Below are positions 1 through 64,000 of a DNA stretch of 64,000 nt, piece after piece; positions within the stretch are counted from its first letter, which is position 1; every line of letters begins with the position of its first letter. The stretch is from Catenulispora acidiphila DSM 44928. Lineage in GTDB: Bacteria > Actinomycetota > Actinomycetes > Streptomycetales > Catenulisporaceae. Location of the stretch: contig NC_013131.1 in NCBI RefSeq assembly GCF_000024025.1, forward strand, positions 8,598,229 to 8,662,228, in the 5' to 3' direction. A program made the position numbers and the translations under genes. A model generated the notes under the pieces. That model saw only the letters and a list, made by a program, of their open reading frames with translations, searched no databases and was not told the DNA's origin.

Positions 1-239
1 CTTCGCCGCACGGCCAGCGGCAGCGCCTGCGCCAGGGCCAGCGCGACGCTCACCACGTCGGCCGGACGGCTGGGCAGGTCGCCGATCTGTGCACCGACCT
101 TCGACAGCGCCGGGGCGAAGGCCAGCACCGCGAGCCCCGCCGCCAGCACACCGTCCTCAACCGAAGCATCCCGTTGCCCCAGCAAGCCTGCCGCGCCTCG
201 CAGCGACACCGGCCGACGAGGCGTGGCAGACGTGTTCAC
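1..239 (-). CDS. Sensor histidine kinase, N-terminal part (cut by window edge)
   Basis: Read leftward, a GTG at 239 opens a frame that stays open to base 1 (79 codons). The protein begins with a short basic stretch and then two hydrophobic stretches separated by the phrase LPSRPADVVSVALALAQALP. This layout is typical of the multi-TM sensor half of actinobacterial NarL-type histidine kinases; the catalytic part lies outside the window. The start overlaps the stop of the CPBP protease gene (TAGTG), so the two are probably translated together. The assignment rests on the N-terminus only. Confidence 0.5.
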   Translation of the reverse strand, partial: MNTSATPRRPVSLRGAAGLLGQRDASVEDGVLAAGLAVLAFAPALSKVGAQIGDLPSRPADVVSVALALAQALPLAVRR

Positions 240-1129
240 TAGCGGCTCCTCCGGTCGGCGCGTCGAGCAGGCAGCACATTGCCACGCCGGCGGGCGGCGA
301 CGAACATCGGTATCGCCAGCAGCAGGCTGATCGCCACCGGCACGACCGACGCCTCCAGCCCGAAGGCGCCGCCGGTCAGCAGGTGCGAACCGCTGGTCCG
401 CACATTGAGCAGCCGGGCGTCGGCGGGGTGTCCGGAAACCGGGACGCCCAGCAGCTGCTCGACGCTGTTCCAGACGAAGTGCAACCCGACAACGAGCCAG
501 ATACTGCGCTGCCACAGGAACGCCGCCCCCAACATGACCCCGGCCTCGACGGCTATAGCCATTCCGCTCCACAGCGTGGCCCCGGGGTTGGCCATGTGCA
601 CTGCGCCGAAGAACAGCGCCGTGACAGCGACCGCGACCACAGTGCCCCACCGCTGCTCGATGGCCTGCAACGCCACCCCGCGGAACATCAGCTCCTCGGT
701 CAGCGCCGCCCCCGCCTGAACCGCCAGCACCGAGGCCAGCGTCCCGCCGACAGCGTGGTGCGCCCAGGAGAACGAGTACCCGCCGAAGGCCACGATCAGC
801 AGCGTCGAGACCGCGACGAACCCCAGTCCCATCGCGCTGCCCAACAGCGCCTGCCGCGCGGCGCCGCGCCCGGTGATCTCCGGGGTGGCCCGCCGTGCCA
901 GGCGGCGCATCACCACCCAGTAGACGCCCACCGCGACGCCCCCTCCCAGCACCGGCACCGGACCCGGACCGGTCGCGGTCACACCCGCCACCAGGCCCAC
1001 CCCCACCAGCCCGGCCAGCGCCCAGCCCAGTGGGCTATGCACCATCCGACCCCAGCGACCGCGCCCCGGACCGGATCGCACCGGCCCGTGATCGAAGTCT
1101 GCGTCGCGACGAACATCCGTCGTGCTCAT
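239..1129 (-). CDS. CPBP family intramembrane metalloprotease
   Basis: A 296-residue polytopic membrane protein of the CPBP (Abi/Rce1-like) family. The signature glutamates and arginine are seen as EELMFRG (E145, E146, R150), with further conserved metal or catalytic positions at H178 (VHMANPG) and H217/N221 (LHFVWNS). The family cleaves substrates within membranes; in bacteria it is linked to bacteriocin immunity and regulated proteolysis, but the target here is unknown. A GGGGAGG ribosome binding site precedes the ATG. It is translationally coupled to the partial histidine kinase gene downstream, so it may act on or with that signalling pathway (inference). Confidence 0.85.
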   Translation of the reverse strand: MSTTDVRRDADFDHGPVRSGPGRGRWGRMVHSPLGWALAGLVGVGLVAGVTATGPGPVPVLGGGVAVGVYWVVMRRLARRATPEITGRGAARQALLGSAMGLGFVAVSTLLIVAFGGYSFSWAHHAVGGTLASVLAVQAGAALTEELMFRGVALQAIEQRWGTVVAVAVTALFFGAVHMANPGATLWSGMAIAVEAGVMLGAAFLWQRSIWLVVGLHFVWNSVEQLLGVPVSGHPADARLLNVRTSGSHLLTGGAFGLEASVVPVAISLLLAIPMFVAARRRGNVLPARRADRRSR

Positions 1130-1291
1130 TGGACAGCCTCCCCAGCGTTTCCGGCCACCTCAGCGGCGGCCACGCGACCCACGCTAGGGATCTGACCGCA
1201 TCCCCCGAATCACCCGTAAGCGAACGGATCCTGTAGCTCCCACGGGGGATGCGCGACGGCGATGGCCATCAGGTCTCGATGGGCCTGATGG

Positions 1292-2923
1292 TCAGCCCGC
1301 TGTTCCTATCCCGCACAGGCTCCAGACGACGCCGTCGGTCCACAGGGTCCAGGTCTCTCCGCCTGCCTGAGTGATGTCTGTGCCCTGGCAGCCTGTGGAT
1401 CCGCCTCCTAGAAAGCTGGCCAGCCACACGGCTGCGAGTCGGTTGGCTACCACGGAGCCGTTGACCGGGCCGCCGCATTCGCTGCTGAGCTGGGGCAGTG
1501 GCCCTGGGGGGAGGTCGGCGAGGCATGTGCCGATTGGATACGCCTGGAGGACGGGGCGCGCCGCCGGCGGTAGGCAGGGGCGGATGTCAGTGAAGGTGAG
1601 GGGCTGGAGGCTCGCCTTCAGGGCGACGCCGCCAGCGGTCTCGACGCATTGGACGCTCGTCCTCAGTTCGGGCGGTGCCGATGTCGACCCCGCGATGTGA
1701 TCCGGTTGTCTGGATTGAGGAGCGACGGGGGCGATTGTTGGCGACTGGACAGTGATCGGCGCTGTTGGCGTGTCATGCGTCGGCGGGACGGTTGTGCTCG
1801 TCGACCATGGCTTGAGCAGGAACAGGCTGATGGCCAAGGCGGTGCCGACCGTCACCGCCACTGTCACCGCCGCAGCGCTGACGGCGCGCCATGGCCTTGC
1901 CGGGCGGGACGATGACGCAGGGGCAAAAGGGTGGTCGTCGGACGCGGGCTCGGTTGGCGGTGGGCCGATGATGCGCGGAGGGAGGGCGCGAGGTGTCGGC
2001 GCGGGCTGGTCGAAGGATGGTTCGAGGTCTTTGGTGAAGGGGATCGCGCCGTTGAAGGGGATCGCGCCGTTGAAGGCGATGATCTGCATCAACTGCTCAT
2101 AAGCTTCCGCGGTCTGCGTTCTCTCGGCTGGATCTTTGGTCAGCAGGCCGGACAGAAGCTGATCGAAGGCTTGGCCGTGTTGGAGTCGGCTGGCCGATTC
2201 GAAAAGCACTGCCATCGAACTCGCGACAAAGCTGTCGCGGCCGAAAGGCGAGCGGCCCTCGACGGCGAAGTACAGGGTCGCGCCGAGGGAGAACAGGTCG
2301 GAGGCTGAGGTCGCCGGGCGTCCCTTCACCCGCTCCGGTGCCATGTATTCCGGGGTGCCGACGGCGATCCCTGTCGGAGTCAGGGATCCCACCGCGGCTT
2401 CGTGGGTGGCTCCGCCGGCGGCGATGCCGAAATCGGTGAGCAGCACTCGGCCGTCGTCGGCGAGCAGGATGTTGGAGGGCTTCACGTCTCGATGGATGAT
2501 CTGCTTGACGTGGCAGGCGGTCAGCGCCATGAGCACCTTTTTGCCGATGTGGGCGACCTGGAGCGGTGGAAGCCGTCCGTGCTCGGCCACCGCTTGTCCC
2601 AGCGTCTTGCCGACGACGAGTTCCATGACGATCCACGGGCGGCCGCCTTCTTCGAAGACGTCCAGGATCTTGACGATGTTCGAGCTCTTGGCCACCGACA
2701 ACGCGTGGAGCGCCTCCAACCACGCCCTGCTCAAGTGCGATTTCCGGTCGGTCTCGGCGGTGAAGGTGTCAAGGCGCACCTCTTTGAGGGCGACCTCGGT
2801 GCCCGACAGTTCATCGCGGGCGAGCCAGACCCGTCCCATGCCGCCGCTGCCGAGAACGTGCCGGAGCGAGTACCGTCCTCCGACCTTGCGGCGACGACTG
2901 TGAGGCTGCGTCATTTCAGACAT
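1292..2923 (-). CDS. Transmembrane serine/threonine protein kinase
   Basis: A Hanks-type kinase of 543 residues from the ATG at 2923, chosen over the upstream ATG at 2971 because AGGGGATAGGG lies directly before it. Kinase motifs are complete: glycine loop GSGGMG (about 25-30), ATP lysine K47, catalytic loop HRDVKPSN (D146), DFG D164 and MAPE in the activation segment. A linker with a duplicated FNGAIP hexapeptide (about 285-296) leads to a proline-rich stretch, one TM helix at about 347-370, and an extracytoplasmic domain with at least six cysteines. No PASTA repeats are seen, so the ligand sensed outside is unknown. It stands alone. Confidence 0.93.
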   Translation of the reverse strand: MSEMTQPHSRRRKVGGRYSLRHVLGSGGMGRVWLARDELSGTEVALKEVRLDTFTAETDRKSHLSRAWLEALHALSVAKSSNIVKILDVFEEGGRPWIVMELVVGKTLGQAVAEHGRLPPLQVAHIGKKVLMALTACHVKQIIHRDVKPSNILLADDGRVLLTDFGIAAGGATHEAAVGSLTPTGIAVGTPEYMAPERVKGRPATSASDLFSLGATLYFAVEGRSPFGRDSFVASSMAVLFESASRLQHGQAFDQLLSGLLTKDPAERTQTAEAYEQLMQIIAFNGAIPFNGAIPFTKDLEPSFDQPAPTPRALPPRIIGPPPTEPASDDHPFAPASSSRPARPWRAVSAAAVTVAVTVGTALAISLFLLKPWSTSTTVPPTHDTPTAPITVQSPTIAPVAPQSRQPDHIAGSTSAPPELRTSVQCVETAGGVALKASLQPLTFTDIRPCLPPAARPVLQAYPIGTCLADLPPGPLPQLSSECGGPVNGSVVANRLAAVWLASFLGGGSTGCQGTDITQAGGETWTLWTDGVVWSLCGIGTAG

Positions 2924-3671
2924 CCCTATCCCCTGATGCTGACGACGCCCGCGATTCGGCGCAGGCGGCAACGATCGCCCTGGCTGGGAACGCCGACCCG
3001 ATCGACAGCGGCCTGATACAGGCCGTTGTGAAGATCTCCGGCGACATCAGTCCAGGTCGGCGATGATCAGTGGGTGGCCATCCGCGTGACGGCCGCTCCC
3101 ACCCGATCGCGACTCAACGGGGATAAGCCTTGAACAAGCCTTTGCGATAATCCATGCGGTTTAGCGGCCCGCACAGAACTGTGCGAAGCCGTTCCACCTA
3201 GCGTGCCCTGCTCGCAATGATTTCGAGCACCAGCGTGCATTCCTGGTTCACCTCGTGATTCATCGAAGCTGACGATGAAGGGGCGACCGCCGCCGGAATC
3301 TCGCTCCAGGGGAACGCAAGGCGACGAGTGGAGCCGGAAAGTAGACGCAGCATGGGTGGCACGCTGTCACACTGCGGGTTCGGAGTACCCCTCACCTCGA
3401 AGGGGCTTCGTCTTCGGCCGGTCGATGGACGCTCATAAGCGCGAAATACGCCAGTGTCGCAATGGCCGATGTGGCTTGCCCAGCCACTCCCGCGAAGTTC
3501 TCCCCCTCATATCCCCCCGTTGACCACAACTGAAAGTCGTTGCCGGACACTGAATCATAGCTCTGGTCCACCCGTTCGGGTATGCGAACCATCGCAATAC
3601 AGGATCTCCCTGCTAACCGGGGAAAACCTCGACACTACGCCACAGCCACGACTGTGTGCGCTAGGCGGGGT
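2924..3671. other. Intergenic stretch, no recognisable gene
   Basis: About 750 bases between the kinase start and the iron transporter operon. Codon use is not typical of the flanking genes. Two short leftward frames (3392-3592 and 3198-3395) touch by a GTGA overlap but have no ribosome binding site and no recognisable motif, so neither is called. The right part should hold the end of the iron transporter transcript, but no clear terminator hairpin was found. Confidence 0.5.
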
Positions 3672-4709
3672 TCAGGCCTCGGGACAGCGGTGCGCCGTGC
3701 CGTACGCAGCGAGATACACCAGCCCGGTGGTCGGCGGGGCGGCATCGGAGTAGGCGACGAGACGTTCGGGCAGGCCGTGTCCGGGATCGGGGGCGACTTC
3801 GACCCGGTAGTCATGTCCTCGGAAATGGCAGTGCACCACCTCAGCCCGCACGGTGCCGACGCCGGGTTCCGCCGTCAAGCCGATCTGGCGGGGCCGGATC
3901 AGGACGACGCCGGGTCCGTCCGCCGCGGAACCGTCGGTGAGGGCGAGCTCGCCGAAGGCGGTGCGGGCCAGACCGTCGGCGATGTCGGCGGGAACCAGGT
4001 TGGCCTCGCCGAGGAAGCGAGCGACGCCGGTGTCGGCGGGCTGGTGGTACAGCTCGGTCGGGGTGCCGGTCTGGGCGATCCGGCCCTCGCGCATCACCGC
4101 GACGACGTCGGCGAACGTCAGCGCCTCTTCCTGGTCGTGGGTGACCAGGATCGCGGTGGTGCCGGCCTTGCGCAGGGTGGTGGCGACCTCGGTGCGGACC
4201 TCGGTGCGCAGGGCGGCGTCCAGGGCTGCGAACGGCTCGTCCAGCAGGAGCAGTTCGGGTTCCGGCGCCAGGGCCCGAGCCAGGGCGACCCGCTGCTGCT
4301 GGCCGCCGGAGAGCTGGTGCGGGTGGCGTTCGTCCAACCCGGCGAGGCCGACCAGGTCCAAGAGCTCTTCGACCCGTTCGCGGCGGCGGTGCCGGGGCAG
4401 CCCGAACCCGATGTTGCCGGCGACGTCCAGGTGCGGGAACAGCGCGCCGTCCTGAGGCACGTAGCCGATGTGGCGCCGCTCGGCCGGCAGCCGGACGCGG
4501 CCGTCGTCCAGAACCCGCCCCGCGAGGGCGACCTGTCCCTGCTCGGCCGGGTGGAAACCGGCGATGACCCGGAGCAGGGTGCTCTTCCCGCAGCCCGAAG
4601 GGCCCAGGACGCACGCCAGCGCACCGTCGGCGACGGCCAGGTCCACGCCGTCCAGGACCCGGGTCCGACCGTGGCCCGCCCGCAGTCCGGTGATCGACAG
4701 GCCGCTCAT
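3672..4709 (-). CDS. fbpC: Ferric iron ABC transporter ATP-binding protein (FbpC-like)
   Basis: Cytoplasmic ATPase of an iron importer, 345 residues from the ATG at 4709. Walker A is GPSGCGKST, the signature LSGGQQQR, Walker B LLLLDEP followed by a D-loop and the switch histidine in LVTHDQEE. A C-terminal regulatory (TOBE-like) domain follows, ending in a segment (VLIRPRQIGL) typical of FbpC/PotA-type ATPases. The start overlaps the permease stop (ATGA), so expression is coupled. As last gene of the three-gene operon it should share control by the iron box upstream of the binding-protein gene. Confidence 0.9.
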   Translation of the reverse strand: MSGLSITGLRAGHGRTRVLDGVDLAVADGALACVLGPSGCGKSTLLRVIAGFHPAEQGQVALAGRVLDDGRVRLPAERRHIGYVPQDGALFPHLDVAGNIGFGLPRHRRRERVEELLDLVGLAGLDERHPHQLSGGQQQRVALARALAPEPELLLLDEPFAALDAALRTEVRTEVATTLRKAGTTAILVTHDQEEALTFADVVAVMREGRIAQTGTPTELYHQPADTGVARFLGEANLVPADIADGLARTAFGELALTDGSAADGPGVVLIRPRQIGLTAEPGVGTVRAEVVHCHFRGHDYRVEVAPDPGHGLPERLVAYSDAAPPTTGLVYLAAYGTAHRCPEA

Positions 4710-6295
4710 GATGTCTCCACGGGATGGTCGGCGCCGAGGCTGCGGCGGGTGAGCAGGAGGACCGGGGGGACGGACATGGCGACCATCAAGGCCGCGTACG
4801 GTGCGGCGGCACCGTAGGCCAGGCCGCTGGTGTAGACCCAGAACTGGGTGGCGAGGGTTTGAGTGCCGGTCGGGCGCAGCAGCAGCGTGGCCGTCAGCTC
4901 GGTGCTCGCGGTCAACGCCACCATCGCCAAGGCGGCGCCGAGTCCTGGGCGGATCAAGGGCAGCGTGACCCTGGCCAGGACGAGTGTCGGGCGGGTCCCC
5001 AGGGATCGGGCCACCTCCTCGACGCCCGGAGGCACCTGGGCCAGCGCCGCTCGGACAGCGGTGAGCGCCAGGGGGAAGAACAGGATGACGTAGCCGGTGA
5101 CCAGCAAAGGCGGCTGCTGGTACAGCGGCTGGGCGTACCGGATGGCGAAGAAGACCACGGACAAGGCGACCGCGATCCCGGGCAGGGCGCGGGTCACATA
5201 GGCCAGGCGTTCGGCGGTGCGGGCCAGCCGGCTGTTGCGCCGCCAGGCGAACAGCGCGATCGGCACGGCCGCGGCGGTGGCCACGACGGCGGCGGCGAAC
5301 GCGTAGCCGAGCGAGGTGAACGTCGCGCCGATCACGGAAGCCGACGGCAGCGTGGTGGAGCTGCCCTTGAGTAGCCAATATCCCAGCGCGTACAAGGGCA
5401 CGCCGAGCGACAGGCCGACCACCGCGGTCAGCCCGGCCATCGCCGGAAGCCATCCCCGGCCGAGCCGCGCGGGCCTGGCTCCCCGGTTCGACCCGGACGT
5501 GACCACGACGCGCCCGCGGTGACCGCTCGCCGCCTCCAGGCCCAGCAACAGCAAGGCGAGGCCGACGAGTACCAGAGTGAGTAAGGACGCTGACGCGGCG
5601 TCGAACCCGAGCTTGTACTCGGTGAAGATCGCGGTGGCGAACGTGGTGTAACGAAGCATCGCGAACGCGCCGTACTCGCCGAGCAGGTACAGCGAGACCA
5701 GCAGCGCGCCGCCGGCCAGCGCCGGGCGGCACAGCGGCAGAGTGACGCGCCACAGCGTGGACCACGGACCCTTGCCCAGACTGCGCGAGACCTCCTCGGC
5801 GCCGGAATGTCCGCGCCTGAGGGTGGCGGCGACCGGGAGGAAGACCAGCGGGTACAACGAGCAGGTCATGACCAGCACCGCGCCCCAGTAGCCGTGGACC
5901 GACCGGAACAGCGACACCCACGAGTAGCCGCGCACGAACTCCGGCACCGCCAGCGGCAGCGCGAGCAGCGTCGTCCAGGTCCGCCGCCCCGGCAGATCGG
6001 TGCGCTCGACCAGGAAGGCCGCGCCGAACCCGACGACGGCGGTCAGCAGCGTGACCGCGAGCGACAGCTCGACCGTGTGCCAGATCAGGGTGCTGATCAG
6101 CGGGCGGGAGAACAGCCGGTCGGCCTCGTCCCAGCCGGCCTGGGCGGCCTGGATGCCGACGAAGGCCAGCGGGGAGGCGAGGACGACGATGATCGCGAAG
6201 GCCAGCGCGGGCAGCACCGGAAGCCTGGAGAGCACGCCGACGGCCCGCCACCGCGAGAGCGGTGACGGGCCGGAGGCGGAAAGCCGTGGTCTCAC
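4706..6295 (-). CDS. fbpB: Ferric iron ABC transporter permease, fused double-domain (FbpB-like)
   Basis: A 529-residue inner membrane protein made of two homologous permease halves, as usual for FbpB/SfuB iron transporters. Each half has about six TM helices and an EAA loop that contacts the ATPase, seen as GAEEVSRSLGKGPWSTL in the first half and GVEEVARSLGTRPTLVL in the second. The GTG start at 6295 overlaps the stop of the binding-protein gene (GTGA) and its stop overlaps the ATPase start (ATGA), giving a tightly coupled operon. Confidence 0.92.
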   Translation of the reverse strand: MRPRLSASGPSPLSRWRAVGVLSRLPVLPALAFAIIVVLASPLAFVGIQAAQAGWDEADRLFSRPLISTLIWHTVELSLAVTLLTAVVGFGAAFLVERTDLPGRRTWTTLLALPLAVPEFVRGYSWVSLFRSVHGYWGAVLVMTCSLYPLVFLPVAATLRRGHSGAEEVSRSLGKGPWSTLWRVTLPLCRPALAGGALLVSLYLLGEYGAFAMLRYTTFATAIFTEYKLGFDAASASLLTLVLVGLALLLLGLEAASGHRGRVVVTSGSNRGARPARLGRGWLPAMAGLTAVVGLSLGVPLYALGYWLLKGSSTTLPSASVIGATFTSLGYAFAAAVVATAAAVPIALFAWRRNSRLARTAERLAYVTRALPGIAVALSVVFFAIRYAQPLYQQPPLLVTGYVILFFPLALTAVRAALAQVPPGVEEVARSLGTRPTLVLARVTLPLIRPGLGAALAMVALTASTELTATLLLRPTGTQTLATQFWVYTSGLAYGAAAPYAALMVAMSVPPVLLLTRRSLGADHPVETS

Positions 6296-7338
6296 TGCAG
6301 CAGACCGGTGTCCTGCAGCAGCTGCAGGGCCTGCTTGCCGTCGCCGAGCTGGGCGACGTCGGCCACCGTGCCGATGGAGTCCAGCGGCGCGAGCCCGTCC
6401 TTGGCCGCGATGCCGGCGACCAGCGGATACTCATAGCTCTCTGAGGTGGCGATCAGCTGCTGGGCCGGGGCGCTGACCAGGTAGGCCAGGAACGCCTGCG
6501 CGGCCTGCTGGTGCTTGCCGTTCTTCAGGACCGCGGCGCCGGACACGTCGACCAGCGCGCCCGGGTCGCCCTTGGCGAAGTAGTGCAACTTGCTGTGGGT
6601 GTCGGCGGCGCCCTTCTCGTCGCGCAGCCGGAACCAGTAGTAGTGGTCGATGACGCCGCCCTGGACTTCGCCGGCGTTGACCGCGGCCGACAGGTCCTCG
6701 TTGCTGTCGTAGGTCTTGGCGTTGGCCTTCAGGCCGACCAGCCAGGCCTTGGTCGCCTCCACACCGTCGGCGGCGATCATCCGGGTGATCACCGGGGCGA
6801 AGTCGGTCTCGCTCGGCGCGATGCCCAGGCGGCCCTTCCACTCCGGTTTGGCCAGGTCGCGCAGCGAGGTCGGCGGCGCGGTGTCCGCAGCGGAGCCGGT
6901 GGCGGCTATGAACGCGGCGGCCCGGGCCGAGACGCCCAGCCAGTCACCCTTCGGCGAGCTGTCGGCGGCCGGCACGGCCTTGAGCGCGTCCGGCGCGACC
7001 GGCGCCAGCAACCCCTTCTCGTCCAGCATGGTCAGCGCCGGCGGGTTCTCGGCGTAGAAGACGTCCGCCGGAGACGCGGAGCCCTCCTGCAGCAGCTGGT
7101 TGGCCAGCTCCGCCTCGTCGCCGGAGCGCAGCTCCACCTTGACGCCGGTGCGCTTCTCGAAGTCGGCGACCAGCGCCTTCACCGTCTGCTCGTGCTGGCC
7201 GCTGTAGACGGTGATCGACTGGCCGGATGACGTCCCGCCGGCCGATGCCTTCGAGGCGGAGCTGCCGCAGCCGGCGACGCCGACCAGGCAGGCAGCCACG
7301 GCTGTCAGGGCTATGACAGGACGCCTGATCGCGCGCAT
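6292..7338 (-). CDS. fbpA: Ferric iron ABC transporter substrate-binding lipoprotein (FbpA-like)
   Basis: A 348-residue lipoprotein from the ATG at 7338. The signal MRAIRRPVIALTAVAACLVG ends in the lipobox VAGC, so the mature protein is tethered outside the membrane. The body has the order of the Fbp/Fut iron-binding family: ITVYSGQHEQTVKALVADF at the N-terminus, DVFYAENPPALTML, and a WFRLRDE segment. An upstream in-frame ATG at 7482 falls inside the iron box and is rejected as start. First gene of the operon, very probably repressed by IdeR/DmdR under iron sufficiency. Confidence 0.92.
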   Translation of the reverse strand: MRAIRRPVIALTAVAACLVGVAGCGSSASKASAGGTSSGQSITVYSGQHEQTVKALVADFEKRTGVKVELRSGDEAELANQLLQEGSASPADVFYAENPPALTMLDEKGLLAPVAPDALKAVPAADSSPKGDWLGVSARAAAFIAATGSAADTAPPTSLRDLAKPEWKGRLGIAPSETDFAPVITRMIAADGVEATKAWLVGLKANAKTYDSNEDLSAAVNAGEVQGGVIDHYYWFRLRDEKGAADTHSKLHYFAKGDPGALVDVSGAAVLKNGKHQQAAQAFLAYLVSAPAQQLIATSESYEYPLVAGIAAKDGLAPLDSIGTVADVAQLGDGKQALQLLQDTGLLQ

Positions 7339-7460
7339 GAGGAAGGGCTCCGCTTTCGGTGGGCTCGGCCGTCGGCTCTGACGGGAAGGGAGGGTCCGGC
7401 CGGTCCTGGAGCACCCCGAAAAGCCGAGCGCTGCGTCCAGCCGACGATCCCGACCATAGA

Positions 7461-7479
7461 ACAGGTAAGCCTCACCTAA
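7461..7479 (-). promoter_or_regulatory. IdeR/DmdR-type iron box upstream of the Fbp operon
   Basis: On the minus strand this 19-mer reads TTAGGTGAGGCTTACCTGT. It matches the actinobacterial iron-box consensus TTAGGTTAGGCTAACCTAA at most positions and keeps both TTAGGT/ACCT arms. It lies about 125-140 bases before the start of the iron-binding lipoprotein gene, where a repressor would cover the promoter. Direct sequence evidence; the identity of the repressor is inferred from the motif. Confidence 0.88.
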
Positions 7480-7642
7480 CAAGTCCCGCGGAGCTAAGCG
7501 CCAGCAAGGTGGTCAGGGCACACGCTCGTCGGCACGGACCGATGCGGAGACGGTGTAGCCCTCCGGCGCCAACGGACAGGTGACGGCGAACCTATGCCCC
7601 GGCACAAGTCCCGTCGATCTAGATGCCCTCCACGTTGACCGC

Positions 7643-7679
7643 AATGGGTCCGCGAGCCTCCAAGGCTCGCGGACCCATT
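7643..7679 (-). terminator. Strong hairpin terminator after the LLM oxidoreductase gene
   Basis: A perfect 16-bp stem (arms 7643-7658 and 7664-7679) with a 5-nt loop lies about 30 bases beyond the stop of the leftward LLM gene. It has no U-tract, as is usual for actinomycete terminators. Confidence 0.85.
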
Positions 7680-7709
7680 AGTGCCTGTGCAGCGACCGGC
7701 GTCTTCAGG

Positions 7710-8660
7710 TCACTTGTTGATGAACTCTGCCGCGAACTGGCGGAGGACGTCGGGGTTGTCGACGGCCTGGGCGAAGGTGATGGCGAGTTCCTGGACGCCG
7801 ATGGCTTCGTAGGCGGCGAGGCGCTCGCGGATGGTGTCGGGGGTGCCGACGAGGAGGTACTTGGCGGCGTCGCCGGGGTAGATGGCCTGGACCCACTGGG
7901 GGAGGTCGGCTTCGGCGGCTTCGTCGGTGTCGGCGATGATGCAGAGGCTGGAAGCGGTGCGGAGGATCTCGTTGTAGTCGCGGCCGACGGTTTCGCAGTG
8001 CTGCTTCAGGACCGCGTACTTGTGGGCGAGGCCTTCGACGCTCTCGTTGATGTTGCAGCCGTCGCCGTACTTGGCGACCAGCTTCAGGGTGACCTTCTCG
8101 CCGCCGCCGGCGATGAGGAGGGGGATGCGGTCCTGGGCGCCCTTGGGCTGGTTGATGGCCTTGTCGACGCTGTAGTACTTGCCCTCGAAGCTGAACTCTT
8201 CCTCGGTCCACATGCCGCGGATGATCTGGACCGACTCTTCGAGGCGGCGGAGGCGCTCGGGGGTGTCGCCGAAGTCGTAGCCGAACTGCTTGAAGTCGTT
8301 CTCGAACCAGCCGGCGCCGATGCCGAAGTTCAGGCGGCCCTTGGACTGGATGTCGAGGGTGGAGGCCATCTTGGCGATGAGGGCGGGGTTGCGGTAGCGG
8401 TTGCCGGTGACCATGTTGCCGATGCGGATGCGCTCGGTGTCGCGCGCCAGACCGCCGAGGGTGACCCAGGACTCGAACATCGGCGCCTGGAAGGGGAAGG
8501 CCGGGGTGAGCTGGTCGGCGAGCCACAGGGACTCGAAGCCGGTCTCGTCGGCGATCTTGGCGATCTCGGTCATGCGGTCGTGGGCGGCGATCGGGTCCTC
8601 ATAGCCCATGAAGTCGAGCAGGAAGCCGGTCGGGAGGAAGACGCTGTATTTGATGGACAT
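7710..8660 (-). CDS. LLM class flavin/F420-dependent oxidoreductase
   Basis: A 316-residue soluble protein of the bacterial luciferase-like (TIM-barrel) family. The N-terminus MSIKYSVFLPTGFL, the phrase FESLWLADQLTPAFPF, the RIRIGNMVTGNRYRNPALIA segment and GRLNFGIGAGWFENDF are characteristic. In actinomycetes this subfamily commonly uses F420 or FMN for hydride transfer; the cofactor and substrate cannot be decided here. It is monocistronic with its own terminator and about 290 bases of upstream intergenic DNA without recognised features. Confidence 0.88.
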   Translation of the reverse strand: MSIKYSVFLPTGFLLDFMGYEDPIAAHDRMTEIAKIADETGFESLWLADQLTPAFPFQAPMFESWVTLGGLARDTERIRIGNMVTGNRYRNPALIAKMASTLDIQSKGRLNFGIGAGWFENDFKQFGYDFGDTPERLRRLEESVQIIRGMWTEEEFSFEGKYYSVDKAINQPKGAQDRIPLLIAGGGEKVTLKLVAKYGDGCNINESVEGLAHKYAVLKQHCETVGRDYNEILRTASSLCIIADTDEAAEADLPQWVQAIYPGDAAKYLLVGTPDTIRERLAAYEAIGVQELAITFAQAVDNPDVLRQFAAEFINK

Positions 8661-8950
8661 CGGATCTCAACAGCTTTCTGCTCGGAGGTCGGGATGTGAC
8701 GGGCCGCCGACGCGGCCGGTCGGCTCTGGAGGCCGTGGCCGGGGGGGTCTCCTGCGGTAACTGGTCTGTGCGGCCCCGCCCGGCGCTTGGTGATCGGTGG
8801 TGCCAGACCGCCCGGCCGGCCTCATGGGAATAGTCCCACCGGCGCTCGTGGAGCGGCTTCTCTCAAGCTGCGCTGGAGCGCTGGTTTTATACCTGACGTG
8901 CTTGAACCATCACCCTGAGTCACGGTCTGTGGCGACTCGAACGGGCTCAG

Positions 8951-10423
8951 TCATCGGGCTTTGCGAAGGTCCGATCTCAGCGTCCGGCGCGCCGCGTCGG
9001 AGGCGTCCGCGATGTCGGCGACCTTCGCGGTCCGCACCGGCGTGTACCCCGGGTCGGGCACCGGCGCGGACTTCTTGCCGAACAGCGCGCGGGCCATGAG
9101 ATCCGGGCGCATCAGGGACGTCGGGGGCGCGATCAGGCCGGCCGTGCGCATGAAGGCGGTGGACAGCTTGTCGTCGAACTCCGCGGCGGCGGTCACCTTC
9201 TGGACGAACCAGCCGCCCACCGCGAACTTCACGCCCTTGTTCCCGGTGACGCCGCGGTGGGTGAAGTCGCCGGCTCCCGCGACGTCCCAGGCGATGGCGG
9301 TGCCGCGCTTGACGACGTCGCGCTGGAACTTCAGCGGATCGGGGGTCTTTCCGTGGCTGAGGTGGTCGCGGAGCACCGTGGCCTCGACCGCGGCGACGGT
9401 CATCCCCTGGGCGTAGATCGGATTGAAGATGCAGGCGGCGTCCCCCATGATCAGGTAGTTCTCGGGGAGGGACGCCATCTTGTCGAAGCGGCGGCGCCGG
9501 CTCTCGGGGAAGTTGTAGGGCACCGGGTCGTGGATGAACTCGGCACGCCGCACCACCTCGGCGATGTCGGGGATGGCCAGCGACTCGGCGTAGGCCAGGA
9601 AGCCCGCGCGGTCGGTCGGCGGCTTCTGGCCGAGCAGTCCGGTCAGCGTGATGGAGTGGTATCCGGCCATGCGCGCGTAGACCGCGCCGCGAGGCAGGTT
9701 CGGGGTGCCGATGGGGACGCTGGCCACGTCCTCACCCAGCAGGTCGTCTTCCCGGTCGATGAGGAAGTTCCCGGTGGAGTACGCCAGGCCCATCTTCACG
9801 CGCTCTTCCTCGACCTCGGGGTACCCCAGCTCGGTCAGCCAGCGCGGAGTCCGCGAGCCCCGGCCGGTGGCGTCCAGCACGAGGTCGCCGAGCAGCGTCT
9901 CGGGTTCCGCGCCCGGTTGCTGGGACTGGATCCGGGCGCCGAGGATCCGCTTGCGGTCCGGCGTGGCCACGATCCCGAGGATGTCGGTGTGCTGCCGGAA
10001 GGACACGTTGGGCAGCGCCGATATCCGGGCTCTGATGCGGTTCTCCAGCAGCGGCCGGCCCGGGCCCACGGCGATCATGTCGCTCCGGACCTGCTTGATC
10101 TTGCGGCCGTCGAAGTACCAGCGCACGTTCTTGTTGAAGTCGCCCCGGGAGGCGCCGAAGGAGACCAGTTCGTCGGTCATCCCCGGGAACAGTTCCTCCA
10201 GGACCCGCTGCCCCTTGGCCAGCAGCGCCTGCAACTGCCAGCCGTGCGGGACGGCGCGTCGCACCGTGAGGACCCCCGCCGGGCGGTCGGGTTCCGGCTC
10301 CGTCAGGTCGTCCCGGTCTATCAGGATCACCTCGCGATAGGCCTGGGACAGCGGCACCGCCGCCAGCATTCCCGCGATGCTTCCGCCCAGCACCACGGCC
10401 CGCTCACCGATGTGGTTTCCCAT
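8951..10423 (-). CDS. FAD-dependent oxidoreductase/monooxygenase (PHBH fold)
   Basis: A 490-residue flavoprotein. The Rossmann motif GGSIAGM follows the start, and the second FAD motif GDAACIFNPIYAQGM is near residue 310-325, both as in aromatic hydroxylases and geranylgeranyl-reductase-like enzymes. A DATGRGSRTPRWL segment is also typical. No membrane segments are seen. The ATG is preceded by AGGGAGAAAAAC. The substrate is unknown; the flanking LLM enzyme and MFS exporter make a role in small-molecule tailoring or detoxification plausible (inference). Confidence 0.85.
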   Translation of the reverse strand: MGNHIGERAVVLGGSIAGMLAAVPLSQAYREVILIDRDDLTEPEPDRPAGVLTVRRAVPHGWQLQALLAKGQRVLEELFPGMTDELVSFGASRGDFNKNVRWYFDGRKIKQVRSDMIAVGPGRPLLENRIRARISALPNVSFRQHTDILGIVATPDRKRILGARIQSQQPGAEPETLLGDLVLDATGRGSRTPRWLTELGYPEVEEERVKMGLAYSTGNFLIDREDDLLGEDVASVPIGTPNLPRGAVYARMAGYHSITLTGLLGQKPPTDRAGFLAYAESLAIPDIAEVVRRAEFIHDPVPYNFPESRRRRFDKMASLPENYLIMGDAACIFNPIYAQGMTVAAVEATVLRDHLSHGKTPDPLKFQRDVVKRGTAIAWDVAGAGDFTHRGVTGNKGVKFAVGGWFVQKVTAAAEFDDKLSTAFMRTAGLIAPPTSLMRPDLMARALFGKKSAPVPDPGYTPVRTAKVADIADASDAARRTLRSDLRKAR

Positions 10424-10670
10424 TGTTTTTCTCCCTGCAAACTACTCAGACCCACGGGACTCCGGTATCGAAGAATGATCGGACCCGCCTTACCTGAATG
10501 ATTGCACTAGCACAACACGTTGACTTCTCCGTGGGTGCCACGTCCCCATCTGGCGAAAAACAGTCCCTGGGAAGCAGGAAATTACGTTTGGCCTCGAACA
10601 GCTCTCTTCCGCGAAAGCGAACAGGCGGGATCAGGAGTGATCGCGATTATTCCGGAGTAAGGAAATTCAC

Positions 10671-10701
10671 AAGCCCCCGTTCCGCTGGGGAACGGGGGCT
10701 T
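10671..10701 (-). terminator. Hairpin terminator after the MFS exporter gene
   Basis: A perfect 13-bp GC-rich stem (10671-10683 with 10689-10701, loop GCTGG) sits 39 bases past the stop of the leftward MFS gene. The rest of the 316-base gap (10424-10739) should hold the FAD oxidoreductase promoter, but no operator was recognised. Confidence 0.82.
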
Positions 10702-10739
10702 GGGACCTGCTCGCGCCCGGTGGGGGCGCGGATGCCGCG

Positions 10740-12224
10740 TCAGACGGTGGTGGCGTCCGCCGCGACCTTGCCCTGCGCGGGAAGGGCAGCGTCGGAAGCC
10801 TTAGCGTTCCGGACGAAGAGCACCGCCACGGGGACGGCGGCCATTCCGATGAGCCCACAGACCAACAGCGCCTGGTGGAATCCACCGGTGAGCGCGTCTG
10901 TCGGGTTGTGGCCCTGACCCAGCAGGGTGCCGAGCCGCGAGGCCGCCACCGTGGACGCGATGGCGATGCCGACCGCTCCGCCGAGCTGCTGGGAGGAGTC
11001 GATGAGTCCGGAGGCGATGCCGGTGTCGCGCTCCTTGACACCGACCAGGGCTCCGATCGACACCGGGATGAACACCCAGGTGACCGCGCCGGTCAAGAAG
11101 AACGGACCGGCGAGGTTCGCCCAGAAGCTGCCGTCGACCGGCGCCTGGGTCGCCCACAGGATCCCGGAGCTGGTCAGCGCCAGGCCGGCGGCCATCACCA
11201 CCCGCACCGACAGCTTGTTGACCAGGACCTGGGACGGTCCGGCCATCACCACCCCGGTCATGCCGACGGTCAGCCAGGCCAGGCCGGTCGTCATCGCCGA
11301 GTAATGGAGCACCTGCTGCATGTACAGCGTGCCGATGAAGATGTAGCCGTAGAAGCTGGCTCCGAGCATGAAGCCGACCGCGTTGGACCCGGCCAGGGTG
11401 CTGAGCCGGAACAAGCGCAGCGGCAGCAGGGGCGTCGCCGACCTGGACTCGATGACCACGAACGCGATCAGCAGGACCGCCGCGACCACGAGCTCGGTCA
11501 CGGTCCGGGTGGACGTCCATCCCTTGATCGGCGCCTGCGTGACCGCGTAGACCGCGAGCACCGAAGCGGCGGTCACGGTCACCGCGCCGAGCGGGTCGTA
11601 GCTGCGCGGCGCGCCCACCAGCCTGCTCTCCGGCACCAGCCGCATGGTCAGCAGCAGCGCGATCCCGCCGATGACCACGTTCAGGTAGAAGATGTACTGC
11701 CAGCCGGCGTACCGGGTGAGCAGACCGCCGGCGAGCACGCCGAACGTCGCGCCACTGGCTCCGACCGCACCCCAGATGCCCAGCGCCTTGTTGCGCTCGG
11801 GACCCTCGGGGAACATGTTCGTCACGATGGACAAAGCCGCCGGCAGCACTGCCGCCGCGCCCAAGCCCTGGACACCGCGCATCAGGATCAGGAACGTGGC
11901 GTTGGTCGCCAGCGCGGCACACAGCGAGGCCAGGCTGAAGACCACGAGCCCGGCCATGAACATCCGGCGCCGGCCCAGCAGGTCGGCCATGCGGCCGCCG
12001 AGCAGCAGGAAGCCGCCGAAGGTGATCGCGTACGCCGTCACGACCCACTGCAGGTCCGTCTGGGCGAAGTGCAGCTTGGTGCCGATCGTGGGCAGGGCCA
12101 CGTTCACGATCAGCATGTCGACCGCGGTCATGAAGTAGGCCACGCCCAGCAGCGAGAACGCCCGCCACGGGTGTGGCGACGTCCCGCCGCGGATCTCGGG
12201 CAGGCTTTCGCTGGACACGCTCAT
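10740..12224 (-). CDS. MFS drug exporter, DHA2 (14-TM) family
   Basis: A 494-residue membrane exporter. The start ATG at 12224 has GGAGGT about 8 bases upstream and is preferred to the GTG at 12233. Signatures are motif A GGRMADLLGRRRMF between TM2 and TM3, the TM1 phrase DMLIVNVALPTIG, and motif C GASGATFGVLAGG, all typical of H+-antiporter drug exporters of the EmrB/QacA class. Length fits 14 helices. No adjacent regulator gene is present; it may export a product or substrate of the neighbouring oxidoreductases (inference). Confidence 0.92.
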   Translation of the reverse strand: MSVSSESLPEIRGGTSPHPWRAFSLLGVAYFMTAVDMLIVNVALPTIGTKLHFAQTDLQWVVTAYAITFGGFLLLGGRMADLLGRRRMFMAGLVVFSLASLCAALATNATFLILMRGVQGLGAAAVLPAALSIVTNMFPEGPERNKALGIWGAVGASGATFGVLAGGLLTRYAGWQYIFYLNVVIGGIALLLTMRLVPESRLVGAPRSYDPLGAVTVTAASVLAVYAVTQAPIKGWTSTRTVTELVVAAVLLIAFVVIESRSATPLLPLRLFRLSTLAGSNAVGFMLGASFYGYIFIGTLYMQQVLHYSAMTTGLAWLTVGMTGVVMAGPSQVLVNKLSVRVVMAAGLALTSSGILWATQAPVDGSFWANLAGPFFLTGAVTWVFIPVSIGALVGVKERDTGIASGLIDSSQQLGGAVGIAIASTVAASRLGTLLGQGHNPTDALTGGFHQALLVCGLIGMAAVPVAVLFVRNAKASDAALPAQGKVAADATTV

Positions 12225-12454
12225 CGCCGCCACCTCCGGCTCCCCACAGTGGCGGGCATATCGCGCACCGCTCTCCGATATCTCACTTGCTCTCTACCGT
12301 GATCCACGGCAGTTCCTCCGTTCAATGCATACCGGGTAGGGAGCTGCCGCACCGCAGACCTCGGTGCCTGCGAACTCGCCTCACAGACCACAGGTAAAGA
12401 CCAGAGTCGGCGGCGAAACTCACCGGCCGTGGGGGATTCACCACACAAACGGGG

Positions 12455-12480
12455 AGCCGGCCCGCCTAAGCGGGCCGGCT
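12455..12480 (-). terminator. Hairpin terminator after the RibD-like reductase
   Basis: Perfect 10-bp stem AGCCGGCCCG (12455-12464) with its complement at 12471-12480 and a 6-nt loop, 26 bases past the stop of the leftward gene at 12506. Confidence 0.78.
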
Positions 12481-12505
12481 CGCGGCTCATCGTCTTCGCT
12501 CGGCC

Positions 12506-13042
12506 TTACGCCGCCGGCACGTAGACGAGCGTGGCGACACCGTTGCCGCGCTGGCTGACCGACTCCAGGCGCAGATTCACCCGCTTGCCTTGGCGGAACA
12601 GCGGAGTCCCCGTGCCCAGCACGACCGGGTTGACCACGACGTGCAGCTCGTCGACGAGCCCGTTCTCCAGCAGCGACTGACCGAGCCGGCCGTAGCCGTA
12701 GACCATCAGGTCACCGTCGCCCTGCGTCTTGAGCTCGCGCACCGCGGCGACGGGGTCCCCGGAAACGATCGTCGTGTTGTTCCAGTCCGCCTTGGTCAGC
12801 GTGGAGGAGTAGACATACTTGGGCATGTCGTACATCCGCTGCAGGTAGGGACCCTGCGGGTCTCCCCACATCTGCGCGAAGAGCTCGTAGGTGTTCTTCC
12901 CCATCAAGAACGCGTCGCTCTTAATGAGCGCGTCGAGCCACGCGGTCGCCGCCTCCTCGTCGGAATACTCGCCGGCCCACAGGTGCGGATCACCGTGGAT
13001 GCCGTCCGCCGTGACCAGGCTGCTCACAATCAACTTACGCAC
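12506..13042 (-). CDS. Dihydrofolate reductase family protein (RibD C-terminal-like)
   Basis: A 178-residue soluble protein of the YwjB/YyaP-type DHFR superfamily. It begins RKLIVSSLVTADGIHGDP and contains FLMGKNTYELFAQMW, SSTLTKADWNNTTIVSGD, DLMVYGYGRLGQSLLENGLVDEL and PVVLGTGTPLF, the standard sequence of conserved blocks. NADPH-dependent reduction is expected; the true substrate of this paralogous group is generally unknown. The GTG start at 13042 has AGAGGAG upstream. Confidence 0.87.
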   Translation of the reverse strand: MRKLIVSSLVTADGIHGDPHLWAGEYSDEEAATAWLDALIKSDAFLMGKNTYELFAQMWGDPQGPYLQRMYDMPKYVYSSTLTKADWNNTTIVSGDPVAAVRELKTQGDGDLMVYGYGRLGQSLLENGLVDELHVVVNPVVLGTGTPLFRQGKRVNLRLESVSQRGNGVATLVYVPAA

Positions 13043-13433
13043 GTCGCGTCTCCTCTTACTCGCGGCCCCGGCTCGTCCCGGGCCTGCCGTCGTATATGGA
13101 GACTCGATCGGCCGCCGATACTAACCGCGATCTGGACTTGTCATTTCAATGGACCGACGCTGCACGGCAGAATGCACGCTCGAACGCCCGTGCTCCCAAG
13201 CCGGAAATCCCCATGTCGTCGCCGCCCGGAATTCCGGAGCCGACCGCGCAGCCGCGCTGTGCCGCCCGACGCCGCAGCCGTCCTGTTCCGTCTCCGACCG
13301 CAGTGGATCAGTTTCTCCGTTATTGCCCCATAGGCGCCGAAACGGTGAGTCCGGGCTCCGAGTCTGGTCACCATTCACAGTAGCGCCGCGTGACCGAGCG
13401 GACGCCAGTAGTACCGGAGGAGATGAAAGAAGC
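13043..13433. other. Divergent intergenic region
   Basis: About 390 bases between the divergent RibD-like and SnoaL-like genes. It must hold both promoters. Apart from the ribosome binding sites, nothing with convincing symmetry or coding character was found. Confidence 0.5.
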
Positions 13434-13901
13434 ATGACCGAGTCCCCCCTGATTCGTGAGTTCTACGACGCCTTCCAGCGAGCCGAGTTCGACCGCTGGG
13501 ATCCGATCGCCGACGCCGAGATGGTGATCAACACCCCGCTGGGGTTCGGGGTTTCCGGGCTGCAGGCCCTCAAGGACTTCGCCGGGCAGCTCTATGACCT
13601 GGCCTGGCGGATCGATCTGGTGGACGAGCACCTGGCCCTGGACGCCGACGGCAACGGACGCGGGTTCATCTCGTTCTGCCTGAACTGGAAGCACACCAAG
13701 GTCTTCCTCGGCTTCGAACCCACCGGCCGGGAGGGCACCTCGATCGAGACGCTGATCTTCACCCTCGCCGGCGGCCGCATCACCCAGATCGACGTCAGCG
13801 AGAACACCCTCGACCTCGTCATGTACGAGGCCGAACTGGGCTGGCCGATCCCGGACAACGTCCACCCCGACGCCCTTCTCACCGGCGTCGACCGCCGCTG
13901 A
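13434..13901 (+). CDS. SnoaL-like / NTF2-fold protein
   Basis: A 155-residue single-domain protein from the ATG at 13434. It opens with IREFYDAFQRAEFDRWDPIAD, the usual first helix of SnoaL-like NTF2-fold proteins, and closes with strands around ITQIDVSENTLDLVMYEAELG. The fold hosts polyketide cyclases, isomerases and many uncharacterised proteins; the catalytic class cannot be read from sequence. GGAGGAG lies about 12 bases upstream. It converges with the dehydrogenase gene at 14024 over a shared terminator. Confidence 0.72.
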   Translation: MTESPLIREFYDAFQRAEFDRWDPIADAEMVINTPLGFGVSGLQALKDFAGQLYDLAWRIDLVDEHLALDADGNGRGFISFCLNWKHTKVFLGFEPTGREGTSIETLIFTLAGGRITQIDVSENTLDLVMYEAELGWPIPDNVHPDALLTGVDRR

Positions 13902-13945
13902 GGGCGCTCGCCTGATCCGCTGAACCAGGAATACCTCCCACACCT

Positions 13946-13990
13946 CCGCCTCGGCGGGGCCGGCCGTCACCACCGACCCCGCCGAGGCGG
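13946..13990. terminator. Bidirectional terminator between convergent genes
   Basis: A perfect 14-bp stem (13946-13959 with 13977-13990) and a 17-nt loop lie between the SnoaL-like stop (13901) and the dehydrogenase stop (14024), so it can serve both transcripts. Confidence 0.8.
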
Positions 13991-14023
13991 CGATCGTTCA
14001 CACCGGCTTATCGCCGAGCAGAA

Positions 14024-15235
14024 CTATGAATTGCTCTGTTCTTCACCGGATGACGTGAGGTGCGGATATTCCGCCGCGCGGTGCTGGAACGCCAAGATCG
14101 CCGGGTTCTGGATGACGCCGTCCCAGATCTCGATCGCCCGGTGGATGGTCTGATCGGCGTCCCAGGCGCTGGGACCAGTGAGGACCGGGCGCAGGAAGGG
14201 GATCAGGGCTTCGCTGTTCTCCCACGTTGCGGAGTTCCACAGGTAGGAAGGGCTGTGGTCGACGCCGTAGTAGTGCACGCCGGCGCCGACGGTGAACATC
14301 GGGTCGGTGAAGGTCGTCGGGCGTGCCCAGCTGAAGCCCATGCCCTCGTCGCAGGACACGTCGATGACCAGGGTGCCGGGGGCGAGCGTCGCGAGGTCCT
14401 CGTCGATCAGGAAGGTCAGCGGCGCCGCGGTGTCCTGCAGGACGCAGTTCACGATGACGTCGTGGTCGGCGAGGAACTCCGCCAGCGGTTGGCGGCCGCT
14501 GTCGGTGAGGGCGTGGCTGCGGCGCGGGTCGCCGGTGTCGTCGGCCTCGTCGTGCTCGAACTGGACGATGCGCGCGGAGTGGATCGGCGAGCCGACCGCG
14601 GTGACGCCGCGGCCGGTGAGGACGTCGACGTCGTGGACGCCCAGGGCGTTGAGCGCCGTCACCGCGCCCCGAGCGGTCGCGCCGAAGCCGATGACGACCG
14701 CCTTCAGCCGTCGGCCGTAGTCGCCGGTCGATCCCCGCAGCTGCATGGCGTGCAGGACTGAGGAGTACCCGGCCAGCTCGTTGTTCTTGTGGAACACGTG
14801 CAGGTTGAACGAACCGTCGCTGGTCCAGTGGTTCATCGCCTCGAACGCGATCAGGGTCAGATGCCGGTCAATGGCCGTCTGAGTCAGTTTCGTGTCTTGG
14901 ACGCAGTGCGGCCAGCCCCACAGGGTCTGACCTTCGCGCAGTTCTGAGACGTCTTCGAGCATGGGCTTGGCCAGCAGGATGACGTCGCAGGCGGCCAAAA
15001 GCTCCGCCCGCGGCCTGATCCCGGCGACGAGCGGCGCCAACCGGCTGTCGGGGACCCCGAAGTGTTCGCCGTAGCCCTCCTCCAGATGGATGTGCGCCCG
15101 CAAGTCTGCGTCGATGCGCTCGAAGTGCGCCGGATGGATGGGCAGTCGGTGTTCGTTCTCCTTGCGGGAGTACGCGATGATGCCGAGATCGAGGTGGCTC
15201 ACGATGTCCTTGTCCTTTTGGCTGCCTGGATTCAT
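14024..15235 (-). CDS. N5-(carboxyethyl)ornithine synthase-like dehydrogenase (AlaDH/PNT family)
   Basis: A 403-residue NAD(P)-dependent enzyme from the ATG at 15235. Blocks match the carboxyethyl-ornithine synthase branch of the alanine dehydrogenase/transhydrogenase superfamily: LGIIAYSRKENEHRLPIHP, LEEGYGEHFGV, LREGQTLWGWPHC, ELAGYSSVLHAM, the Rossmann VVIGFGATARGAV, and LVIDVSCDEGMGFSWARP. Such enzymes reductively condense a keto acid with an amino acid side-chain amine; the substrate here is not known. Its ATG overlaps the stop of the upstream glycosyltransferase gene (ATGA). Saccharopine or alanine dehydrogenase activity is the alternative. Confidence 0.7.
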   Translation of the reverse strand: MNPGSQKDKDIVSHLDLGIIAYSRKENEHRLPIHPAHFERIDADLRAHIHLEEGYGEHFGVPDSRLAPLVAGIRPRAELLAACDVILLAKPMLEDVSELREGQTLWGWPHCVQDTKLTQTAIDRHLTLIAFEAMNHWTSDGSFNLHVFHKNNELAGYSSVLHAMQLRGSTGDYGRRLKAVVIGFGATARGAVTALNALGVHDVDVLTGRGVTAVGSPIHSARIVQFEHDEADDTGDPRRSHALTDSGRQPLAEFLADHDVIVNCVLQDTAAPLTFLIDEDLATLAPGTLVIDVSCDEGMGFSWARPTTFTDPMFTVGAGVHYYGVDHSPSYLWNSATWENSEALIPFLRPVLTGPSAWDADQTIHRAIEIWDGVIQNPAILAFQHRAAEYPHLTSSGEEQSNS

Positions 15236-16398
15236 ACCGCGGCCGTGATCGGGGCGTCGAGCAAGGACTTGGCCAGCGCGCGGTAGGACTCCGCGACGGA
15301 GGTCCACGCCAGGTCGGGCGCGATGCGGCCGGAGGCCAGTGTCATGGACGCGGCCAGAGCCGGCTGGGTGAGTACCGCCCGCAGCGCCTCGGTCATGGCT
15401 GGGACGTCTTCGTGCGCCACGAGCAGACCGGCGCCGTCTTCGAGCAGCTCCACGGCGTGCGGGAAACGGGTCGCGACGATCGGGCGGCCGGCGGCGACCG
15501 CCTCGATGAGCACACCGGAGGTCACCTGCTCGGTGGAGTCGTAGGGCAGGAGCACCACGTCGGCGCTGCGCACGAGGTCCATCAGCACATCGGGGTTGCG
15601 GTATTCGGTATCGAATTCCACATCGGCCGCGATACCGAGGTCCTCCGCCTGGGCTCGCAGGGAGTCCCGATAGGCCTCGCCGTCCCGCGCCAGGACTTTG
15701 GGATGCGTCTGGCCGGCGATCACATAGCGGGGTGCCGGAGTCAGATCGCCCAGCCCGGCGAAGGCCGCGATCGCGCGCTCGATGCCCTTGCCGGGCCCGA
15801 GCAGACCCCAGGTGAGGACGGTCGGCCGCCGCGGCGCCGAGGCCGGAGCCGGCGGGGCGAAGGGGTTGAAGGACGCAGGCGGCGACATGCGCCGGCTGCT
15901 GAGCGCGCCGTGCGGGATGACCGAGACCTTGGCGGTGTCGACCAGGTAGCCCTCCCGCAGACGATCGGCGGCGGTCCGGGACATCACCACGACCGCGGCG
16001 GCGGCGTCGGCGATCCGCTCCAGCACCTGGCGCTGATGCGCGGTGGGGGCGGCCAGGACGGTGTGCAGCACCACGATCGCCGGGACGGTCAGCTCCCCCA
16101 CGAGCCGCAGCACGTCCTCGCCGTCGCGGCCGCCGTAGATGCCGAACTCGTGCTGCACGACGGCGACGTCGAACCTGTTCAGCACCGCCGCGGCCCTGGC
16201 CGCCCCGGTCGGCGACCCGTTGACCAGCTGGGCGACGACGTCCGGATAGACCGCCGGCTGCGCGGCGTCGACGACCCGGACCACGCCGGCCCGGTCGCCG
16301 GTACCCTGGCCGGTCAGGTGGCGCACCAGGGCCGCGCTGAAGGTGGCCAGGCCGCACTGGGTGGGCGGGTACGTGCTCAGAAAGCCGAAACTGGTCAT
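15232..16398 (-). CDS. GT-B glycosyltransferase, family 4-like
   Basis: A 388-residue cytosolic glycosyltransferase beginning TSFGFLSTYPPTQCGLATFS at the ATG 16398; the longer frame from 16521 adds 41 low-quality residues. The donor-binding half shows TVLTWGLLGPGKGIERAIAAF and a nucleotide-sugar motif around DVVLLPYDSTEQVTSGVLIEAVAAGRPIVA-type blocks (about 290-325), which include the conserved glutamate. The VVQHEFGIYGG phrase occurs in actinobacterial GT4 proteins. The acceptor is unknown. Translational coupling to the carboxyethyl-ornithine-synthase-like gene suggests a joint product (inference). Confidence 0.85.
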   Translation of the reverse strand: MTSFGFLSTYPPTQCGLATFSAALVRHLTGQGTGDRAGVVRVVDAAQPAVYPDVVAQLVNGSPTGAARAAAVLNRFDVAVVQHEFGIYGGRDGEDVLRLVGELTVPAIVVLHTVLAAPTAHQRQVLERIADAAAAVVVMSRTAADRLREGYLVDTAKVSVIPHGALSSRRMSPPASFNPFAPPAPASAPRRPTVLTWGLLGPGKGIERAIAAFAGLGDLTPAPRYVIAGQTHPKVLARDGEAYRDSLRAQAEDLGIAADVEFDTEYRNPDVLMDLVRSADVVLLPYDSTEQVTSGVLIEAVAAGRPIVATRFPHAVELLEDGAGLLVAHEDVPAMTEALRAVLTQPALAASMTLASGRIAPDLAWTSVAESYRALAKSLLDAPITAAV

Positions 16399-16744
16399 GG
16401 CGGAGCCCTCACTTCGTCGATCGACCGGAGGGCGAACAGGGCGGTGTCGCCGATGCTCGCGGGATAAGCGTTCGAGGCGATCGCAGATTCGAGGGCGACC
16501 ACGACCCTGACCGGGGACCAAGACGCGCAGCAGGCGGCTGCGCTGTGCCGGTGGGCTGCACCGTCACCAGAGGACGATGTCACCGTCGACAGTACCAGCA
16601 GGCCAGATCGCGGCTCCGCAGCCCGGTCCAGCGGGGAGAACGGGACGTGACCTTTGAGAGCGCGGCCTCGGAAACGGGCAGTGCCCCGTATCGCCTCGTA
16701 TCGCCCCAGGCCGGCAAGCCGTTGACCTGGGGCGATACGCAGAC
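16399..16744. other. Intergenic stretch with a terminator
   Basis: About 345 bases upstream of the glycosyltransferase. Apart from the terminator hairpin at 16697-16739, nothing recognisable is present; the left part should carry the promoter of the glycosyltransferase/dehydrogenase pair. Confidence 0.5.
16697..16739 (-). terminator. Hairpin terminator after the lipoprotein gene
   Basis: A perfect 14-bp stem CGTATCGCCCCAGG (16697-16710) with its complement at 16726-16739 and a 15-nt loop, ending 6 bases before the stop codon of the leftward lipoprotein gene. Confidence 0.8.
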
Positions 16745-17398
16745 CTAGACCCGCACCTGCTTGCCGAGCGTCTCGGTGAGCTCCCGGAGCGGCTCGCCGA
16801 CGAGCGGGCCGTGGTGCGTTTGCGGGTCGTCGGCGGTGGTCGTCACTTCCAGGATCGCGTCGCCGCCGGATGCGTCGAGCTTGTCGATCGCGGCCAGGCC
16901 GCCGCCGGGGGTGAGGACGGCTTTGCCCGCCGTGAGCTTCTGGGTGATGACGGTTGTCAGGTCGCTGCTCGCGATGTGGCCGTCGCGCTGTAGCAGCGGT
17001 GCCAGCAGGTTGATCGCCTTGGGGTGCTGGACCCCTGTGACTGTCGCCTCCAGCGAGCCTCCGCCGGACAGCGAGTAGGTGCAGGTGATCATCGCGCCGC
17101 CGAACTGCTTGAACGCCGAGTCGGCACTGGCGGACGTGGCACTGTCGGCGTCGACGGCCTTGGCGCCGGAGTCCGTACCCTTCGCAGGCGTCGCTGTGCC
17201 TGCCACTTTGGCCTTCTTCAGCGCGGCGTTCACGTCGAAGCCCAGCGGGCACGGGTTCGCCGGCGCGGCGACCGCCGCGTCCGCAGCCTTTTGCAACTTG
17301 TCGATAGAAACCTTCGAGTCCGAACCCCCGCACGCCGTCAGCGCGATGCTCAGAACGGTCAGCACTGTCGTTCCGGTGACGCCCCCATGAGTTTTCAC
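16745..17398 (-). CDS. Hypothetical secreted lipoprotein
   Basis: A 217-residue protein from the GTG at 17398 (upstream frame to 17422 lacks support). The signal KTHGGVTGTTVLTVLSIALTAC ends in a lipobox with the acylated cysteine followed by GGSDS. The mature part contains two further cysteines (NPCPLGF and ITCTYS) that could form a disulfide. No known domain is recognised. It is divergent from the MMPL transporter gene, with a palindrome between them, so it may be a co-regulated partner. Confidence 0.75.
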   Translation of the reverse strand: MKTHGGVTGTTVLTVLSIALTACGGSDSKVSIDKLQKAADAAVAAPANPCPLGFDVNAALKKAKVAGTATPAKGTDSGAKAVDADSATSASADSAFKQFGGAMITCTYSLSGGGSLEATVTGVQHPKAINLLAPLLQRDGHIASSDLTTVITQKLTAGKAVLTPGGGLAAIDKLDASGGDAILEVTTTADDPQTHHGPLVGEPLRELTETLGKQVRV

Positions 17399-17500
17399 GG
17401 GCTCACCGTAGCGCGGAGCCACGCAAGGGCTCTGAGGTTTCCCCGACTTGCCGCTGTACCGCGCCTTCGCCAGCCACCGACGGCTGGACCTCGGCGCGCT

Positions 17501-17530
17501 CTTGGGGGTGTACCTAGTGACACCCCCAAG
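17501..17530. promoter_or_regulatory. Palindromic operator candidate between lipoprotein and MMPL genes
   Basis: A perfect 11-bp inverted repeat, CTTGGGGGTGT (17501-17511) and ACACCCCCAAG (17520-17530), spaced by 8 bases. It lies in the 227-base divergent promoter region. It is too far from any gene end to be a terminator, so an operator is likelier. No matching regulator gene is adjacent. Confidence 0.6.
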
Positions 17531-17625
17531 ACACCGTCTAGCCCTATGTCGGCGTTGACCTGGCCTTTTCTACCTTTGAGGACGTACCGGTGAACGGCAT
17601 CGGTGATCTCGGAGGGGTAGGGACG

Positions 17626-19860
17626 ATGGCTGGCAAACGGAACGTCGCGGCCGCGTTGGGCGGTTGGAGCGCGCGGCATCGGAAGACGGCTGTGTTCGGG
17701 TGGCTGGTGTTCGTGGTGCTGGCGACGGTGGTCGGTGGGGCGGTCGGTCAGAAGAGTCTGACTGATGCGCAGAACGGGGTTGGTTCCTCGGCTCAGGCGT
17801 TGCAGATGCTGCAGGACGCGGGGCTTTCGGATCCGGCTTCGGAGATGGTGCTGGTGCACAGTGCCTCCCAGAACGCTGACGCTGCTTCGTTCCGGACGGC
17901 TGTGGACGCGGTCGTCTCCGGGGTGCAGGGCACGGGCCAGACCGCGCCGATACAGAGTCCTTACACCGCCGGGCTGATCTCCAAGGACCGGCACTCCGCG
18001 CTGGTCGTCTTCGACATCGTCGGGGATCCCGACAAGGCGGCTGACCACGCGCAGCCCATCCTTGACGCGGTGGCGAAGGTGCGGGCTCAGAACCCTGACA
18101 TCAAGTTCGACGAGTTCGGGGACGCCTCTGGGCAGAAGTGGCTGAACGAGTCGCTGGGCAAGGACTTCAAGCGTGCGGAGTGGACCGCGGTCCCGTTGGC
18201 CTTCGGCATTCTGCTCGCGGCGTTCGGGGCGCTGATCGCCGCCGCGCTGCCGGTGCTGCTGGCGGTGACCGCGTTCGTGGCCGCGCTGGGGCTGCTCGAC
18301 CTCGTCTCGCACTCGATGCCGGTGGCCTCCACGTCGACCTCGGTGATGCTGCTGATGGGGCTGGCGGTCGGCGTCGACTACTGCTTGTTCTACCTGCGCC
18401 GGGAACGGCAGGAGCGCGCGGCGGGCCGCAGTCCGCAGGAGGCGCTGAGCGTCGCCGCGGCCACGTCGGGGCACTCGGTGCTGGTCTCCGGCGTCACCGT
18501 GATGGTCGCCATGGCCGGGATGTTCCTGACCGGCATGCACATCTTCGACGGCTTCGCGCTGGCCTCCATCCTGGTGGTGGCCATCGCGATGCTCGGGTCG
18601 GTCACCGTGCTGCCGGCGCTGCTGTCCATGCTCGGCGACCGCATCGACTGGGGGCGGCGCAAGAGCCGGCGGCACGGCCAGGCCCGGCAGACCCGCCAGG
18701 CCCGCGCCGCCGCCGCGAACGGCGGCCGGGTGTGGAACGCCACCATGGCCAAGGTCCTCAACCACCCCAAGCCTTTCGCCGCCCTCGCCGTCGGCGCCCT
18801 GGTCGTCCTCGCCATCCCCGCCCTGGGCATGAAGACCCAGTCCCTGAACGTCAACCAGCTCCTGCCGGCCACCAGCCCGCTGGTGCAGACCTACAACGAG
18901 ATCAGCGCCGACTTCCCGGCCAGCCCGGCGCCCGGCATGATCGTCGTGAAGACGCCCGATGTGAACTCCCCCGCCGTCGCCCAAGCCGTGGACGCCTTCA
19001 AGACGCAGGCCGCTGCGGCCGGTGCCCTCGGCGACGGCCCGGTGCAGGTGACGCCGTACCCCGCGCAGCACGTCCTGAAGATCCTGTTCCCGGTCGCCGG
19101 ACGCGACCACGACACCACGGCCGTGAACGCGATCACGAAGATCGGCGACACGATCGTCCCGCACACCTTCGGCGCCTTGCCGCACACCACGGCGGCCACC
19201 GGCGGTTCCCTGGCCCTGAGCACCGACTTCAACCGCCAACTCGACCACAGCCTGCTGCCGGTGTTCGTGTTCGTGGTCTCCGTCACCTTCCTGCTGATGC
19301 TCGTCGCCTTCCGCAGCTGGGTCATCGCGGCCACCGCGATCGTCCTCAACCTGCTGTCCACCGCGGCGGCCTACGGAGTGATGGTCGCCGTCTTCCAACA
19401 CGGCTGGGGCGCGAGACTGGTGGGCACCACAGCCGTCGGCGCGATCGAGGCCTGGATCCCGCTGTTCGTCTTCGTGGTCCTGTTCGGCCTGAGCATGGAC
19501 TACCACGTGTTCGTGGTCTCCAGGATCCGCGAGGCCCGCGAACGCGGGCTGAGCACCAAGGACGCCGTCGCCCACGGCCTGCGCGTCACCGCCGGCGCCA
19601 TCACCAGCGCCGCAGCGATCATGGTCGCGGTCTTCGCCGTCTTCGGCACGCTCGACATGCAGGACTTCAAGCAGCTCGGCGTGGGACTGGCCATCGCGAT
19701 CCTGCTCGACGCCACGGTCATTCGCGTGGTGCTGCTGCCGACCGTGATGATCCTCCTCGGCGAGCGCAACTGGCGCGACCGGAAGACGGCGGCGCCGGCT
19801 CCGCTGCCGCGGCCGGAGGCCGGCGGTCCGGTCCCGATCGAAGCCGGTCGCCTGCGGTAG
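17626..19860 (+). CDS. MMPL/RND family membrane transporter
   Basis: A 744-residue transporter of the MmpL type. The ATG at 17626 has GGAGGGG 12 bases upstream and is preferred to the in-frame GTG at 17590. The protein shows the two-part layout of the family: TM1 (about 25-45), a periplasmic loop, TM2-6 with MGLAVGVDYCLFYLRRERQE, then a second half ending with LFGLSMDYHVFVVSRIREAR. The DY pairs in these TM4/TM10-type motifs are the proton-relay positions. Family members export lipids, siderophores or drugs; the cargo here is unknown. Confidence 0.92.
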   Translation: MAGKRNVAAALGGWSARHRKTAVFGWLVFVVLATVVGGAVGQKSLTDAQNGVGSSAQALQMLQDAGLSDPASEMVLVHSASQNADAASFRTAVDAVVSGVQGTGQTAPIQSPYTAGLISKDRHSALVVFDIVGDPDKAADHAQPILDAVAKVRAQNPDIKFDEFGDASGQKWLNESLGKDFKRAEWTAVPLAFGILLAAFGALIAAALPVLLAVTAFVAALGLLDLVSHSMPVASTSTSVMLLMGLAVGVDYCLFYLRRERQERAAGRSPQEALSVAAATSGHSVLVSGVTVMVAMAGMFLTGMHIFDGFALASILVVAIAMLGSVTVLPALLSMLGDRIDWGRRKSRRHGQARQTRQARAAAANGGRVWNATMAKVLNHPKPFAALAVGALVVLAIPALGMKTQSLNVNQLLPATSPLVQTYNEISADFPASPAPGMIVVKTPDVNSPAVAQAVDAFKTQAAAAGALGDGPVQVTPYPAQHVLKILFPVAGRDHDTTAVNAITKIGDTIVPHTFGALPHTTAATGGSLALSTDFNRQLDHSLLPVFVFVVSVTFLLMLVAFRSWVIAATAIVLNLLSTAAAYGVMVAVFQHGWGARLVGTTAVGAIEAWIPLFVFVVLFGLSMDYHVFVVSRIREARERGLSTKDAVAHGLRVTAGAITSAAAIMVAVFAVFGTLDMQDFKQLGVGLAIAILLDATVIRVVLLPTVMILLGERNWRDRKTAAPAPLPRPEAGGPVPIEAGRLR

Positions 19861-19884
19861 ACCGGCTCGGTCGACGGAAGGTCC

Positions 19885-19924
19885 GCGACGCGCTCGGCTG
19901 AGGGTTCTCAGCCGAGCGCGTCGC
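19885..19924. terminator. Terminator between convergent MMPL and MFS genes
   Basis: A 17-bp perfect stem (19885-19901 with 19908-19924) and a 6-nt loop GGGTTC, 25 bases after the MMPL stop and about 55 bases before the end of the convergent MFS gene. Confidence 0.85.
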
Positions 19925-19979
19925 TCTTGTAGGTAACATCCCTCGGCACATCTACTGGCACCGATCCGGGCACTACGAG

Positions 19980-21581
19980 CTAGCCGACTTCGACTTCTAC
20001 GCGCTCCATGTCAGAGTGCTGATCCTCAGGCTCCGCGGTGGAATGGCGCGGCAGGATCACCGCCACCAGCACGGTGCCGACCGCGAGGATGATTCCGCCG
20101 ATCAGGCTGGTGTGGGCGACCGCGTGGGTGAAGGCGTGGTCCGCCGCCGTCACAAGCGCCTGGGCTTGGCCAGGACCGCCGGCGGGGCTGTGGGCTACCT
20201 GATCCGCGACGGCCAGGGCGCCGCCGATGGAGTCCTTCGCGACGTGCGCGCCCTGCTCCGGGAGGTGACCGGCGATGACGGGAGCGAGCTTGTCGCGGTA
20301 GGTCGTGGCCAGGATCGATCCCAGGATCGCGATGCCCAGCGAGCCGCCGAGTTCCAGCGCCGTGTCGTTGATGCCGCCGCCGACTCCGAGCTCTGATTCG
20401 GGGAAGGCGCCCATGATGGTGTCGGTGCACGGTGCGGTGCTCAGGCCGATGGCCAGGCCGAGCATCGCGAGCGTGGGCAGGAAGTCGGTGTACGTCGCGC
20501 CGTCGCCGACGCGGGCGAGCAGCAGGATCGCGGCCGTGCCCAGCGCCATGCCGAGCACCACGACCAGCTTCATGCCCAGCCGCGGTGTCAGGCGGTTGGT
20601 GAGCGCCGCGCCGACGAACACGGCGCCGGCCAGCGGCAGCAGGCGCACGCCGGTCGACAGGGCGTTGTAGCCCAGGACGAACTGCAGGTGCTGGGTCGCG
20701 TAGTAGATGGTGCCGTACGCGCCCAGGAAGAAGAACAGCACTGCCAGCACCGATCCGCTGAACATCCGGTCGGCGAACTTGCGGACGTTCAGGATCGGGT
20801 GCGGGTGGCGCAGTTCCCAGAGCACGAAGCCGACCAGGCCCACCGCGGACGCCGCGAGCGCGCCGAGCGCCGCCGCGCCCCAGCCGAAGTGCGGGCCTTC
20901 GATGATCGCGTAGACCAGCGAGCCGACCGTGATCACCGACAGCAGCCCGCCGACCAGGTCCAGGCGGCCCATCGCCGCCGCGCGCGAGGGCGGTACGACG
21001 ACCAGCGCCGCCACGATCGCGATCGCGGCGATCGGCACGTTGATCAGGAACGTCGAGCCCCAGCTGTGCTGCTGCAGAAGCCAGCCGGCCAGCAGCGGGC
21101 CCAGGGCTATGGCCAGGCCCGAGGTCGCGCTCCAGGCGGTGATCGCCTTGGCGCGTTCGGCGCGCGGGAAGGTGGCGACCAGCAGCGACAGCGTCGCGGG
21201 CATGATGACCGCCGCGCCTATGCCCATCGTCGCGCGGGCCACGATGACCGCGATCGCTGTGTGGACCAGGCTTCCGGCCACCGCGCCGCCGGCGAAGACC
21301 ACCAGCCCGGCGATCAGCGCCCCCCGGCGGCTGAACTTGTCGCCGACCGCGCCGAGCACGAGCATCAGCGCCGCGTACGGGACGGTGTAGCCGTCGATCA
21401 CCCACTGTAGATCGGCGCTGCTCAGGTGCAGATCGCGGGTCATGTCGGGGGCGGCGACGATCAGCGAGGTGTTGGCCATGACCACGATCAGCAGGCTGAG
21501 GCACAGCACGAGGAGGGCCCACCACCTGCGTGCATAGGGCTCTTTCAAACGGTCCACCGGAGTGGAGGCGATGAGGGACAC
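19980..21581 (-). CDS. MFS drug exporter, DHA2 (14-TM) family
   Basis: A 533-residue exporter from the GTG at 21581, which has GGAGGTCACC directly upstream; the longer frame is not used because it would run through the operators. TM1 holds VMANTSLIVAAPDMTRDL, motif A is VLGAVGDKFSRRGALIAG and motif C SGLAIALGPLLAGWLL, as in EmrB/QacA-type proton antiporters with 14 helices. The C-terminus is a 20-residue acidic tail. It is divergent from a TetR gene with two operators between, the standard arrangement for an inducible multidrug exporter. Confidence 0.93.
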   Translation of the reverse strand: MSLIASTPVDRLKEPYARRWWALLVLCLSLLIVVMANTSLIVAAPDMTRDLHLSSADLQWVIDGYTVPYAALMLVLGAVGDKFSRRGALIAGLVVFAGGAVAGSLVHTAIAVIVARATMGIGAAVIMPATLSLLVATFPRAERAKAITAWSATSGLAIALGPLLAGWLLQQHSWGSTFLINVPIAAIAIVAALVVVPPSRAAAMGRLDLVGGLLSVITVGSLVYAIIEGPHFGWGAAALGALAASAVGLVGFVLWELRHPHPILNVRKFADRMFSGSVLAVLFFFLGAYGTIYYATQHLQFVLGYNALSTGVRLLPLAGAVFVGAALTNRLTPRLGMKLVVVLGMALGTAAILLLARVGDGATYTDFLPTLAMLGLAIGLSTAPCTDTIMGAFPESELGVGGGINDTALELGGSLGIAILGSILATTYRDKLAPVIAGHLPEQGAHVAKDSIGGALAVADQVAHSPAGGPGQAQALVTAADHAFTHAVAHTSLIGGIILAVGTVLVAVILPRHSTAEPEDQHSDMERVEVEVG

Positions 21582-21636
21582 GGTGACCTCCGCGGGTCTG
21601 GCTCTGGTTGCTCCGACGCGCTGTCGCGCCTCGAAC

Positions 21637-21654
21637 TTGCACATCCGCGTGCAA
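21637..21654. promoter_or_regulatory. TetR operator, site 1
   Basis: Palindrome TTGCACATCCGCGTGCAA in the divergent MFS/TetR promoter region: 6-bp arms TTGCAC/GTGCAA spaced by 6 bases. It is followed by CTAT exactly as at site 2, so the repeated unit is longer than the palindrome. Confidence 0.85.
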
Positions 21655-21665
21655 CTATAGATATC

Positions 21666-21681
21666 TGCACATCGGTGTGCA
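21666..21681. promoter_or_regulatory. TetR operator, site 2
   Basis: Palindrome TGCACATCGGTGTGCA with 5-bp arms, centred 28 bases from site 1 and also followed by ACTAT. Two equal sites on one promoter suggest paired binding of the adjacent TetR protein and simultaneous repression of both genes. Confidence 0.85.
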
Positions 21682-21791
21682 ACTATGGAGTCCCCTGATC
21701 CGCTGACCCGGCGATCTGCCAGCCCGCCGAGCCGCCAGCGCGCCGACTTGCCTACCCGCCGACCCCCGCCCAGGACAGGAGCCCGGAGTCC

Positions 21792-22442
21792 ATGCCCGAC
21801 AGCCCGCCCGCCCCGCCACAGCGCAGCCACGCCCGCTCGAACCGCGCGCGCATCCTGGCCACGGCACGGGAGGAACTCGGCCGCAACCCCGAGGCGACGC
21901 TGGACGAGATCGCGCGCGCCGCCGGTGTCGTCCGACGCACCCTGTACGGGCACTTTCCGAATCGCAAAGTCCTGATCGAGGCGCTCGCACTGGAGGCCCA
22001 GGAGTCGCTGCGGGAGGCGTTCACCGCGGCACGGCGACCGCAAGCCGGTCCCGCCGAAGCCCTGACCCGGATGTCCCTGGCCGCGTCGGCTGTCGGCGAC
22101 CGCTACCGCATGCTGATCTCGTTGGGCCGCCGAGACTTGGGCGAGGAGGGCATACGAGCGGCACTGGCGCCGGCACGCGCCGAGGCGACCACGATCCTGG
22201 AGAACGGTCAGCGCGAGGGCGTCTTCGCCGACCACCTGCCAGCTCCGATTCTGGCGCTGGCCCTGGAATCACTGACCCTGTCGCTGGTGGAGTCCCACTC
22301 GGAGTCGGGCTGGAGTGATCCGCGCGGCGTGGCCGCTGTGACGGCAACCCTCATCGCCGCCGGTGTTGCGCCCGCAGCTGCCCGGGAATGCGTTCAGACC
22401 GTCCTCCGCGACGAGAAAGGCGAAGAACGGTCTACGCCCTGA
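21792..22442 (+). CDS. TetR family transcriptional regulator
   Basis: A 216-residue repressor. The N-terminal helix-turn-helix is clear: ARILATAREELGRNPEATLDEIARAAGVVRRTLYGHFPNRK-type sequence at about residues 20-60, with the diagnostic TLYGHFPN. The C-terminal ligand domain is variable. It is divergent from the MFS exporter gene and should bind the two TGCAC-N6-GTGCA sites between them. A small hairpin (22446-22454 with 22464-22472) directly after the stop is its probable terminator. Confidence 0.92.
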   Translation: MPDSPPAPPQRSHARSNRARILATAREELGRNPEATLDEIARAAGVVRRTLYGHFPNRKVLIEALALEAQESLREAFTAARRPQAGPAEALTRMSLAASAVGDRYRMLISLGRRDLGEEGIRAALAPARAEATTILENGQREGVFADHLPAPILALALESLTLSLVESHSESGWSDPRGVAAVTATLIAAGVAPAAARECVQTVLRDEKGEERSTP

Positions 22443-22445
22443 CCA

Positions 22446-22472
22446 AGGACGGCGAACAAGTGCCGCCGTCCT
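22446..22472 (+). terminator. Hairpin terminator after the TetR gene
   Basis: A 9-bp stem AGGACGGCG/CGCCGTCCT with a 9-nt loop, starting 4 bases after the TetR stop codon. Confidence 0.65.
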
Positions 22473-22625
22473 CGCTCGCGATGACCTTTCGTGTAGGGTC
22501 CGACGATTCATAAGCACTGTCCGGGCCATGACCTGGGCATTGCTAAAGATCACTTGGGGTGGGCGGAGAAGCGGTCCGGGTGATCATGGGCAATCGCGGG
22601 GCAGTTCTCCACCGGTCTGGCCCGA

Positions 22626-22683
22626 CCGGAGCATGCACCCCGGCGGCGGACTCCTATAGCCGCCGCCGGGGTGCATGCTCCGG
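22626..22683. terminator. 24-bp perfect inverted repeat, terminator-like
   Basis: Arms 22626-22649 and 22660-22683 are exact complements over 24 bases with a 10-nt loop. It begins 7 bases past the stop of the leftward fragment at 22690, consistent with a terminator that once served an intact gene. Its length and perfection are exceptional for this window. Confidence 0.75.
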
Positions 22684-22689
22684 CGCCGT

Positions 22690-22905
22690 TCACGCCGCGC
22701 CCGACCGCCTGTTCCCGGCAACCGGACGCTCCGGCACGTTGGCGGGGAGGATCAACCGCCGCGCGTGAGCGTCGGCGAGCCAGTTCGCCCACCGGGTGAT
22801 GAACTCCTCCAAGTCCCCGGCCTTCACCTCCGTGAAGGGCCAGGCGACCTGGTGAACGGCAGTCGACAGCCCTAGCGCGGGCCGCGGGGTGGCGTCCGGG
22901 CCCAT
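22690..22905 (-). pseudogene. C-terminal remnant of a leftward gene
   Basis: A 71-residue frame with strong protein character: HQVAWPFTEVKAGDLEEF, then ITRWANWLADAHARRL and NVPERPVAG. A similar WPF/EEF-RWA-W-A/MPERP tail is known to me from the ends of longer actinomycete proteins of unknown function. An in-frame TGA lies about 11 codons upstream of the ATG, so the rest of the gene is missing or frameshifted. The large hairpin at 22626-22683 follows it directly. Confidence 0.5.
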
Positions 22906-22964
22906 CGCGAACGGCGCAGCCGCAGCGTGCCCGGGTCACCCACGCGGCTTCGCCGGTCGCCGTC

Positions 22965-23402
22965 GTGGCCGCGGGCCAGGGCTGCTCGCCGCAGATGATC
23001 CCACGATCCGGGGGACACCCGCTCGTCCCGTTGGCGGCGCCGATCGCCGACCAGGTCGGCCGGCCGCTCGGCGGGGCCCTCGTCGTCTTCACCGCGCCGC
23101 CGACCGACGGCCCCTTCACCTGGGGCAGCTTCGACGCGACCGGCACGCAGACCGTCACAGTATTCGCCGGTGACATGACCGGCGTGGCGCTGTCCGGCCA
23201 GCTCTCCCGGCCGTCCACCGACTTCGCCGGCCGCGACGGGAACTTCGAGATCACCGCGGCGGCACCCGGCGTGCCGGGGATCGTCGCGCGGTTCCTGCCG
23301 GAGACGCGGAAGGCCTGGATGTTCCGTCCCGTGAGGTTGGGGCCCGGCCGGGGCGCACGCGGGCTTTACCAGAACATTGATTCAATCTCGGCTCGGTGTT
23401 AG
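22965..23402 (+). pseudogene. Orphan bacterial Ig-like (Big/invasin-type) domain fragment
   Basis: The frame carries the sequence pattern of one invasin/Big_1-type Ig repeat: LAAPIADQVGRPLGGALVVF, TAPPTDGPFTWGSFDATGTQ, then a TVTVFAGDMTGVALSG strand and NFEITAAAPGVPGIVARF. Such domains normally repeat within large exported proteins. Here there is one copy, no signal peptide, no ribosome binding site and an unrelated tail after about residue 115. It is best read as a leftover of a deleted secreted or surface protein gene. Confidence 0.55.
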
Positions 23403-23421
23403 CCCCTATATTTCGACGGCG

Positions 23422-23460
23422 GTCCATGGGTGATCGTGAAGCGCGTGATCACCCATGGAC
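23422..23460 (+). promoter_or_regulatory. Hairpin spanning the start of the metalloprotease gene
   Basis: A perfect 14-bp inverted repeat (23422-23435 and 23447-23460, loop 11) covers the proposed GTG start at 23430 and the first ten codons. In RNA it would bury the start codon. There is no clear Shine-Dalgarno sequence before it. It could regulate translation, or it could be the terminator of the vanished gene upstream. Confidence 0.5.
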
Positions 23461-25304
23461 ATGTGAATCAGGAGTGGGCCGACATCGCGTTCGTGCTCCC
23501 GGCGGGCGGCGAACTCCACCCCCACGACCGGATCGCGGTGTTGCAACACTACGGCCGCGTCGTCATAGCCACCGTCCCGGAAGACGACGCCGACGAGGTG
23601 CGCGCCATCGCGCACGGCAGCCTGGTCGCCGCCGGCCGGCGGCACGGCGACGTGGACGCGGCGACCTGGCACTCGCTGGATCCTGCTGAGCGCCTCGCCC
23701 TCGAGGGCTACTGGCTCAACCACTCTGAGGAATACCGGCGGACCAAGGACGAACGGCCCGGAATGGGGGCCGCCTGGGATCATCCGGACTTCCTGCCACC
23801 CGACCCGCCGGGAGGGGTGGACCTCACCGCCGTGGCCGAGATGAACCACCGGCTGCGCGGATCGGTCGCCATCGGGCTGGTGATGGTCAGCGGGCCCGAC
23901 GATCTGGCCTTCAGCGACGACCAGAAGGCCCGCGTGCTGGCGGAGACCCAGACCGGCCTGTCCTGGTTGGGCTGGATGTGGCAGCTGAAGCGGGTGCGGT
24001 ACATCGTGGACGTCTACACCCCCACCATCACGACACCCGCCGACCCGTCGGCCCCGGACAGGGAGAAGGAGGCGGTGTGGCGCAATCCGGCGATGAAGGA
24101 GATGAAGCAGAAGGAGGGGAAGGAAGGCGTCGGTGAGTTCGCGGAGTCGTTGCGGAAGAAGCACAGCACGGACGGCGCGTACGTAGCCTTCTTCATGCAC
24201 TACCCCGCCCTGAATTTCGCCTACGCGGAGCCGGGCTGGCCGGAGACGGTCATGCAGTACTCGAACGGCCCCTGGACGCCGTACGGGATCGACCGGGTCT
24301 TCGCGCACGAGACGTGCCACATCTTCGGCGCGCCGGACGAGTACCGCGAGTCCCTGTGCCGGTGCGGGGGGAGTCACGGCTACTACCACATGCCCAACGA
24401 CAACTGCGACAACTGCGACGGCCCCCACGAGTTCTGCATCATGGGCCGCAACTGGTACGACATGTGCACCTGGACTCCGCGTCATCTCGGCGCACCCATC
24501 TGGTGGGTCAACGGACAGGACAAGATCTTCTCCCCGGTGGCGGTCTCCGAGGGCGTCATCTACTACCAGGGCACGGACAGCTACATCTACCGGGTCAAGA
24601 CCGACGGCAAGCCGGCCGTCAGGTTCGACAAGGAACAGACGTCGGCGACGCCGTGCGTCGTCGGCAAAGTCATTTACTATCAGGGCACGAACTACCGCCT
24701 GTACCAGGTGACGACCGACGGCACGAGCGGCGGCAGCATCGGCGAGATCAAGCTGATGGGATCGCCGGTTTACAGCGACGGCTACCTCTACTACCGGGGT
24801 ACGGACAACTATCTGTACAAGCTGCGCATCGGCGATACCGAAGGCGAGCGCATCGCCAACAACAAACTGCTGTCACCGCCGGCCGTCGGCGGAGGATACA
24901 TCTTCTATCAGGGTACGAACTACTACCTGTACAAGGTGCGCATCGGCGAGACGACCGGCACGCGCGTCGGTGACGGCGAGTTGCTGTCGTCGCCGTTCGT
25001 GAGCGACGGCGCTGTCTACTTCCAGGGCACGAACAACGGCCTCTACCGGATCCCCTTCGACGGCAAGGTCTCCCAGCAGCTCGGCGAGTGCCGTACCCTG
25101 GCGACTCCGTTCGTGGCCGGCGGCTGGGTGTATCACCAGGGCACGGACTGCCTGCCGTGGCGGGTCAAGACCGACGGCACGGGCCGGGAGATACTGACCG
25201 GCGCACCCATCCGGTCCAGCCCGGTCGTCGCCGACGACGTCGTCTACTTCGAGGGCAACGACCTGCTGCACGAGAACCACCTGTATATGATCAACCTCAC
25301 GTGA
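23430..25304 (+). CDS. Metzincin-like zinc metalloprotease with seven C-terminal propeller-type repeats
   Basis: A 624-residue protein with no signal peptide or TM segment. Residues 293-305 read HETCHIFGAPDEY: zinc ligands H293 and H297 with E294 as base, and D303 as likely third ligand. A Met-turn candidate FCIMGR follows near 338, and six cysteines between 310 and 346 could be structural. From about 363 to the end there are seven repeats of about 37 residues with the core YYQGT(D/N)xYLYKV (DUF5050-like), probably a beta-propeller. No family name is certain. Start is uncertain because of the overlapping hairpin. Confidence 0.72.
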   Translation: MIVKRVITHGHVNQEWADIAFVLPAGGELHPHDRIAVLQHYGRVVIATVPEDDADEVRAIAHGSLVAAGRRHGDVDAATWHSLDPAERLALEGYWLNHSEEYRRTKDERPGMGAAWDHPDFLPPDPPGGVDLTAVAEMNHRLRGSVAIGLVMVSGPDDLAFSDDQKARVLAETQTGLSWLGWMWQLKRVRYIVDVYTPTITTPADPSAPDREKEAVWRNPAMKEMKQKEGKEGVGEFAESLRKKHSTDGAYVAFFMHYPALNFAYAEPGWPETVMQYSNGPWTPYGIDRVFAHETCHIFGAPDEYRESLCRCGGSHGYYHMPNDNCDNCDGPHEFCIMGRNWYDMCTWTPRHLGAPIWWVNGQDKIFSPVAVSEGVIYYQGTDSYIYRVKTDGKPAVRFDKEQTSATPCVVGKVIYYQGTNYRLYQVTTDGTSGGSIGEIKLMGSPVYSDGYLYYRGTDNYLYKLRIGDTEGERIANNKLLSPPAVGGGYIFYQGTNYYLYKVRIGETTGTRVGDGELLSSPFVSDGAVYFQGTNNGLYRIPFDGKVSQQLGECRTLATPFVAGGWVYHQGTDCLPWRVKTDGTGREILTGAPIRSSPVVADDVVYFEGNDLLHENHLYMINLT

Positions 25305-25326
25305 CCGCGGCGCCCGCGTAGGCGCG

Positions 25327-25357
25327 GAGGACCCCGGGCCGCGCCGGCCCGGGGTCC
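25327..25357 (+). terminator. Hairpin terminator after the metalloprotease gene
   Basis: A perfect 13-bp GC-rich stem (25327-25339 with 25345-25357, 5-nt loop), 22 bases after the stop codon. Confidence 0.83.
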
Positions 25358-25392
25358 TTGTGGCTGTCGGGAGTCTCAGCTCACCGATGACG

Positions 25393-25638
25393 TCACGACG
25401 GCTGCGTCCACTTCTGCGCGCCGGTGCCCTTGCACTCGTAGAGCTGGACCTTCGTGCCGTCGGCGGTGCCGCTGCTGGTGACGTCCATGCATTTGCCCAT
25501 GATCCCGAGGCTGCCGTCGGGCTTGACGGTGAACTGCTGGGCCGCGCTGCCGTTGCAGTCCCGCAGCTGGATCTTCGTGCCGTTGGTCGTGCTGCGGCGG
25601 TCGTCGTCGGCGCACTTGCCGGCGATGCCCGAGCCGAT
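25393..25638 (-). pseudogene. Truncated ricin B-type lectin domain (3' end of a lost gene)
   Basis: Leftward frame ending at TGA 25393-25395. It encodes GKCADDDRRSTTNGTKIQLR and DCNGSAAQQF, then GKCMDVTSSGTADGTKVQLY and ECKGTGAQKWTQPS: two QxW/QxF subdomains of a ricin-type carbohydrate-binding module, as found at the C-terminus of secreted actinomycete glycosidases. The frame has a stop at once upstream, where the IS-end-like repeats begin (25639). The catalytic part of the gene is missing. Confidence 0.8.
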
Positions 25639-25694
25639 TGCTCATGGTCACCGGACATTGCTCGGCTAGTGCTCATGATCGGCGGACGTTGCTC
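25639..25694. mobile_element. Insertion-sequence end remnant (IS21-like terminal repeats)
   Basis: Two direct repeats of 25 bases (25639-25663 and 25670-25694, period 31) agree at 21 positions and share TGCTCATG, CGGAC and TTGCTC. Closely spaced repeats of this kind are typical of IS21-family ends. They sit exactly where the lectin gene is truncated. No transposase gene is present, so only an end is left. The family is inferred. Confidence 0.55.
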
Positions 25695-25726
25695 AGGGAT
25701 TTTCGGGTCCTACATTTCGCGCAACC

Positions 25727-25933
25727 TTCAACCCGGTCGCGGCCAAGGACCTGGAAGCATCCTGGGAAATCCACGCTGGCGGCGTGATCGTGACGATGCG
25801 CGCCGAGAGGGTGCCGGCTTTCCCGGCGCTGTACGCAGCGATGGCCAGCGGTCAGGTGGAGACCGCAGGCAATGCCAAGCTGGTTGAGACCTTCGTGCGG
25901 GTCTTCGCGCCACCTGCCGCCGCCGCTAAGTGA
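25727..25933 (+). pseudogene. 3' remnant of a gene with an SCP2-like C-terminal domain
   Basis: A frame of 68 codons, open upstream into the IS-like repeats but without a start, ending at TGA 25931-25933. It reads FNPVAAKDLEASWEIHAGGV, then MASGQVETAGNAKLVETFVR and VFAPP. The pattern resembles the SCP2-like tail of actinobacterial HxlR-type regulators and related proteins (inference from pattern). It is cut at its 5' side by the same break that cut the lectin gene. Confidence 0.5.
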
Positions 25934-25960
25934 CGGCGCACGCGCCGTCGATACCTCGTC

Positions 25961-27043
25961 TCAGTACCTTGTGCTGTCCGCCAGCAGGGGCGGATAGACC
26001 GCGGACGCCTCCCCGTCGACTGTCGTCCCGGCGAACTGGAGCATCGCGCGCAGCGGTCCGCGCATCGGTGCCGGGTAGTCCAGCGTCGGCGCCGACACCT
26101 TGTCGAGCCGGCCGAGCTGCTCGTCGTCGAGGGTGATGTCGAGGGCTGCGAGGTTGGACTCCAGGTGCTCCAGGCGCCGCGCGCCGACGATCGGCACGAC
26201 GGCGCCCGGGCGGGCCAGCAGCCAGGCGAGGGCGACCGCCGAGGAGGTCGTGCTGAGCTCGTCGGCGATGGCGGCGACGGTCTCGATGACGGTGAACTGC
26301 GCGTCGTCGGGGGCACCGACGTGATTTGCGCGTGCTGAGTCCGTGACGGCGGCTCCGCGGCGGTACTTGCCCGACAGGAAACCGTTGCGCAGCGGGCTCC
26401 ACGGGACGAGAGCCATCCCCTGGTCGGTGGCGAGCGGGGCGAGTTCGCCCTCGACGGTACGCGCGAGCAGCGAGTACTCGACCTGGAGGGCGACCAGCGG
26501 TGTCCAGCCGCGCAGCAGGGCGGTGGTCTGGGCCTGCGCGGTGACCCAGGCCGGGACGTTGGAGAACCCGATGTAGCGGACCTTGCCGGCGCGGACGAGG
26601 TCGTCGAGCGTTCGCATGGTCTCCTCGATCGGGGTGTTCCGGTCCCACTGGTGCAGCCAGTAGAGGTCGAGGTAATCAGTGCGCATACGGCGCAGGGTCT
26701 GCTCCAGCTGCGCGGTGATCGCGCCACGCCCGGCTCCGCCGCCGTTGGGGTCGCCGGGGTACATGTTGCCGAAGAACTTAGAGGCCAGGACCACGTGCTC
26801 ACGGCTGCCGGGCCGGGCGGCGAAGTAGTCGCCGAGGATCGCCTCGGAGTGGCCGTTGGTGTAGAAGTTCGCGGTGTCGACGAAGTTGCCGCCGCGTTCC
26901 AGGTAGGCGGTGAGGATGCGTTCGGACTCGGTCACGCTCGATCCTGCTCCCGGCGGGTCCTCGCCGAAGGTCATGGCGCCGAGCGCGAAAGGGCTGACCC
27001 GCAGGCCGGAGCGGCCCAGGGTGCGGTAGTGGTCGAGGGGCAT
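25961..27043 (-). CDS. Aldo/keto reductase
   Basis: A 360-residue NADPH-dependent reductase of the AKR superfamily (YdhF/Tas-like group). The ATG at 27043 is preferred to 27079 because GGAAAGGAAAG lies before it. Conserved parts: LGRSGLRVSPFALGAMTFG, FVDTANFYTNGHSE (catalytic D and Y), VLASKFFG (K), DLYWLHQWD (H), RYIGFSNVPAW and VPIVGARRLEHLE. It is divergent from an AraC-type regulator of the class that commonly controls oxidoreductase genes, so the pair is probably a small aldehyde or ketone response unit. Confidence 0.92.
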   Translation of the reverse strand: MPLDHYRTLGRSGLRVSPFALGAMTFGEDPPGAGSSVTESERILTAYLERGGNFVDTANFYTNGHSEAILGDYFAARPGSREHVVLASKFFGNMYPGDPNGGGAGRGAITAQLEQTLRRMRTDYLDLYWLHQWDRNTPIEETMRTLDDLVRAGKVRYIGFSNVPAWVTAQAQTTALLRGWTPLVALQVEYSLLARTVEGELAPLATDQGMALVPWSPLRNGFLSGKYRRGAAVTDSARANHVGAPDDAQFTVIETVAAIADELSTTSSAVALAWLLARPGAVVPIVGARRLEHLESNLAALDITLDDEQLGRLDKVSAPTLDYPAPMRGPLRAMLQFAGTTVDGEASAVYPPLLADSTRY

Positions 27044-27162
27044 GAGCTTTCCTTTCCGGTGATCCGATCTGCTTTCCATTCCACCGGCCCACGGCTCGCG
27101 CGGGTAGCTCGATCGCCGTGCGTTCTTGCCTATTCCTGCTCAGAGGGAGCAGGCTGGTCGTT

Positions 27163-28038
27163 GTGGAACCGCTCGACGAACTCGCCTCTCTGGTGGCCCG
27201 GCACGCGCACCCGGACAGCCGCACGGCCATCGACGGACTACTGCTGTCCCGCGTGGAGACCGCCGAGCCGGAGTACTCGCTGACCGAGCCGCTGCTGGTG
27301 CTGATGGTCCGCGGACACAAGCACCTGCAACTCGGCGACCACGTAATCGACCACCGGTCCGGAGACGCTTTAGTGGTCACGACCGACCTGCCGGTCACCG
27401 GCCACTTCGCCGGCGCGTCGATCAGCGAACCGGCCCTCGGCGTCGGCATCGCCCTACGCCCCGAACCGATCGCCGCACTGCTCCCCCAACTGCCAGCCGG
27501 CCCATGGTCCCGAACCCGCGCCGAGGGCCCGGCGATGGCAACCGGCCCGGCAGACCTGGAGCTGCTGGATGCGGTACTGCGACTGGTGCGCTTGCTAGAC
27601 AGACCCCCGGACATCGCCGTCCTAGCGCCGGGCTTGGAACGCGAAATCCTGTGGCGCCTGCTCACCGGTCGCCACGCCGCAGCAGTGGCCCAAATCGGCC
27701 GCGCCGACAGCGAACTGGCTCACCTCGGCCGCGCCATCGCATGGCTCCGCACGAACTTCGCCGAACCAGTCCGCATCGCCGAACTCGCAAGCCGAGCAGG
27801 CATGAGCCAATCAGCGTTCCACCGCCGCTTCCGCACGGTGACAGGCATGAGCCCACTCCAGTTCCAGAAGCAACTCCGCCTCCAAGAAGCCCGCACCCTG
27901 CTCCTGGCACGCTCAGGCGACGCAACCCGCGTCGCGCACACCGTCGGCTACGCCAGCGCCAGCCAGTTCAGCCGCGAGTACCGGCGCCTCTTCGGAGCAC
28001 CGCCCCTGCGGGACACGGTGAGGCTCCGGGAAGCCTGA
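27163..28038 (+). CDS. AraC family transcriptional regulator
   Basis: A protein of 291 residues from the GTG at 27163 (306 if the GTG at 27118 is used; the shorter start begins VEPLDELASLVARHA, typical of the family). The N-terminal AraC_N sensor includes LVLMVRGHKHLQLGDHVID; the C-terminus has two helix-turn-helix motifs, RIAELASRAGMSQSAFHRRF and the second around ATRVAHTVGYASASQFSREY. It lies divergent to the aldo/keto reductase gene and is its likely activator. Confidence 0.9.
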   Translation: MEPLDELASLVARHAHPDSRTAIDGLLLSRVETAEPEYSLTEPLLVLMVRGHKHLQLGDHVIDHRSGDALVVTTDLPVTGHFAGASISEPALGVGIALRPEPIAALLPQLPAGPWSRTRAEGPAMATGPADLELLDAVLRLVRLLDRPPDIAVLAPGLEREILWRLLTGRHAAAVAQIGRADSELAHLGRAIAWLRTNFAEPVRIAELASRAGMSQSAFHRRFRTVTGMSPLQFQKQLRLQEARTLLLARSGDATRVAHTVGYASASQFSREYRRLFGAPPLRDTVRLREA

Positions 28039-28180
28039 GCTCGCGCAGGTACGCCAGCGCTGGCCCGCGGAGATCGCCGCGTCGTAGTCGGCACGCGAGC
28101 AGCCGGCCCGACCATGACGTACGGATCACTACGCGCTCGCCGGGCACGCCAATCCTGGGCGCCGGCCGTGGCTGCCGATC

Positions 28181-28214
28181 CACGAGGACTGAATGAGCAC
28201 GAGGACTGAATGAG
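28181..28214. repeat. 17-bp perfect tandem duplication
   Basis: CACGAGGACTGAATGAG occurs twice head to tail (28181-28197, 28198-28214) in the gap between the AraC gene and the convergent dehydrogenase operon. It looks like a recent slippage duplication. Confidence 0.9.
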
Positions 28215-28217
28215 GCA

Positions 28218-28255
28218 GCCCCAGATCGGCGAGTCGCGAGTCGTCGATCTGGGGC
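28218..28255 (-). terminator. Terminator of the seven-gene acyl-CoA/redox operon
   Basis: An 11-bp stem GCCCCAGATCG (28218-28228) with its complement at 28245-28255 and a 16-nt loop, about 20 bases after the stop of the last operon gene. Confidence 0.75.
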
Positions 28256-28275
28256 GCTGCGCACCGAACCCGGCT

Positions 28276-29199
28276 TCAGCTGTAGCTGTGAAAACCCCGC
28301 CCGGTTTTGCGGCCGAGGTGTCCGGCTTCGACCATGCGGGTGAGGAGTGGGGGCGGGGAGTGGTGGGGGTCCTTGAATTCGGCGTACATGGATTCTGCGA
28401 TGGCTTTGACCGTGTCCAGGCCGATGAGGTCGGCTAGGGCTAGTGGGCCTAGGGGGTAGGCGCAGCCGAGGACCATGCCTTGGTCTATGTCTTGGCGGGA
28501 GGCCATGCCTGATTCGAGCATTCTGGTGGCGCTGAGGAGGTAGGGGATCAGGAGGGCGTTGACGATGAAGCCTGCTTGGTCGCGGGATCGGATGGGGTGC
28601 TTGGCGAGGGATCGGGTGGCGAAGGTTGTGGTGCGGGCTTCGGTTTCGGGGCTGGTTGCCAGACAGGGGATGAGTTCGACCAGCTTCAGGACCGGGACCG
28701 GGTTGAAGAAATGCAGGCCGATCACGTGGTCGGGGCGGGATGTCGCGGTGGCCAGGCGGATCACCGGGATGCTCGAGGTGTTCGTGGCCAGGATGGCGTC
28801 GCGGGAGCGGACCGTGCGGTCCAGGCGGGTGAAGACGTCGAGTTTGAGGGCCTCGTTCTCGGCGACGGCTTCGATCACCAGGTCGCGGTCGGCTAGGCGG
28901 TCGAAGTCGGCGGTGACCGTGATGCGGTGCAGGGCCTCCTTGCGCTCGACGTCCGTGATCTTGCCTCGGTCGGCGGCGCGGGTCAGGGAGGCTTCGATCC
29001 GGGTGCGGCCGGCGGTGGCGGCTGCGGTGGTGGTTTCGGTGACCACCACGTCGAAGCCGGCTCGGGCGCAGACCTCTGCGATGCCCGAGCCCATTTGGCC
29101 GCAGCCGACGACGCCGATCAGGCGGAGGTCATGCGGCACTGGGTCCGTCGCGGAATCGGTCGCGGAATCCGTCGCTGAACACGACACAGAGTCCGTCAC
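28276..29199 (-). CDS. 3-hydroxyacyl-CoA (3-hydroxybutyryl-CoA) dehydrogenase
   Basis: A 307-residue NAD-dependent dehydrogenase oxidising 3-hydroxyacyl-CoA to 3-ketoacyl-CoA. The Rossmann motif is GVVGCGQMGSGIAEVCARAG, the catalytic histidine sits in GLHFFNPVPVLKLVEL, with the NTSS segment and the QAGFIVNALLIPYL interdomain helix. The C-terminus shows YPLGPLALADLIGLD. Its N-terminus has a low-complexity triple SATD repeat, probably from DNA slippage. The GTG start overlaps the stop of the acyl-CoA dehydrogenase gene (GTGA); it is the last gene of the operon. Confidence 0.93.
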   Translation of the reverse strand: MTDSVSCSATDSATDSATDPVPHDLRLIGVVGCGQMGSGIAEVCARAGFDVVVTETTTAAATAGRTRIEASLTRAADRGKITDVERKEALHRITVTADFDRLADRDLVIEAVAENEALKLDVFTRLDRTVRSRDAILATNTSSIPVIRLATATSRPDHVIGLHFFNPVPVLKLVELIPCLATSPETEARTTTFATRSLAKHPIRSRDQAGFIVNALLIPYLLSATRMLESGMASRQDIDQGMVLGCAYPLGPLALADLIGLDTVKAIAESMYAEFKDPHHSPPPLLTRMVEAGHLGRKTGRGFHSYS

Positions 29200-30362
29200 G
29201 AGGGCAGTCGCAGGACATTGGTGCCGCGCTTGATCAGCTCGCCAGAGATGATCAGGCGCTGGATCTCGGAGGTGCCCTCCCAGATGCGGTCCACGCGCAG
29301 CTCACGGTACAGGCGCTCGACCGCGTAGGAGCGGTCGTAGCCGCGGCCGCCGAAGATCTGCACGCAGCGGTCGATCACGCGGTTGGACGCCTCGCTCGCC
29401 GTGAGCTTGGCGATCGCCGCCTTGGCGTGCAGGGTCTTGCGGTCGGCGTCCGGCTGCGAGATCTCCCAGGCGACCTGGAGGAAGTAGGCGCGGTTGACCG
29501 CGATGTCGACCGCGCAGTCGGCGAGCATGCCCTGGATCAGCTGGAAGTTCGCGATCGGCTGCCCGAACTGCTCGCGGCGCACCGCCCACTCGCGTGCCAG
29601 CTCCAGTGCGCGCTCGGCGGCGCCGATCGTGCGGGCGGCGATCATCAGGCGCTCCTCGGTGAACCAGGCGCGGGTGATGTCGTAACCCTCGCCGAGCCCG
29701 CCGAGGACCTGGTCGTCGGGCACGAAGACGTCCGTGAACGTGAACTCCGGGTGCTCGTAGACGAAGGTGTGCATGAAGCGCGGTGTGCGTTGCACCGCCA
29801 CGCCTTGCGTCGCCTTGTCCACCAGGAACAGGGTCGGGGCGCGGTCCTCGCCTGCCGCGGCCAGCACGATGATGAAGTCCGCGTGGTCGCCGACCGTCAC
29901 GAACCACTTCTCGCCGTCGATCGACCAGCCGTCGTCGACCTTGCGCGCGGTGGTCGTCAGGTTCTGCGGGTCGGAGCCGGCGTTCGGCTCGGTGACGGCG
30001 TAGCAGTCCCGGCGCTCGCCGCGGATCACCGGCTCCAGGAAGCGCTCGCGCTGCCCCGGCGTGCAGAAGCGCAGCGCGTTGGCCGGGCGCCACACCATGT
30101 CCCACAGCGCGCCGGTCAGCCGGCCCAGCTGCTCCTGCACCACGGCCTGCTCGAAGATGGTCAGGCCGGCGCCGCCCCATTCGGCCGGCATGTTGATCGC
30201 CTGCAGTCCCGCGTTGAGAACCGCGTCGCGCACCTCGGCGTGCGCCTCCGGCGGCAGGCCGTTGTCCTCCTCGCAGGCGAGCTCGTACTTGGTCAGGAAG
30301 TCCGCCAGGTCGCGGGCCGCGGTCTGCAGGTCGAGCTGGCGCTGGGTGAGTCGGAAGTCCAT
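29196..30362 (-). CDS. Acyl-CoA dehydrogenase (first of two paralogues)
   Basis: A 388-residue FAD enzyme making the alpha-beta double bond in acyl-CoA. Seen are CYAVTEPNAGSDPQNL, the INGEKW-type strand IDGEKWFVTVGDHADF, the AREWAVRREQFGQPIANFQL helix, QIFGGRGYDRSYAVERLYRE and IWEGTSEIQRL with the catalytic glutamate. It follows its paralogue by one base and starts MDFRLTQRQLDLQ. Side-by-side acyl-CoA dehydrogenases in actinobacteria often act as heteromers on bulky acyl-CoAs (known for steroid FadE pairs; here inferred). Confidence 0.92.
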   Translation of the reverse strand: MDFRLTQRQLDLQTAARDLADFLTKYELACEEDNGLPPEAHAEVRDAVLNAGLQAINMPAEWGGAGLTIFEQAVVQEQLGRLTGALWDMVWRPANALRFCTPGQRERFLEPVIRGERRDCYAVTEPNAGSDPQNLTTTARKVDDGWSIDGEKWFVTVGDHADFIIVLAAAGEDRAPTLFLVDKATQGVAVQRTPRFMHTFVYEHPEFTFTDVFVPDDQVLGGLGEGYDITRAWFTEERLMIAARTIGAAERALELAREWAVRREQFGQPIANFQLIQGMLADCAVDIAVNRAYFLQVAWEISQPDADRKTLHAKAAIAKLTASEASNRVIDRCVQIFGGRGYDRSYAVERLYRELRVDRIWEGTSEIQRLIISGELIKRGTNVLRLPS

Positions 30363-30363
30363 G

Positions 30364-31617
30364 TCAGTCCTCGTTCGTGGTGGCGGAAGCAGGGGCAGCG
30401 GTGGCCGCGGTGATGTCGGTGGCTGCGGCGGGGCGGGGCAGGGCGAGCGACCGGGTCCCGCGCTTGATCAGCTCGTTGGCGATGATCACGCGCTGGATCT
30501 CGGAGGTCCCCTCCCAGATCCGGTCCACGCGCAGCTCCCGGAAGATGCGCTCGACGGCGAACGCGCTGTCGTAGCCGCGGCCGCCGAAGATCTGCACGCA
30601 GCGGTCCGCGACCCGCCCGGCCGCCTCGCTCGCGGCGAGCTTGGCCGTCGAGGCCTTGGCGTGCAGGGTCTTGCGGTCGGTGTCCGGCTGGTCGGCCTCC
30701 CACGCGACCTGGTGGGTGTAGGCGCGGTTGACCGCGATGTCCACGGCGCAGTCGGCGAGCATGCCCTGGATCAGCTGGAACTCGGCGATCGGCTGGCCGA
30801 ACGCCTGGCGTCGCACGGCCCAGTCGCGGGCTTCCGACAGCGCGCGCTCGGCGGCGCCGACGGTCCGCGCCGCGATCATCAGGCGCTCGTCGGTGAACCA
30901 TTCCTTGGTGAGTTCATAGCCCTCGCCGACGTCTCCCAGCACGTCCTCGTCAGCGACGAACACGTCGGTGAGCGTGAACTCCGGATGCCCGTTGACCGCG
31001 TGGTGCATGAAGTGCGGGACGCGCGTCATCTCCAGACCCGGCGCGTTCTTGTCGACGAAGAACAGCGTCGCAAGCTTCTCAGGACCCTGGGCACCCTCGA
31101 CAATCGCATCTGCCTGCACCAGCAGGAAGTCGGCGATGTCCCCGCAGGTGACGAACCACTTCTCACCGTTGAGCAGCCATCCCCCGGCGGTGCGCGTGGC
31201 GACCGTGACGCCGCTGGAGGGGTCCGATCCCGCCTCGGGCTCGGTGACCGCGAAGGCGTCGAACTTCTCGCCGCGGATGATCGGCAGCAGGTACTTCTCC
31301 CGCTGCTCCGGCGTGCCGTAAGCCAGGACGTTCGAGGGCCGCCAGGGGATGTCCCACAGACAGTTCGTCGCCTTGCCGAACTCCTCCTCGACGATCACCT
31401 GCTCCAGCAGCGACAGCCCCGGGCCGCCCCACTCGACCGGCATGTTGATCGCGTAGACGCCGGCGTCCATCGCGGCGAGTGTCAGCTCCCTGACGATGCT
31501 CTTCGGCAGCGCGCCACGGGCTTGCTCAGCCTGGTCCTCGTACTGAATGAGGAGCTTGACGTAGTCGGCGGCGCGCCGTTTGAGGTCCTGCTGGGCAGGC
31601 GTGTATCGGAAGTCCAT
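30364..31617 (-). CDS. Acyl-CoA dehydrogenase (second of two paralogues)
   Basis: A 417-residue paralogue of the neighbouring enzyme with the same order of motifs: DAFAVTEPEAGSDPSSGV, LNGEKWFVTCGDIADF, ARDWAVRRQAFGQPIAEFQL, QIFGGRGYDSAFAVERIFRE and IWEGTSEIQRV (catalytic E). It carries an extra alanine/threonine-rich C-terminal tail of about 30 residues. GAGGAG precedes the ATG. Both copies keep the catalytic glutamate, so both could be active. The gene lies between the NDP-forming acyl-CoA synthetase and the first dehydrogenase. Confidence 0.92.
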   Translation of the reverse strand: MDFRYTPAQQDLKRRAADYVKLLIQYEDQAEQARGALPKSIVRELTLAAMDAGVYAINMPVEWGGPGLSLLEQVIVEEEFGKATNCLWDIPWRPSNVLAYGTPEQREKYLLPIIRGEKFDAFAVTEPEAGSDPSSGVTVATRTAGGWLLNGEKWFVTCGDIADFLLVQADAIVEGAQGPEKLATLFFVDKNAPGLEMTRVPHFMHHAVNGHPEFTLTDVFVADEDVLGDVGEGYELTKEWFTDERLMIAARTVGAAERALSEARDWAVRRQAFGQPIAEFQLIQGMLADCAVDIAVNRAYTHQVAWEADQPDTDRKTLHAKASTAKLAASEAAGRVADRCVQIFGGRGYDSAFAVERIFRELRVDRIWEGTSEIQRVIIANELIKRGTRSLALPRPAAATDITAATAAPASATTNED

Positions 31618-31628
31618 GTCGGCGCTCC

Positions 31629-33752
31629 TCAGTGCTCAGGAAGTGCTTGCTCGGAAAGTGCTTGCTCGGAAGGGGAAAGCGGGACCAGCGGCACGGCACG
31701 GGCGTCCAGCGCGAGCGTCCCCGACGGCAGCGCCAGCAGTGGATTGACTTCGAACTCTGCGATGTCGTGGTGCGCGGCGGCGACCCCAGTGATCTGCTCG
31801 ATCGCCTTGGCGGCGGCGGCCACGTCGACCGCCGGACGCCCGCGCACCCCGTCCAGCAGAGCGGCGCAGCGCAGACCGCGCAGCATCGCTTCGGCGCGGG
31901 CCGCCGAGACCGGCGCGAGGGCGAACGCGACATCGCCAAGAACCTCGGTGAACACCCCGCCCAGACCGACCATCGCGATCGGACCGAAGCGCGGGTCACG
32001 GTTGACGCCGACGATCAGCTCGACGCCGCCTCCCAGGTCCGCCATCTCCTCGACCGAGTACGACGAGGCGGTCAAGCGCGCGTGCGTCTCGCGATACGCG
32101 GCGACCAGAGCCTCCTCGTCAGCGAGGTTCAAGGCGACGCCACCGGCATCGGACTTGTGAAGCAGATGCAGAGCCTTGAGAACGAAGGGCCCTGACGTAC
32201 CGCGCGCGAACGACCGCAACGCGTCCTCATCGCAGATCTCGGCGGAGGCGGGGAATCGGACGCCTGCCTCGGCGAGCAGGGCGCGCGTGGCGTAGTACCC
32301 GGTATCGGTCATCGGCGCGGCCGGCTCCGGCAGCGGATCGATCGCCGCGGCGCCACCAGCGACGTCCCCGACCATGACCACGACCGCCTGCAACGCACGC
32401 GCCGCATCCTCGATCGCCGCGAACACCGGAATCCCAGCCGCCTGCATGGTCTGGCAGCTCGGCGCGTCCGGATACATCGACTGCGCGACCACCGGCTTCG
32501 GCGACGCTCGCACCGCCCGCGCGATCGAATCGGCAGCGGCGAGCTCAGCGGCGCCAAGCGATCCCTGCGCACCGCCGAGACCTCCGGAATCGGCGGAGTA
32601 GCCCCCGAAGTAGCCGGTCATCAGGACGGCATCGACCTCGTCGGCGTCCAGCAGCGTCCGGACGACGTTCGCGTACGACATCGGGTCCTGCTCCCCCATG
32701 CCCGCCAGGTCGACCGGATTACCGAGCGCCGAGGGACCCCACAGGTGTGCTGCCAACCGGTTCTGGACCTGCGCGCCAAGCTCGGGAACGTCGAATCCGG
32801 CAGCCTCAGCAGCATCCGCGGCGACGACACCGTGACCGCCGCCGTCGGTGAACACCGCGACGCGGCGTCCGCGAGCCCGACGGCTCCCCACGACCGCCGC
32901 GAGCACAGCGGTCATCTCCCTCGGCGTGCGCACCAGCTCGACACCCGCGTCCCGGCACGCGGCCGCGACGATGTCCGAGGAGGTCGTCAGCGCCCCGGTG
33001 TGCGACGCCGCACTGCGCGCCGCAGCCGACCCGCGTCCGGCGCTGAGCAGCACCACCGCCTTGCCCGCCGCAGCAGCTGCCGCCGCGAAAGCCCTGCCGT
33101 CGCCGAAGTCCTCGGCGTAGACCGCGATCGCCTGCGTCGCCTCGTGACGCGCACAGTCCTCGACCAGATCCACGAGCGTGACGTCGGACTGGTTGCCCAA
33201 CGAAACGAAGCGCGAGAAGCCCAGACCGTGCGGCGCAAAGGAGAGCTGGAGTTCCAGCGCGAGATTCCCACTCTGACTCAGCAGCGCGACGCCGCCGAGA
33301 TCGAAGGCGTCGGAGGCCAGATACAGCTCGGTGGTGTTGTCGGCGATGCCCAGGCAGTTCGGTCCGACCAGGACCGCACCGGCGGCGCGCACGCGTTCGG
33401 CGACCGCTCGCTGCCGCGCCAGACCGTCGGCGCCGGTCTCAGCGAAACCTGCGGTGACCGCGACGATCGCACTCGCGCCGCACGCCAAGGCTTCCTCAAC
33501 GGTCTCCTCGTATACCGCAGCCGGAACCGAGACCACGACCAGCCCGACCGGCTCGCCGATCGCGGTCAGGCTGGTCGCCGCAGCCTGGCCGAGCACGGTA
33601 CCCCCGCGCCGGTTCACCAGATGGATCGGCCGGCGGTGCGGCGCGCGCAAAGCTTGCGAGGCGATGGCGTGCCCGTACTTCGCCGGATCGTCGCTCGCCC
33701 CGACCACGGCCACAGACACCGGGTCGAAGAGCGGCGCCAGGTCCCGGCTCAC
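31629..33752 (-). CDS. Acyl-CoA synthetase (NDP-forming), fused alpha-beta
   Basis: A 707-residue protein of the acetate-CoA ligase (ADP-forming)/succinyl-CoA synthetase superfamily, activating a carboxylic acid to its CoA thioester, or the reverse. Order: CoA-binding Rossmann domain (SVAVVGASDDPAKYG), ligase-type domain with GPNCLGI and the phospho-histidine motif SHTGAL, and a C-terminal ATP-grasp domain (FVLKALHLLHKSDAGGVAL, then VGVNRDPRFGPIAMVGLGG). The start is the GTG at 33752, which overlaps the ferredoxin stop (GTGA). In this operon it probably feeds the acyl-CoA dehydrogenases. Confidence 0.9.
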   Translation of the reverse strand: MSRDLAPLFDPVSVAVVGASDDPAKYGHAIASQALRAPHRRPIHLVNRRGGTVLGQAAATSLTAIGEPVGLVVVSVPAAVYEETVEEALACGASAIVAVTAGFAETGADGLARQRAVAERVRAAGAVLVGPNCLGIADNTTELYLASDAFDLGGVALLSQSGNLALELQLSFAPHGLGFSRFVSLGNQSDVTLVDLVEDCARHEATQAIAVYAEDFGDGRAFAAAAAAAGKAVVLLSAGRGSAAARSAASHTGALTTSSDIVAAACRDAGVELVRTPREMTAVLAAVVGSRRARGRRVAVFTDGGGHGVVAADAAEAAGFDVPELGAQVQNRLAAHLWGPSALGNPVDLAGMGEQDPMSYANVVRTLLDADEVDAVLMTGYFGGYSADSGGLGGAQGSLGAAELAAADSIARAVRASPKPVVAQSMYPDAPSCQTMQAAGIPVFAAIEDAARALQAVVVMVGDVAGGAAAIDPLPEPAAPMTDTGYYATRALLAEAGVRFPASAEICDEDALRSFARGTSGPFVLKALHLLHKSDAGGVALNLADEEALVAAYRETHARLTASSYSVEEMADLGGGVELIVGVNRDPRFGPIAMVGLGGVFTEVLGDVAFALAPVSAARAEAMLRGLRCAALLDGVRGRPAVDVAAAAKAIEQITGVAAAHHDIAEFEVNPLLALPSGTLALDARAVPLVPLSPSEQALSEQALPEH

Positions 33753-33946
33753 GGCCGCGACTCCAGCCGCAGCGCGCGGTTCGGGCATGCGGCGACGGCG
33801 GCCCGGGCAGCCGGTTCGCCGTCAGCCGGAACCTCGGCCTCGGTGACCGCGGCATAGCCGAAGTCGTCGAGGTCGATCTGAGCGGGAGCTTGTTCCTGAC
33901 ACACGCCGTAGCCCTCACAGAGGGTGGCGTCCACTAGCAGTTTCAT
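33749..33946 (-). CDS. [3Fe-4S]-type ferredoxin
   Basis: A 65-residue electron carrier from the ATG at 33946. Three cysteines are placed as in single-cluster actinobacterial ferredoxins: C10-x5-C16 (CEGYGVC) and C54 followed by proline (AACPNRAL). The missing second cysteine of the CxxCxxC motif indicates a [3Fe-4S] cluster. Such ferredoxins usually serve P450s or oxygenases. Its gene lies between the NuoF-like flavoprotein and the acyl-CoA synthetase and is close to the Rieske oxygenase, making the latter a likely electron acceptor (inference). Confidence 0.9.
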   Translation of the reverse strand: MKLLVDATLCEGYGVCQEQAPAQIDLDDFGYAAVTEAEVPADGEPAARAAVAACPNRALRLESRP

Positions 33947-33953
33947 GGTTCCT

Positions 33954-35210
33954 CTATCGCGGTGCTGATATGGGCTGACTGATGGCGAAGACGGTCGGAG
34001 GCGCCACCCGGAACCGGTCAGCTTCCAGCAGCCGGTCGGACAGGCAACAAGGGCTGCGTCCTTCGATGTGGGCTTCGGTGAGCGGGCCGAAGGAGCGCAG
34101 CAGAGAGGCAGCGAGGTTCGCCGCGGCGTCGAGCAGGCCGCACGCGCCACGACGGCGCAGGCTTTGCGACCACTTGCTCAGCCGAGCCAGGTCGTCAGGC
34201 TCGGCGGTGCCGTGGACCGCGGACGCCATCGTGCGCGCCAACGCGGCAGTCCCGGTGACGCACACCCCGCACTGACGGCTGCTCTCATCGGCGAGAAACG
34301 CCAATCCCTCGGCGGCGAGCGCCACCGGACACTCGCCAGGCGCGAGGAAGTGCACGGCTCCGCAGCCGAGCGCCGATCCCGCCGCGGTCAGCGCCGCCGC
34401 TTCGAGTTCGGTCCGCAGGCCGCGGGGATCGAGGATTCCTCCGAACATGCCGCCCATCAGGACGCCAGGAGTACCGAGCCGGTCCGCGCGGTAGGCCAGC
34501 GCCTGCAACGACGTGCCGACCGGCGCCTCGACCAGTTCCGGTTCCAGACCCGGACCGGAGACCGTCAGCAGCAGTGAGTCCGGGGTCTGTGGCCGTGCGG
34601 CCAGCAGCGCGATCCGCGCCAGAGTCTCGACGTTCGCGACGAGCGTCGGGACGCCGTCGACACCGGATTCAAAGGGTCGCGGCGGTTTCGCGGTCGGCAG
34701 TGCGGGCCCGCCGTTGATCCGCCGGACCACCGCCGTCTCCTCGCCGGCGACATAGGTGTGCGCGACCCGCACGATCTGCGTGGGCACGTACGGCTCCCGC
34801 TCGGCCAGCGCGCGACGCATGCTCTCGGCGGCCTCGTCGTCGGCCACGTAGACGTAGCAGCGTGCGGCGCGGGTGATGTCGGCGGCGCGCAACATCCCGT
34901 CCAGGACGAGGTGCGGCCGCGCCCGCATCAGCCAGCGGTCCTTGACCGATCCCGGTTCTCCTTCGCCGCCGTTGGCGACGACGACCGGGACCGAGCCGGC
35001 GGCGCGCACGGCGAGCAGCTTGGCTGCCGCCGGGAAGCCGGCGCCACCCCGGCCGCGCAGCCCTGCCGCCTTGATGCGGTTCACCAGCAGATCCGGCGAC
35101 AGGTCGCGGTAACCGCCAGCGTGCCAATAGGCATCACGGGCTTCACGCCGGTCGGGTCTTTCGCCGAGCAGCGGCGCGGAACCCGGCATCAGGGAATGGA
35201 TCTGGGTCAT
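33954..35210 (-). CDS. NuoF-like FMN/iron-sulfur oxidoreductase
   Basis: A 418-residue homologue of the NADH-binding subunit of complex I. The FMN/NADH site is seen as GLRGRGGAGFP (50-60) and NGGEGEPGSVKDRWLM (81-95), followed by an SLBB-like region and the iron-sulfur domain. There the motif is ESSRQCGVC (C314, C317) plus C357, so the first of the four cluster cysteines of NuoF is serine. It is coupled to a small upstream gene (ATGA) and sits 7 bases before the ferredoxin gene; it probably passes electrons from NAD(P)H to that ferredoxin. Confidence 0.85.
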   Translation of the reverse strand: MTQIHSLMPGSAPLLGERPDRREARDAYWHAGGYRDLSPDLLVNRIKAAGLRGRGGAGFPAAAKLLAVRAAGSVPVVVANGGEGEPGSVKDRWLMRARPHLVLDGMLRAADITRAARCYVYVADDEAAESMRRALAEREPYVPTQIVRVAHTYVAGEETAVVRRINGGPALPTAKPPRPFESGVDGVPTLVANVETLARIALLAARPQTPDSLLLTVSGPGLEPELVEAPVGTSLQALAYRADRLGTPGVLMGGMFGGILDPRGLRTELEAAALTAAGSALGCGAVHFLAPGECPVALAAEGLAFLADESSRQCGVCVTGTAALARTMASAVHGTAEPDDLARLSKWSQSLRRRGACGLLDAAANLAASLLRSFGPLTEAHIEGRSPCCLSDRLLEADRFRVAPPTVFAISQPISAPR

Positions 35211-35641
35211 GTTCGGTCTCGTTCGTTGGGGAGTTGCTGCAGGACCCGCACGGCCTCGGCCAAGGCCGCGCGTTGGGCCTCGACCCGGCGGTAGGCAGGC
35301 CCGGGCAGGCCGATGAGCATCAGGTGGTGGTCGAGGACGACCTGCGCGGCGAGCAGCGCGCGGTCGGCGTGGACCGGCGCGTCGGCGGCGGCCGCGCGCA
35401 CCAGTTCGGTGACCTCGTCCAGGTAGCGCAACCACGACCGCTGATGGCCGCGGACGACGAGCTCGCCGATCCGCCGGCGTTCGGCGTGGACTGCCAGGGC
35501 TGGATCTGCGGGTTCTGCATCGGGCAGCGCCTGGCGCATCCGCAATGACGCGACCGCTTCGGGCAGTTCGCGCTCCGGCTCGGCGGTGAGGCCGAGCCAG
35601 ACCGGCCGGCGGCGATGAAACAGTTCTGACAGTTCTGACAC
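35207..35641 (-). CDS. Hypothetical protein, first gene of the redox operon
   Basis: A 144-residue, mostly helical protein without cysteines, signal or TM segment; no family recognised. The GTG start has GGAGGTGGAGG upstream and the stop overlaps the NuoF-like start (ATGA), so the product is made in step with the flavoprotein and may be an accessory subunit. Features are an arginine-rich start (FHRRRPVWLGL), a helix with RRIGELVVRGHQRSWLRYLD and a C-terminal helix. The DNA begins with a 9-bp repeat (TCAGAACTG twice). Confidence 0.65.
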   Translation of the reverse strand: MSELSELFHRRRPVWLGLTAEPERELPEAVASLRMRQALPDAEPADPALAVHAERRRIGELVVRGHQRSWLRYLDEVTELVRAAAADAPVHADRALLAAQVVLDHHLMLIGLPGPAYRRVEAQRAALAEAVRVLQQLPNERDRT

Positions 35642-35680
35642 CCTCCACCTCCACGGTGAATCCGGTGGCCGGGAGCGTAA

Positions 35681-35700
35681 CTGACTAACTAATCAGTAAG
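35681..35700. promoter_or_regulatory. TetR-type operator, site A
   Basis: CTGACTAACTAATCAGTAAG in the 133-base divergent region between the redox operon and the Rieske operon. It agrees with site B (35734-35753) at 16 of 20 positions. It lies nearest the leftward operon start. Confidence 0.7.
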
Positions 35701-35733
35701 CAACCCTTGACAGCGCGGGAACTTCGCTGCAAC

Positions 35734-35753
35734 CTGACTGACCAATCGGTCAG
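35734..35753. promoter_or_regulatory. TetR-type operator, site B
   Basis: CTGACTGACCAATCGGTCAG, with palindromic core TGACC-AATC-GGTCA, 10 bases before the ribosome binding site of the Rieske gene. With site A it brackets a TTGACA element at 35707-35712. The TetR protein encoded just behind the Rieske gene is the obvious ligand. Confidence 0.78.
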
Positions 35754-35774
35754 ACACTCTGCGAAGGAGGACCG

Positions 35775-36971
35775 GTGCCGATCACCGAACCACTGAGTGC
35801 GTCAGCTCCCCCGGGCCCGCACCCGCAAGACCCGCCGCCGGCTCTGGCGGCGCGCTACTACACCGATCCGGCGCTCGCCGAGGCCGAGCTGCGCGCGGTC
35901 TTCGCCAAGACCTGGCAGCTCGTCTGCCACGAGTCCGACCTGCCGAACCCGGGCTCCCGGCTGGCGGCCTGGGCCGCCGGACGCGAGGTGCTCGTGGTCC
36001 GCGACGCCGAGGGCGGGCTGGCCGCGTTCCTCAATGTCTGCCGCCACCGCGGCACCCGGCTGGTCGACGCCCCCGAGCCGGAGCCGAAGGCCGCCGAGGC
36101 GATCCGCTGCCCGTACCACGGCTGGACCTACAAGCTCGACGGCTCGCTCGTCGGCGCGCCGGAGGGCCGGCAGATCCCGTGCCTGGACAAGCCGAAGCTC
36201 GGGCTGTTCACCGTCGCTGTGGAGTCCTTCTTGGGCTTCGTCTTCGTCAACGTCGACGGCACCGCGGCACCGCTGGCGCAGACCTGCGCGGGCCTGGCCG
36301 AGCAGGTCGGCCGCTACGCCGGCGCCGAGCTGGTCCCGGTGGGCCGCGACCGGATCCACGATCTGGACAAGGCCGAGGTGCAGAGCGCCAACTGGAAGGT
36401 CGCGGTCGACAACTACCTGGAGGGCTACCACGTACCGGTGGCGCACCCCGGGCTGATGCGGCTGCTCGACTACCAGAACTACCGAATCACCGAGGCGGCC
36501 GAGGATTACGTCCTGTTCCAGACACCGCTGCGCGACAAGCCCTCGTCCAACTGGCGCGAACGGCTCTACCAGCGGCTGACCTCGACGATGCCGGGACTGC
36601 GCGCCGAGGACCAGCGGATGTGGCGGTACGCCGTCATCTACCCGAACACGCTGCTCGACTTCTACCCCGACCACGTTCTCGCCTGGACCGCCATCCCCGC
36701 GGGCCAGGAACGCGTCGCCGTCCCCGGCGGCTTCTACACCCGCCGCGGCTCCAGCCGCCGCACCCGCCTGGCGCGCCGGCTCAACATCGCGATCGGCTGG
36801 ATCACGAGCGATGAGGACGCCGAACTGCTGCGCCGGGTGCAGCACGGCATCCGCACTCCCGGCTTCGAACCCGGTCCGCTGTCGCGCCGCGAGGCCGGCG
36901 TCGGCTGGTTCGCCGATAGGATCCGAGCCGATATGCCGGTGCGTGGTGACGGGAGCGATGGACCGCGATGA
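35775..36971 (+). CDS. Rieske non-haem iron oxygenase, quaternary-amine/CntA-like type
   Basis: A 398-residue oxygenase alpha subunit with a GTG start after GAAGGAGG. The Rieske [2Fe-2S] ligands are C89/H91 (CRHRGT) and C112/H115 (CPYHGW); the mononuclear iron site is NYLEGYHVPVAHPGL (H219, H224). The arrangement resembles carnitine, choline and stachydrine-type monooxygenases. No reductase gene is adjacent on the same strand, so the divergent NuoF-like protein and ferredoxin are likely partners. Its stop overlaps the TetR start (ATGA). The substrate is unknown; the nearby amine importer and amine oxidase favour an amine. Confidence 0.88.
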   Translation: MPITEPLSASAPPGPHPQDPPPALAARYYTDPALAEAELRAVFAKTWQLVCHESDLPNPGSRLAAWAAGREVLVVRDAEGGLAAFLNVCRHRGTRLVDAPEPEPKAAEAIRCPYHGWTYKLDGSLVGAPEGRQIPCLDKPKLGLFTVAVESFLGFVFVNVDGTAAPLAQTCAGLAEQVGRYAGAELVPVGRDRIHDLDKAEVQSANWKVAVDNYLEGYHVPVAHPGLMRLLDYQNYRITEAAEDYVLFQTPLRDKPSSNWRERLYQRLTSTMPGLRAEDQRMWRYAVIYPNTLLDFYPDHVLAWTAIPAGQERVAVPGGFYTRRGSSRRTRLARRLNIAIGWITSDEDAELLRRVQHGIRTPGFEPGPLSRREAGVGWFADRIRADMPVRGDGSDGPR

Positions 36972-37606
36972 GCGCTGAGGCCAGGACCGAGCAGACCCGC
37001 GCGGCGATCCTGCGAGCCGCGTGCGAGGTCATCGCAGAGACCGGATTCGAGAAGGTCAGGATGCGGATGGTCGCCGAGCGGGCCGGGGTGTCCACGGCCG
37101 CGCTCCACTACCACTTCGCCACGCGCGAGAAGCTCTTCCTGGAAGCACTGCGCTTCTCCTACGACACCACGGGCTCCGCGGAGGGCAAGGCCGATCCGCC
37201 GGCCGAGGCGCCGCAGACCTGGCTGTTGGCCCGCGCCATCGACGACTGCCTGCCCGGCGACACCGAGCTGCGCCGCGACTTCCTGCTCTGGCAGGAGCTG
37301 CATCTGCGCGCGGTCCGGGACCCCGACTCGCGGACCGTCGCGCGCGATCTGTACGCGAACCTGCGGGACTGGATCGCCGGGATCGTCCGCGACGGCCAGA
37401 GCGCCGGCGAGTTCGGGCCCTGCGACGTCGGGCGGTTCGCCGACCTGGTCATCGCGCTCACCGACGGCTACGGCGCGCGCATCCTGCTCGGCGCCTCGGC
37501 GCTGACGCTGGACGACGCGCGCGACCAGATCTGGGCGGTCGTCGCCCCGCAGCTCGGCGTGCACACGCCGATCCCGGCGGCCGGCACGCGGACCGCCGCG
37601 GTGTAA
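36968..37606 (+). CDS. TetR family transcriptional regulator
   Basis: A 212-residue repressor with the N-terminal helix-turn-helix TRAAILRAACEVIAETGFEK and VSTAALHYHFATREKLFLEA. The C-terminal domain resembles BetI-like TetR_C families (LPGDTELRRDFLLWQELHLR). It is co-translated with the Rieske oxygenase gene (ATGA) and should bind the two similar sites at 35681-35753, thereby controlling both the Rieske and redox operons. The importer genes follow after a 266-base gap and may have their own promoter. Confidence 0.9.
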   Translation: MSAEARTEQTRAAILRAACEVIAETGFEKVRMRMVAERAGVSTAALHYHFATREKLFLEALRFSYDTTGSAEGKADPPAEAPQTWLLARAIDDCLPGDTELRRDFLLWQELHLRAVRDPDSRTVARDLYANLRDWIAGIVRDGQSAGEFGPCDVGRFADLVIALTDGYGARILLGASALTLDDARDQIWAVVAPQLGVHTPIPAAGTRTAAV

Positions 37607-37872
37607 GGCCTCGAAGCCGTAGCGGCCGACCGGCTGCACGGCACGGCGCCACCACACGGCACCGCACGGCACCACAACCGCGGCGTGCCCCGCACGCCGA
37701 CGCAGAACCCGCGTCGCAGCCACCGGCGCACGGTGAAAAACAGGTCTCCTGCCGCTTCGGGCCGGTCACCCCCTCATACCGCTCGACCCCGCCGCGGACG
37801 TTCCTGGGTGTCGCCTTGCCGCGATCCGCTCCGCCGTGCCGGGCCCTCCCATCCCCGACGAAAGGACAAGCC

Positions 37873-39048
37873 ATGTCCCGCCAGTCTTCCGAGGAGTCCT
37901 TCGAGCTGTCCCGCCGATCGCTCCTGCGCGCCGGGATGGCCGGCACCGTCGGCCTGGCCGCGGCCGGCTGCGGTTTCACCGGGTCGAACCAGTCCTCGTC
38001 CGCCGCCGGAGCGGACGGGACCGCGGGTGCGGCCGCGACGTCCGCCGAGCCGCCGATCGACGTCAAGGTGGACGGCGACCTCGTCTACTTCAACTGGGCC
38101 GATTACGTCGACCCGTCGGTCTTCGACGGGTTCCAGAAGGAGTACGGCGTCAAGGTCGTCCAGTCCAACTTCGACTCGATGGAGTCGATGGGCGCCAAAC
38201 TGGCCGCCGGGAACAAGTACGACGTCGTCTTCCCGTCGGCCAAATGGACCCAGCGCCTGGCCGTCGCCGGGAAGCTGCGCCGCATCGACCACTCGGCGCT
38301 GAAGAACGCCCCGGCGATCTTCGACCATTACGACTACTTCCAGGACCCCTGGTACGACACGGCTTCCGCGCACAGCGTCCCCTTCACCATGTACAAAACC
38401 GGGATCGGCTGGCGCAAGGACAAGCTCGGGGACCTCACCGGTTCCTGGCAGGACCTGTGGTCGCCGGCCGCCAGCGGGAACGTCTTCCTGTTGGACGACC
38501 AGGACGAGGCGCTGGGCATGGCGGCGCTCAAGCTGGGCCTGCCGATCAACACCGCCGACTCCGGCGATCTGGCGAAGATCGACGCCGAGCTGAAGAACCT
38601 ACGCTCCCACCTGCGCGGCTTCTCCAGCGACGACTACAACAACCTGCTCAACGGCAACGCGTTGATGACGCAGGCGTGGAGCGGCGACATGGTCTCGGTG
38701 CTCAACCAGGCCAACGACGCCTCGGTCTACGGATTCCAGACGGCGAAGGAGGGCTCGCCGGTGAACACCGACTGCTACGCGATCCCGGCGAACGCCGAGC
38801 ATCCCGGGACGGCGATGCTCTTCATCGACTACATGCTCCGGCCGGAGAACGTCCTCAAGAACATCGACTACATCGGGTACCCGATGCCGGTGAACGGCAC
38901 CGAGGACGCCTACGCGAAGCTCGTCGCGCAGTTCCCGCAGTGCGTCGTCAAGCCCGAGGACCTGGTGAACGACCACATGTTCCAGAACGGCACGGCTGCC
39001 CAGGGGCACGCCCGCGACGCCGTGTGGACCGACGTGAAAGCGGGCTGA
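37873..39048 (+). CDS. Polyamine-type ABC transporter substrate-binding protein (PotD/PotF-like)
   Basis: A 391-residue exported protein from the ATG at 37873 with AAAGGACA upstream. A twin-arginine signal (SRRSLLRAGMAGTVGLAAAG) ends in a lipobox cysteine, so it is a Tat lipoprotein. The mature part begins with VYFNWADYVDPSVFDGFQKE, the hallmark of the PotD/PotF spermidine/putrescine-binding family, and contains VVFPSAKWTQRL and NTDCYAIPANAEHPGTAMLF. It is the first of four transporter genes in order. Actual ligand could be a polyamine or another amine. Confidence 0.9.
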   Translation: MSRQSSEESFELSRRSLLRAGMAGTVGLAAAGCGFTGSNQSSSAAGADGTAGAAATSAEPPIDVKVDGDLVYFNWADYVDPSVFDGFQKEYGVKVVQSNFDSMESMGAKLAAGNKYDVVFPSAKWTQRLAVAGKLRRIDHSALKNAPAIFDHYDYFQDPWYDTASAHSVPFTMYKTGIGWRKDKLGDLTGSWQDLWSPAASGNVFLLDDQDEALGMAALKLGLPINTADSGDLAKIDAELKNLRSHLRGFSSDDYNNLLNGNALMTQAWSGDMVSVLNQANDASVYGFQTAKEGSPVNTDCYAIPANAEHPGTAMLFIDYMLRPENVLKNIDYIGYPMPVNGTEDAYAKLVAQFPQCVVKPEDLVNDHMFQNGTAAQGHARDAVWTDVKAG

Positions 39049-39049
39049 C

Positions 39050-40003
39050 GTGCTCGACACCGCATCCGAACCCACCGCCGATCCCACCGGTCGGGCCGGA
39101 CGGAACGGCCCGCATATTCCGCGGATCCGCGCGTCCCGGCGCCGTCCGGCCTCCGAGGACACCCGCATCTGGAACCGCCTGGCGCTGCCCGGCACGCTGT
39201 GGATGTCGCTGTTCTTCATCTCCTCGCTGCTGCTGCTCGCCGCGCTGTCCTTCGGGACCACCGACGACTTGGGCAACCCGCACTTCGGCCGCACGCTGGA
39301 CAACATCCGGCGGCTGGCCGCGCCGGCGTACCGGACAGTGATGCTCCGTTCGCTGGAGTACGCCGCGCTGACCTCGCTGCTGTGCCTGCTGATCGCCTAC
39401 CCGGTCGCCTACGCCATCGCGCTGCACGCCGGGCGCTTCAAGAACGCGCTGATCGCCGCGATCGTCGTGCCCTTCTTCGCCAACTACCTCGTGCGGATGT
39501 ACGGGTGGTCGGTGGTGCTCTCCGACGACGGACCGGTGCTGCGCTTCCTGCGCGCGATCGGACTCGCCGACTCGCACACGAAGATCCTCAACACCGGACC
39601 CGGCGTCATCGCCGGCCTTGTCTACGGATTCGTGGTCTTCATGGTCATCCCGCTCTACGCGGCCCTGGAACGGCTCGACATCTCGTTGATCGAGGCCGGA
39701 CGCGATCTGTACGGCGGACCGCTGCGCACGTTCCTGTTCGTCACGGTGCCCGCGACGCGGCAGGGCGCGGTGGCCGGGATGGTGCTGGTGTTCCTGCCGG
39801 CGATGGGCGACTTCGTCTCCGCGCAGTTCCTGGGCGGGCCGAACCAGATCATGATCGGCAACCTGATCCAGGACAAGTTCTTCGAAGGCCAGGACTGGCC
39901 GCTCGGCTCGGCGCTCACGATGCTGCTGATGGCCGTGCTCCTGATCGGCATGTTCGGCTACCTGCGGCGCGCCCGCAAGGACGAGGCGGAGGCGACCCGA
40001 TGA
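39050..40003 (+). CDS. ABC transporter permease (PotB/PotH-like)
   Basis: A 317-residue inner membrane protein with a GTG start one base after the binding-protein stop. It has a 45-residue cytoplasmic N-terminus, about six TM helices and the EAA loop RLDISLIEAGRDLYGGPLRT that docks to the ATPase. NYLVRMYGWSVVLSDDG is typical of PotB/PotH permeases. Its stop overlaps the next permease start (ATGA). Confidence 0.92.
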   Translation: MLDTASEPTADPTGRAGRNGPHIPRIRASRRRPASEDTRIWNRLALPGTLWMSLFFISSLLLLAALSFGTTDDLGNPHFGRTLDNIRRLAAPAYRTVMLRSLEYAALTSLLCLLIAYPVAYAIALHAGRFKNALIAAIVVPFFANYLVRMYGWSVVLSDDGPVLRFLRAIGLADSHTKILNTGPGVIAGLVYGFVVFMVIPLYAALERLDISLIEAGRDLYGGPLRTFLFVTVPATRQGAVAGMVLVFLPAMGDFVSAQFLGGPNQIMIGNLIQDKFFEGQDWPLGSALTMLLMAVLLIGMFGYLRRARKDEAEATR

Positions 40004-40923
40004 CCGCTGCGACGCACCCTTCCCCACAACCCGCTTCCCCGCAGTCCTCTGCCCACCAGGGCCCTGCCCCGCAGCCCGCCTCGCGGCGCCGCCGGTTCCG
40101 TCCGCGCCGACGCGGCGTCGAGGCCAAGCCCCGCTTCGCGATCGTGGTCACCGCGCTGTTCTTCGTGCTGCTCTACCTGCCGATCGCCATGGTGGTGCTG
40201 TTCTCCTTCAACTCCCAGAAGTCGCTGACGGTCTTCAAGCACTTCAGCACTCGGTGGTACTCGGCCTTCTTCCACGACCACGTCCTGCTGTCCTCGCTGG
40301 GCATGAGCTTGAAGATCTCGCTGGTCGCGATGATCGGCTCGGTGGTGCTCGGCGTGGCGCTCGCTCTGGGCTTGGTCCGCGCGCGGGGCAGGCTCGGTAC
40401 GTACTCCGGCTTGATCATGCTGGTCCCGCTGATCACCCCGGAGATCGTCACCGGCGTGGCGTCGCTGATGCTCTACAAGGGTCTGAACATCACGCTGTCC
40501 ACCGGCACAGTGATGATCTCCGAGATCACCTTCTCCATCTCCTATGTGACGGTGATCCTGCGCTCGCGGGTCGCCGCGCTCAACCCGGAGGTCGAAGAGG
40601 CCGCCATGGACCTCGGCGCGACGCGGTGGCAGGCGTTGCGGCTGGTGACGCTACCCGCGCTGCTGCCGGCCATCCTGGCCAGCGCCGTGCTGATCTTCGC
40701 CCTGGTCTTCGACGACTTCGTCCTGGCCTACTTCACCACCGGCGTGGATCCGCAGCCGCTGGCGGTCCGCATCTACTCCGCCATCCGCTTCGGCGTCGAG
40801 CCGACCATCAACGCCGTCGGCACGCTGATGCTGGCCGGTTCCATCACCCTCATCGCCGTGGCCCTGTCCATCCCGCGTCTGTTCGGCCGCTCCGGCGGCC
40901 TCGACCTCCTGTCCGGGGACTGA
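40000..40923 (+). CDS. ABC transporter permease (PotC/PotI-like)
   Basis: A 307-residue second permease subunit starting at the ATG 40000. After a basic, proline-rich N-terminus it has about six TM helices, the phrase LYLPIAMVVLFSFNSQKSLT typical of PotC/PotI, and the EAA loop NPEVEEAAMDLGATRWQALR. FDDFVLAYFTTG near the C-terminus is also characteristic. It pairs with the preceding permease to form the channel. Confidence 0.93.
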   Translation: MTAATHPSPQPASPQSSAHQGPAPQPASRRRRFRPRRRGVEAKPRFAIVVTALFFVLLYLPIAMVVLFSFNSQKSLTVFKHFSTRWYSAFFHDHVLLSSLGMSLKISLVAMIGSVVLGVALALGLVRARGRLGTYSGLIMLVPLITPEIVTGVASLMLYKGLNITLSTGTVMISEITFSISYVTVILRSRVAALNPEVEEAAMDLGATRWQALRLVTLPALLPAILASAVLIFALVFDDFVLAYFTTGVDPQPLAVRIYSAIRFGVEPTINAVGTLMLAGSITLIAVALSIPRLFGRSGGLDLLSGD

Positions 40924-40928
40924 TACCC

Positions 40929-42053
40929 ATGAGCACCACCCCTTCCGCGCTCTCCCCCACCACGCCCGACCCGTCCGCCACGCCCGCGGTACGGCTGGAC
41001 CGGATCACCAAGAGGTTCGGCGGCGACAACGACACTGCCGCCGCCGTCGCCGATCTGAGCCTGGACATAGCCCCCGGCGAGTTCTACTCGCTGCTCGGGC
41101 CCTCCGGCTGCGGCAAGACCACGACCCTGCGGATGATCGGCGGCTTCGCCGATCCGACGTCCGGCTCGATCCTGCTCGCCGGACAGGACGTGACGCGGTT
41201 GCCGCCGAACAAGCGGAACGTGAACACCGTGTTCCAGAGCTACGCGCTGTTCGACCACCTCTCGGTGGCCGACAACGTGGCCTTCGGCCTCAAGCGCGCC
41301 GGCGTCGCCCGGGAGGAGATCCGGCGGCGGGTCGGCGAGATGCTGGAGCTGGTGCAGCTGACGACGTTCGCCGACCGCAAGCCGCGCACGCTGTCCGGCG
41401 GTCAGCGCCAGCGCGTCGCACTGGCCCGGGCCCTGGTCAACCGGCCGGCGGTCCTGCTGCTGGACGAGCCGCTGGCGGCGCTGGACCTGAAGCTGCGCCG
41501 GCAGATGCAGATCGAGCTCAAGCAGATCCAGCGCGAGGTCGGCATCACCTTCGTGTTCGTCACCCACGACCAGGACGAGGCGCTGACCATGTCCGACCGG
41601 GTGGCCGTGATGAACGCCGGACGCGTGGAGCACTGCGGGACGCCCGAGGACGTGTATGAGCATCCTGAGACGAAGTTCGTCGCGTCCTTCATGGGGACGT
41701 CGAACCTCATGACCGGCGTCTACCGGTCCGGCGCGGTGCAGATCACCGGCGGTCCGGCGATCGCCGTGGGACCGTGCCCGGAGATCACCGAAGGCAGCGA
41801 GGTCAGCATCTCGATCCGGCCGGAGAAGATCTGGCTCTCGGACTTCGAGGCGGACATGCCGCGGGCTCGCGGCGTCATCAAGGACACCGTCTACTCCGGT
41901 CCGACCACGACCTATCTGATCGAGCTCGCGCCCGGCGTGACCGTGGCCGCGCTGGAGCAGAACACCGCGCGGTCGCGGAACGAGGACCGCTGGGAGGGCG
42001 GGGAATCGGTGGAGATCGCCTGGAAGCCGGAACACTGCCTGGTCCTGGCCTGA
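40929..42053 (+). CDS. ABC transporter ATP-binding protein (PotA-like)
   Basis: A 374-residue ATPase with Walker A GPSGCGKTT, Q-loop VFQSYALFDHLSVADNVAFG, signature LSGGQRQR, Walker B LLLDEPLAALDLKLR and switch histidine in FVTHDQDEALTMSDR. A C-terminal TOBE domain follows (ISIRPEKIWL), as in PotA. The gene is five bases after the second permease and directly before the amine oxidase gene, linking uptake to oxidation. Confidence 0.93.
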   Translation: MSTTPSALSPTTPDPSATPAVRLDRITKRFGGDNDTAAAVADLSLDIAPGEFYSLLGPSGCGKTTTLRMIGGFADPTSGSILLAGQDVTRLPPNKRNVNTVFQSYALFDHLSVADNVAFGLKRAGVAREEIRRRVGEMLELVQLTTFADRKPRTLSGGQRQRVALARALVNRPAVLLLDEPLAALDLKLRRQMQIELKQIQREVGITFVFVTHDQDEALTMSDRVAVMNAGRVEHCGTPEDVYEHPETKFVASFMGTSNLMTGVYRSGAVQITGGPAIAVGPCPEITEGSEVSISIRPEKIWLSDFEADMPRARGVIKDTVYSGPTTTYLIELAPGVTVAALEQNTARSRNEDRWEGGESVEIAWKPEHCLVLA

Positions 42054-42064
42054 GAGGAGGATTC

Positions 42065-43381
42065 ATGCACCACTACGACGTGATCGTCCTCGGCGCGGGT
42101 CTGGCCGGGCTGGCTGCCGCGCGGGACCTGGGCGCCGGCGGCGCGGACGTCCTGATCCTGGAGGCCCGGGACCGGGTCGGCGGACGGGTCGAGCAGGCAG
42201 TGCTCGGCGACGGCCGCATCCTGCAGCTCGGCGGCGAGGTGGTCGGGCGCGCGCACACCGCGTATCTGGGCCTGGTCGGCGAACTCGGGCTGACGCTGGT
42301 ACCCAGCTACGTCGCCGAGCCCGGCGTCATCGCCCGCGCCACACCGGAGGAGGTCTCCGCCGGCGACCCGCCGCACTGGTTCGGTCCGAAGGACGACGAC
42401 TGCCAGCGGCGGGTGACGCAGGGGTTCGTGGACATCGCGCGGACGGTCGACCCGGACGACCCGTGGTCGCATCCGGACGCCGCCGCGCTGGACGCGCTGT
42501 CTGTCGGGCAATGGCTGCGGTCGGTCGACGCGACGCCAGAAGTGCTGCGGTTGTGGGAGATCGGGCAGCTCAGCCTGGCCAGCGGTTCGGTCGAGCGGAC
42601 GTCGATGCTCGGCGCGCTGCGGAAGAACGCGGCGGTGCCGAGTGCGGGTCACTACGACTACGAGGACTGGGAAGGGCTGCGGGTCACCGAGGGTTCGGCG
42701 ACCGTCGCGCTGCGGATGGCCGCCGAACTGGGGTCCCGGGTGCGGACCGGGGCTGCGGTGGCGGCTGTCGATGTGCGGCCGGGGCGCTGCACGGTGCGGC
42801 TGGCGGGAGGGGAGACGCTGACCGCTGACGCGGTGGTCAGCGCGCTCCCGGTGGGACCGTTGCGGTCCGTCGCGGTGAGCGGCGTGTCGGATGAGCGGCT
42901 CGCTTCGCTGCACGCTCAGCGGCAGGCCTGTGCGGCGAAGCTGGCTGTGGCGTACGAGCGGCCGTTCTGGCGCGAGCAGGGGATGAACGGTCTGTCGGAA
43001 TGTGAAGGAGTGCTCGGCAGTACGTGGCCGCAGGGCGAAGGGTTGCTCTCGGCGCTGATTCCGCCGGAGCGGTACGGCGTGATGCTCGGCATGCCGGCGC
43101 AGTTGCGTATGCGGGAGCTGATATCCGATGTCGCGCGGCTTTACGGTCCGGAGGCGGAGCAGCCGATCACGGCGTACCTGCGGATGTGGGGAACCGATCC
43201 GTGGACGCAGGGCTATGTGACGCAGTGGGCTCCGGGAGATGTGATGCGTGTCGGACCGCTGCACGGTACACACGAGCCGCCTTTCTATGTGTGCGGCTCG
43301 GATCAGTGGGTCGCCGGGTATATGGAAGGCGCGGTGCGGACCGGACGCGCGACGGCTGCGGAGGTGCTGCGTCGTGGATGA
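42065..43381 (+). CDS. Flavin-containing amine oxidase
   Basis: A 438-residue FAD enzyme with AGGAGG before the ATG. It starts YDVIVLGAGLAGLAAARDLG, the dinucleotide motif, then LEARDRVGGRV, and ends with the FAD-contact segment VCGSDQWVAGYMEGAVRTGR. Such enzymes oxidise primary or secondary amines or polyamines to aldehydes with release of ammonia and hydrogen peroxide. The adjacent PotABCD-like importer and aldehyde dehydrogenase fit a putrescine/polyamine-oxidase route; other amines are possible. Its stop overlaps the aldehyde dehydrogenase start region. Confidence 0.88.
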   Translation: MHHYDVIVLGAGLAGLAAARDLGAGGADVLILEARDRVGGRVEQAVLGDGRILQLGGEVVGRAHTAYLGLVGELGLTLVPSYVAEPGVIARATPEEVSAGDPPHWFGPKDDDCQRRVTQGFVDIARTVDPDDPWSHPDAAALDALSVGQWLRSVDATPEVLRLWEIGQLSLASGSVERTSMLGALRKNAAVPSAGHYDYEDWEGLRVTEGSATVALRMAAELGSRVRTGAAVAAVDVRPGRCTVRLAGGETLTADAVVSALPVGPLRSVAVSGVSDERLASLHAQRQACAAKLAVAYERPFWREQGMNGLSECEGVLGSTWPQGEGLLSALIPPERYGVMLGMPAQLRMRELISDVARLYGPEAEQPITAYLRMWGTDPWTQGYVTQWAPGDVMRVGPLHGTHEPPFYVCGSDQWVAGYMEGAVRTGRATAAEVLRRG

Positions 43382-44792
43382 GATCCCTGATGTCCTCAAT
43401 GTTGTCGGCGGGCAGGAATCTGCGGCGGTCTCCGGCGCGCGGCTGGATCTGGTCGATCCGTCGACCGGCCGGGTCGCTGGGCGCTCGGCGTTGTCCGGCG
43501 CTGAGGACGTCGACGCCGCGTGCGCTGCCGCGGCCTCGGCTTTCGAGTCCTGGTCGGTGACCACGCCTGCTGAACGACAGCGGGCGTTGCTGCGTATCGC
43601 CGATGGCGTCGAAGCGCGCGCCGAGGCTTTCGCCGACGCGGAGGTGCGCGAGACCGGCAAGCCGCGCGCGTTATTCCTTCGGGACGAGTTCCCGGCGATC
43701 GTCGACGCGCTGCGGTTCTTCGCCGGGGCGGCTCGGAACATGCCGGGTGTGGCTGCGGCGGAGTACGTCGAAGGCCGGACCTCGGCGCTGCGTCGGGAGC
43801 CGGTCGGTGTGTGCGCGCAGATCACGCCGTGGAACTATCCGCTGATGATGGCTGCGTGGAAGCTCGCGCCGGCTGTGGCTGCGGGTAACAGCACGGTGTT
43901 GAAGCCTGCTGACACCACGCCTTCGTCGGCGTCTTTGCTCGCGCGCGTCGCTGCGGAGCACCTGCCGCCGGGCGTCGTCAATGTCGTGTGCGGTGATCGG
44001 GAGACCGGGCGTGCGTTGGTGGCGCATCCGGCGGTTCGCCTTGTCGCCGTGACCGGGAGCGTCCGTGCCGGTCGGGAGATCGCGGCTGTGTGTGCCGGTG
44101 ATCTCAAGCGTGTTCATCTGGAGCTTGGGGGGAACGCGCCGGTTGTCATCCACGACGACGTCGATGTGGAGGCGACGGCAGCCGAGGTGGCTGCCGTCGC
44201 GTTCTACAACGCCGGGCAGGACTGCACTGCTGCGACGCGGTTGCTAGTGCACGCTTCGATCCACGACGCCTTTGTGGATGCGTTCGCGAAGCAAGTGGCT
44301 GCGCTGCGCACCGGTCCGGTCGCCGATGCCGACTTCGGTCCTCTGAACAGCGCGGCGCAACTATCGGCGGTGCGCGGTGTTCTGGAGCGGCTGCCGGCGC
44401 ACGCGGACGTGGTCGTGGGAGGCCGCGCGCTTGACGGCGCCGGCTGGTACCACGAGCCGACGGTGGTCGTGCAGGTCCGGCAGGACGACGAGATCGTGCA
44501 GGAGGAGACGTTCGGGCCGGTCGTCACGGTGCAGCCGTTCGGTACCGAGGCCGAGGCGATGGCGCTGGCGAACGGGGTTCGGTTCGGACTCGCGGCGAGC
44601 GTGTGGACGCGCGATCACGACCGGGCGATGCGGGCCGTACGCGGGTTCCAGACCGGCATCGCCTGGGTCAACACGCATGGCACGACGGTGTCCGAGATGC
44701 CGCACGGCGGGGTCAAGCACTCCGGGTACGGCAGTGATCTGGCGATGTCCGGGTTGCTTGATTACACGCAGGTCAAGCACGTCATGATCTGA
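43374..44792 (+). CDS. Aldehyde dehydrogenase (aminobutyraldehyde/betaine aldehyde dehydrogenase-like)
   Basis: A 472-residue NAD(P)-dependent enzyme from the GTG at 43374, inside the end of the amine oxidase gene. Conserved parts: CAQITPWNYPLMMAAWKLAP, VTGSVRAGREIA, HLELGGNAPVVI with the catalytic glutamate, NAGQDCTAATRLLVH with the catalytic cysteine, and EETFGPVVTVQPF. NTHGTTVSEMPHGGVKHSGY is typical of the aminobutyraldehyde group. It would oxidise the aldehyde made by the amine oxidase. It is the last gene of the rightward operon. Confidence 0.92.
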   Translation: MDEIPDVLNVVGGQESAAVSGARLDLVDPSTGRVAGRSALSGAEDVDAACAAAASAFESWSVTTPAERQRALLRIADGVEARAEAFADAEVRETGKPRALFLRDEFPAIVDALRFFAGAARNMPGVAAAEYVEGRTSALRREPVGVCAQITPWNYPLMMAAWKLAPAVAAGNSTVLKPADTTPSSASLLARVAAEHLPPGVVNVVCGDRETGRALVAHPAVRLVAVTGSVRAGREIAAVCAGDLKRVHLELGGNAPVVIHDDVDVEATAAEVAAVAFYNAGQDCTAATRLLVHASIHDAFVDAFAKQVAALRTGPVADADFGPLNSAAQLSAVRGVLERLPAHADVVVGGRALDGAGWYHEPTVVVQVRQDDEIVQEETFGPVVTVQPFGTEAEAMALANGVRFGLAASVWTRDHDRAMRAVRGFQTGIAWVNTHGTTVSEMPHGGVKHSGYGSDLAMSGLLDYTQVKHVMI

Positions 44793-45540
44793 TGCGGTCG
44801 CGCGCGTCCAAGGCCTTGGCCGTACTCGACACGGCGACGTCGTCCTTGTCGGGATAGGTGTTCAGCACCTTGTCGGAGACCGGCGTGATGATCCCGAACC
44901 AGTAGTTCTCGTTGCGGAAGTGGTGGAACTGGTGCGTCCGGCGGATCGTCTTGTAGAGCGAGGACTGCGGGCGGTAGGCGGAGTGGATGAGGAAGTGCGT
45001 CCACTCATAGGTGGTCATCGAGGCGATCGCGGTGGCGAAGCCGGTGAGCGCCGGTCGCAGAGCCCTGGCTCCGGCGAGGTTGGCCAGCGCGAGCACGGCG
45101 ATCGACGGCGCCACCGCCGGGCGCGGGATGAAGACGAGGTCGGGGTCGCGCGGGTCGCTGTGGTGGGCGCGGTGCGAGCTGGCCAGCAGGCTGTCGGCGA
45201 CGGCACCGTCCTTCTTCTCGCGCGGACGGCGGTGCAGGACATGGACGTGGATCATCCACTCCACGAACGGTTCCGTCGCCAGGATCGCGGCGGCGGCCAC
45301 GGCATCGCGCCTGCTCCACTTGCCGAGGACGAGGCGCGTGGCAGCGGCGGTCGCGGTGGTGGCCGCCAGCGCGCGGGAGTTTGGATGCCGGGCGAACAGC
45401 GACGCCGCTTCGCGCAGCGTCATGCCGGAGCGGGTGAAGGCGGTGCGGGTGACGGCGGTGCGGTTCGAGACGGTGCGGTTCGAGACGGTGCGGTTCGAGG
45501 CGTTGCGATTGTTGTCAGCGTTGTCGGCGACAGCGGTCAT
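44782..45540 (-). CDS. Sterol desaturase/fatty acid hydroxylase family protein
   Basis: A 252-residue membrane di-iron enzyme candidate. The histidine clusters of the superfamily are present: HVHVLHRRP, SSHRAHHSDP, a HFLIHS motif within a TM region and RRTHQFHHFRNENYWFG. The N-terminus has a repeated NRTVS pentad encoded by near-identical 15-base repeats. The stop lies inside the end of the convergent aldehyde dehydrogenase gene (11-base overlap). It is coupled to the GntR gene upstream. Substrate unknown; carotenoid, sterol or fatty acid hydroxylation are family roles. Confidence 0.85.
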   Translation of the reverse strand: MTAVADNADNNRNASNRTVSNRTVSNRTAVTRTAFTRSGMTLREAASLFARHPNSRALAATTATAAATRLVLGKWSRRDAVAAAAILATEPFVEWMIHVHVLHRRPREKKDGAVADSLLASSHRAHHSDPRDPDLVFIPRPAVAPSIAVLALANLAGARALRPALTGFATAIASMTTYEWTHFLIHSAYRPQSSLYKTIRRTHQFHHFRNENYWFGIITPVSDKVLNTYPDKDDVAVSSTAKALDARDRIRS

Positions 45541-46250
45541 CGTCCCTCCAAAAATGCGGTGATGGCGGCGGTACCCAACCCGAGCAGCTCGCCGGCGGCA
45601 GCCCGTGCACGCTCCGGATCGCGAGCCTCGATCGCGGCGATCACATCCTCATAGCGCCGCACGGCGGTGATCTCATCGGCGAGGACATCGGCGACCAGCG
45701 CGGCAGCCGGGGCGTAAGCCTGTCGCAGGGCATTGAGCGACAGGCGGTAGCAGATGTTCTGCGAACCGTCGACGATTAGATCCCAGAACACTGATTCCAA
45801 GTCATGGCCACGTCCCGCACCCTCGGCAACAGCACGACGCAGCCCAGCGGTATCCGCCAAACGCAGCGCGCACAACGCCGCCGCGTCAGCACCGACCGCC
45901 TGCCGCATCTCCATCACCGACCGCACAACCTCGGCGTCAAGCGAACCATCCGCCCGCCGAAACAGCCGCGGCAGCAAATCCAACCCAGCGGCATCACGGT
46001 AATCAAGCACCCGCGTCCCACCACCATGCCGAATCTCCACCAACCCCAGCTGATCCAGCCGCTGAAGCGCCTCCCGAACCACCTGCCGCGTCACCCCGAG
46101 CTCCAAGGTCAAAGCCCGCTCAGACGGCAACGCCGAACCAGGATCAAGACTGCCATCCAAGATCCGACCAAGAATCTGCTCAAAAACAGCAGCAGCAACA
46201 CTGCTACGGACGACCGGCGCGAACGTGTTCACGTCCGTGAGTCTGGCCAC
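45537..46250 (-). CDS. GntR family regulator, FadR/FCD subfamily
   Basis: A regulator of about 237 residues with winged helix (LGRILDGSLDPGSALPSERA, VTRQVVREALQRLDQLGLVE) and an alpha-helical FCD ligand domain whose metal-binding pattern (D..H/R..H type) is only partly visible. FCD proteins usually respond to carboxylic acids. The start is uncertain: TTG 46268, GTG 46250 and GTG 46232 are possible; the TTG lies within the operator and is disfavoured. It is coupled to the hydroxylase gene (GTGA) and the upstream palindrome suggests autoregulation. Confidence 0.88.
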   Translation of the reverse strand: MARLTDVNTFAPVVRSSVAAAVFEQILGRILDGSLDPGSALPSERALTLELGVTRQVVREALQRLDQLGLVEIRHGGGTRVLDYRDAAGLDLLPRLFRRADGSLDAEVVRSVMEMRQAVGADAAALCALRLADTAGLRRAVAEGAGRGHDLESVFWDLIVDGSQNICYRLSLNALRQAYAPAAALVADVLADEITAVRRYEDVIAAIEARDPERARAAAGELLGLGTAAITAFLEGR

Positions 46251-46265
46251 CGGTGGTCCGGTGGT

Positions 46266-46284
46266 CAAGTGGTACGACCACTTG
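46266..46284. promoter_or_regulatory. FadR-type GntR operator
   Basis: A perfect palindrome CAAGTGGT-ACG-ACCACTTG. Its core TGGTACGACCA fits exactly the TNGTNNNACNA consensus of FadR-subfamily GntR operators. It is placed just upstream of the adjacent FCD-GntR gene. Confidence 0.9.
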
Positions 46285-46538
46285 AATTCACTGACCTCTC
46301 AACACGGATCAACACTGTGGTGTGCGCGCCGTCAGCCGATATCGCTGCGATGGCGCCGACCCAGCGGTAGTTCCTGGTCCAGTTCGAGTAGACGTTCGCT
46401 GTCGGCCGCCGAGAGCATGCCATTCCCACGGGCGCCCAGGTCGCACAATCGGCGACCAGCCGAAGACGAACCACGGTGCTGCAACCGTTGCCGTGAACCC
46501 GTTTTCACTCAGGACGCATACCGCCGACCTGTTCCGTA

Positions 46539-46991
46539 TCAAGCATTAGCCACGCATACCGCTAGCAGTGACAATCCATAGAACATAATTGCGACATGGA
46601 GGATCACCCACAAACTATGCAGCCGGATGCGATGCAGCCAGGGAAAGGCGCGGTAATGATCCGCTCGAGCCTGCACCAATCTCTGATCGCTACCCAAGAT
46701 CCCAAGCTCTACGAGATCCTGGGTCAAAGCGCGCGCCTGCGACAGGTGGTAAGCAGCCCGCTCGTAGTACTTCGATACAGCCACTGCACCATACAGGCCC
46801 GCCAGCATGATGAAAATGCACAAGGGGATGACGTATAGCGAGAAGTGCTGTTGCGCGATCAGAGCGCTCAGGGCGGCTGTGATGACAATCAACAGGTTGG
46901 TCAATGCCGAACGCTGAGTCTCGCACTGGCGCAGTTGCTCTCGATGTTCCTTCCAGTAGGCGCGTACCGCCTCATCTGAGATCCCTGCCAC
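46539..46991 (-). CDS. Multi-TM membrane protein, SLATT-like (possible effector)
   Basis: A 150-residue protein from the GTG at 46991, which has GAGGGG 9 bases upstream (a TTG at 47018 would leave 6 bases to the divergent gene). Layout: charged amphipathic N-terminal helix (WKEHREQLRQCETQRSAL), two adjacent TM helices at about 29-48 and 52-72, a helical cytoplasmic loop, and a third TM helix near the C-terminus. This resembles SLATT-type membrane effectors of conflict systems; the match is by layout, not by a firm motif. It is divergent from a DUF4062 gene in a lower-GC islet. Confidence 0.6.
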   Translation of the reverse strand: MAGISDEAVRAYWKEHREQLRQCETQRSALTNLLIVITAALSALIAQQHFSLYVIPLCIFIMLAGLYGAVAVSKYYERAAYHLSQARALTQDLVELGILGSDQRLVQARADHYRAFPWLHRIRLHSLWVILHVAIMFYGLSLLAVCVANA

Positions 46992-47081
46992 TAGCCCCTG
47001 CCCCTCACCCGCACTCAAGATAGAATGTGCGAGAACCAGTCTAGTTCACCGGAAAACCCCTACCAGCGGAGACGGCGTAGC

Positions 47082-48203
47082 GTGAAGATCTTCATCAGCA
47101 GCGCACGAAAGGGTCTGGAGAAAGAGCGCGACTCGCTTCCCGGCTTGATCACTGCGCTGGGTCATACACCAGTACACTTCGAGGACTTCTCAGCCCAGTC
47201 CACGCCCAGTCGAGAGGCATGTCTGGCTGCCCTGGATTCGGCGGATGTTTGCCTGCTCCTGTTGGGCCCGAACTACGGCCACATTTTCCCGGAGACTGGA
47301 CAGTCTGCCACCCATGACGAATGGATTCACGCCCAGGTCAAGGGGATTCCGCGGCTCGTTTTTCGCAAGGCCGGGGTGAAGCTCGAGCCCAAGCAGCACG
47401 AGTTCGCCCAAACCGTGGAGGCATACGCCACAGGCGTATTCCGGACTACCTTCGAGGACACCCCAGATCTCCAGATCAAGATTGCCCAAGCGCTGCGCGA
47501 GTTGGGCTCGAAGCCGTCCCCCCTTGAATTCAAGAGGTTGACTCAGCCGCTGGCAATAAGCTGGACTTCGGCGGAAAATGGAGCGAATTCCCCTCTTAGT
47601 GACCGCGGAGCTCTCCTCGAAACTCACGTCGCACCCGTGGATCACTCGGGATACTCTGCTCGCGAAATGGAGTCGTTGATCAATTCGATGCAGAACCGCG
47701 TTCGCGCGACCCACTACATCCAGAACGACGTCGCGCTTAGCCTCTCCCGGTCAAAGGATCATGCGGTCGTCAGAATTGAGGACAGTGATCGTCCGGCCTG
47801 GGACAAACCCAAGGCCGGAAGGCTTCTCGAAGTTCGGCTATACCAGACTGGTCAGATCTCAATCAGAGCCACGCTCCCAAGAGACCGGATAGGATCAATT
47901 CTGGATCGTAAGGCGCTAACCCAGCAGATCGCTGAAATGCTTCGACTTACGGGAGCCTTGGGCATCATCGAGCAGGGGCATGTAGCGGTAGCAGTTGGAG
48001 TGTTGCCAGAGATGACCACCAGCGTCGACACCTTTGATCCAAACCACCCGCGGTCCAGTGCCCAGTTCATGCGCTTCGGCCAGTCGCCTGACATGGTACG
48101 GATCGAGCCGGACGAATCGGTCAACCTCACAGCCTTGGGGGTCGGAGCAGGCGAAGTGGCTGGCAATCTCTCTCAAGCACTGTTTACTCAGCTCACGATG
48201 TAG
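47082..48203 (+). CDS. DUF4062 (TIR-like) domain protein with unknown C-terminal half
   Basis: A 373-residue soluble protein from the GTG at 47082 with GGAG upstream; an ATG at 47025 adds 19 residues. Residues 1-95 show the DUF4062 pattern: VKIFISSARKGLEKERDSLP, then SADVCLLLLGPNYG and a THDEW segment with a conserved glutamate (E80) before GIPRLVF. DUF4062 is related to TIR-fold domains and found with NTPase sensors of conflict systems. The remaining 230 residues are not recognised. Codon use is less GC-rich than the neighbours, which suggests acquisition by transfer. Confidence 0.75.
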   Translation: MKIFISSARKGLEKERDSLPGLITALGHTPVHFEDFSAQSTPSREACLAALDSADVCLLLLGPNYGHIFPETGQSATHDEWIHAQVKGIPRLVFRKAGVKLEPKQHEFAQTVEAYATGVFRTTFEDTPDLQIKIAQALRELGSKPSPLEFKRLTQPLAISWTSAENGANSPLSDRGALLETHVAPVDHSGYSAREMESLINSMQNRVRATHYIQNDVALSLSRSKDHAVVRIEDSDRPAWDKPKAGRLLEVRLYQTGQISIRATLPRDRIGSILDRKALTQQIAEMLRLTGALGIIEQGHVAVAVGVLPEMTTSVDTFDPNHPRSSAQFMRFGQSPDMVRIEPDESVNLTALGVGAGEVAGNLSQALFTQLTM

Positions 48204-48321
48204 TTCAGGAGTGGAAACCACGTGCCGCATAGGAAGGAGCCAGTCCGTCGGCGGCGATACGCACATGGGCTCGCCCAGCACCTGTGTGCCAGGGAGCCCA
48301 CGTCATGTGCTGCCGTCGCGA

Positions 48322-50802
48322 CTACCGCCAAGTGAGGGTGTCGCGCAAGAACTTCATGTATTGCGCGGTCAAGCCGTCCTTGGAGGTCTTGCCGTCGTTG
48401 TACCAGACCACGTCGCCGTCGTCCTGTGCCATGGACAGCGGGCTGCCGGACACCAGCGGGTCGGGTACGTTGCCGATGATCTCCCAGGCGCCCGAGGCGG
48501 CGGAGGTCGGCATGGTCAGCGCGTCCTTGGCCGGCGCGTCGGTGGCGACGCCGTCCCAGGAGTAGAGGGCGGCGGCGTTGTTGGAGCCGTCGGCGGTGCC
48601 GGACACGATGACGTACTGGTTGTCCGCGTTCTTGCGGATGTCGCGGATTCCGAGGCCGCCGAGGTCCATCTGGATGGCGTTGCCGAACGTCGCCTTGCTT
48701 GCCGCGCCGGTCACCAGTTGGTCGACGTTGGTGGCCGGAACGATCAGGGCCTTGGTGCGGTTCGAAGGGCTTTCCTGCGGAGCACGGAAGGCGAAGTACG
48801 CGGTGCTGGTAGAGCTCGGGGCGAACTCCATGCCTTCGATGTTGAAGCCTGCGGGGTCCTTCGAGCCCTGACCTTCGGCGGCGGAGGCAGCCAGCCCGAG
48901 AGTGTTGCCGTTGGCCTTGTCCCACGCGACCATGTCGGCGCGCAAGTTGGTGTACGCGCCGACGTAAGTCAGGTTCGTCGAGGCGCCTGAGCCGGCGATG
49001 TCGGTGGCGAAGAGGGTGTCGGTCGCGGGTTCGAGGTTGCCGGCGCTGCCGCTGTTACTCATCGACCCGGACCAGTAGATGCGGTTGCCGACCCGCGCTC
49101 CCGCCTCGATGTCGACCGCGTCGGTGCCGTCGGGGAGTATGGCGGTGAAATCGAAGGTCTTGATCGGAGTCGTCACGCCTTGCTGGTACAGGTACAGCAC
49201 ATTGGTCTCGTCGTCGCCGATCAGGAAGTAGCCGCCGCCTGCGTCGATCATCACCGAGGCGTTGCCGATGCCGGAGTAGTAGTCGGCTGCCGGGTCGGAC
49301 GCGTCGGCGATGGACGCGGCGTAGGCGATCGTCCCGGTCGCGGTATTGCCGTCGGGGGCTGTGGCGGTAACCGTCAGCGTGGCGTAGCCGGCCTTGGCCG
49401 GGGTGACGGCCAGCGTTCGGGTGGGGCCGGTGCCGGAGAACACCAGCCCTGAGGACGGAACGACGCTGGTGCTGGAGGACTTCGCGGTCAAGGTCACCGC
49501 GGACGCGCCGTAGTAGGCGTCGCCGATGGTGAGTGTGGCAGCCGGATTGTTGGTGTTGCCCACGGCGCCCAGCAGAGTCGCCAGTGACGCCGCCAGGGTC
49601 GGAGTCTTGCTCCCGCTCGGCGTCGAGGCCGGTGTTGACGGCGGCGTTGACGCCGGCGTCGAAGTCGGTGCCGTGGACGGGCTGGTCGGACCGGTACCGC
49701 CACCGGCGGTCGGCGCCAAGGCAATGCCCCGGAACGCCTGCTTGGACGGTGCGGTAGCCAGCGTCGTCACCGACCCGGATAGGCTCGCGCCCACGCCGGC
49801 GGAGTCGGTGAGCGTGGACAGCGTGCCGCTCGTCCCCGAGGACCCGCTGCCGGTCGCGTAAAGCACGGCCTTGCCGCCGACGACCGAACCGGTCAGGTCC
49901 ACGACGTTCGACAGGCTCTTGCTGCCCTCAGCCTTCCAACTCCCGTTGGCCAGGCTGAACTTCTCGATCTTCCCGGCGCTGTTGTCCGAGACGTACATCG
50001 TGTCCGCTGCGCTGCCTCCGGACAGGTTCAGCAAAACCGCGTTGTATGGGTCGCCGCTGCTCTCCGGGCTGCCCGGCAGGTTCGCCACGCTCTGCCCGGA
50101 GGTGGTTGGCGTACCGGTTCCCACCGTGGAGACCCCGACGTTGCTCTTGTTCGAGGTCGTATACAGCCGCCCGCCGACGACCTGCACCTGGCGCACGTTG
50201 TCTCCGGTCAGCTGGGTGTACGTACTGGCGCCGAGGGTGGCGTAGCCGATGCCGGCGGCCCCGGAGACCCAGATCCCGGTGCCGTCGGTGCTGGTGGCGC
50301 CGCGCACGTTGTTGCCGTCGGCGAACCCCTTGAGCACGGTGGAGGTGTCCACGCCGCCGTCCGCGCCGACTCGGGCGAGGGTCACGTCGTCGGTGCTCGA
50401 CACGCTGCTCGTGCCGACGGCCTGGTGGTAGCCGGGGACCAGCAGGTAGCGGCCGTCCGCGGACAGGGTGAGCTCGCCTTCGGAGGTGGCGCTGCCCGAT
50501 GCGGTCACCTCGTGCGCGGCGCCGTTGTCACCGGTCGGCAACGCGACGGAGCGCACCAGCGATCCTGCAGGGCTGTACTCGTCCAGGAACACCGGCGCGG
50601 CCTTGTCGCTCAGCGAAGTGCTGCCGTCGCCGACTCGGTAGACCACGATGTCCCCGGCCGTGAAGACCGAGGACGCCGCGGCGGTGCCGGCGGCGATCGG
50701 CACGATGGCGGCGCCCAGGGCCAGCGCCCCGGCGACCGCGGCGCCGATCACGGCGCGCCGCTTGGAAATGGGAGAGCCGGGTGGGGGAAGGGTGCCGCTC
50801 AT
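48322..50802 (-). CDS. Large secreted protein with propeller-like and Ig-like regions
   Basis: An 826-residue exported protein from the ATG at 50802 (the frame extends to 51465 but the extra part is antisense to the next gene). Signal: KRRAVIGAAVAGALALGAAI ending near TAAAS. The first 330 residues alternate strands as in a beta-propeller (SADGRYLLVPGY). A Thr/Pro/Ser linker near 345-375 leads to an Ig-like region (VTATAPDGNTATGTI), then a second propeller-like half with YFLIGDDETNVLYLY and FNIEGMEFAP. That half resembles DUF3616-type domains. Function unknown; perhaps binding outside the cell. Confidence 0.7.
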   Translation of the reverse strand: MSGTLPPPGSPISKRRAVIGAAVAGALALGAAIVPIAAGTAAASSVFTAGDIVVYRVGDGSTSLSDKAAPVFLDEYSPAGSLVRSVALPTGDNGAAHEVTASGSATSEGELTLSADGRYLLVPGYHQAVGTSSVSSTDDVTLARVGADGGVDTSTVLKGFADGNNVRGATSTDGTGIWVSGAAGIGYATLGASTYTQLTGDNVRQVQVVGGRLYTTSNKSNVGVSTVGTGTPTTSGQSVANLPGSPESSGDPYNAVLLNLSGGSAADTMYVSDNSAGKIEKFSLANGSWKAEGSKSLSNVVDLTGSVVGGKAVLYATGSGSSGTSGTLSTLTDSAGVGASLSGSVTTLATAPSKQAFRGIALAPTAGGGTGPTSPSTAPTSTPASTPPSTPASTPSGSKTPTLAASLATLLGAVGNTNNPAATLTIGDAYYGASAVTLTAKSSSTSVVPSSGLVFSGTGPTRTLAVTPAKAGYATLTVTATAPDGNTATGTIAYAASIADASDPAADYYSGIGNASVMIDAGGGYFLIGDDETNVLYLYQQGVTTPIKTFDFTAILPDGTDAVDIEAGARVGNRIYWSGSMSNSGSAGNLEPATDTLFATDIAGSGASTNLTYVGAYTNLRADMVAWDKANGNTLGLAASAAEGQGSKDPAGFNIEGMEFAPSSTSTAYFAFRAPQESPSNRTKALIVPATNVDQLVTGAASKATFGNAIQMDLGGLGIRDIRKNADNQYVIVSGTADGSNNAAALYSWDGVATDAPAKDALTMPTSAASGAWEIIGNVPDPLVSGSPLSMAQDDGDVVWYNDGKTSKDGLTAQYMKFLRDTLTWR

Positions 50803-50929
50803 GCCAGGCGCTGCCTTTCGACGGGGATGGCCGCCCCAGCCGCGCACGAAGCCACCTCGCCGACCAGGGCACAAACGGCGAAAGCTTCGCGCATGTTCGT
50901 GGCCTGAGAGTGAACCCGGAAAGACATGT

Positions 50930-50962
50930 GGGGGCGGGAGCAAATGATCTGCTCCCGCCCCC
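50930..50962 (-). terminator. Hairpin terminator after the Met/His-rich membrane protein gene
   Basis: A perfect 13-bp stem GGGGGCGGGAGCA (50930-50942) with complement 50950-50962 and 7-nt loop, ending 14 bases before the stop of the leftward gene at 50976. Confidence 0.85.
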
Positions 50963-50975
50963 GTGCGAACGACTA

Positions 50976-51719
50976 TTAGGTGAGCGCGTCCACCGGGACC
51001 GGCGGCGTGACAGGTGATTCGTCGAAGGAGTCGCGGATCTGACCTTGTTCTCTCCGCAGGTGGTACAGGGCCATGGCGAAGATGGCCGAGCCCATGACGT
51101 TGGCCCAGAAGTGCCACCACACGCGATAGGTGGTGGCTCCCGGACCGGGGGTCAGCTGGCCGAACCAGGTGGACAGCCCCACCGCCTGCTTGGCGCCCAG
51201 CCACACCGACACCGTCAGCGACAAGTGCTCCAGGCCGTGGATCCCCTGCATCCACACGCCCATCTTGCCCCACCAGCGGGTCCGGGTGTTCCGGGCCCGC
51301 CGGCTGATGACCATGACCGCAGCCAACCCGGACAAGAAGATGAAGTTGCCGACCAGGTGCAGAATCTCCATCCCCAACGTCGGACGCGACTTGTCGATCT
51401 GCCCGAAGCCCCGCGCCATCCCCGTACCCCACGGCGTCATCCACGCCGGCGCCTCCGGATGCCAAATCCAGTACACCGCCTGCGCCACATGCTCAGTCAG
51501 ATGCCCGATCTGACCCACAACCCCGATCAGAATCACCGCCATGCTGACCTTGTAGACCCGCATACTCTTGCCCTGACGGTCAGCGAACGCCAACCCGGCC
51601 ACCGCCGCCCACATCACCACAGCCCACACCAGCAGGCCCACAGCCCCCAACGTGTCGAGCATCGGCACTGAATGGCCGCCACTCATGTTCATCCCCGGCA
51701 TATCAGGCATGTTCGGCAA
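50976..51719 (-). CDS. Polytopic membrane protein with Met/His-rich N-terminus
   Basis: A 247-residue protein with about six TM helices. The N-terminus MPNMPDMPGMNMSGGH resembles copper-binding methionine/histidine clusters. Histidines recur within or next to the helices (GHLTEH, EILHLVGN, GIHGLEHLSL, VWWHFWANV), suggesting metal or haem contact. No family can be named with certainty. It is monocistronic, with its own terminator. Function unknown; a role in copper handling is a guess from composition. Confidence 0.7.
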   Translation of the reverse strand: MPNMPDMPGMNMSGGHSVPMLDTLGAVGLLVWAVVMWAAVAGLAFADRQGKSMRVYKVSMAVILIGVVGQIGHLTEHVAQAVYWIWHPEAPAWMTPWGTGMARGFGQIDKSRPTLGMEILHLVGNFIFLSGLAAVMVISRRARNTRTRWWGKMGVWMQGIHGLEHLSLTVSVWLGAKQAVGLSTWFGQLTPGPGATTYRVWWHFWANVMGSAIFAMALYHLRREQGQIRDSFDESPVTPPVPVDALT

Positions 51720-52183
51720 CGTCTTCTCCCCCTTCCAGACGCGGAGAGAGCAGGAATCAGAGTCCTGTCCGTCCGCTGGAATCGGTCCCGTGTAAGCGTC
51801 CGATAAAGGACGCCTCTGCCGGGCAGAGTAGGGAGCGGCGCCCGGTGAGGGCTTCTCGCTGCGTGCCTTACGTCATGAGCCCATCAATAGATGCGCGCAG
51901 CGACGCGCCATCGCCGTATCTTCGCGGCGGTCGGAAGCACCCGCAGGGGTTTGTCAGAGGCCGCGCAAGGGTTTTGCGGCGCCGCCGGGGGGCTGTGGCG
52001 GGGGCACGTCAAGGACCGGCGTAGGGCACGGGCACGTTGTCTAGACCTGTTGGCGGGATTACGGTGCGGCTCAGCGGGGCGGCCGGCCCTCTCGCCTGGG
52101 TCCGGCCGTCGAATCCCATTCCTGGACGGACGGCTCGTGGCGTGCCGCGAGCCTGATGTCCCCTGCCATGGAAAGGAGTCCGA
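51720..52183. other. Divergent intergenic region
   Basis: About 460 bases between the membrane protein and the S53 peptidase gene. It must hold both promoters. No repeat, operator or short gene could be supported. Confidence 0.5.
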
Positions 52184-54202
52184 GTGGACAACCTTCGCTC
52201 GGCAACACGCTGGCGGTCCGGTACGGCCGCCCGGTTCGCGGCCCTGGTGGCCGCGTCCGCGTTGGTGTGGGGCGGCGTCACGAGCGCTGCTTCGGCCAGC
52301 TCGATCGCCTCCGCCTCCACCACCGTTTCGCACTCCGCGTCCACCTCAGCCTCGACCACGACCACGACCACGACCGTGACCGCGACCAAGACCGGCGCCG
52401 CTGCGGACTACGTCCACTCCTGCACCGCCCCGACGCGCCCCGGCCAGATGTCGTGTCTGGCGCTGCGCCGTACCGACGTCCGGGAGCATCCGGCATCGGC
52501 CGGCCTGGCCGTCTCCGGCTACGGTCCGTCCGACCTCCTGAGCGCCTACAACCTGCCGGGCGGCGGGTCGGGCCAGACCGTCGGCATCGTCGACGCGCAG
52601 GACGACCCGAACGCCGAGAGCGATCTGGCGGCGTACCGGTCCAACTACGGCCTGCCGGCGTGCACCACGGCCAACGGCTGCTTCAAGAAGGTCGACGAGA
52701 ACGGCGGGCGGAACTACCCCACGCCGGACACCGGCTGGGCCGGGGAGATCTCCCTGGACCTGGACATGGTCTCGGCGGTCTGCCCGGCGTGCCACATCGT
52801 GCTGGTCGAGGCCGCCTCGGCGAACATGTCGGACCTCGGTGCCGGGGTGAACCAGGCGGTGGCTCAGGGTGCGAAGTTCGTGTCCAACAGCTATGGCGGT
52901 TCCGAGGACTCCTCGGACACCTCCTCGGACAGCGCCTACTTCAACCACCCGGGCGTGGCCATCACTGCCAGCACCGGTGACTCCGCCTACGGCGCGGAGT
53001 ACCCGGCGACGTCGCAGTACGTGACGGCGGTCGGCGGCACCTCGCTGAACCGCGGCGGCGGCACGCGCGGCTGGAGCGAGTCGGTCTGGTTCACCAACTC
53101 CACGGAGGGCACCGGCTCAGGGTGCTCCTCCTACGACCCGAAGCCGTCCTGGCAGCACGACACCGGCTGCTCGCGGCGGATGGAGGCGGACGTCTCGGCG
53201 GTCGCCGACCCGGCCACCGGCGTCGCGGTCTACCAGACCTACGGCGGCAACGGCTGGTCGGTGTACGGCGGCACCTCGGCGTCGTCCCCGATCATCGCCT
53301 CGACGTGGGCCCTGGCCGGCGCGCCGAACCCGGGCGACCACGCGGCGCAGTACCCGTACAGCCACACCGGCAGCTTCAACGACGTGACCAGCGGCCGCAA
53401 CGGCAGCTGCTCCCCGGCGTACTTCTGCACCGCCGGCGCCGGCTACGACGGCCCGACCGGCTGGGGCACGCCGAACGGCACCAGCGGCTTCAGCGCGGGC
53501 ACGGCCGCCGAGACGGTGTCGGTCACGAACCCGGGGAACCAGAGTTCGGCGGTCGGTTCCAAGGCGTCCCTGCAGATCTCCGGCTCGGACTCGGCGGGCA
53601 AGTCGCTGACCTACTCCGCCACCGGTCTGCCGGACGGGCTGTCGATCAGCAGCACCGGTCTCATCACCGGGAGCCCGACCACCGCCGGGACCTTCTCGGT
53701 GACGGTGACGGCTTCTTCGGGCACCGCCACCGGATCGACCAGCTTCAGCTGGACGGTCAGCCCGGCAGGCGGCGAGACCGTGTCGGTGCGGAACCCGGGG
53801 AATCAGAGCTCGACGGCCGGAACCCCGGCGTCGTTGCAGATCTCCGCGGCAGACTCGGCGGACAATCCGCTGACCTACTCCGCCACCGGTCTGCCGAGCG
53901 GACTGGCGATCAGCAGCACCGGTCTGATCTCCGGGACTCCGAGCGCCGCCGGGACCTCCTCGGTGACGGTGACCGCGTCCTCGGGCACGGCCACCGGCTC
54001 CACCACCTTCACCTGGACAGTCACCGGTTCCGGAGGCGGCGGCTGCACCGGGCTCACGCCGTGGAGCGCGAGCACGTCGTACGTGCCGGGCGACGTGGTG
54101 GCGTACAACGGCGACAAGTACACCTCCACCTGGTACTCGACCGGAGCCACCCCGGGCGCGCCGGCCTCGTGGGCGGTGTGGCAGGACAACGGGACCTGCT
54201 GA
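52184..54202 (+). CDS. Secreted S53 (sedolisin) peptidase with two Ig domains and a chitin-binding module
   Basis: A 672-residue exoenzyme; GTG start after AAAGGAG. A signal peptide (about 1-37) is followed by a Ser/Thr stretch. The S53 catalytic residues are E187 and D191 (GWAGEISLDLDMV), the oxyanion aspartate D265 and nucleophile S364 (GGTSASSPI). The usual propeptide of about 150 residues is missing or very short. Two nearly identical putative Ig domains follow (442-524, 530-612), then a CBM5/12-type module (WSASTSYVPGDVVAYNGDKY) that binds chitin. It acts on proteins in a chitin-containing setting (inference). Confidence 0.9.
   Translation: MDNLRSATRWRSGTAARFAALVAASALVWGGVTSAASASSIASASTTVSHSASTSASTTTTTTTVTATKTGAAADYVHSCTAPTRPGQMSCLALRRTDVREHPASAGLAVSGYGPSDLLSAYNLPGGGSGQTVGIVDAQDDPNAESDLAAYRSNYGLPACTTANGCFKKVDENGGRNYPTPDTGWAGEISLDLDMVSAVCPACHIVLVEAASANMSDLGAGVNQAVAQGAKFVSNSYGGSEDSSDTSSDSAYFNHPGVAITASTGDSAYGAEYPATSQYVTAVGGTSLNRGGGTRGWSESVWFTNSTEGTGSGCSSYDPKPSWQHDTGCSRRMEADVSAVADPATGVAVYQTYGGNGWSVYGGTSASSPIIASTWALAGAPNPGDHAAQYPYSHTGSFNDVTSGRNGSCSPAYFCTAGAGYDGPTGWGTPNGTSGFSAGTAAETVSVTNPGNQSSAVGSKASLQISGSDSAGKSLTYSATGLPDGLSISSTGLITGSPTTAGTFSVTVTASSGTATGSTSFSWTVSPAGGETVSVRNPGNQSSTAGTPASLQISAADSADNPLTYSATGLPSGLAISSTGLISGTPSAAGTSSVTVTASSGTATGSTTFTWTVTGSGGGGCTGLTPWSASTSYVPGDVVAYNGDKYTSTWYSTGATPGAPASWAVWQDNGTC
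53513..54020 (+). repeat. Tandem Ig-domain coding repeat within the S53 peptidase gene
   Basis: Two units of about 265 bases encode Ig domains sharing long identical stretches such as LTYSATGLP and TVTASSGTATGST. The high identity points to recent duplication or gene conversion. Confidence 0.85.
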
Positions 54203-54423
54203 TCGGTGAGGTCGGCTCGCATCCGAGCTGACGAGACGGCTCCGGGGGCGTCGCGATATTCGCGGCGTCCGCGGAGCTGATGTGTGTCGGCACGCAGCCG
54301 TCCCCAGCGGGAACCCGCCACTCGTGGCGGGAACCTGCCACTCCCGGCCGAGGGGGACTACCCTCGAAACCGCTCCACCCTACGCAGAACATTGACTTCG
54401 TCGGGATGAGAAGGACGCTGACC

Positions 54424-57351
54424 ATGCCACGCACTCGGACACGCCCGCGATTCGGGCGGGCACTCGTGCCCATACTCGCGACCCTCACACTCACCGCCGC
54501 GACGGTCCTGCCCGCCACGGCCTCCGCGGCCGGTGCGGACCCGTCGCAGAGCACAGCGACAGCGCCGGCCGCGACGTCCACCGCGGCGTCGCTGACCCAG
54601 GCCTTCGCGGCCGGGCGGCACGTCGACGACACCGCGATCGGCGGTATCCGTGACGGATCGCTGCACACCGGCGCCGCCGACGGCCGTACCTGGGCCATCG
54701 CCGCGTTCGCCACGGCCGAGACGGCCAAGCCGCAGGAGGCGGTCGGGCTGCAGGACGCCGACACCGGCGTCTTCGTCCAGACCGGGAGCAGCTGGCATCT
54801 CGTCAGCACGGGCCTGTACGGCTGCGCCGTCGGTCTGCCCGCCGCGCTGAAGACCGCGTGGGGCATCTCCGCCTCGAGCGTGTGCACGGGTTCGGCGCCC
54901 GCCGAGCAGGCTCAGGCGCGCAAGGCGTTGGCGGCCGACACGCAGGCGGCGACGACGCCGGCGGACACTACGCCGCTCGGCCAGAAGATCGCCGACATCG
55001 CGCTGAGCCAGGTCGGGGTCCAGACCGATCCGCCGGTGCCGAACTTCAGCACCATCGACTGCGACCCGTACAGCACCCTGGTCGCGGGCTTCTCCTCCGA
55101 CAGCGACGGCTGCGGCTTCGACTCCAGCTTCAACGTCAGGAACCAGAACGAGACCTGGTGCGCCGACTTCGCGAAGTGGGTCTGGCAGCAGGCGGGCGTC
55201 ACGGCGGACATGAACACGCTGAACGCCGGCGCGGTCTCCTTCCACACCTGGGCGGTGCACCAGGGGCAGAACCCGCAGGCGAACAGCGGGACGCCCGAGC
55301 CGGGCGACGCAGTGCTCTTCTACTCGCCGGGCCGGCTCCCCAACGGCTTCGCCGACCACGTCGGCCTCGTCTCCGCCGTCCACCCCGACGGCTCGATCGA
55401 CATGGTCAACGGCGACTTCTCCGGCGGCGCGGCGGTGAACGTCCAGTACGACCAGAACATCACCGACCTGGCCGCCTTCGCCGCGAGCGTCGAGGGCCCG
55501 GGCGAGCAGTGGGCGCTGGTGACCCCGCCGACCACGGCGCAGCAGCCGAACCCGGCCGGCACGATGGACGCCGCCACGGTCGCCGTCGACGGCGCCACGG
55601 CGCGGTTCCACGCGTCCGGCTCGGTGCCCGGCGGCACGATCACCGGCTACTACTGGACCTTCGGCGACACCCGGATGACCAACGAGACCGGCGCCGACGT
55701 GACCCACGTCTTCAGCGAGCCGGGCACGTACACCGCCACCGTGACGATCACCTCCAGCTTCGGCACCACCACCACGGTGCGCAAGAACATCCAGGTCCTC
55801 GCGGCCTCCGCGGCGATCGCCACGGCGCCGACCGACCAGATCTGGTACGACCCGCTGCCGGTGGTGCAGTACACCTTCGTCCGTTCCCAGGGCGGCCTCG
55901 CAGTCGACTACTGGAACGGCGGGCAGTGGATCCAGTGGAGCGTCCCGGGCACCCCTGACGCCACCGGCAACATCACAGCCCTGACGTTCCCGGACGCGGC
56001 GAACCGGTGGGTGAACACCGCGCACGCCTTCTACCGCACCGCCGGCGGCGGGCTCGCCGAGACCACGCAGACCCCGACCGGTTGGCAGACGCAGGCCCTT
56101 CCCGGCACGGCGATCGCCGGCGGCGCGGTCAACGCGACGACGACGGCCGACGGCAGCGTCGAGGTCTTCTTCGTCAACGCGCACCGCCAGCTGTCCGCGG
56201 ACGTGCAGTCGGCCTCCGGCTGGACCACTCACGTCCTCGACCCGGCACCGGTCGCGCAGCCCGGCTCGCTGGTGCTCGCCGACACGACGAGCGGCCCGGT
56301 GATCCTCGGGATCGGCCCGGGCGGCCTGGTCACCTCGAGCACCGACATCGGCCCGGCCTGGATCACGGTTCCCATGGCGGCGTTCGCGGCCAAGGGCAGC
56401 AGCCTCGCCGCGGCCACGACGGCCTCGGGCACCGCGGAGGTCTTCTACACCACGCCCTCCGGCACGCTCGGTACCGCGACCCAGGACGGACCGCGCTGGA
56501 AGCCGTCCACGCTGCCCGGTTCGCCGGCAGCGAAGACCGGCAAGTCCGCGACGACCTACCTGCTGCCCTCGGTGCTGCCGGCGGTCGTCGGCGACTTCCC
56601 GCAGCCGCCCGGCACGCTGACCGACACGAGCGTCAGCGCTCCCCTGGGCATGGAAGTGTTCTACCTGACCGCGTCCGGCGCGCCGGGGGTCACCTACAAC
56701 GACGGCACCGGCTGGCAGACCAAGACCCTGCCGGGATCGGCTGACGGCATCGTGGGCGCGAGCGCCTACCAGGTCGACGAGGAGCCCTCGAACCTGTACC
56801 TGACCACCGGGAGCACCATCACCGAGGAGACGACCGGGGCACGCAGCGGCGATCCGTCCGGCTCCTGGAGCACGGCGCCGGCGCTGCCCACCGCCCCGTC
56901 GACCTGGGCGAACCAGATCGTCCTGTACGCGGCCGACGCCGCGGACGCGACGACCGCGCGCGCCGCCGCCGACGCCGCCGGGCTGCCCGCGCAGCAGGTG
57001 ACCACCTCCTTCGCGACGGCCTGGGCCGACACCCTCGACGGCAACTACCTCGTCTACGCGGTCGGCACCCCGGCAGTCCGCGCGCTGTACAGCAACGTGT
57101 GCAACTGGGCGAACCCGTCCGACCTCCCGGGACCGGGCACCCCGTTCTCCTACGGCGTCGACCCGGTGAACTCGGTGGCGCAACTCGGCGCCGGCAACTT
57201 CGTCAACGCCGCCGGCGCCACCGCCACGGACACCCAGGCGATCGCGACGGACCTGGCGTACTACGCGCTGCACGGCGTGCTGCCGCCCGGCGTGACGTCG
57301 GTGCCGCCGCAGGTCGGTGCGCCCTATGCCTGTATGGGGAGCCCGAGCTAA
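54424..57351 (+). CDS. Secreted CHAP-domain protein with PKD domain and C-terminal repeats
   Basis: A 975-residue exported protein; the ATG at 54424 is preferred over upstream frame positions because AGAAGGA precedes it. After a signal peptide (about 1-36) and a helical region comes a CHAP amidase/peptidase domain (about 185-350) with nucleophile C246 (ETWCADFAKWVW) and H312 (ADHVGLVSAV). A PKD domain follows (YYWTFGD, VTHVFSEPGTYTATVTI, about 375-460). The remaining 500 residues look like beta-propeller repeats with alternating VEVFF/AEVFYTT strands. It probably cleaves cell wall peptide. Confidence 0.87.
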   Translation: MPRTRTRPRFGRALVPILATLTLTAATVLPATASAAGADPSQSTATAPAATSTAASLTQAFAAGRHVDDTAIGGIRDGSLHTGAADGRTWAIAAFATAETAKPQEAVGLQDADTGVFVQTGSSWHLVSTGLYGCAVGLPAALKTAWGISASSVCTGSAPAEQAQARKALAADTQAATTPADTTPLGQKIADIALSQVGVQTDPPVPNFSTIDCDPYSTLVAGFSSDSDGCGFDSSFNVRNQNETWCADFAKWVWQQAGVTADMNTLNAGAVSFHTWAVHQGQNPQANSGTPEPGDAVLFYSPGRLPNGFADHVGLVSAVHPDGSIDMVNGDFSGGAAVNVQYDQNITDLAAFAASVEGPGEQWALVTPPTTAQQPNPAGTMDAATVAVDGATARFHASGSVPGGTITGYYWTFGDTRMTNETGADVTHVFSEPGTYTATVTITSSFGTTTTVRKNIQVLAASAAIATAPTDQIWYDPLPVVQYTFVRSQGGLAVDYWNGGQWIQWSVPGTPDATGNITALTFPDAANRWVNTAHAFYRTAGGGLAETTQTPTGWQTQALPGTAIAGGAVNATTTADGSVEVFFVNAHRQLSADVQSASGWTTHVLDPAPVAQPGSLVLADTTSGPVILGIGPGGLVTSSTDIGPAWITVPMAAFAAKGSSLAAATTASGTAEVFYTTPSGTLGTATQDGPRWKPSTLPGSPAAKTGKSATTYLLPSVLPAVVGDFPQPPGTLTDTSVSAPLGMEVFYLTASGAPGVTYNDGTGWQTKTLPGSADGIVGASAYQVDEEPSNLYLTTGSTITEETTGARSGDPSGSWSTAPALPTAPSTWANQIVLYAADAADATTARAAADAAGLPAQQVTTSFATAWADTLDGNYLVYAVGTPAVRALYSNVCNWANPSDLPGPGTPFSYGVDPVNSVAQLGAGNFVNAAGATATDTQAIATDLAYYALHGVLPPGVTSVPPQVGAPYACMGSPS

Positions 57352-57364
57352 TCAACTGCCATCT

Positions 57365-57406
57365 CGCATCGCCCCGGGTCAGCAAGCGCTGGCGCGGGGC
57401 GATGCG
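57365..57406 (+). terminator. Hairpin terminator after the CHAP gene
   Basis: A perfect 12-bp stem CGCATCGCCCCG (57365-57376) with complement 57395-57406 and an 18-nt loop, 14 bases after the stop codon. Confidence 0.78.
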
Positions 57407-57610
57407 GTTCTTGGGCGCACAAGCGGCGGCGGTCTGGACATCCACACAGGACTGAGGAAGGCAGGCTTCGTCCATCCCGCTCCACAACAGACACCAGTCT
57501 GTGACCGAACCGTGAGGCCGTAAGCGGGAACCGCGCGGCGTGCGGCGCCGTCCCACTGCTGTTACGGCTCCGTCACAGGGCGGAACCGGGGTCTCGGGAG
57601 GGCCGGGCGG

Positions 57611-58666
57611 ATGAGACAGGGTGCTCATAGAGGGCGGATGGTGGCGGTGGCGGCCGCGGTCGTGGTGATCGGGCTGAGTGCGGGATGCGGTAGCAGCAAG
57701 AGCAGCAGCTCGGCGGCGTCGAGTGTGGGCAGTGTGGCGGCGGGCGGCAACGGGGGTAGCGGCGGCGGGTTGTCCGGGGCGGCGCCGAAGGCGGGCGCGG
57801 CGCCGGCTTCGGGGAACTCGCTGGCCAAGACGCCGGTGGCCGGCCGCAGTCTGGTCTACACCGCCAGCATGACGGTGCGCACGAAGGATGTCGCGGGCGC
57901 CACCGCGAACGCCGAGACGCTGGCGGCGAGCAACGGCGGGTTCGTGGGGGACGAGAAGTCCCTGTCCGGGACAGTGGCGGATGTGAAGGGCCTGACTCAG
58001 TCGACGGTGACGCTGCGTGTGCCGTCAACCGCCTTCGACAAGGTGATCGGGCAGCTGGACAGCGGAGGGGTCGTGCAGGACGAGACCCGCTCGGCCTCCG
58101 ACGTCACCTCGCAGGTCGTGGACACCAGCACGCGCATCACCGCACAGCAGGCGAGCATCAACCGGATCACCGATCTGATGAAGAACGCCGCGAACCTGTC
58201 GGACGTGGTGACGCTGGAAAGCGAGCTCTCGCGGCGCGAGGCGGACCTGGAGTCGATGCAGGCGCAGCTGGCCACCCTGAACGACCAGGTGTCGATGTCC
58301 ACGATCACGGTCACCTTCCTCGTGCCCGAGGCACCGGCACCGCACCCCGTGGTCAAGCACCAGAACGCCCTCCAGCGCGGCCTGCACGACGGCTGGCAGG
58401 CGTTCACCGGCACGGTGAAGGTGCTGCTGGTGATCGTCGGAGCGCTGCTGCCGTTCGCAGTCCTGGTCGCAGTGCTGTGGTGGCCGGCGACGCGGGTGAT
58501 GCGGTTCGTCGAGCGAGTGCGCGCACGGCAGAGGCAGAAGGCTCGGACGGGCAGCAGCGTCTTCGCCCCGGCAACAGTTCCGGCCAATGTTCCGGCGGGT
58601 GTCGCGGCGGGCGGAGGCGATCAGCCGGGCTCCACGACCGGCGCAGCCTCAGACGACTCCGAGTAG
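57611..58666 (+). CDS. DUF4349 domain lipoprotein
   Basis: A 351-residue membrane protein. A lipoprotein signal (VAVAAAVVVIGLSAGC) is followed by a glycine/serine-rich linker and the DUF4349 domain from about residue 75: SLVYTASMTVRTKDVAGATA, ASNGGFV, STVTLRVPSTAFDKVI, then a coiled coil around LESELSRREADLESMQAQLA. A TM helix (VLLVIVGALLPFAVLVAVLW) near 280 and a basic cytoplasmic tail end the protein. The family is common but uncharacterised. ORF has no close neighbour on its strand. Confidence 0.88.
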   Translation: MRQGAHRGRMVAVAAAVVVIGLSAGCGSSKSSSSAASSVGSVAAGGNGGSGGGLSGAAPKAGAAPASGNSLAKTPVAGRSLVYTASMTVRTKDVAGATANAETLAASNGGFVGDEKSLSGTVADVKGLTQSTVTLRVPSTAFDKVIGQLDSGGVVQDETRSASDVTSQVVDTSTRITAQQASINRITDLMKNAANLSDVVTLESELSRREADLESMQAQLATLNDQVSMSTITVTFLVPEAPAPHPVVKHQNALQRGLHDGWQAFTGTVKVLLVIVGALLPFAVLVAVLWWPATRVMRFVERVRARQRQKARTGSSVFAPATVPANVPAGVAAGGGDQPGSTTGAASDDSE

Positions 58667-58737
58667 GCACAGGTGCGTGCCGAGGTCGGCGCGGTGGCCG
58701 GGGCATCGCTTCCGGTCGGCGCTCCGGCGCGGGCTGC

Positions 58738-59652
58738 CTACTCCCACTCCCACCGAATCCCGACAATCCCCGGCGGCACCGGATCCACATTGATGTGCAC
58801 CGCGTGGTGTCCGGTCATCGCCAGCTCCTCCTCGACCGCGCCCCGATAGGCGAAGCAGGCCACTGGCAGCCGCGCCGGGGCGAATCGGACCTGTAGTGCG
58901 TACTGTCCCGCTGGGAAGCGGAAGCCGCGGTGGAAGTCGCGGCATTCGACGGCGGCGTGGTCGGTCACGGCGTAGCGGATCAGGTGGGTCTGGTGGGGAC
59001 GAAGGGTTAGGTCGAAGAGGAGTTCGGCGACCAGGAGGCCGGCTTCGGGGTCGCGGCGGACGCGGCCTAGGCGGCAGTTCTCCAGGGCCTCGACGCCGAT
59101 GCGGGCGATGTCAGCGCCCGGGTCGGCGTCGACGATGGCGACGTAGCGGTCGACGTCGTCCTGGTGGGCGCGCAGGATCTGGAAGGTCTCGCGGCGCGGG
59201 GAGCAGCCCTGGTCGTCGATCCAGACCTGTTCGTGTTGGGCGGCGATGTGGAGCTTGGTGTCGGCGACGGTGCCCAGGGACGCGAGCATGTCGGTCAGGG
59301 CGGCCCAGGTGGGGAGGATGTGCCGGTATTCGCGCGAGCCCGCCGGCAGTCCCACTCCGTGTCCGCGGGGTCGGGGTGGTCCGAGCAGGACCAGCAGGGA
59401 GCCGGCCGGCAGACCGAGGATGTCTTCGAGGGCTGATACGGCGCGCAGCGAGGCCGGGCGTTCCGGTCGGCGGCGGCCGTTCTGCCAGCAGCTCAGGGTG
59501 GCGACGCCGACGCGGACGCCGCGCTCGGCCAGGTGGCGTTGGAGGCTGTCCAGCGAGAGGCCGCGCGCGGTGACGGCGGCGCGGAAGGCCTCGGCGAACG
59601 GGCCGGTGCGCAGGGCCGTCGCGGTGGTGGGCGAACCGGTGTGAATGTTCAC
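58738..59652 (-). CDS. Helix-turn-helix (XRE-like) regulator with large C-terminal domain
   Basis: A 304-residue protein from the GTG at 59652. The N-terminal helix-turn-helix is visible as GLSLDSLQRHLAERGVRVGV, TLSCWQNGRRRPERP and ALEDILGLPAGSLLVLLG. The C-terminal 200 residues are unrecognised; they include a WALTDM-type region, a VALENCRLG segment and strands around RFPAGQYALQVRF. It is divergent from the secreted cysteine protease gene 220 bases away and could regulate it. Similar proteins are common in mycelial actinomycetes. Confidence 0.8.
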   Translation of the reverse strand: MNIHTGSPTTATALRTGPFAEAFRAAVTARGLSLDSLQRHLAERGVRVGVATLSCWQNGRRRPERPASLRAVSALEDILGLPAGSLLVLLGPPRPRGHGVGLPAGSREYRHILPTWAALTDMLASLGTVADTKLHIAAQHEQVWIDDQGCSPRRETFQILRAHQDDVDRYVAIVDADPGADIARIGVEALENCRLGRVRRDPEAGLLVAELLFDLTLRPHQTHLIRYAVTDHAAVECRDFHRGFRFPAGQYALQVRFAPARLPVACFAYRGAVEEELAMTGHHAVHINVDPVPPGIVGIRWEWE

Positions 59653-59872
59653 AGTGAGACACGGAACTGCGGTGTTCAGGAGACTGTCAAGGTGTGCTGA
59701 CCCGGGGTTTGCGCGGCGTTCACACCGGCTCGGGTTGTGAAGGACCGCTACCGCGTTCACCGTGTCGCCGCAGCGCTTACCGGGACGCTGTTCGCGCTGT
59801 TCAGGGCGGACCTACGGTTACGCCACCGTTCACCATTCACCTCCACCAGGACGGACTCGAGAGGAGTCCCGC

Positions 59873-60457
59873 GTGTCCCCCACACCCCACGCCAAGCGTC
59901 CCGGACGATCGCGTATCGCAGTGCTCGCAGCCGCGGTGGCGCTGCTCACCACCATCGCGGTGCCGGCGTCGGCCGCGACCGCCAACCAGCTGTCCATCAC
60001 CATGCAGTCCCAGCAGTACTCGAACTGGTGCTGGGCCGCCACCGGCAACACCGTCGCCAGCTTCTACGGCTACCGCTACTCGCAGAACCAGTTCTGCGAC
60101 ATGGCGTTCGGCAACTCGACCAACGCCTCGTGCTCGAACTCGCAGGCCTCGCTCGCCAACGACCAGAACGCGTTCGAGCGGATCGGGATCTCGCCGGGGA
60201 ACTACGTCACCGGCTACCTCTACTACTCCTCCATCATCCGGGAGATCGATGCCGGACGGCCGGTGATGGCGCGGATCCAGTGGTCCTCCGGCGGCGGGCA
60301 CATGGAGGTGCTCTACGGCTACGACCAGAGCCAGAGCTGGGTCTACTGGGGCGACCCGTGGCCGTCCGACGACCGCTACAACTGGGGCTCCTACACCTAC
60401 TACGTGAGCAACGATTCGTTCTCCTGGACCCACTCTCTCGACTACATCGGCGCGTGA
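59873..60457 (+). CDS. Secreted papain-like cysteine protease (AvrRpt2/C39-like)
   Basis: A 194-residue exported enzyme from the GTG at 59873 with GAGGAG upstream. Signal peptide about 1-35, ending PASAAT. The mature part is compact: nucleophile C53 in QQYSNWCWAATGNTV, histidine H143 in GGHMEVLYGYD and the Asn/Asp position in YWGDPWP (D161). Three further cysteines may form disulfides. The motif set is that of the papain-like family containing AvrRpt2. It is followed 14 bases later by a membrane-anchored partner gene. Confidence 0.88.
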   Translation: MSPTPHAKRPGRSRIAVLAAAVALLTTIAVPASAATANQLSITMQSQQYSNWCWAATGNTVASFYGYRYSQNQFCDMAFGNSTNASCSNSQASLANDQNAFERIGISPGNYVTGYLYYSSIIREIDAGRPVMARIQWSSGGGHMEVLYGYDQSQSWVYWGDPWPSDDRYNWGSYTYYVSNDSFSWTHSLDYIGA

Positions 60458-60471
60458 GGAGGCGGCAGACG

Positions 60472-61308
60472 ATGAGACTCACCAGGATTCCCGCCGGGAG
60501 CGCGACCACCGCGATCGCCGCCGCGATGATGGTCACGATGAGCGGCACCGCTCACGCCGGCGCGACCGTCCCCGCGGCGCCCGCGATCCCCGCAGCTCCG
60601 TCGCCCCACGACGTCGCCGCCGCGCGTGACGCCGCGAACGGTGCGCTGCCGACCGTCGGCCAGTTCTTCGCCTCGGGCGGCCACAAGCCGCAGGGCGACG
60701 CGCACCAACTCGCCGCGGCGGCAGCCGCCGCAGCACCCCGCATCGACGGCGCGACCGTGCCGGTCTACTACCTCTCGCCGGCCTTCGTCGCGGACCCGTC
60801 CGCCTCCGGAACAGCCACGCCGGTGGCACAGCTGTCCTTCCTGGCCACCGACACGATCAGCGCGAGCGGTACGCACGCATCCGTGTGGACCGCGGATGTC
60901 GGCTCCCAAGGCTGGAAGGTCGTCAACATCGCCTCAGGCTCTGACGAGACCACATACACAGCTCAGGCGACACCAGGCGCCGCCGTCTTCGAAGAACCGC
61001 AGATCGGCGCCTGGTACCAGGTGGTCGGCGGCCGCGTCCTGCCGCTGAACGCCGCCGCGCGCGCTTCCGTCGGAAGTGGCGTCACGCTCGCCGACTACCA
61101 CCAGCTGGTCCGCACTCGCTACGCCGACAAGATGCCGGGCAGCGCCTACGACAAGGCAGGTCTGGCCGGCGGGTTCCAGCCGACCGTAGCGAGCAAGAAC
61201 TCGTCCACGAACACCGCTCCGCTCACCGCCGGCGTGGTACTGATCGGATTCGGAGTGGTCGGCGCCGGAGCCGTGAGCTGGCGACGGTCGAGAGCACAGC
61301 GCGTCTGA
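60472..61308 (+). CDS. Exported, membrane-anchored partner of the cysteine protease
   Basis: A 278-residue protein with GAGGAGG before the ATG. A signal peptide (about 1-29) is followed by an Ala/Pro-rich stretch, a folded region with VPVYYLSPAFVADP and WTADVGSQGWKVVNIASGSD, and a C-terminal TM helix (PLTAGVVLIGFGVVGAGAVS) ending in a short basic tail. The layout keeps it on the outer face of the membrane. No domain is recognised. Tight coupling to the protease gene suggests a substrate, inhibitor, chaperone or anchor. Confidence 0.78.
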   Translation: MRLTRIPAGSATTAIAAAMMVTMSGTAHAGATVPAAPAIPAAPSPHDVAAARDAANGALPTVGQFFASGGHKPQGDAHQLAAAAAAAAPRIDGATVPVYYLSPAFVADPSASGTATPVAQLSFLATDTISASGTHASVWTADVGSQGWKVVNIASGSDETTYTAQATPGAAVFEEPQIGAWYQVVGGRVLPLNAAARASVGSGVTLADYHQLVRTRYADKMPGSAYDKAGLAGGFQPTVASKNSSTNTAPLTAGVVLIGFGVVGAGAVSWRRSRAQRV

Positions 61309-61582
61309 TCAGGATTCTGATGCCGCTCGGCGCCTCGTTCCGCAGGCGTTGGGCGGCATCGCCATGCCGCGCGCCAAGCTGCGCCTCGGCGCCGACCGCG
61401 GTGACCGTCCGGAGCTGACTCGACACTCACCGCATGGAGCGGTTGCCGCACAGCCGAATCGCCGGTCGGCGAGCATCGCGCGAACAGGCGCTACGGCTTT
61501 TATGAGGGCGTACTGTTCGTCACAGCGGGACGGTTCGCTCAGCTGAGCTCAGAGCCGGCCGCGGCAAAGGAGGCCCCACACT

Positions 61583-61915
61583 ATGGCGCGGACCGGAATA
61601 CGCGGGAGCAGGATAGGCGCAGGACCCAGAGGCGAGAACGAACGAGGGCTGTCGGTCGCGCGGATCGCGGTGACCTTCTGGTGTGCGATCGGCCATTCGA
61701 CCAGCCCGGTCTTCGCGGCGACCGCGGAAGTCCCGGTGACCTGGGACTGCCACGACTGCAACCGTCCGGCGGGCCGGGACCCCGAGAATCCGCCGGCTCT
61801 GATCCCGACGGCTCCGTTCAAGTCCCATCTGGCGTATGTCCGCGAGCGGCGCAGCGACGCTGACGCCGAAGCCATCCTCAGCGAGGCGCTCACCCGGCTC
61901 CGCGCAGCCGCTTGA
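61583..61915 (+). CDS. RbpA family RNA polymerase-binding protein
   Basis: A 110-residue transcription factor. It begins IRGSRIGAGPRGENERG, a typical RbpA N-terminus, then a zinc-binding core domain with ligands C34-H38 (FWCAIGHS) and the CHDC pair (WDCHDC), and the sigma-interacting C-terminus LAYVRERRSDADAEAILSEA. RbpA binds RNA polymerase beta and the principal sigma factor and stimulates transcription in actinobacteria. AAAGGAGG lies upstream. It could be the main copy or a paralogue; the genome outside the window would tell. Confidence 0.9.
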   Translation: MARTGIRGSRIGAGPRGENERGLSVARIAVTFWCAIGHSTSPVFAATAEVPVTWDCHDCNRPAGRDPENPPALIPTAPFKSHLAYVRERRSDADAEAILSEALTRLRAAA

Positions 61916-61923
61916 CGTGAGAA

Positions 61924-61964
61924 AAGTACTGCCCGGCACCTGAATCAGGTGCCGGGCAGTACTT
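61924..61964. terminator. 20-bp perfect terminator between RbpA and cold-shock genes
   Basis: Arms 61924-61943 and 61945-61964 are exact complements over 20 bases around a single central base, so the real loop is the central 5-7 nt. It lies between two convergent genes and can stop both transcripts. Confidence 0.9.
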
Positions 61965-61997
61965 AAGAAACGTCCGGAAAACCGGGCGAGCGGTCCG

Positions 61998-62204
61998 CTA
62001 CCGGGCCGGAACGATGTTCACAGCCTGCGGGCCCTTCTGGCCCTGGGTGACCTCGAAGCTCACGCGCTGGCCCTCCTGGAGCTCGCGGTAGCCGTCGGCC
62101 GCGATGTTCGAGAAGTGGGCGAAGACGTCGGCGCCGCCGCCGTCCTGCTCGATGAAGCCGAAGCCCTTTTCCGCGTTGAACCACTTCACGGTGCCATCGG
62201 TCAT
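61998..62204 (-). CDS. csp: Cold-shock protein (CspA family)
   Basis: A 68-residue OB-fold nucleic-acid chaperone from the ATG at 62204, with GGAGGAAAAA upstream. The RNP1 motif is KGFGFIEQD and RNP2 DVFAHFSNI; the start [20 protein letters not shown] is diagnostic. Before it lies a region (62205-62400) with a small stem-loop at 62306-62330, perhaps part of a structured leader as in other cold-shock genes. Confidence 0.95.
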
Positions 62205-62305
62205 GATTTTTCCTCCTGGTATGGGGAACGAAAGGAATCTCCGCACTGCGCGAAGCCCTGGCCGCCGAAATGAACCCCGCCCGGAGAAACCCGGAAAACA
62301 AAAGA

Positions 62306-62330
62306 CGCCTGAGCCGCAAAGCATCAGGCG
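62306..62330 (-). promoter_or_regulatory. Stem-loop in the cold-shock leader region
   Basis: A 7-bp stem CGCCTGA/TCAGGCG with an 11-nt loop, about 100 bases before the cold-shock gene start. It may be in the 5' leader, but the transcription start is unknown. Confidence 0.4.
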
Positions 62331-62373
62331 CACATTAAGACATGGGTACCACGACTGCAACAAGATCAAGGTA

Positions 62374-62424
62374 GCACAGATTTTGGAGTGGTGCAGATTT
62401 TGAAGTGATGCAGATCGTGGAGTC
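62374..62424. repeat. Three imperfect 17-bp direct repeats
   Basis: Three consecutive units of 17 bases (62374-62390, 62391-62407, 62408-62424) with the core GCAGATTTTGGAGTG lie between the divergent cold-shock and NYN genes. They are AT-richer than the surroundings and look like a multi-copy protein-binding site or slippage array. Confidence 0.75.
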
Positions 62425-62479
62425 GGCGGCACCGCGCGGCGCGGTGCGCACGGATCCGGCCGGTGATCGCTACGGTGGC

Positions 62480-62505
62480 TGACATCTCGGACTGACATCT
62501 CGGAC
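62480..62505. repeat. 13-bp perfect tandem repeat before the NYN gene
   Basis: TGACATCTCGGAC occurs twice head to tail (62480-62492, 62493-62505), ending 20 bases before the start codon of the NYN protein gene. Confidence 0.9.
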
Positions 62506-62525
62506 GGACTCGAAGGGAACAGCCC

Positions 62526-62904
62526 ATGGTCGCGGAGAACCCGGTCAAGCTGGCGGTGCTGATCGACGCCGACAACGCCCAGCCGTCCAACGCGGCGACG
62601 CTGCTCGCGGAGATCGCCAAGTACGGCACGGCGCACGTCAAGCGCGCCTACGGCGACTGGACCGGGACCAGCCTCAAGGGCTGGAAGGAGCACCTGCTCG
62701 CGCTGAGCATCCAGCCGATCCAGCAGTTCGCCTACACCTCCGGCAAGAACGCCACCGACGCCGCGATGGTCATCGACGCCATGGACCTGCTGTACTCCGG
62801 GCGCTTCGAGGGGTTCTGCATCGTCTCCTCCGACAGCGACTTCACCCGCCTCGCGGCCCGGATCCGCGAGTCCGGCCTGATCGTCTACGGCTTCGGCGAG
62901 CGCA
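62526..62904 (+). other. NYN (PIN-like) nuclease domain coding segment
   Basis: The first 126 codons of the protein encoded at 62526-63308 encode the NYN domain. Acidic catalytic positions are seen in [15 protein letters not shown], a [15 protein letters not shown] segment and the [10 protein letters not shown] block. Confidence 0.75.
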
Positions 62905-63308
62905 AGACGCCGAAGCCGTTCGTCGCGGCGTGCGACAAGTTCGTCTACACCGAGAACCTCGCCTTCGCCGAGGAGGGCGCGTTCCCCGACGAGATCGTCC
63001 CGAGCACCGTGGAGAAGCCGACAGCCAAGATCGCGGCGACGAAGCTGCGCGGCGACGCGAAGCTGGTGAACCTGCTGCGCAACGCGGTTGAGGCGGCCAG
63101 CGACGAGGACGGCTGGGCCGGGTTGTCCGGCGTCGGCCACATCCTGACCAACCAACAGCCGGACTTCGACTCCCGCACCTACGGCTACCCCAAGCTCAGC
63201 AACCTCGTGACCGCGACCGGCCTGTTCGACGTCGACCGCCGCAGCACCGGCGAGGGCAAGCCGGCGCAGATCCACATCAGGGACAAGCGGTACGAGTCGC
63301 GGCCGTAG
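62526..63308 (+). CDS. NYN domain ribonuclease-like protein with C-terminal OST-HTH/LOTUS domain
   Basis: A 260-residue soluble protein. The N-terminal half is a NYN/PIN-fold RNase domain with conserved acidic residues in [29 protein letters not shown] and [19 protein letters not shown]. The C-terminal half (about 185-255) resembles the OST-HTH/LOTUS RNA-binding fold: [48 protein letters not shown]. This pairing is known in bacteria as LabA-like proteins and points to RNA cleavage or turnover. The ATG follows CGAAGGGAACAGCC. Confidence 0.9.
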
Positions 63309-63338
63309 CGCGCGTCGGACGCCGCGTCCGACGCGCGC
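63308..63338. terminator. Terminator between NYN and lipoprotein genes
   Basis: A 14-bp perfect stem GCGCGCGTCGGACG (63308-63321) with complement 63325-63338 and a 3-nt loop, directly at the NYN stop and 12 bases before the convergent lipoprotein stop. Confidence 0.82.
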
Positions 63339-63349
63339 CGGAGCCGGCC

Positions 63350-64000
63350 TCAAACCCCGAGGTCGATGACCGGCGGGTCCCCGGGGGTGACGGTTCCCTG
63401 GGCGGTCATCAGGGTGCCCTTGAAGACCAGGCGAAGACCCTTGGCGCCCTTGGGCGCGATGAAGACCAGCTCGCCGGTCTGCTTCTCGCCGGGCTTCAGG
63501 TTCAGCAGGTTCAGGCGCACGTTCGCGGGCAGCTCGTCGGTCGCCACGATGTCGGGCAGGATCTCGTGGTCCGCGCTGTCGCGGACTTCGAGGTCCATCA
63601 TCGAGAAGGCGCCCGCGCCGGCGGTGTTGGCCAGTTCGACGTGGAGCTTGAGGTACTCCTGGTTCGAGGCCGGATGCAGGGAGTAGCCGGCCGGCGGGTT
63701 GTACGGGTAGGTCACGACGTCGACCTTGAACTTGAAGCCGCTGCGCTCGACCCAGTCCGAGGTCTTGTTCGTGATGGCCGGCGGCGTGGCCGACGGGTCC
63801 GCCGAGGCGGTGTCCGAGTCCGATGCCCCCGAGGACGGCGCGGACGACGTGTCGGATGCCGACGTGCTCGAGGCGGCCGACGAGGCCGTGGTCGAGGCGG
63901 CTGCCGAGCCCGTGGCGGAGGTCTTGCCCGCCGCGGTCGGAGCCGAGCCCGAGGACGAACAGGCGGTCATCGCCAGCGCGAGCACGGCCGACGCGCCCAG
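63350..64000 (-). CDS. DUF4352-like secreted lipoprotein (5' end outside the window)
   Basis: A leftward gene running off the window; about 217 residues are visible. The signal end [14 protein letters not shown] gives the lipobox cysteine, followed by a serine/alanine/threonine-rich linker of about 60 residues and an Ig-like DUF4352-type domain with [32 protein letters not shown] and [16 protein letters not shown]. Such telokin-fold lipoproteins are common and poorly understood. Only the first few residues of the signal peptide should be missing. Confidence 0.8.

Follow-up and report, generated by a model that had tools for sequence, protein, structure and literature searches.

What do a DUF4062 protein and a small membrane protein do together when their genes stand back to back in an islet of lower GC content? 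The question is raised by a locus in a 64,000-nucleotide stretch of the Catenulispora acidiphila DSM 44928 genome (the window), which an earlier note had proposed to be an undescribed defence or conflict module. Both open reading frames were found where that note had placed them. The minus-strand gene (46539–46991 with stop) encodes a SLATT-like membrane protein of 150 residues with three hydrophobic helices and conserved polar helices. The plus-strand gene (47082–48203 with stop) encodes a DUF4062 (TIR-like) protein of 373 residues, consisting of an N-terminal TIR/NDT-type domain (residues 1–145; 47082–47516) and a C-terminal domain (CTD) that is a candidate sensor (residues 175–373; 47604–48200). 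A putative catalytic-helix motif, His78-Asp79-Glu80 (47313–47321), was located with a 70-row alignment. The two start codons are separated by an intergenic region of 90 bp (46992–47081). At E≤1e-3, 198 relatives of the DUF4062 protein and 286 relatives of the membrane protein were found, which rules out chance open reading frames.

The GTG start at 47082 gives the DUF4062 protein a length in agreement with most of the 120 relatives listed (371–376 residues), and in four related loci (L011, L013, L014 and L015) the limits of the open reading frame place an in-frame stop a few codons 5′ of the start. The membrane protein starts at GTG 46991, and its length of 150 residues is the one most often seen in the 120 listed relatives. 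The spacing between corresponding profile positions of the two genes is 81–94 bp in 23 of the 25 stretches measured; of the two exceptions, L026 has a transposase gene in between and L100 was mis-measured, its annotated genes being 90 bp apart. An 18-nt block directly 5′ of the GTG start (47064–47081, plus strand; consensus of a 23-row alignment CAGTGGAGACACCGTAGC) is kept even where coding is impossible owing to an in-frame stop (L011 and L013–L015) or a 2-base gap (L012). This block is probably a ribosome-binding or promoter sequence. With the GAACC upstream it resembles what we take to be an ECF-type promoter, and it may be a ribosome-binding sequence only.

The GC content of the two frames (57% and 58%) is the lowest among 45 frames called in the window by a composition heuristic, the next being 65% and the whole window 68.9%, so that the lower-GC islet described earlier is real. 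Third-position GC is 67% in both genes and at least 80% in 32 of the 43 other frames. Codon use had also been described as less GC-rich than on either side; this holds against most frames, but the contrast is weaker toward the GntR gene on the left, with a third-position GC of 69%. In related loci, where flanks and neighbours were compared through the same heuristic gene calls, the pair is less GC-rich than its own flanks in 16 of 16 cases (mean 5 points, range 0.2 to 11). The flanks of the pair in two genomes (G012 and G008) have no gene in common with the window, and two others (G009 and G004) keep the GntR and hydroxylase genes of the window and lack the pair. An open pair is carried by the Streptomyces plasmid pADI95-16a. 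Judged by its low GC content, its unrelated flanks in G012 and G008 and its plasmid copies, the pair is mobile. A phage-borne module was considered and rejected, as no match to the DUF4062 protein was found in 50,697 phage records and neither protein in viral contigs.

The N-terminal domain matches Pfam PF13271 over the entire model (1–82 of 82) with an E-value of 1.8e-22 and 79.8 bits versus a cut-off of 24.7. By this match it belongs to the DUF4062 (TIR-like) family, as had been recognized from the translation, and its predicted structure has an alpha/beta fold of the TIR/NDT type. His78 and Glu80 are invariant in all 70 aligned rows. Among 27 DUF4062 matches from other genomes, retrieved with a profile of the window protein's own family, the Glu80 column holds Glu in all 27 and the His78 column holds Glu in 25. 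Glu80 is located eight residues before a Gly, which we take to be the place of the SARM1/NDT glutamate. The predicted fold, the invariant Glu80 and a profile match to the KpSwz chain (below) suggest that the domain likely cleaves NAD.

The C-terminal half had been left without assignment, and this assessment stands: under E 0.01 no Pfam match to the CTD was found in any of 18 members, and an ordinary metabolic enzyme was rejected on the same Pfam comparison of these members and the window protein, which matched no known enzyme. Identity in the CTD is below that in the N-terminal domain in all 2415 pairs from the 70-row alignment (means 0.447 vs 0.682). CTDs are carried by 20 of 391 genomes of the order and by 4 of 396 in a sample of the phylum, both counts including the window's genome. 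Eight of the 20 have a DUF4062-CTD gene with an adjoining divergent membrane gene, with the DUF4062 gene broken in two (G008 and G649); five have a fusion of PNP_UDP_1 and CTD, with a further PNP-CTD protein in G112; one has a CTD after a weak TCAD9 match (33.6 bits vs a cut-off of 40); one (G673) has two CTD copies close to the ends of a single contig, neither with a DUF4062 domain that could be detected; and five have partial CTD matches only. PNP_UDP_1 enzymes break N-glycosidic bonds, as a DUF4062-type enzyme would. The PNP_UDP_1-CTD proteins of actinomycetes (PNP_UDP_1 by Pfam) have the CTD in common with the window protein, but their enzyme family is unrelated and the window's membrane family was not found beside them. 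Because it is joined to different enzymes, the CTD behaves as an exchangeable regulator would, and with its faster change it looks like a sensor. It is thus a candidate sensor domain, unnamed in Pfam, on TIR-like and PNP-type enzymes, and the soluble protein of the window probably holds both the sensor (C-terminal) and the enzyme (N-terminal).

Several CTD loci have features of their own. The PNP_UDP_1-CTD proteins of actinomycetes were seen at L036, L075, L076, L078, L081 and L086, and also at L064 and L065; at L064, a different divergent membrane gene (11406–11951) starts beside the PNP_UDP_1-CTD gene. This gene aligned with the window's membrane family no better than a control. The idea that every CTD protein has the membrane gene as its partner was also rejected, as the profile of that gene gave no match at E 0.01 in L064, L065, L101 and L104–L111 (5–20 kb each). 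The CTD copies of G673, L074 (G673:C1:13630-14250) and L087 (7905817-7906437), are perhaps in terminal inverted repeats. At L082 (106–2061, plus strand), the CTD ends a 652-residue frame, the front of which is the weak, sub-cut-off TCAD9 (ternary complex associated domain) match.

The membrane protein displays three hydrophobic stretches (hydropathy windows above 1.6 at residues 27–48, 43–75 and 124–150) after a charged N-terminal helix, as read from the translation earlier. The AlphaFold2 model (mean pLDDT 96) predicts helices at residues 6–47, 52–95, 103–115 and 124–149, with the two long helices forming a hairpin that is followed by a short helix and the last hydrophobic helix. Twenty-eight residues are invariant in 51 relatives, 18 of them at 1–26 or 76–123, outside the hydrophobic stretches, and mostly charged or polar. 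Such conserved polar residues would fit a site for docking or ligand binding, which we infer to face the cytosol.

The membrane protein had been called SLATT-like. A SLATT protein has a transmembrane hairpin with long cytosolic helices, and in the predicted model the hairpin is present (helices 6–47 and 52–95, hydrophobic at 27–48 and 43–75), with the third hydrophobic helix as an extra. Among the weak matches (E≤1), SLATT models rank first or nearly so in three libraries: NCBIfam SLATT_3 matches 39 of the 51 relatives, Pfam SLATT_3 and SLATT_5 match 20 and 15 (best E-value 3.5e-5), and PADLOC RTasSLATT matches six. The window protein itself reaches 14.9 bits with SLATT_4 versus an NCBIfam cut-off of 55, and matches no Pfam SLATT model at E≤1. 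UniRef gives one relative (P0217) the name SLATT, yet at E≤0.01 this protein has no Pfam match. With hhalign, the membrane family and a SLATT_3 alignment of six rows only gave a probability of 0.7, with controls at 1.5 and 1.5. The likeness is thus found in weak matches to several SLATT models, but the window protein reached no cut-off and hhalign did no better than its controls, so that the protein is SLATT-like by sequence, its membership in SLATT being unproven. DUF1304 was rejected as its identity (18.9 bits vs a cut-off of 26.9).

A scan of GTDB contigs yielded 25 loci of the membrane gene, of which 23 could be evaluated, since the contigs of L025 and L028 end at the gene. All 23 have a TIR-superfamily gene within 1.5 kb of the membrane gene. 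In 17, this is a DUF4062-CTD gene, divergent and close in 16 and separated by a transposase gene in L026; the proposed adjacency of homologues is therefore conserved. In the other six (L027 and L029–L033), the gene within 1.5 kb encodes a canonical TIR_2 protein instead, and in two of them one frame lies between the genes. The TIR_2 gene lies 3 bp past the stop of the membrane gene in L031, and upstream of it elsewhere: by 83 bp in L030 (TIR and TPR, with an NB-ARC match below cut-off), by 0.6 kb with one frame between in L032, by 1.5 kb with one frame between in L029 (TIR with NB-ARC), by 1.4 kb in L027 (a TIR, AAA and TPR protein), and by about 1 kb in L033, where the frame also has Maf and PfkB matches and may be chimeric. 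The distance is thus 1.0–1.5 kb in three of the six. Only 1–16 TIR_2 matches per genome occur in these genomes, which makes chance a poor explanation, with the proviso that shared descent makes the loci non-independent. As a separate observation, the membrane gene of G183 (L114, 8189–10967; G183:C1:1350258-1351728) lies between two TIR_2 genes of the same strand, one of which encodes a fusion with EAD1, a domain of conflict systems, so that the three form a triplet.

When distances were compared across 21 loci, those between membrane proteins correlated with those between TIR domains (r 0.894) and between CTDs (r 0.920), with none of 2000 permutations as high in either case and with shared ancestry uncorrected. 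The parts are inherited together within the DUF4062 clade, so these correlations do not single out the enzyme. Across all loci, the remaining parts of the partner vary (CTD, NB-ARC, AAA or TPR) and the TIR-type enzyme stays; the constant partner of the membrane protein is therefore likely the TIR-type enzyme. The simplest reading is that the membrane protein responds to the products of TIR-type enzymes or to the activated TIR fold itself.

Adjacency, low GC content and plasmid copies agree with the proposal that a TIR-type enzyme and a membrane partner form a two-gene module that is conserved and mobile, and the pair is very probably a functional module. That it serves defence is probable, at a lower level of confidence. 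The pair lies between restriction-type DNA methylase genes in L023, near a Trypco2 and a trypsin-NACHT protein in L011, near a DUF6791-ThiF protein in L018 and near an HNH protein in L013. These contexts come from ten neighbour proteins picked for the look of conflict genes (eight from five loci, plus L101 and L114), and show that such settings occur, not how often; those of L022 and L101 and one from L023 gave no match. Restriction or conflict genes thus adjoin the pair in some chosen loci. The window copy is among metabolic genes and not in a defence island, its neighbours by Pfam including a GntR regulator, a fatty-acid hydroxylase, an aldehyde dehydrogenase and a DUF6008 protein.

The best explanation, to which we give an even chance, is a mobile two-gene conflict cassette, most likely anti-phage, acting from sensor CTD to NADase to membrane protein. 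The CTD of the DUF4062 protein would sense an infection cue and activate the N-terminal TIR-like domain, which would act on NAD+ or a related nucleotide by cutting its N-glycosidic bond. The membrane protein, as the dedicated partner, would use its polar helices to receive either the activated enzyme or the enzyme's product, an ADP-ribose derivative, and would then permeabilize or depolarize the membrane, arresting or killing the infected cell. Catalysis, trigger, signal and membrane damage are all steps that we infer, and the placement of the membrane protein downstream of the TIR-type enzyme is evenly poised. A more specific form can be put forward tentatively, as a reading more easily doubted: the cassette may be the first DUF4062 second-messenger system, in which the CTD, as a new and exchangeable sensor that nucleosidases also carry, controls a TIR-like glycohydrolase, and the NAD-derived product opens a new SLATT-like family that is the executioner common to several unrelated TIR immune proteins of actinomycetes.

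The strongest alternative, possible and rather unlikely, is a single-protein system like Swarozyc, in which the DUF4062-CTD protein senses phage and depletes NAD+ alone and the membrane protein is an anchor, a scaffold or a second effector, dispensable for the core reaction. Swarozyc (KpSwz) is described in the main text of a 2026 preprint as a DUF4062 NADase antiphage system that acts by abortive infection, and it protected when expressed alone in E. coli (PMC13174449; PDB 10wc, 11cq, 11cv). It has the same order of parts, an N-terminal DUF4062 TIR-like domain and then a C-terminal auxiliary domain (solved chain of 326 residues), the latter of a type reported there to bind the phage portal (PMC13174449). 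DUF4062-CTD genes also occur with no membrane gene, at four loci of three genomes (G853, G908 and G999) and on the Rhodococcus opacus plasmid pROB01, so that the soluble protein may work alone; the membrane-gene profile gave no match in the 5–14 kb searched around these genes, those of G908 being on short contigs only, and one of the loci (L091) has its two domains in different frames. Against this alternative, 17 of the 23 membrane-gene loci keep the pair and the other six have another TIR protein, which is hard to explain without a tie to TIR. Moreover, the profile match to the KpSwz chain (E 2.2e-6) covers only residues 2–141 of the window protein, so that the KpSwz auxiliary domain was not detected in the CTD, which in the profile search (E up to 0.1) was covered by none of the other PDB chains either. 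KpSwz Glu97, a numbering inferred from the 15-C construct, is opposite His78 rather than Glu80 in the ungapped HMMER alignment, the invariant Glu of the window family being two residues on; this offset weighs against the favoured cassette. The window clade further differs from Swarozyc in its dedicated membrane partner gene and in coming from Actinomycetes, not Klebsiella. On pROB01 itself (L101, 3963–5880), a divergent gene for a nuclease-looking protein of 330 residues and a gene for an Abi-like protein were noticed by eye beside the DUF4062-CTD gene, and neither has a Pfam match.

A toxin with its immunity protein or antitoxin, in which the membrane protein would hold the NADase inactive at the membrane instead of acting downstream of it, is improbable. 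The tight spacing of the divergent pair suits it, as does the pattern of decay. Plasmid pSMg1-1 has the gene order of pADI95-16a but lacks the DUF4062 domain along with the first part of the membrane gene, and match coordinates indicate the same partial loss on an S. goshikiensis plasmid, so that parts of both genes are missing together. In L019 and L071, which have the same sequence, the DUF4062 domain contains a stop; the membrane gene there is open, as the gene of a harmless restrainer could be. However, DUF4062-CTD genes survive with no membrane gene, and the TIR partners are of quite different build and placed upstream or downstream, which fits a receiver of a shared product at least as well. 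In the GTDB contig scan, the DUF4062 gene is uninterrupted in 14 of the 17 DUF4062 loci and broken in L009, L019 and L026. The locus sets may overlap in genomes (L019 and L071 show no difference over 1500 bases) and were not summed. L103 (3798–4681) and L100 (7458–9119) are the same plasmid locus in two states, an open pair and a form that has lost both its enzyme domain and the first part of its membrane gene.

A role outside defence, as a nucleotide-salvage or stress-signalling N-glycosidase (like DNPH1, MilB or NDT) with a membrane companion, is very improbable in view of the patchy CTD distribution, the mobile low-GC islet with its repeated decay, the restriction or conflict genes adjoining the pair in some chosen loci, and the pairing of the membrane gene with TIR proteins that bear NB-ARC, AAA, TPR or EAD1 parts.

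The favoured cassette has precedents, and "undescribed" was too strong a term for it: DUF4062 NADases have been described (PMC13174449), and TIR-SLATT neighbourhoods have been predicted in firmicute phages (PMC9503650) and in GAP1-N1 systems (PMC7159879), with SLATT beside TIR genes predicted as a membrane effector regulated by ADPr (PMC9503650). Like these, the window pairs a TIR-superfamily enzyme with a small membrane protein, and its membrane family also pairs with canonical TIR_2. In contrast to the TIR-SLATT neighbourhoods as presented there, the window enzyme is DUF4062 and not canonical TIR, and the new CTD replaces the NTPase; SLATT is described as having two transmembrane segments, whereas the window protein has three hydrophobic stretches. 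The proposed logic, in which a TIR product activates a separate effector, resembles Thoeris as generally described, where the TIR protein ThsB makes an ADPR signal and ThsA executes. Unlike in Thoeris, sensing and TIR catalysis would reside in a single protein, and the role of effector is proposed for a membrane protein that has no SIR2-SLOG or macro domain. A TIR enzyme with a small membrane partner is already predicted in the TIR-SLATT sources, so the DUF4062/CTD form is a new variant. The word "membrane" is absent from the main text of the Swarozyc preprint (PMC13174449), and literature searches on SLATT and TIR returned no paper title on a DUF4062/membrane pair. The Swarozyc authors state there that some DUF4062 members sit in operons with other enzymes and may exceed NAD+ depletion (PMC13174449), and the cassette is a small, testable case of DUF4062 members with partner genes. 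Since the membrane family also occurs near canonical TIR proteins that have other sensors, the predicted gating of SLATT-type proteins by TIR products can be tested directly on it, and the CTD is a candidate sensor common to TIR-like and PNP-type enzymes.

Elsewhere in the window, a plus-strand frame of 672 residues (52184–54202) contains two Ig-like (He_PIG) segments and ends in a CBM_5_12 module; its front looks like a sedolisin by eye, with no Pfam match at E 0.01.
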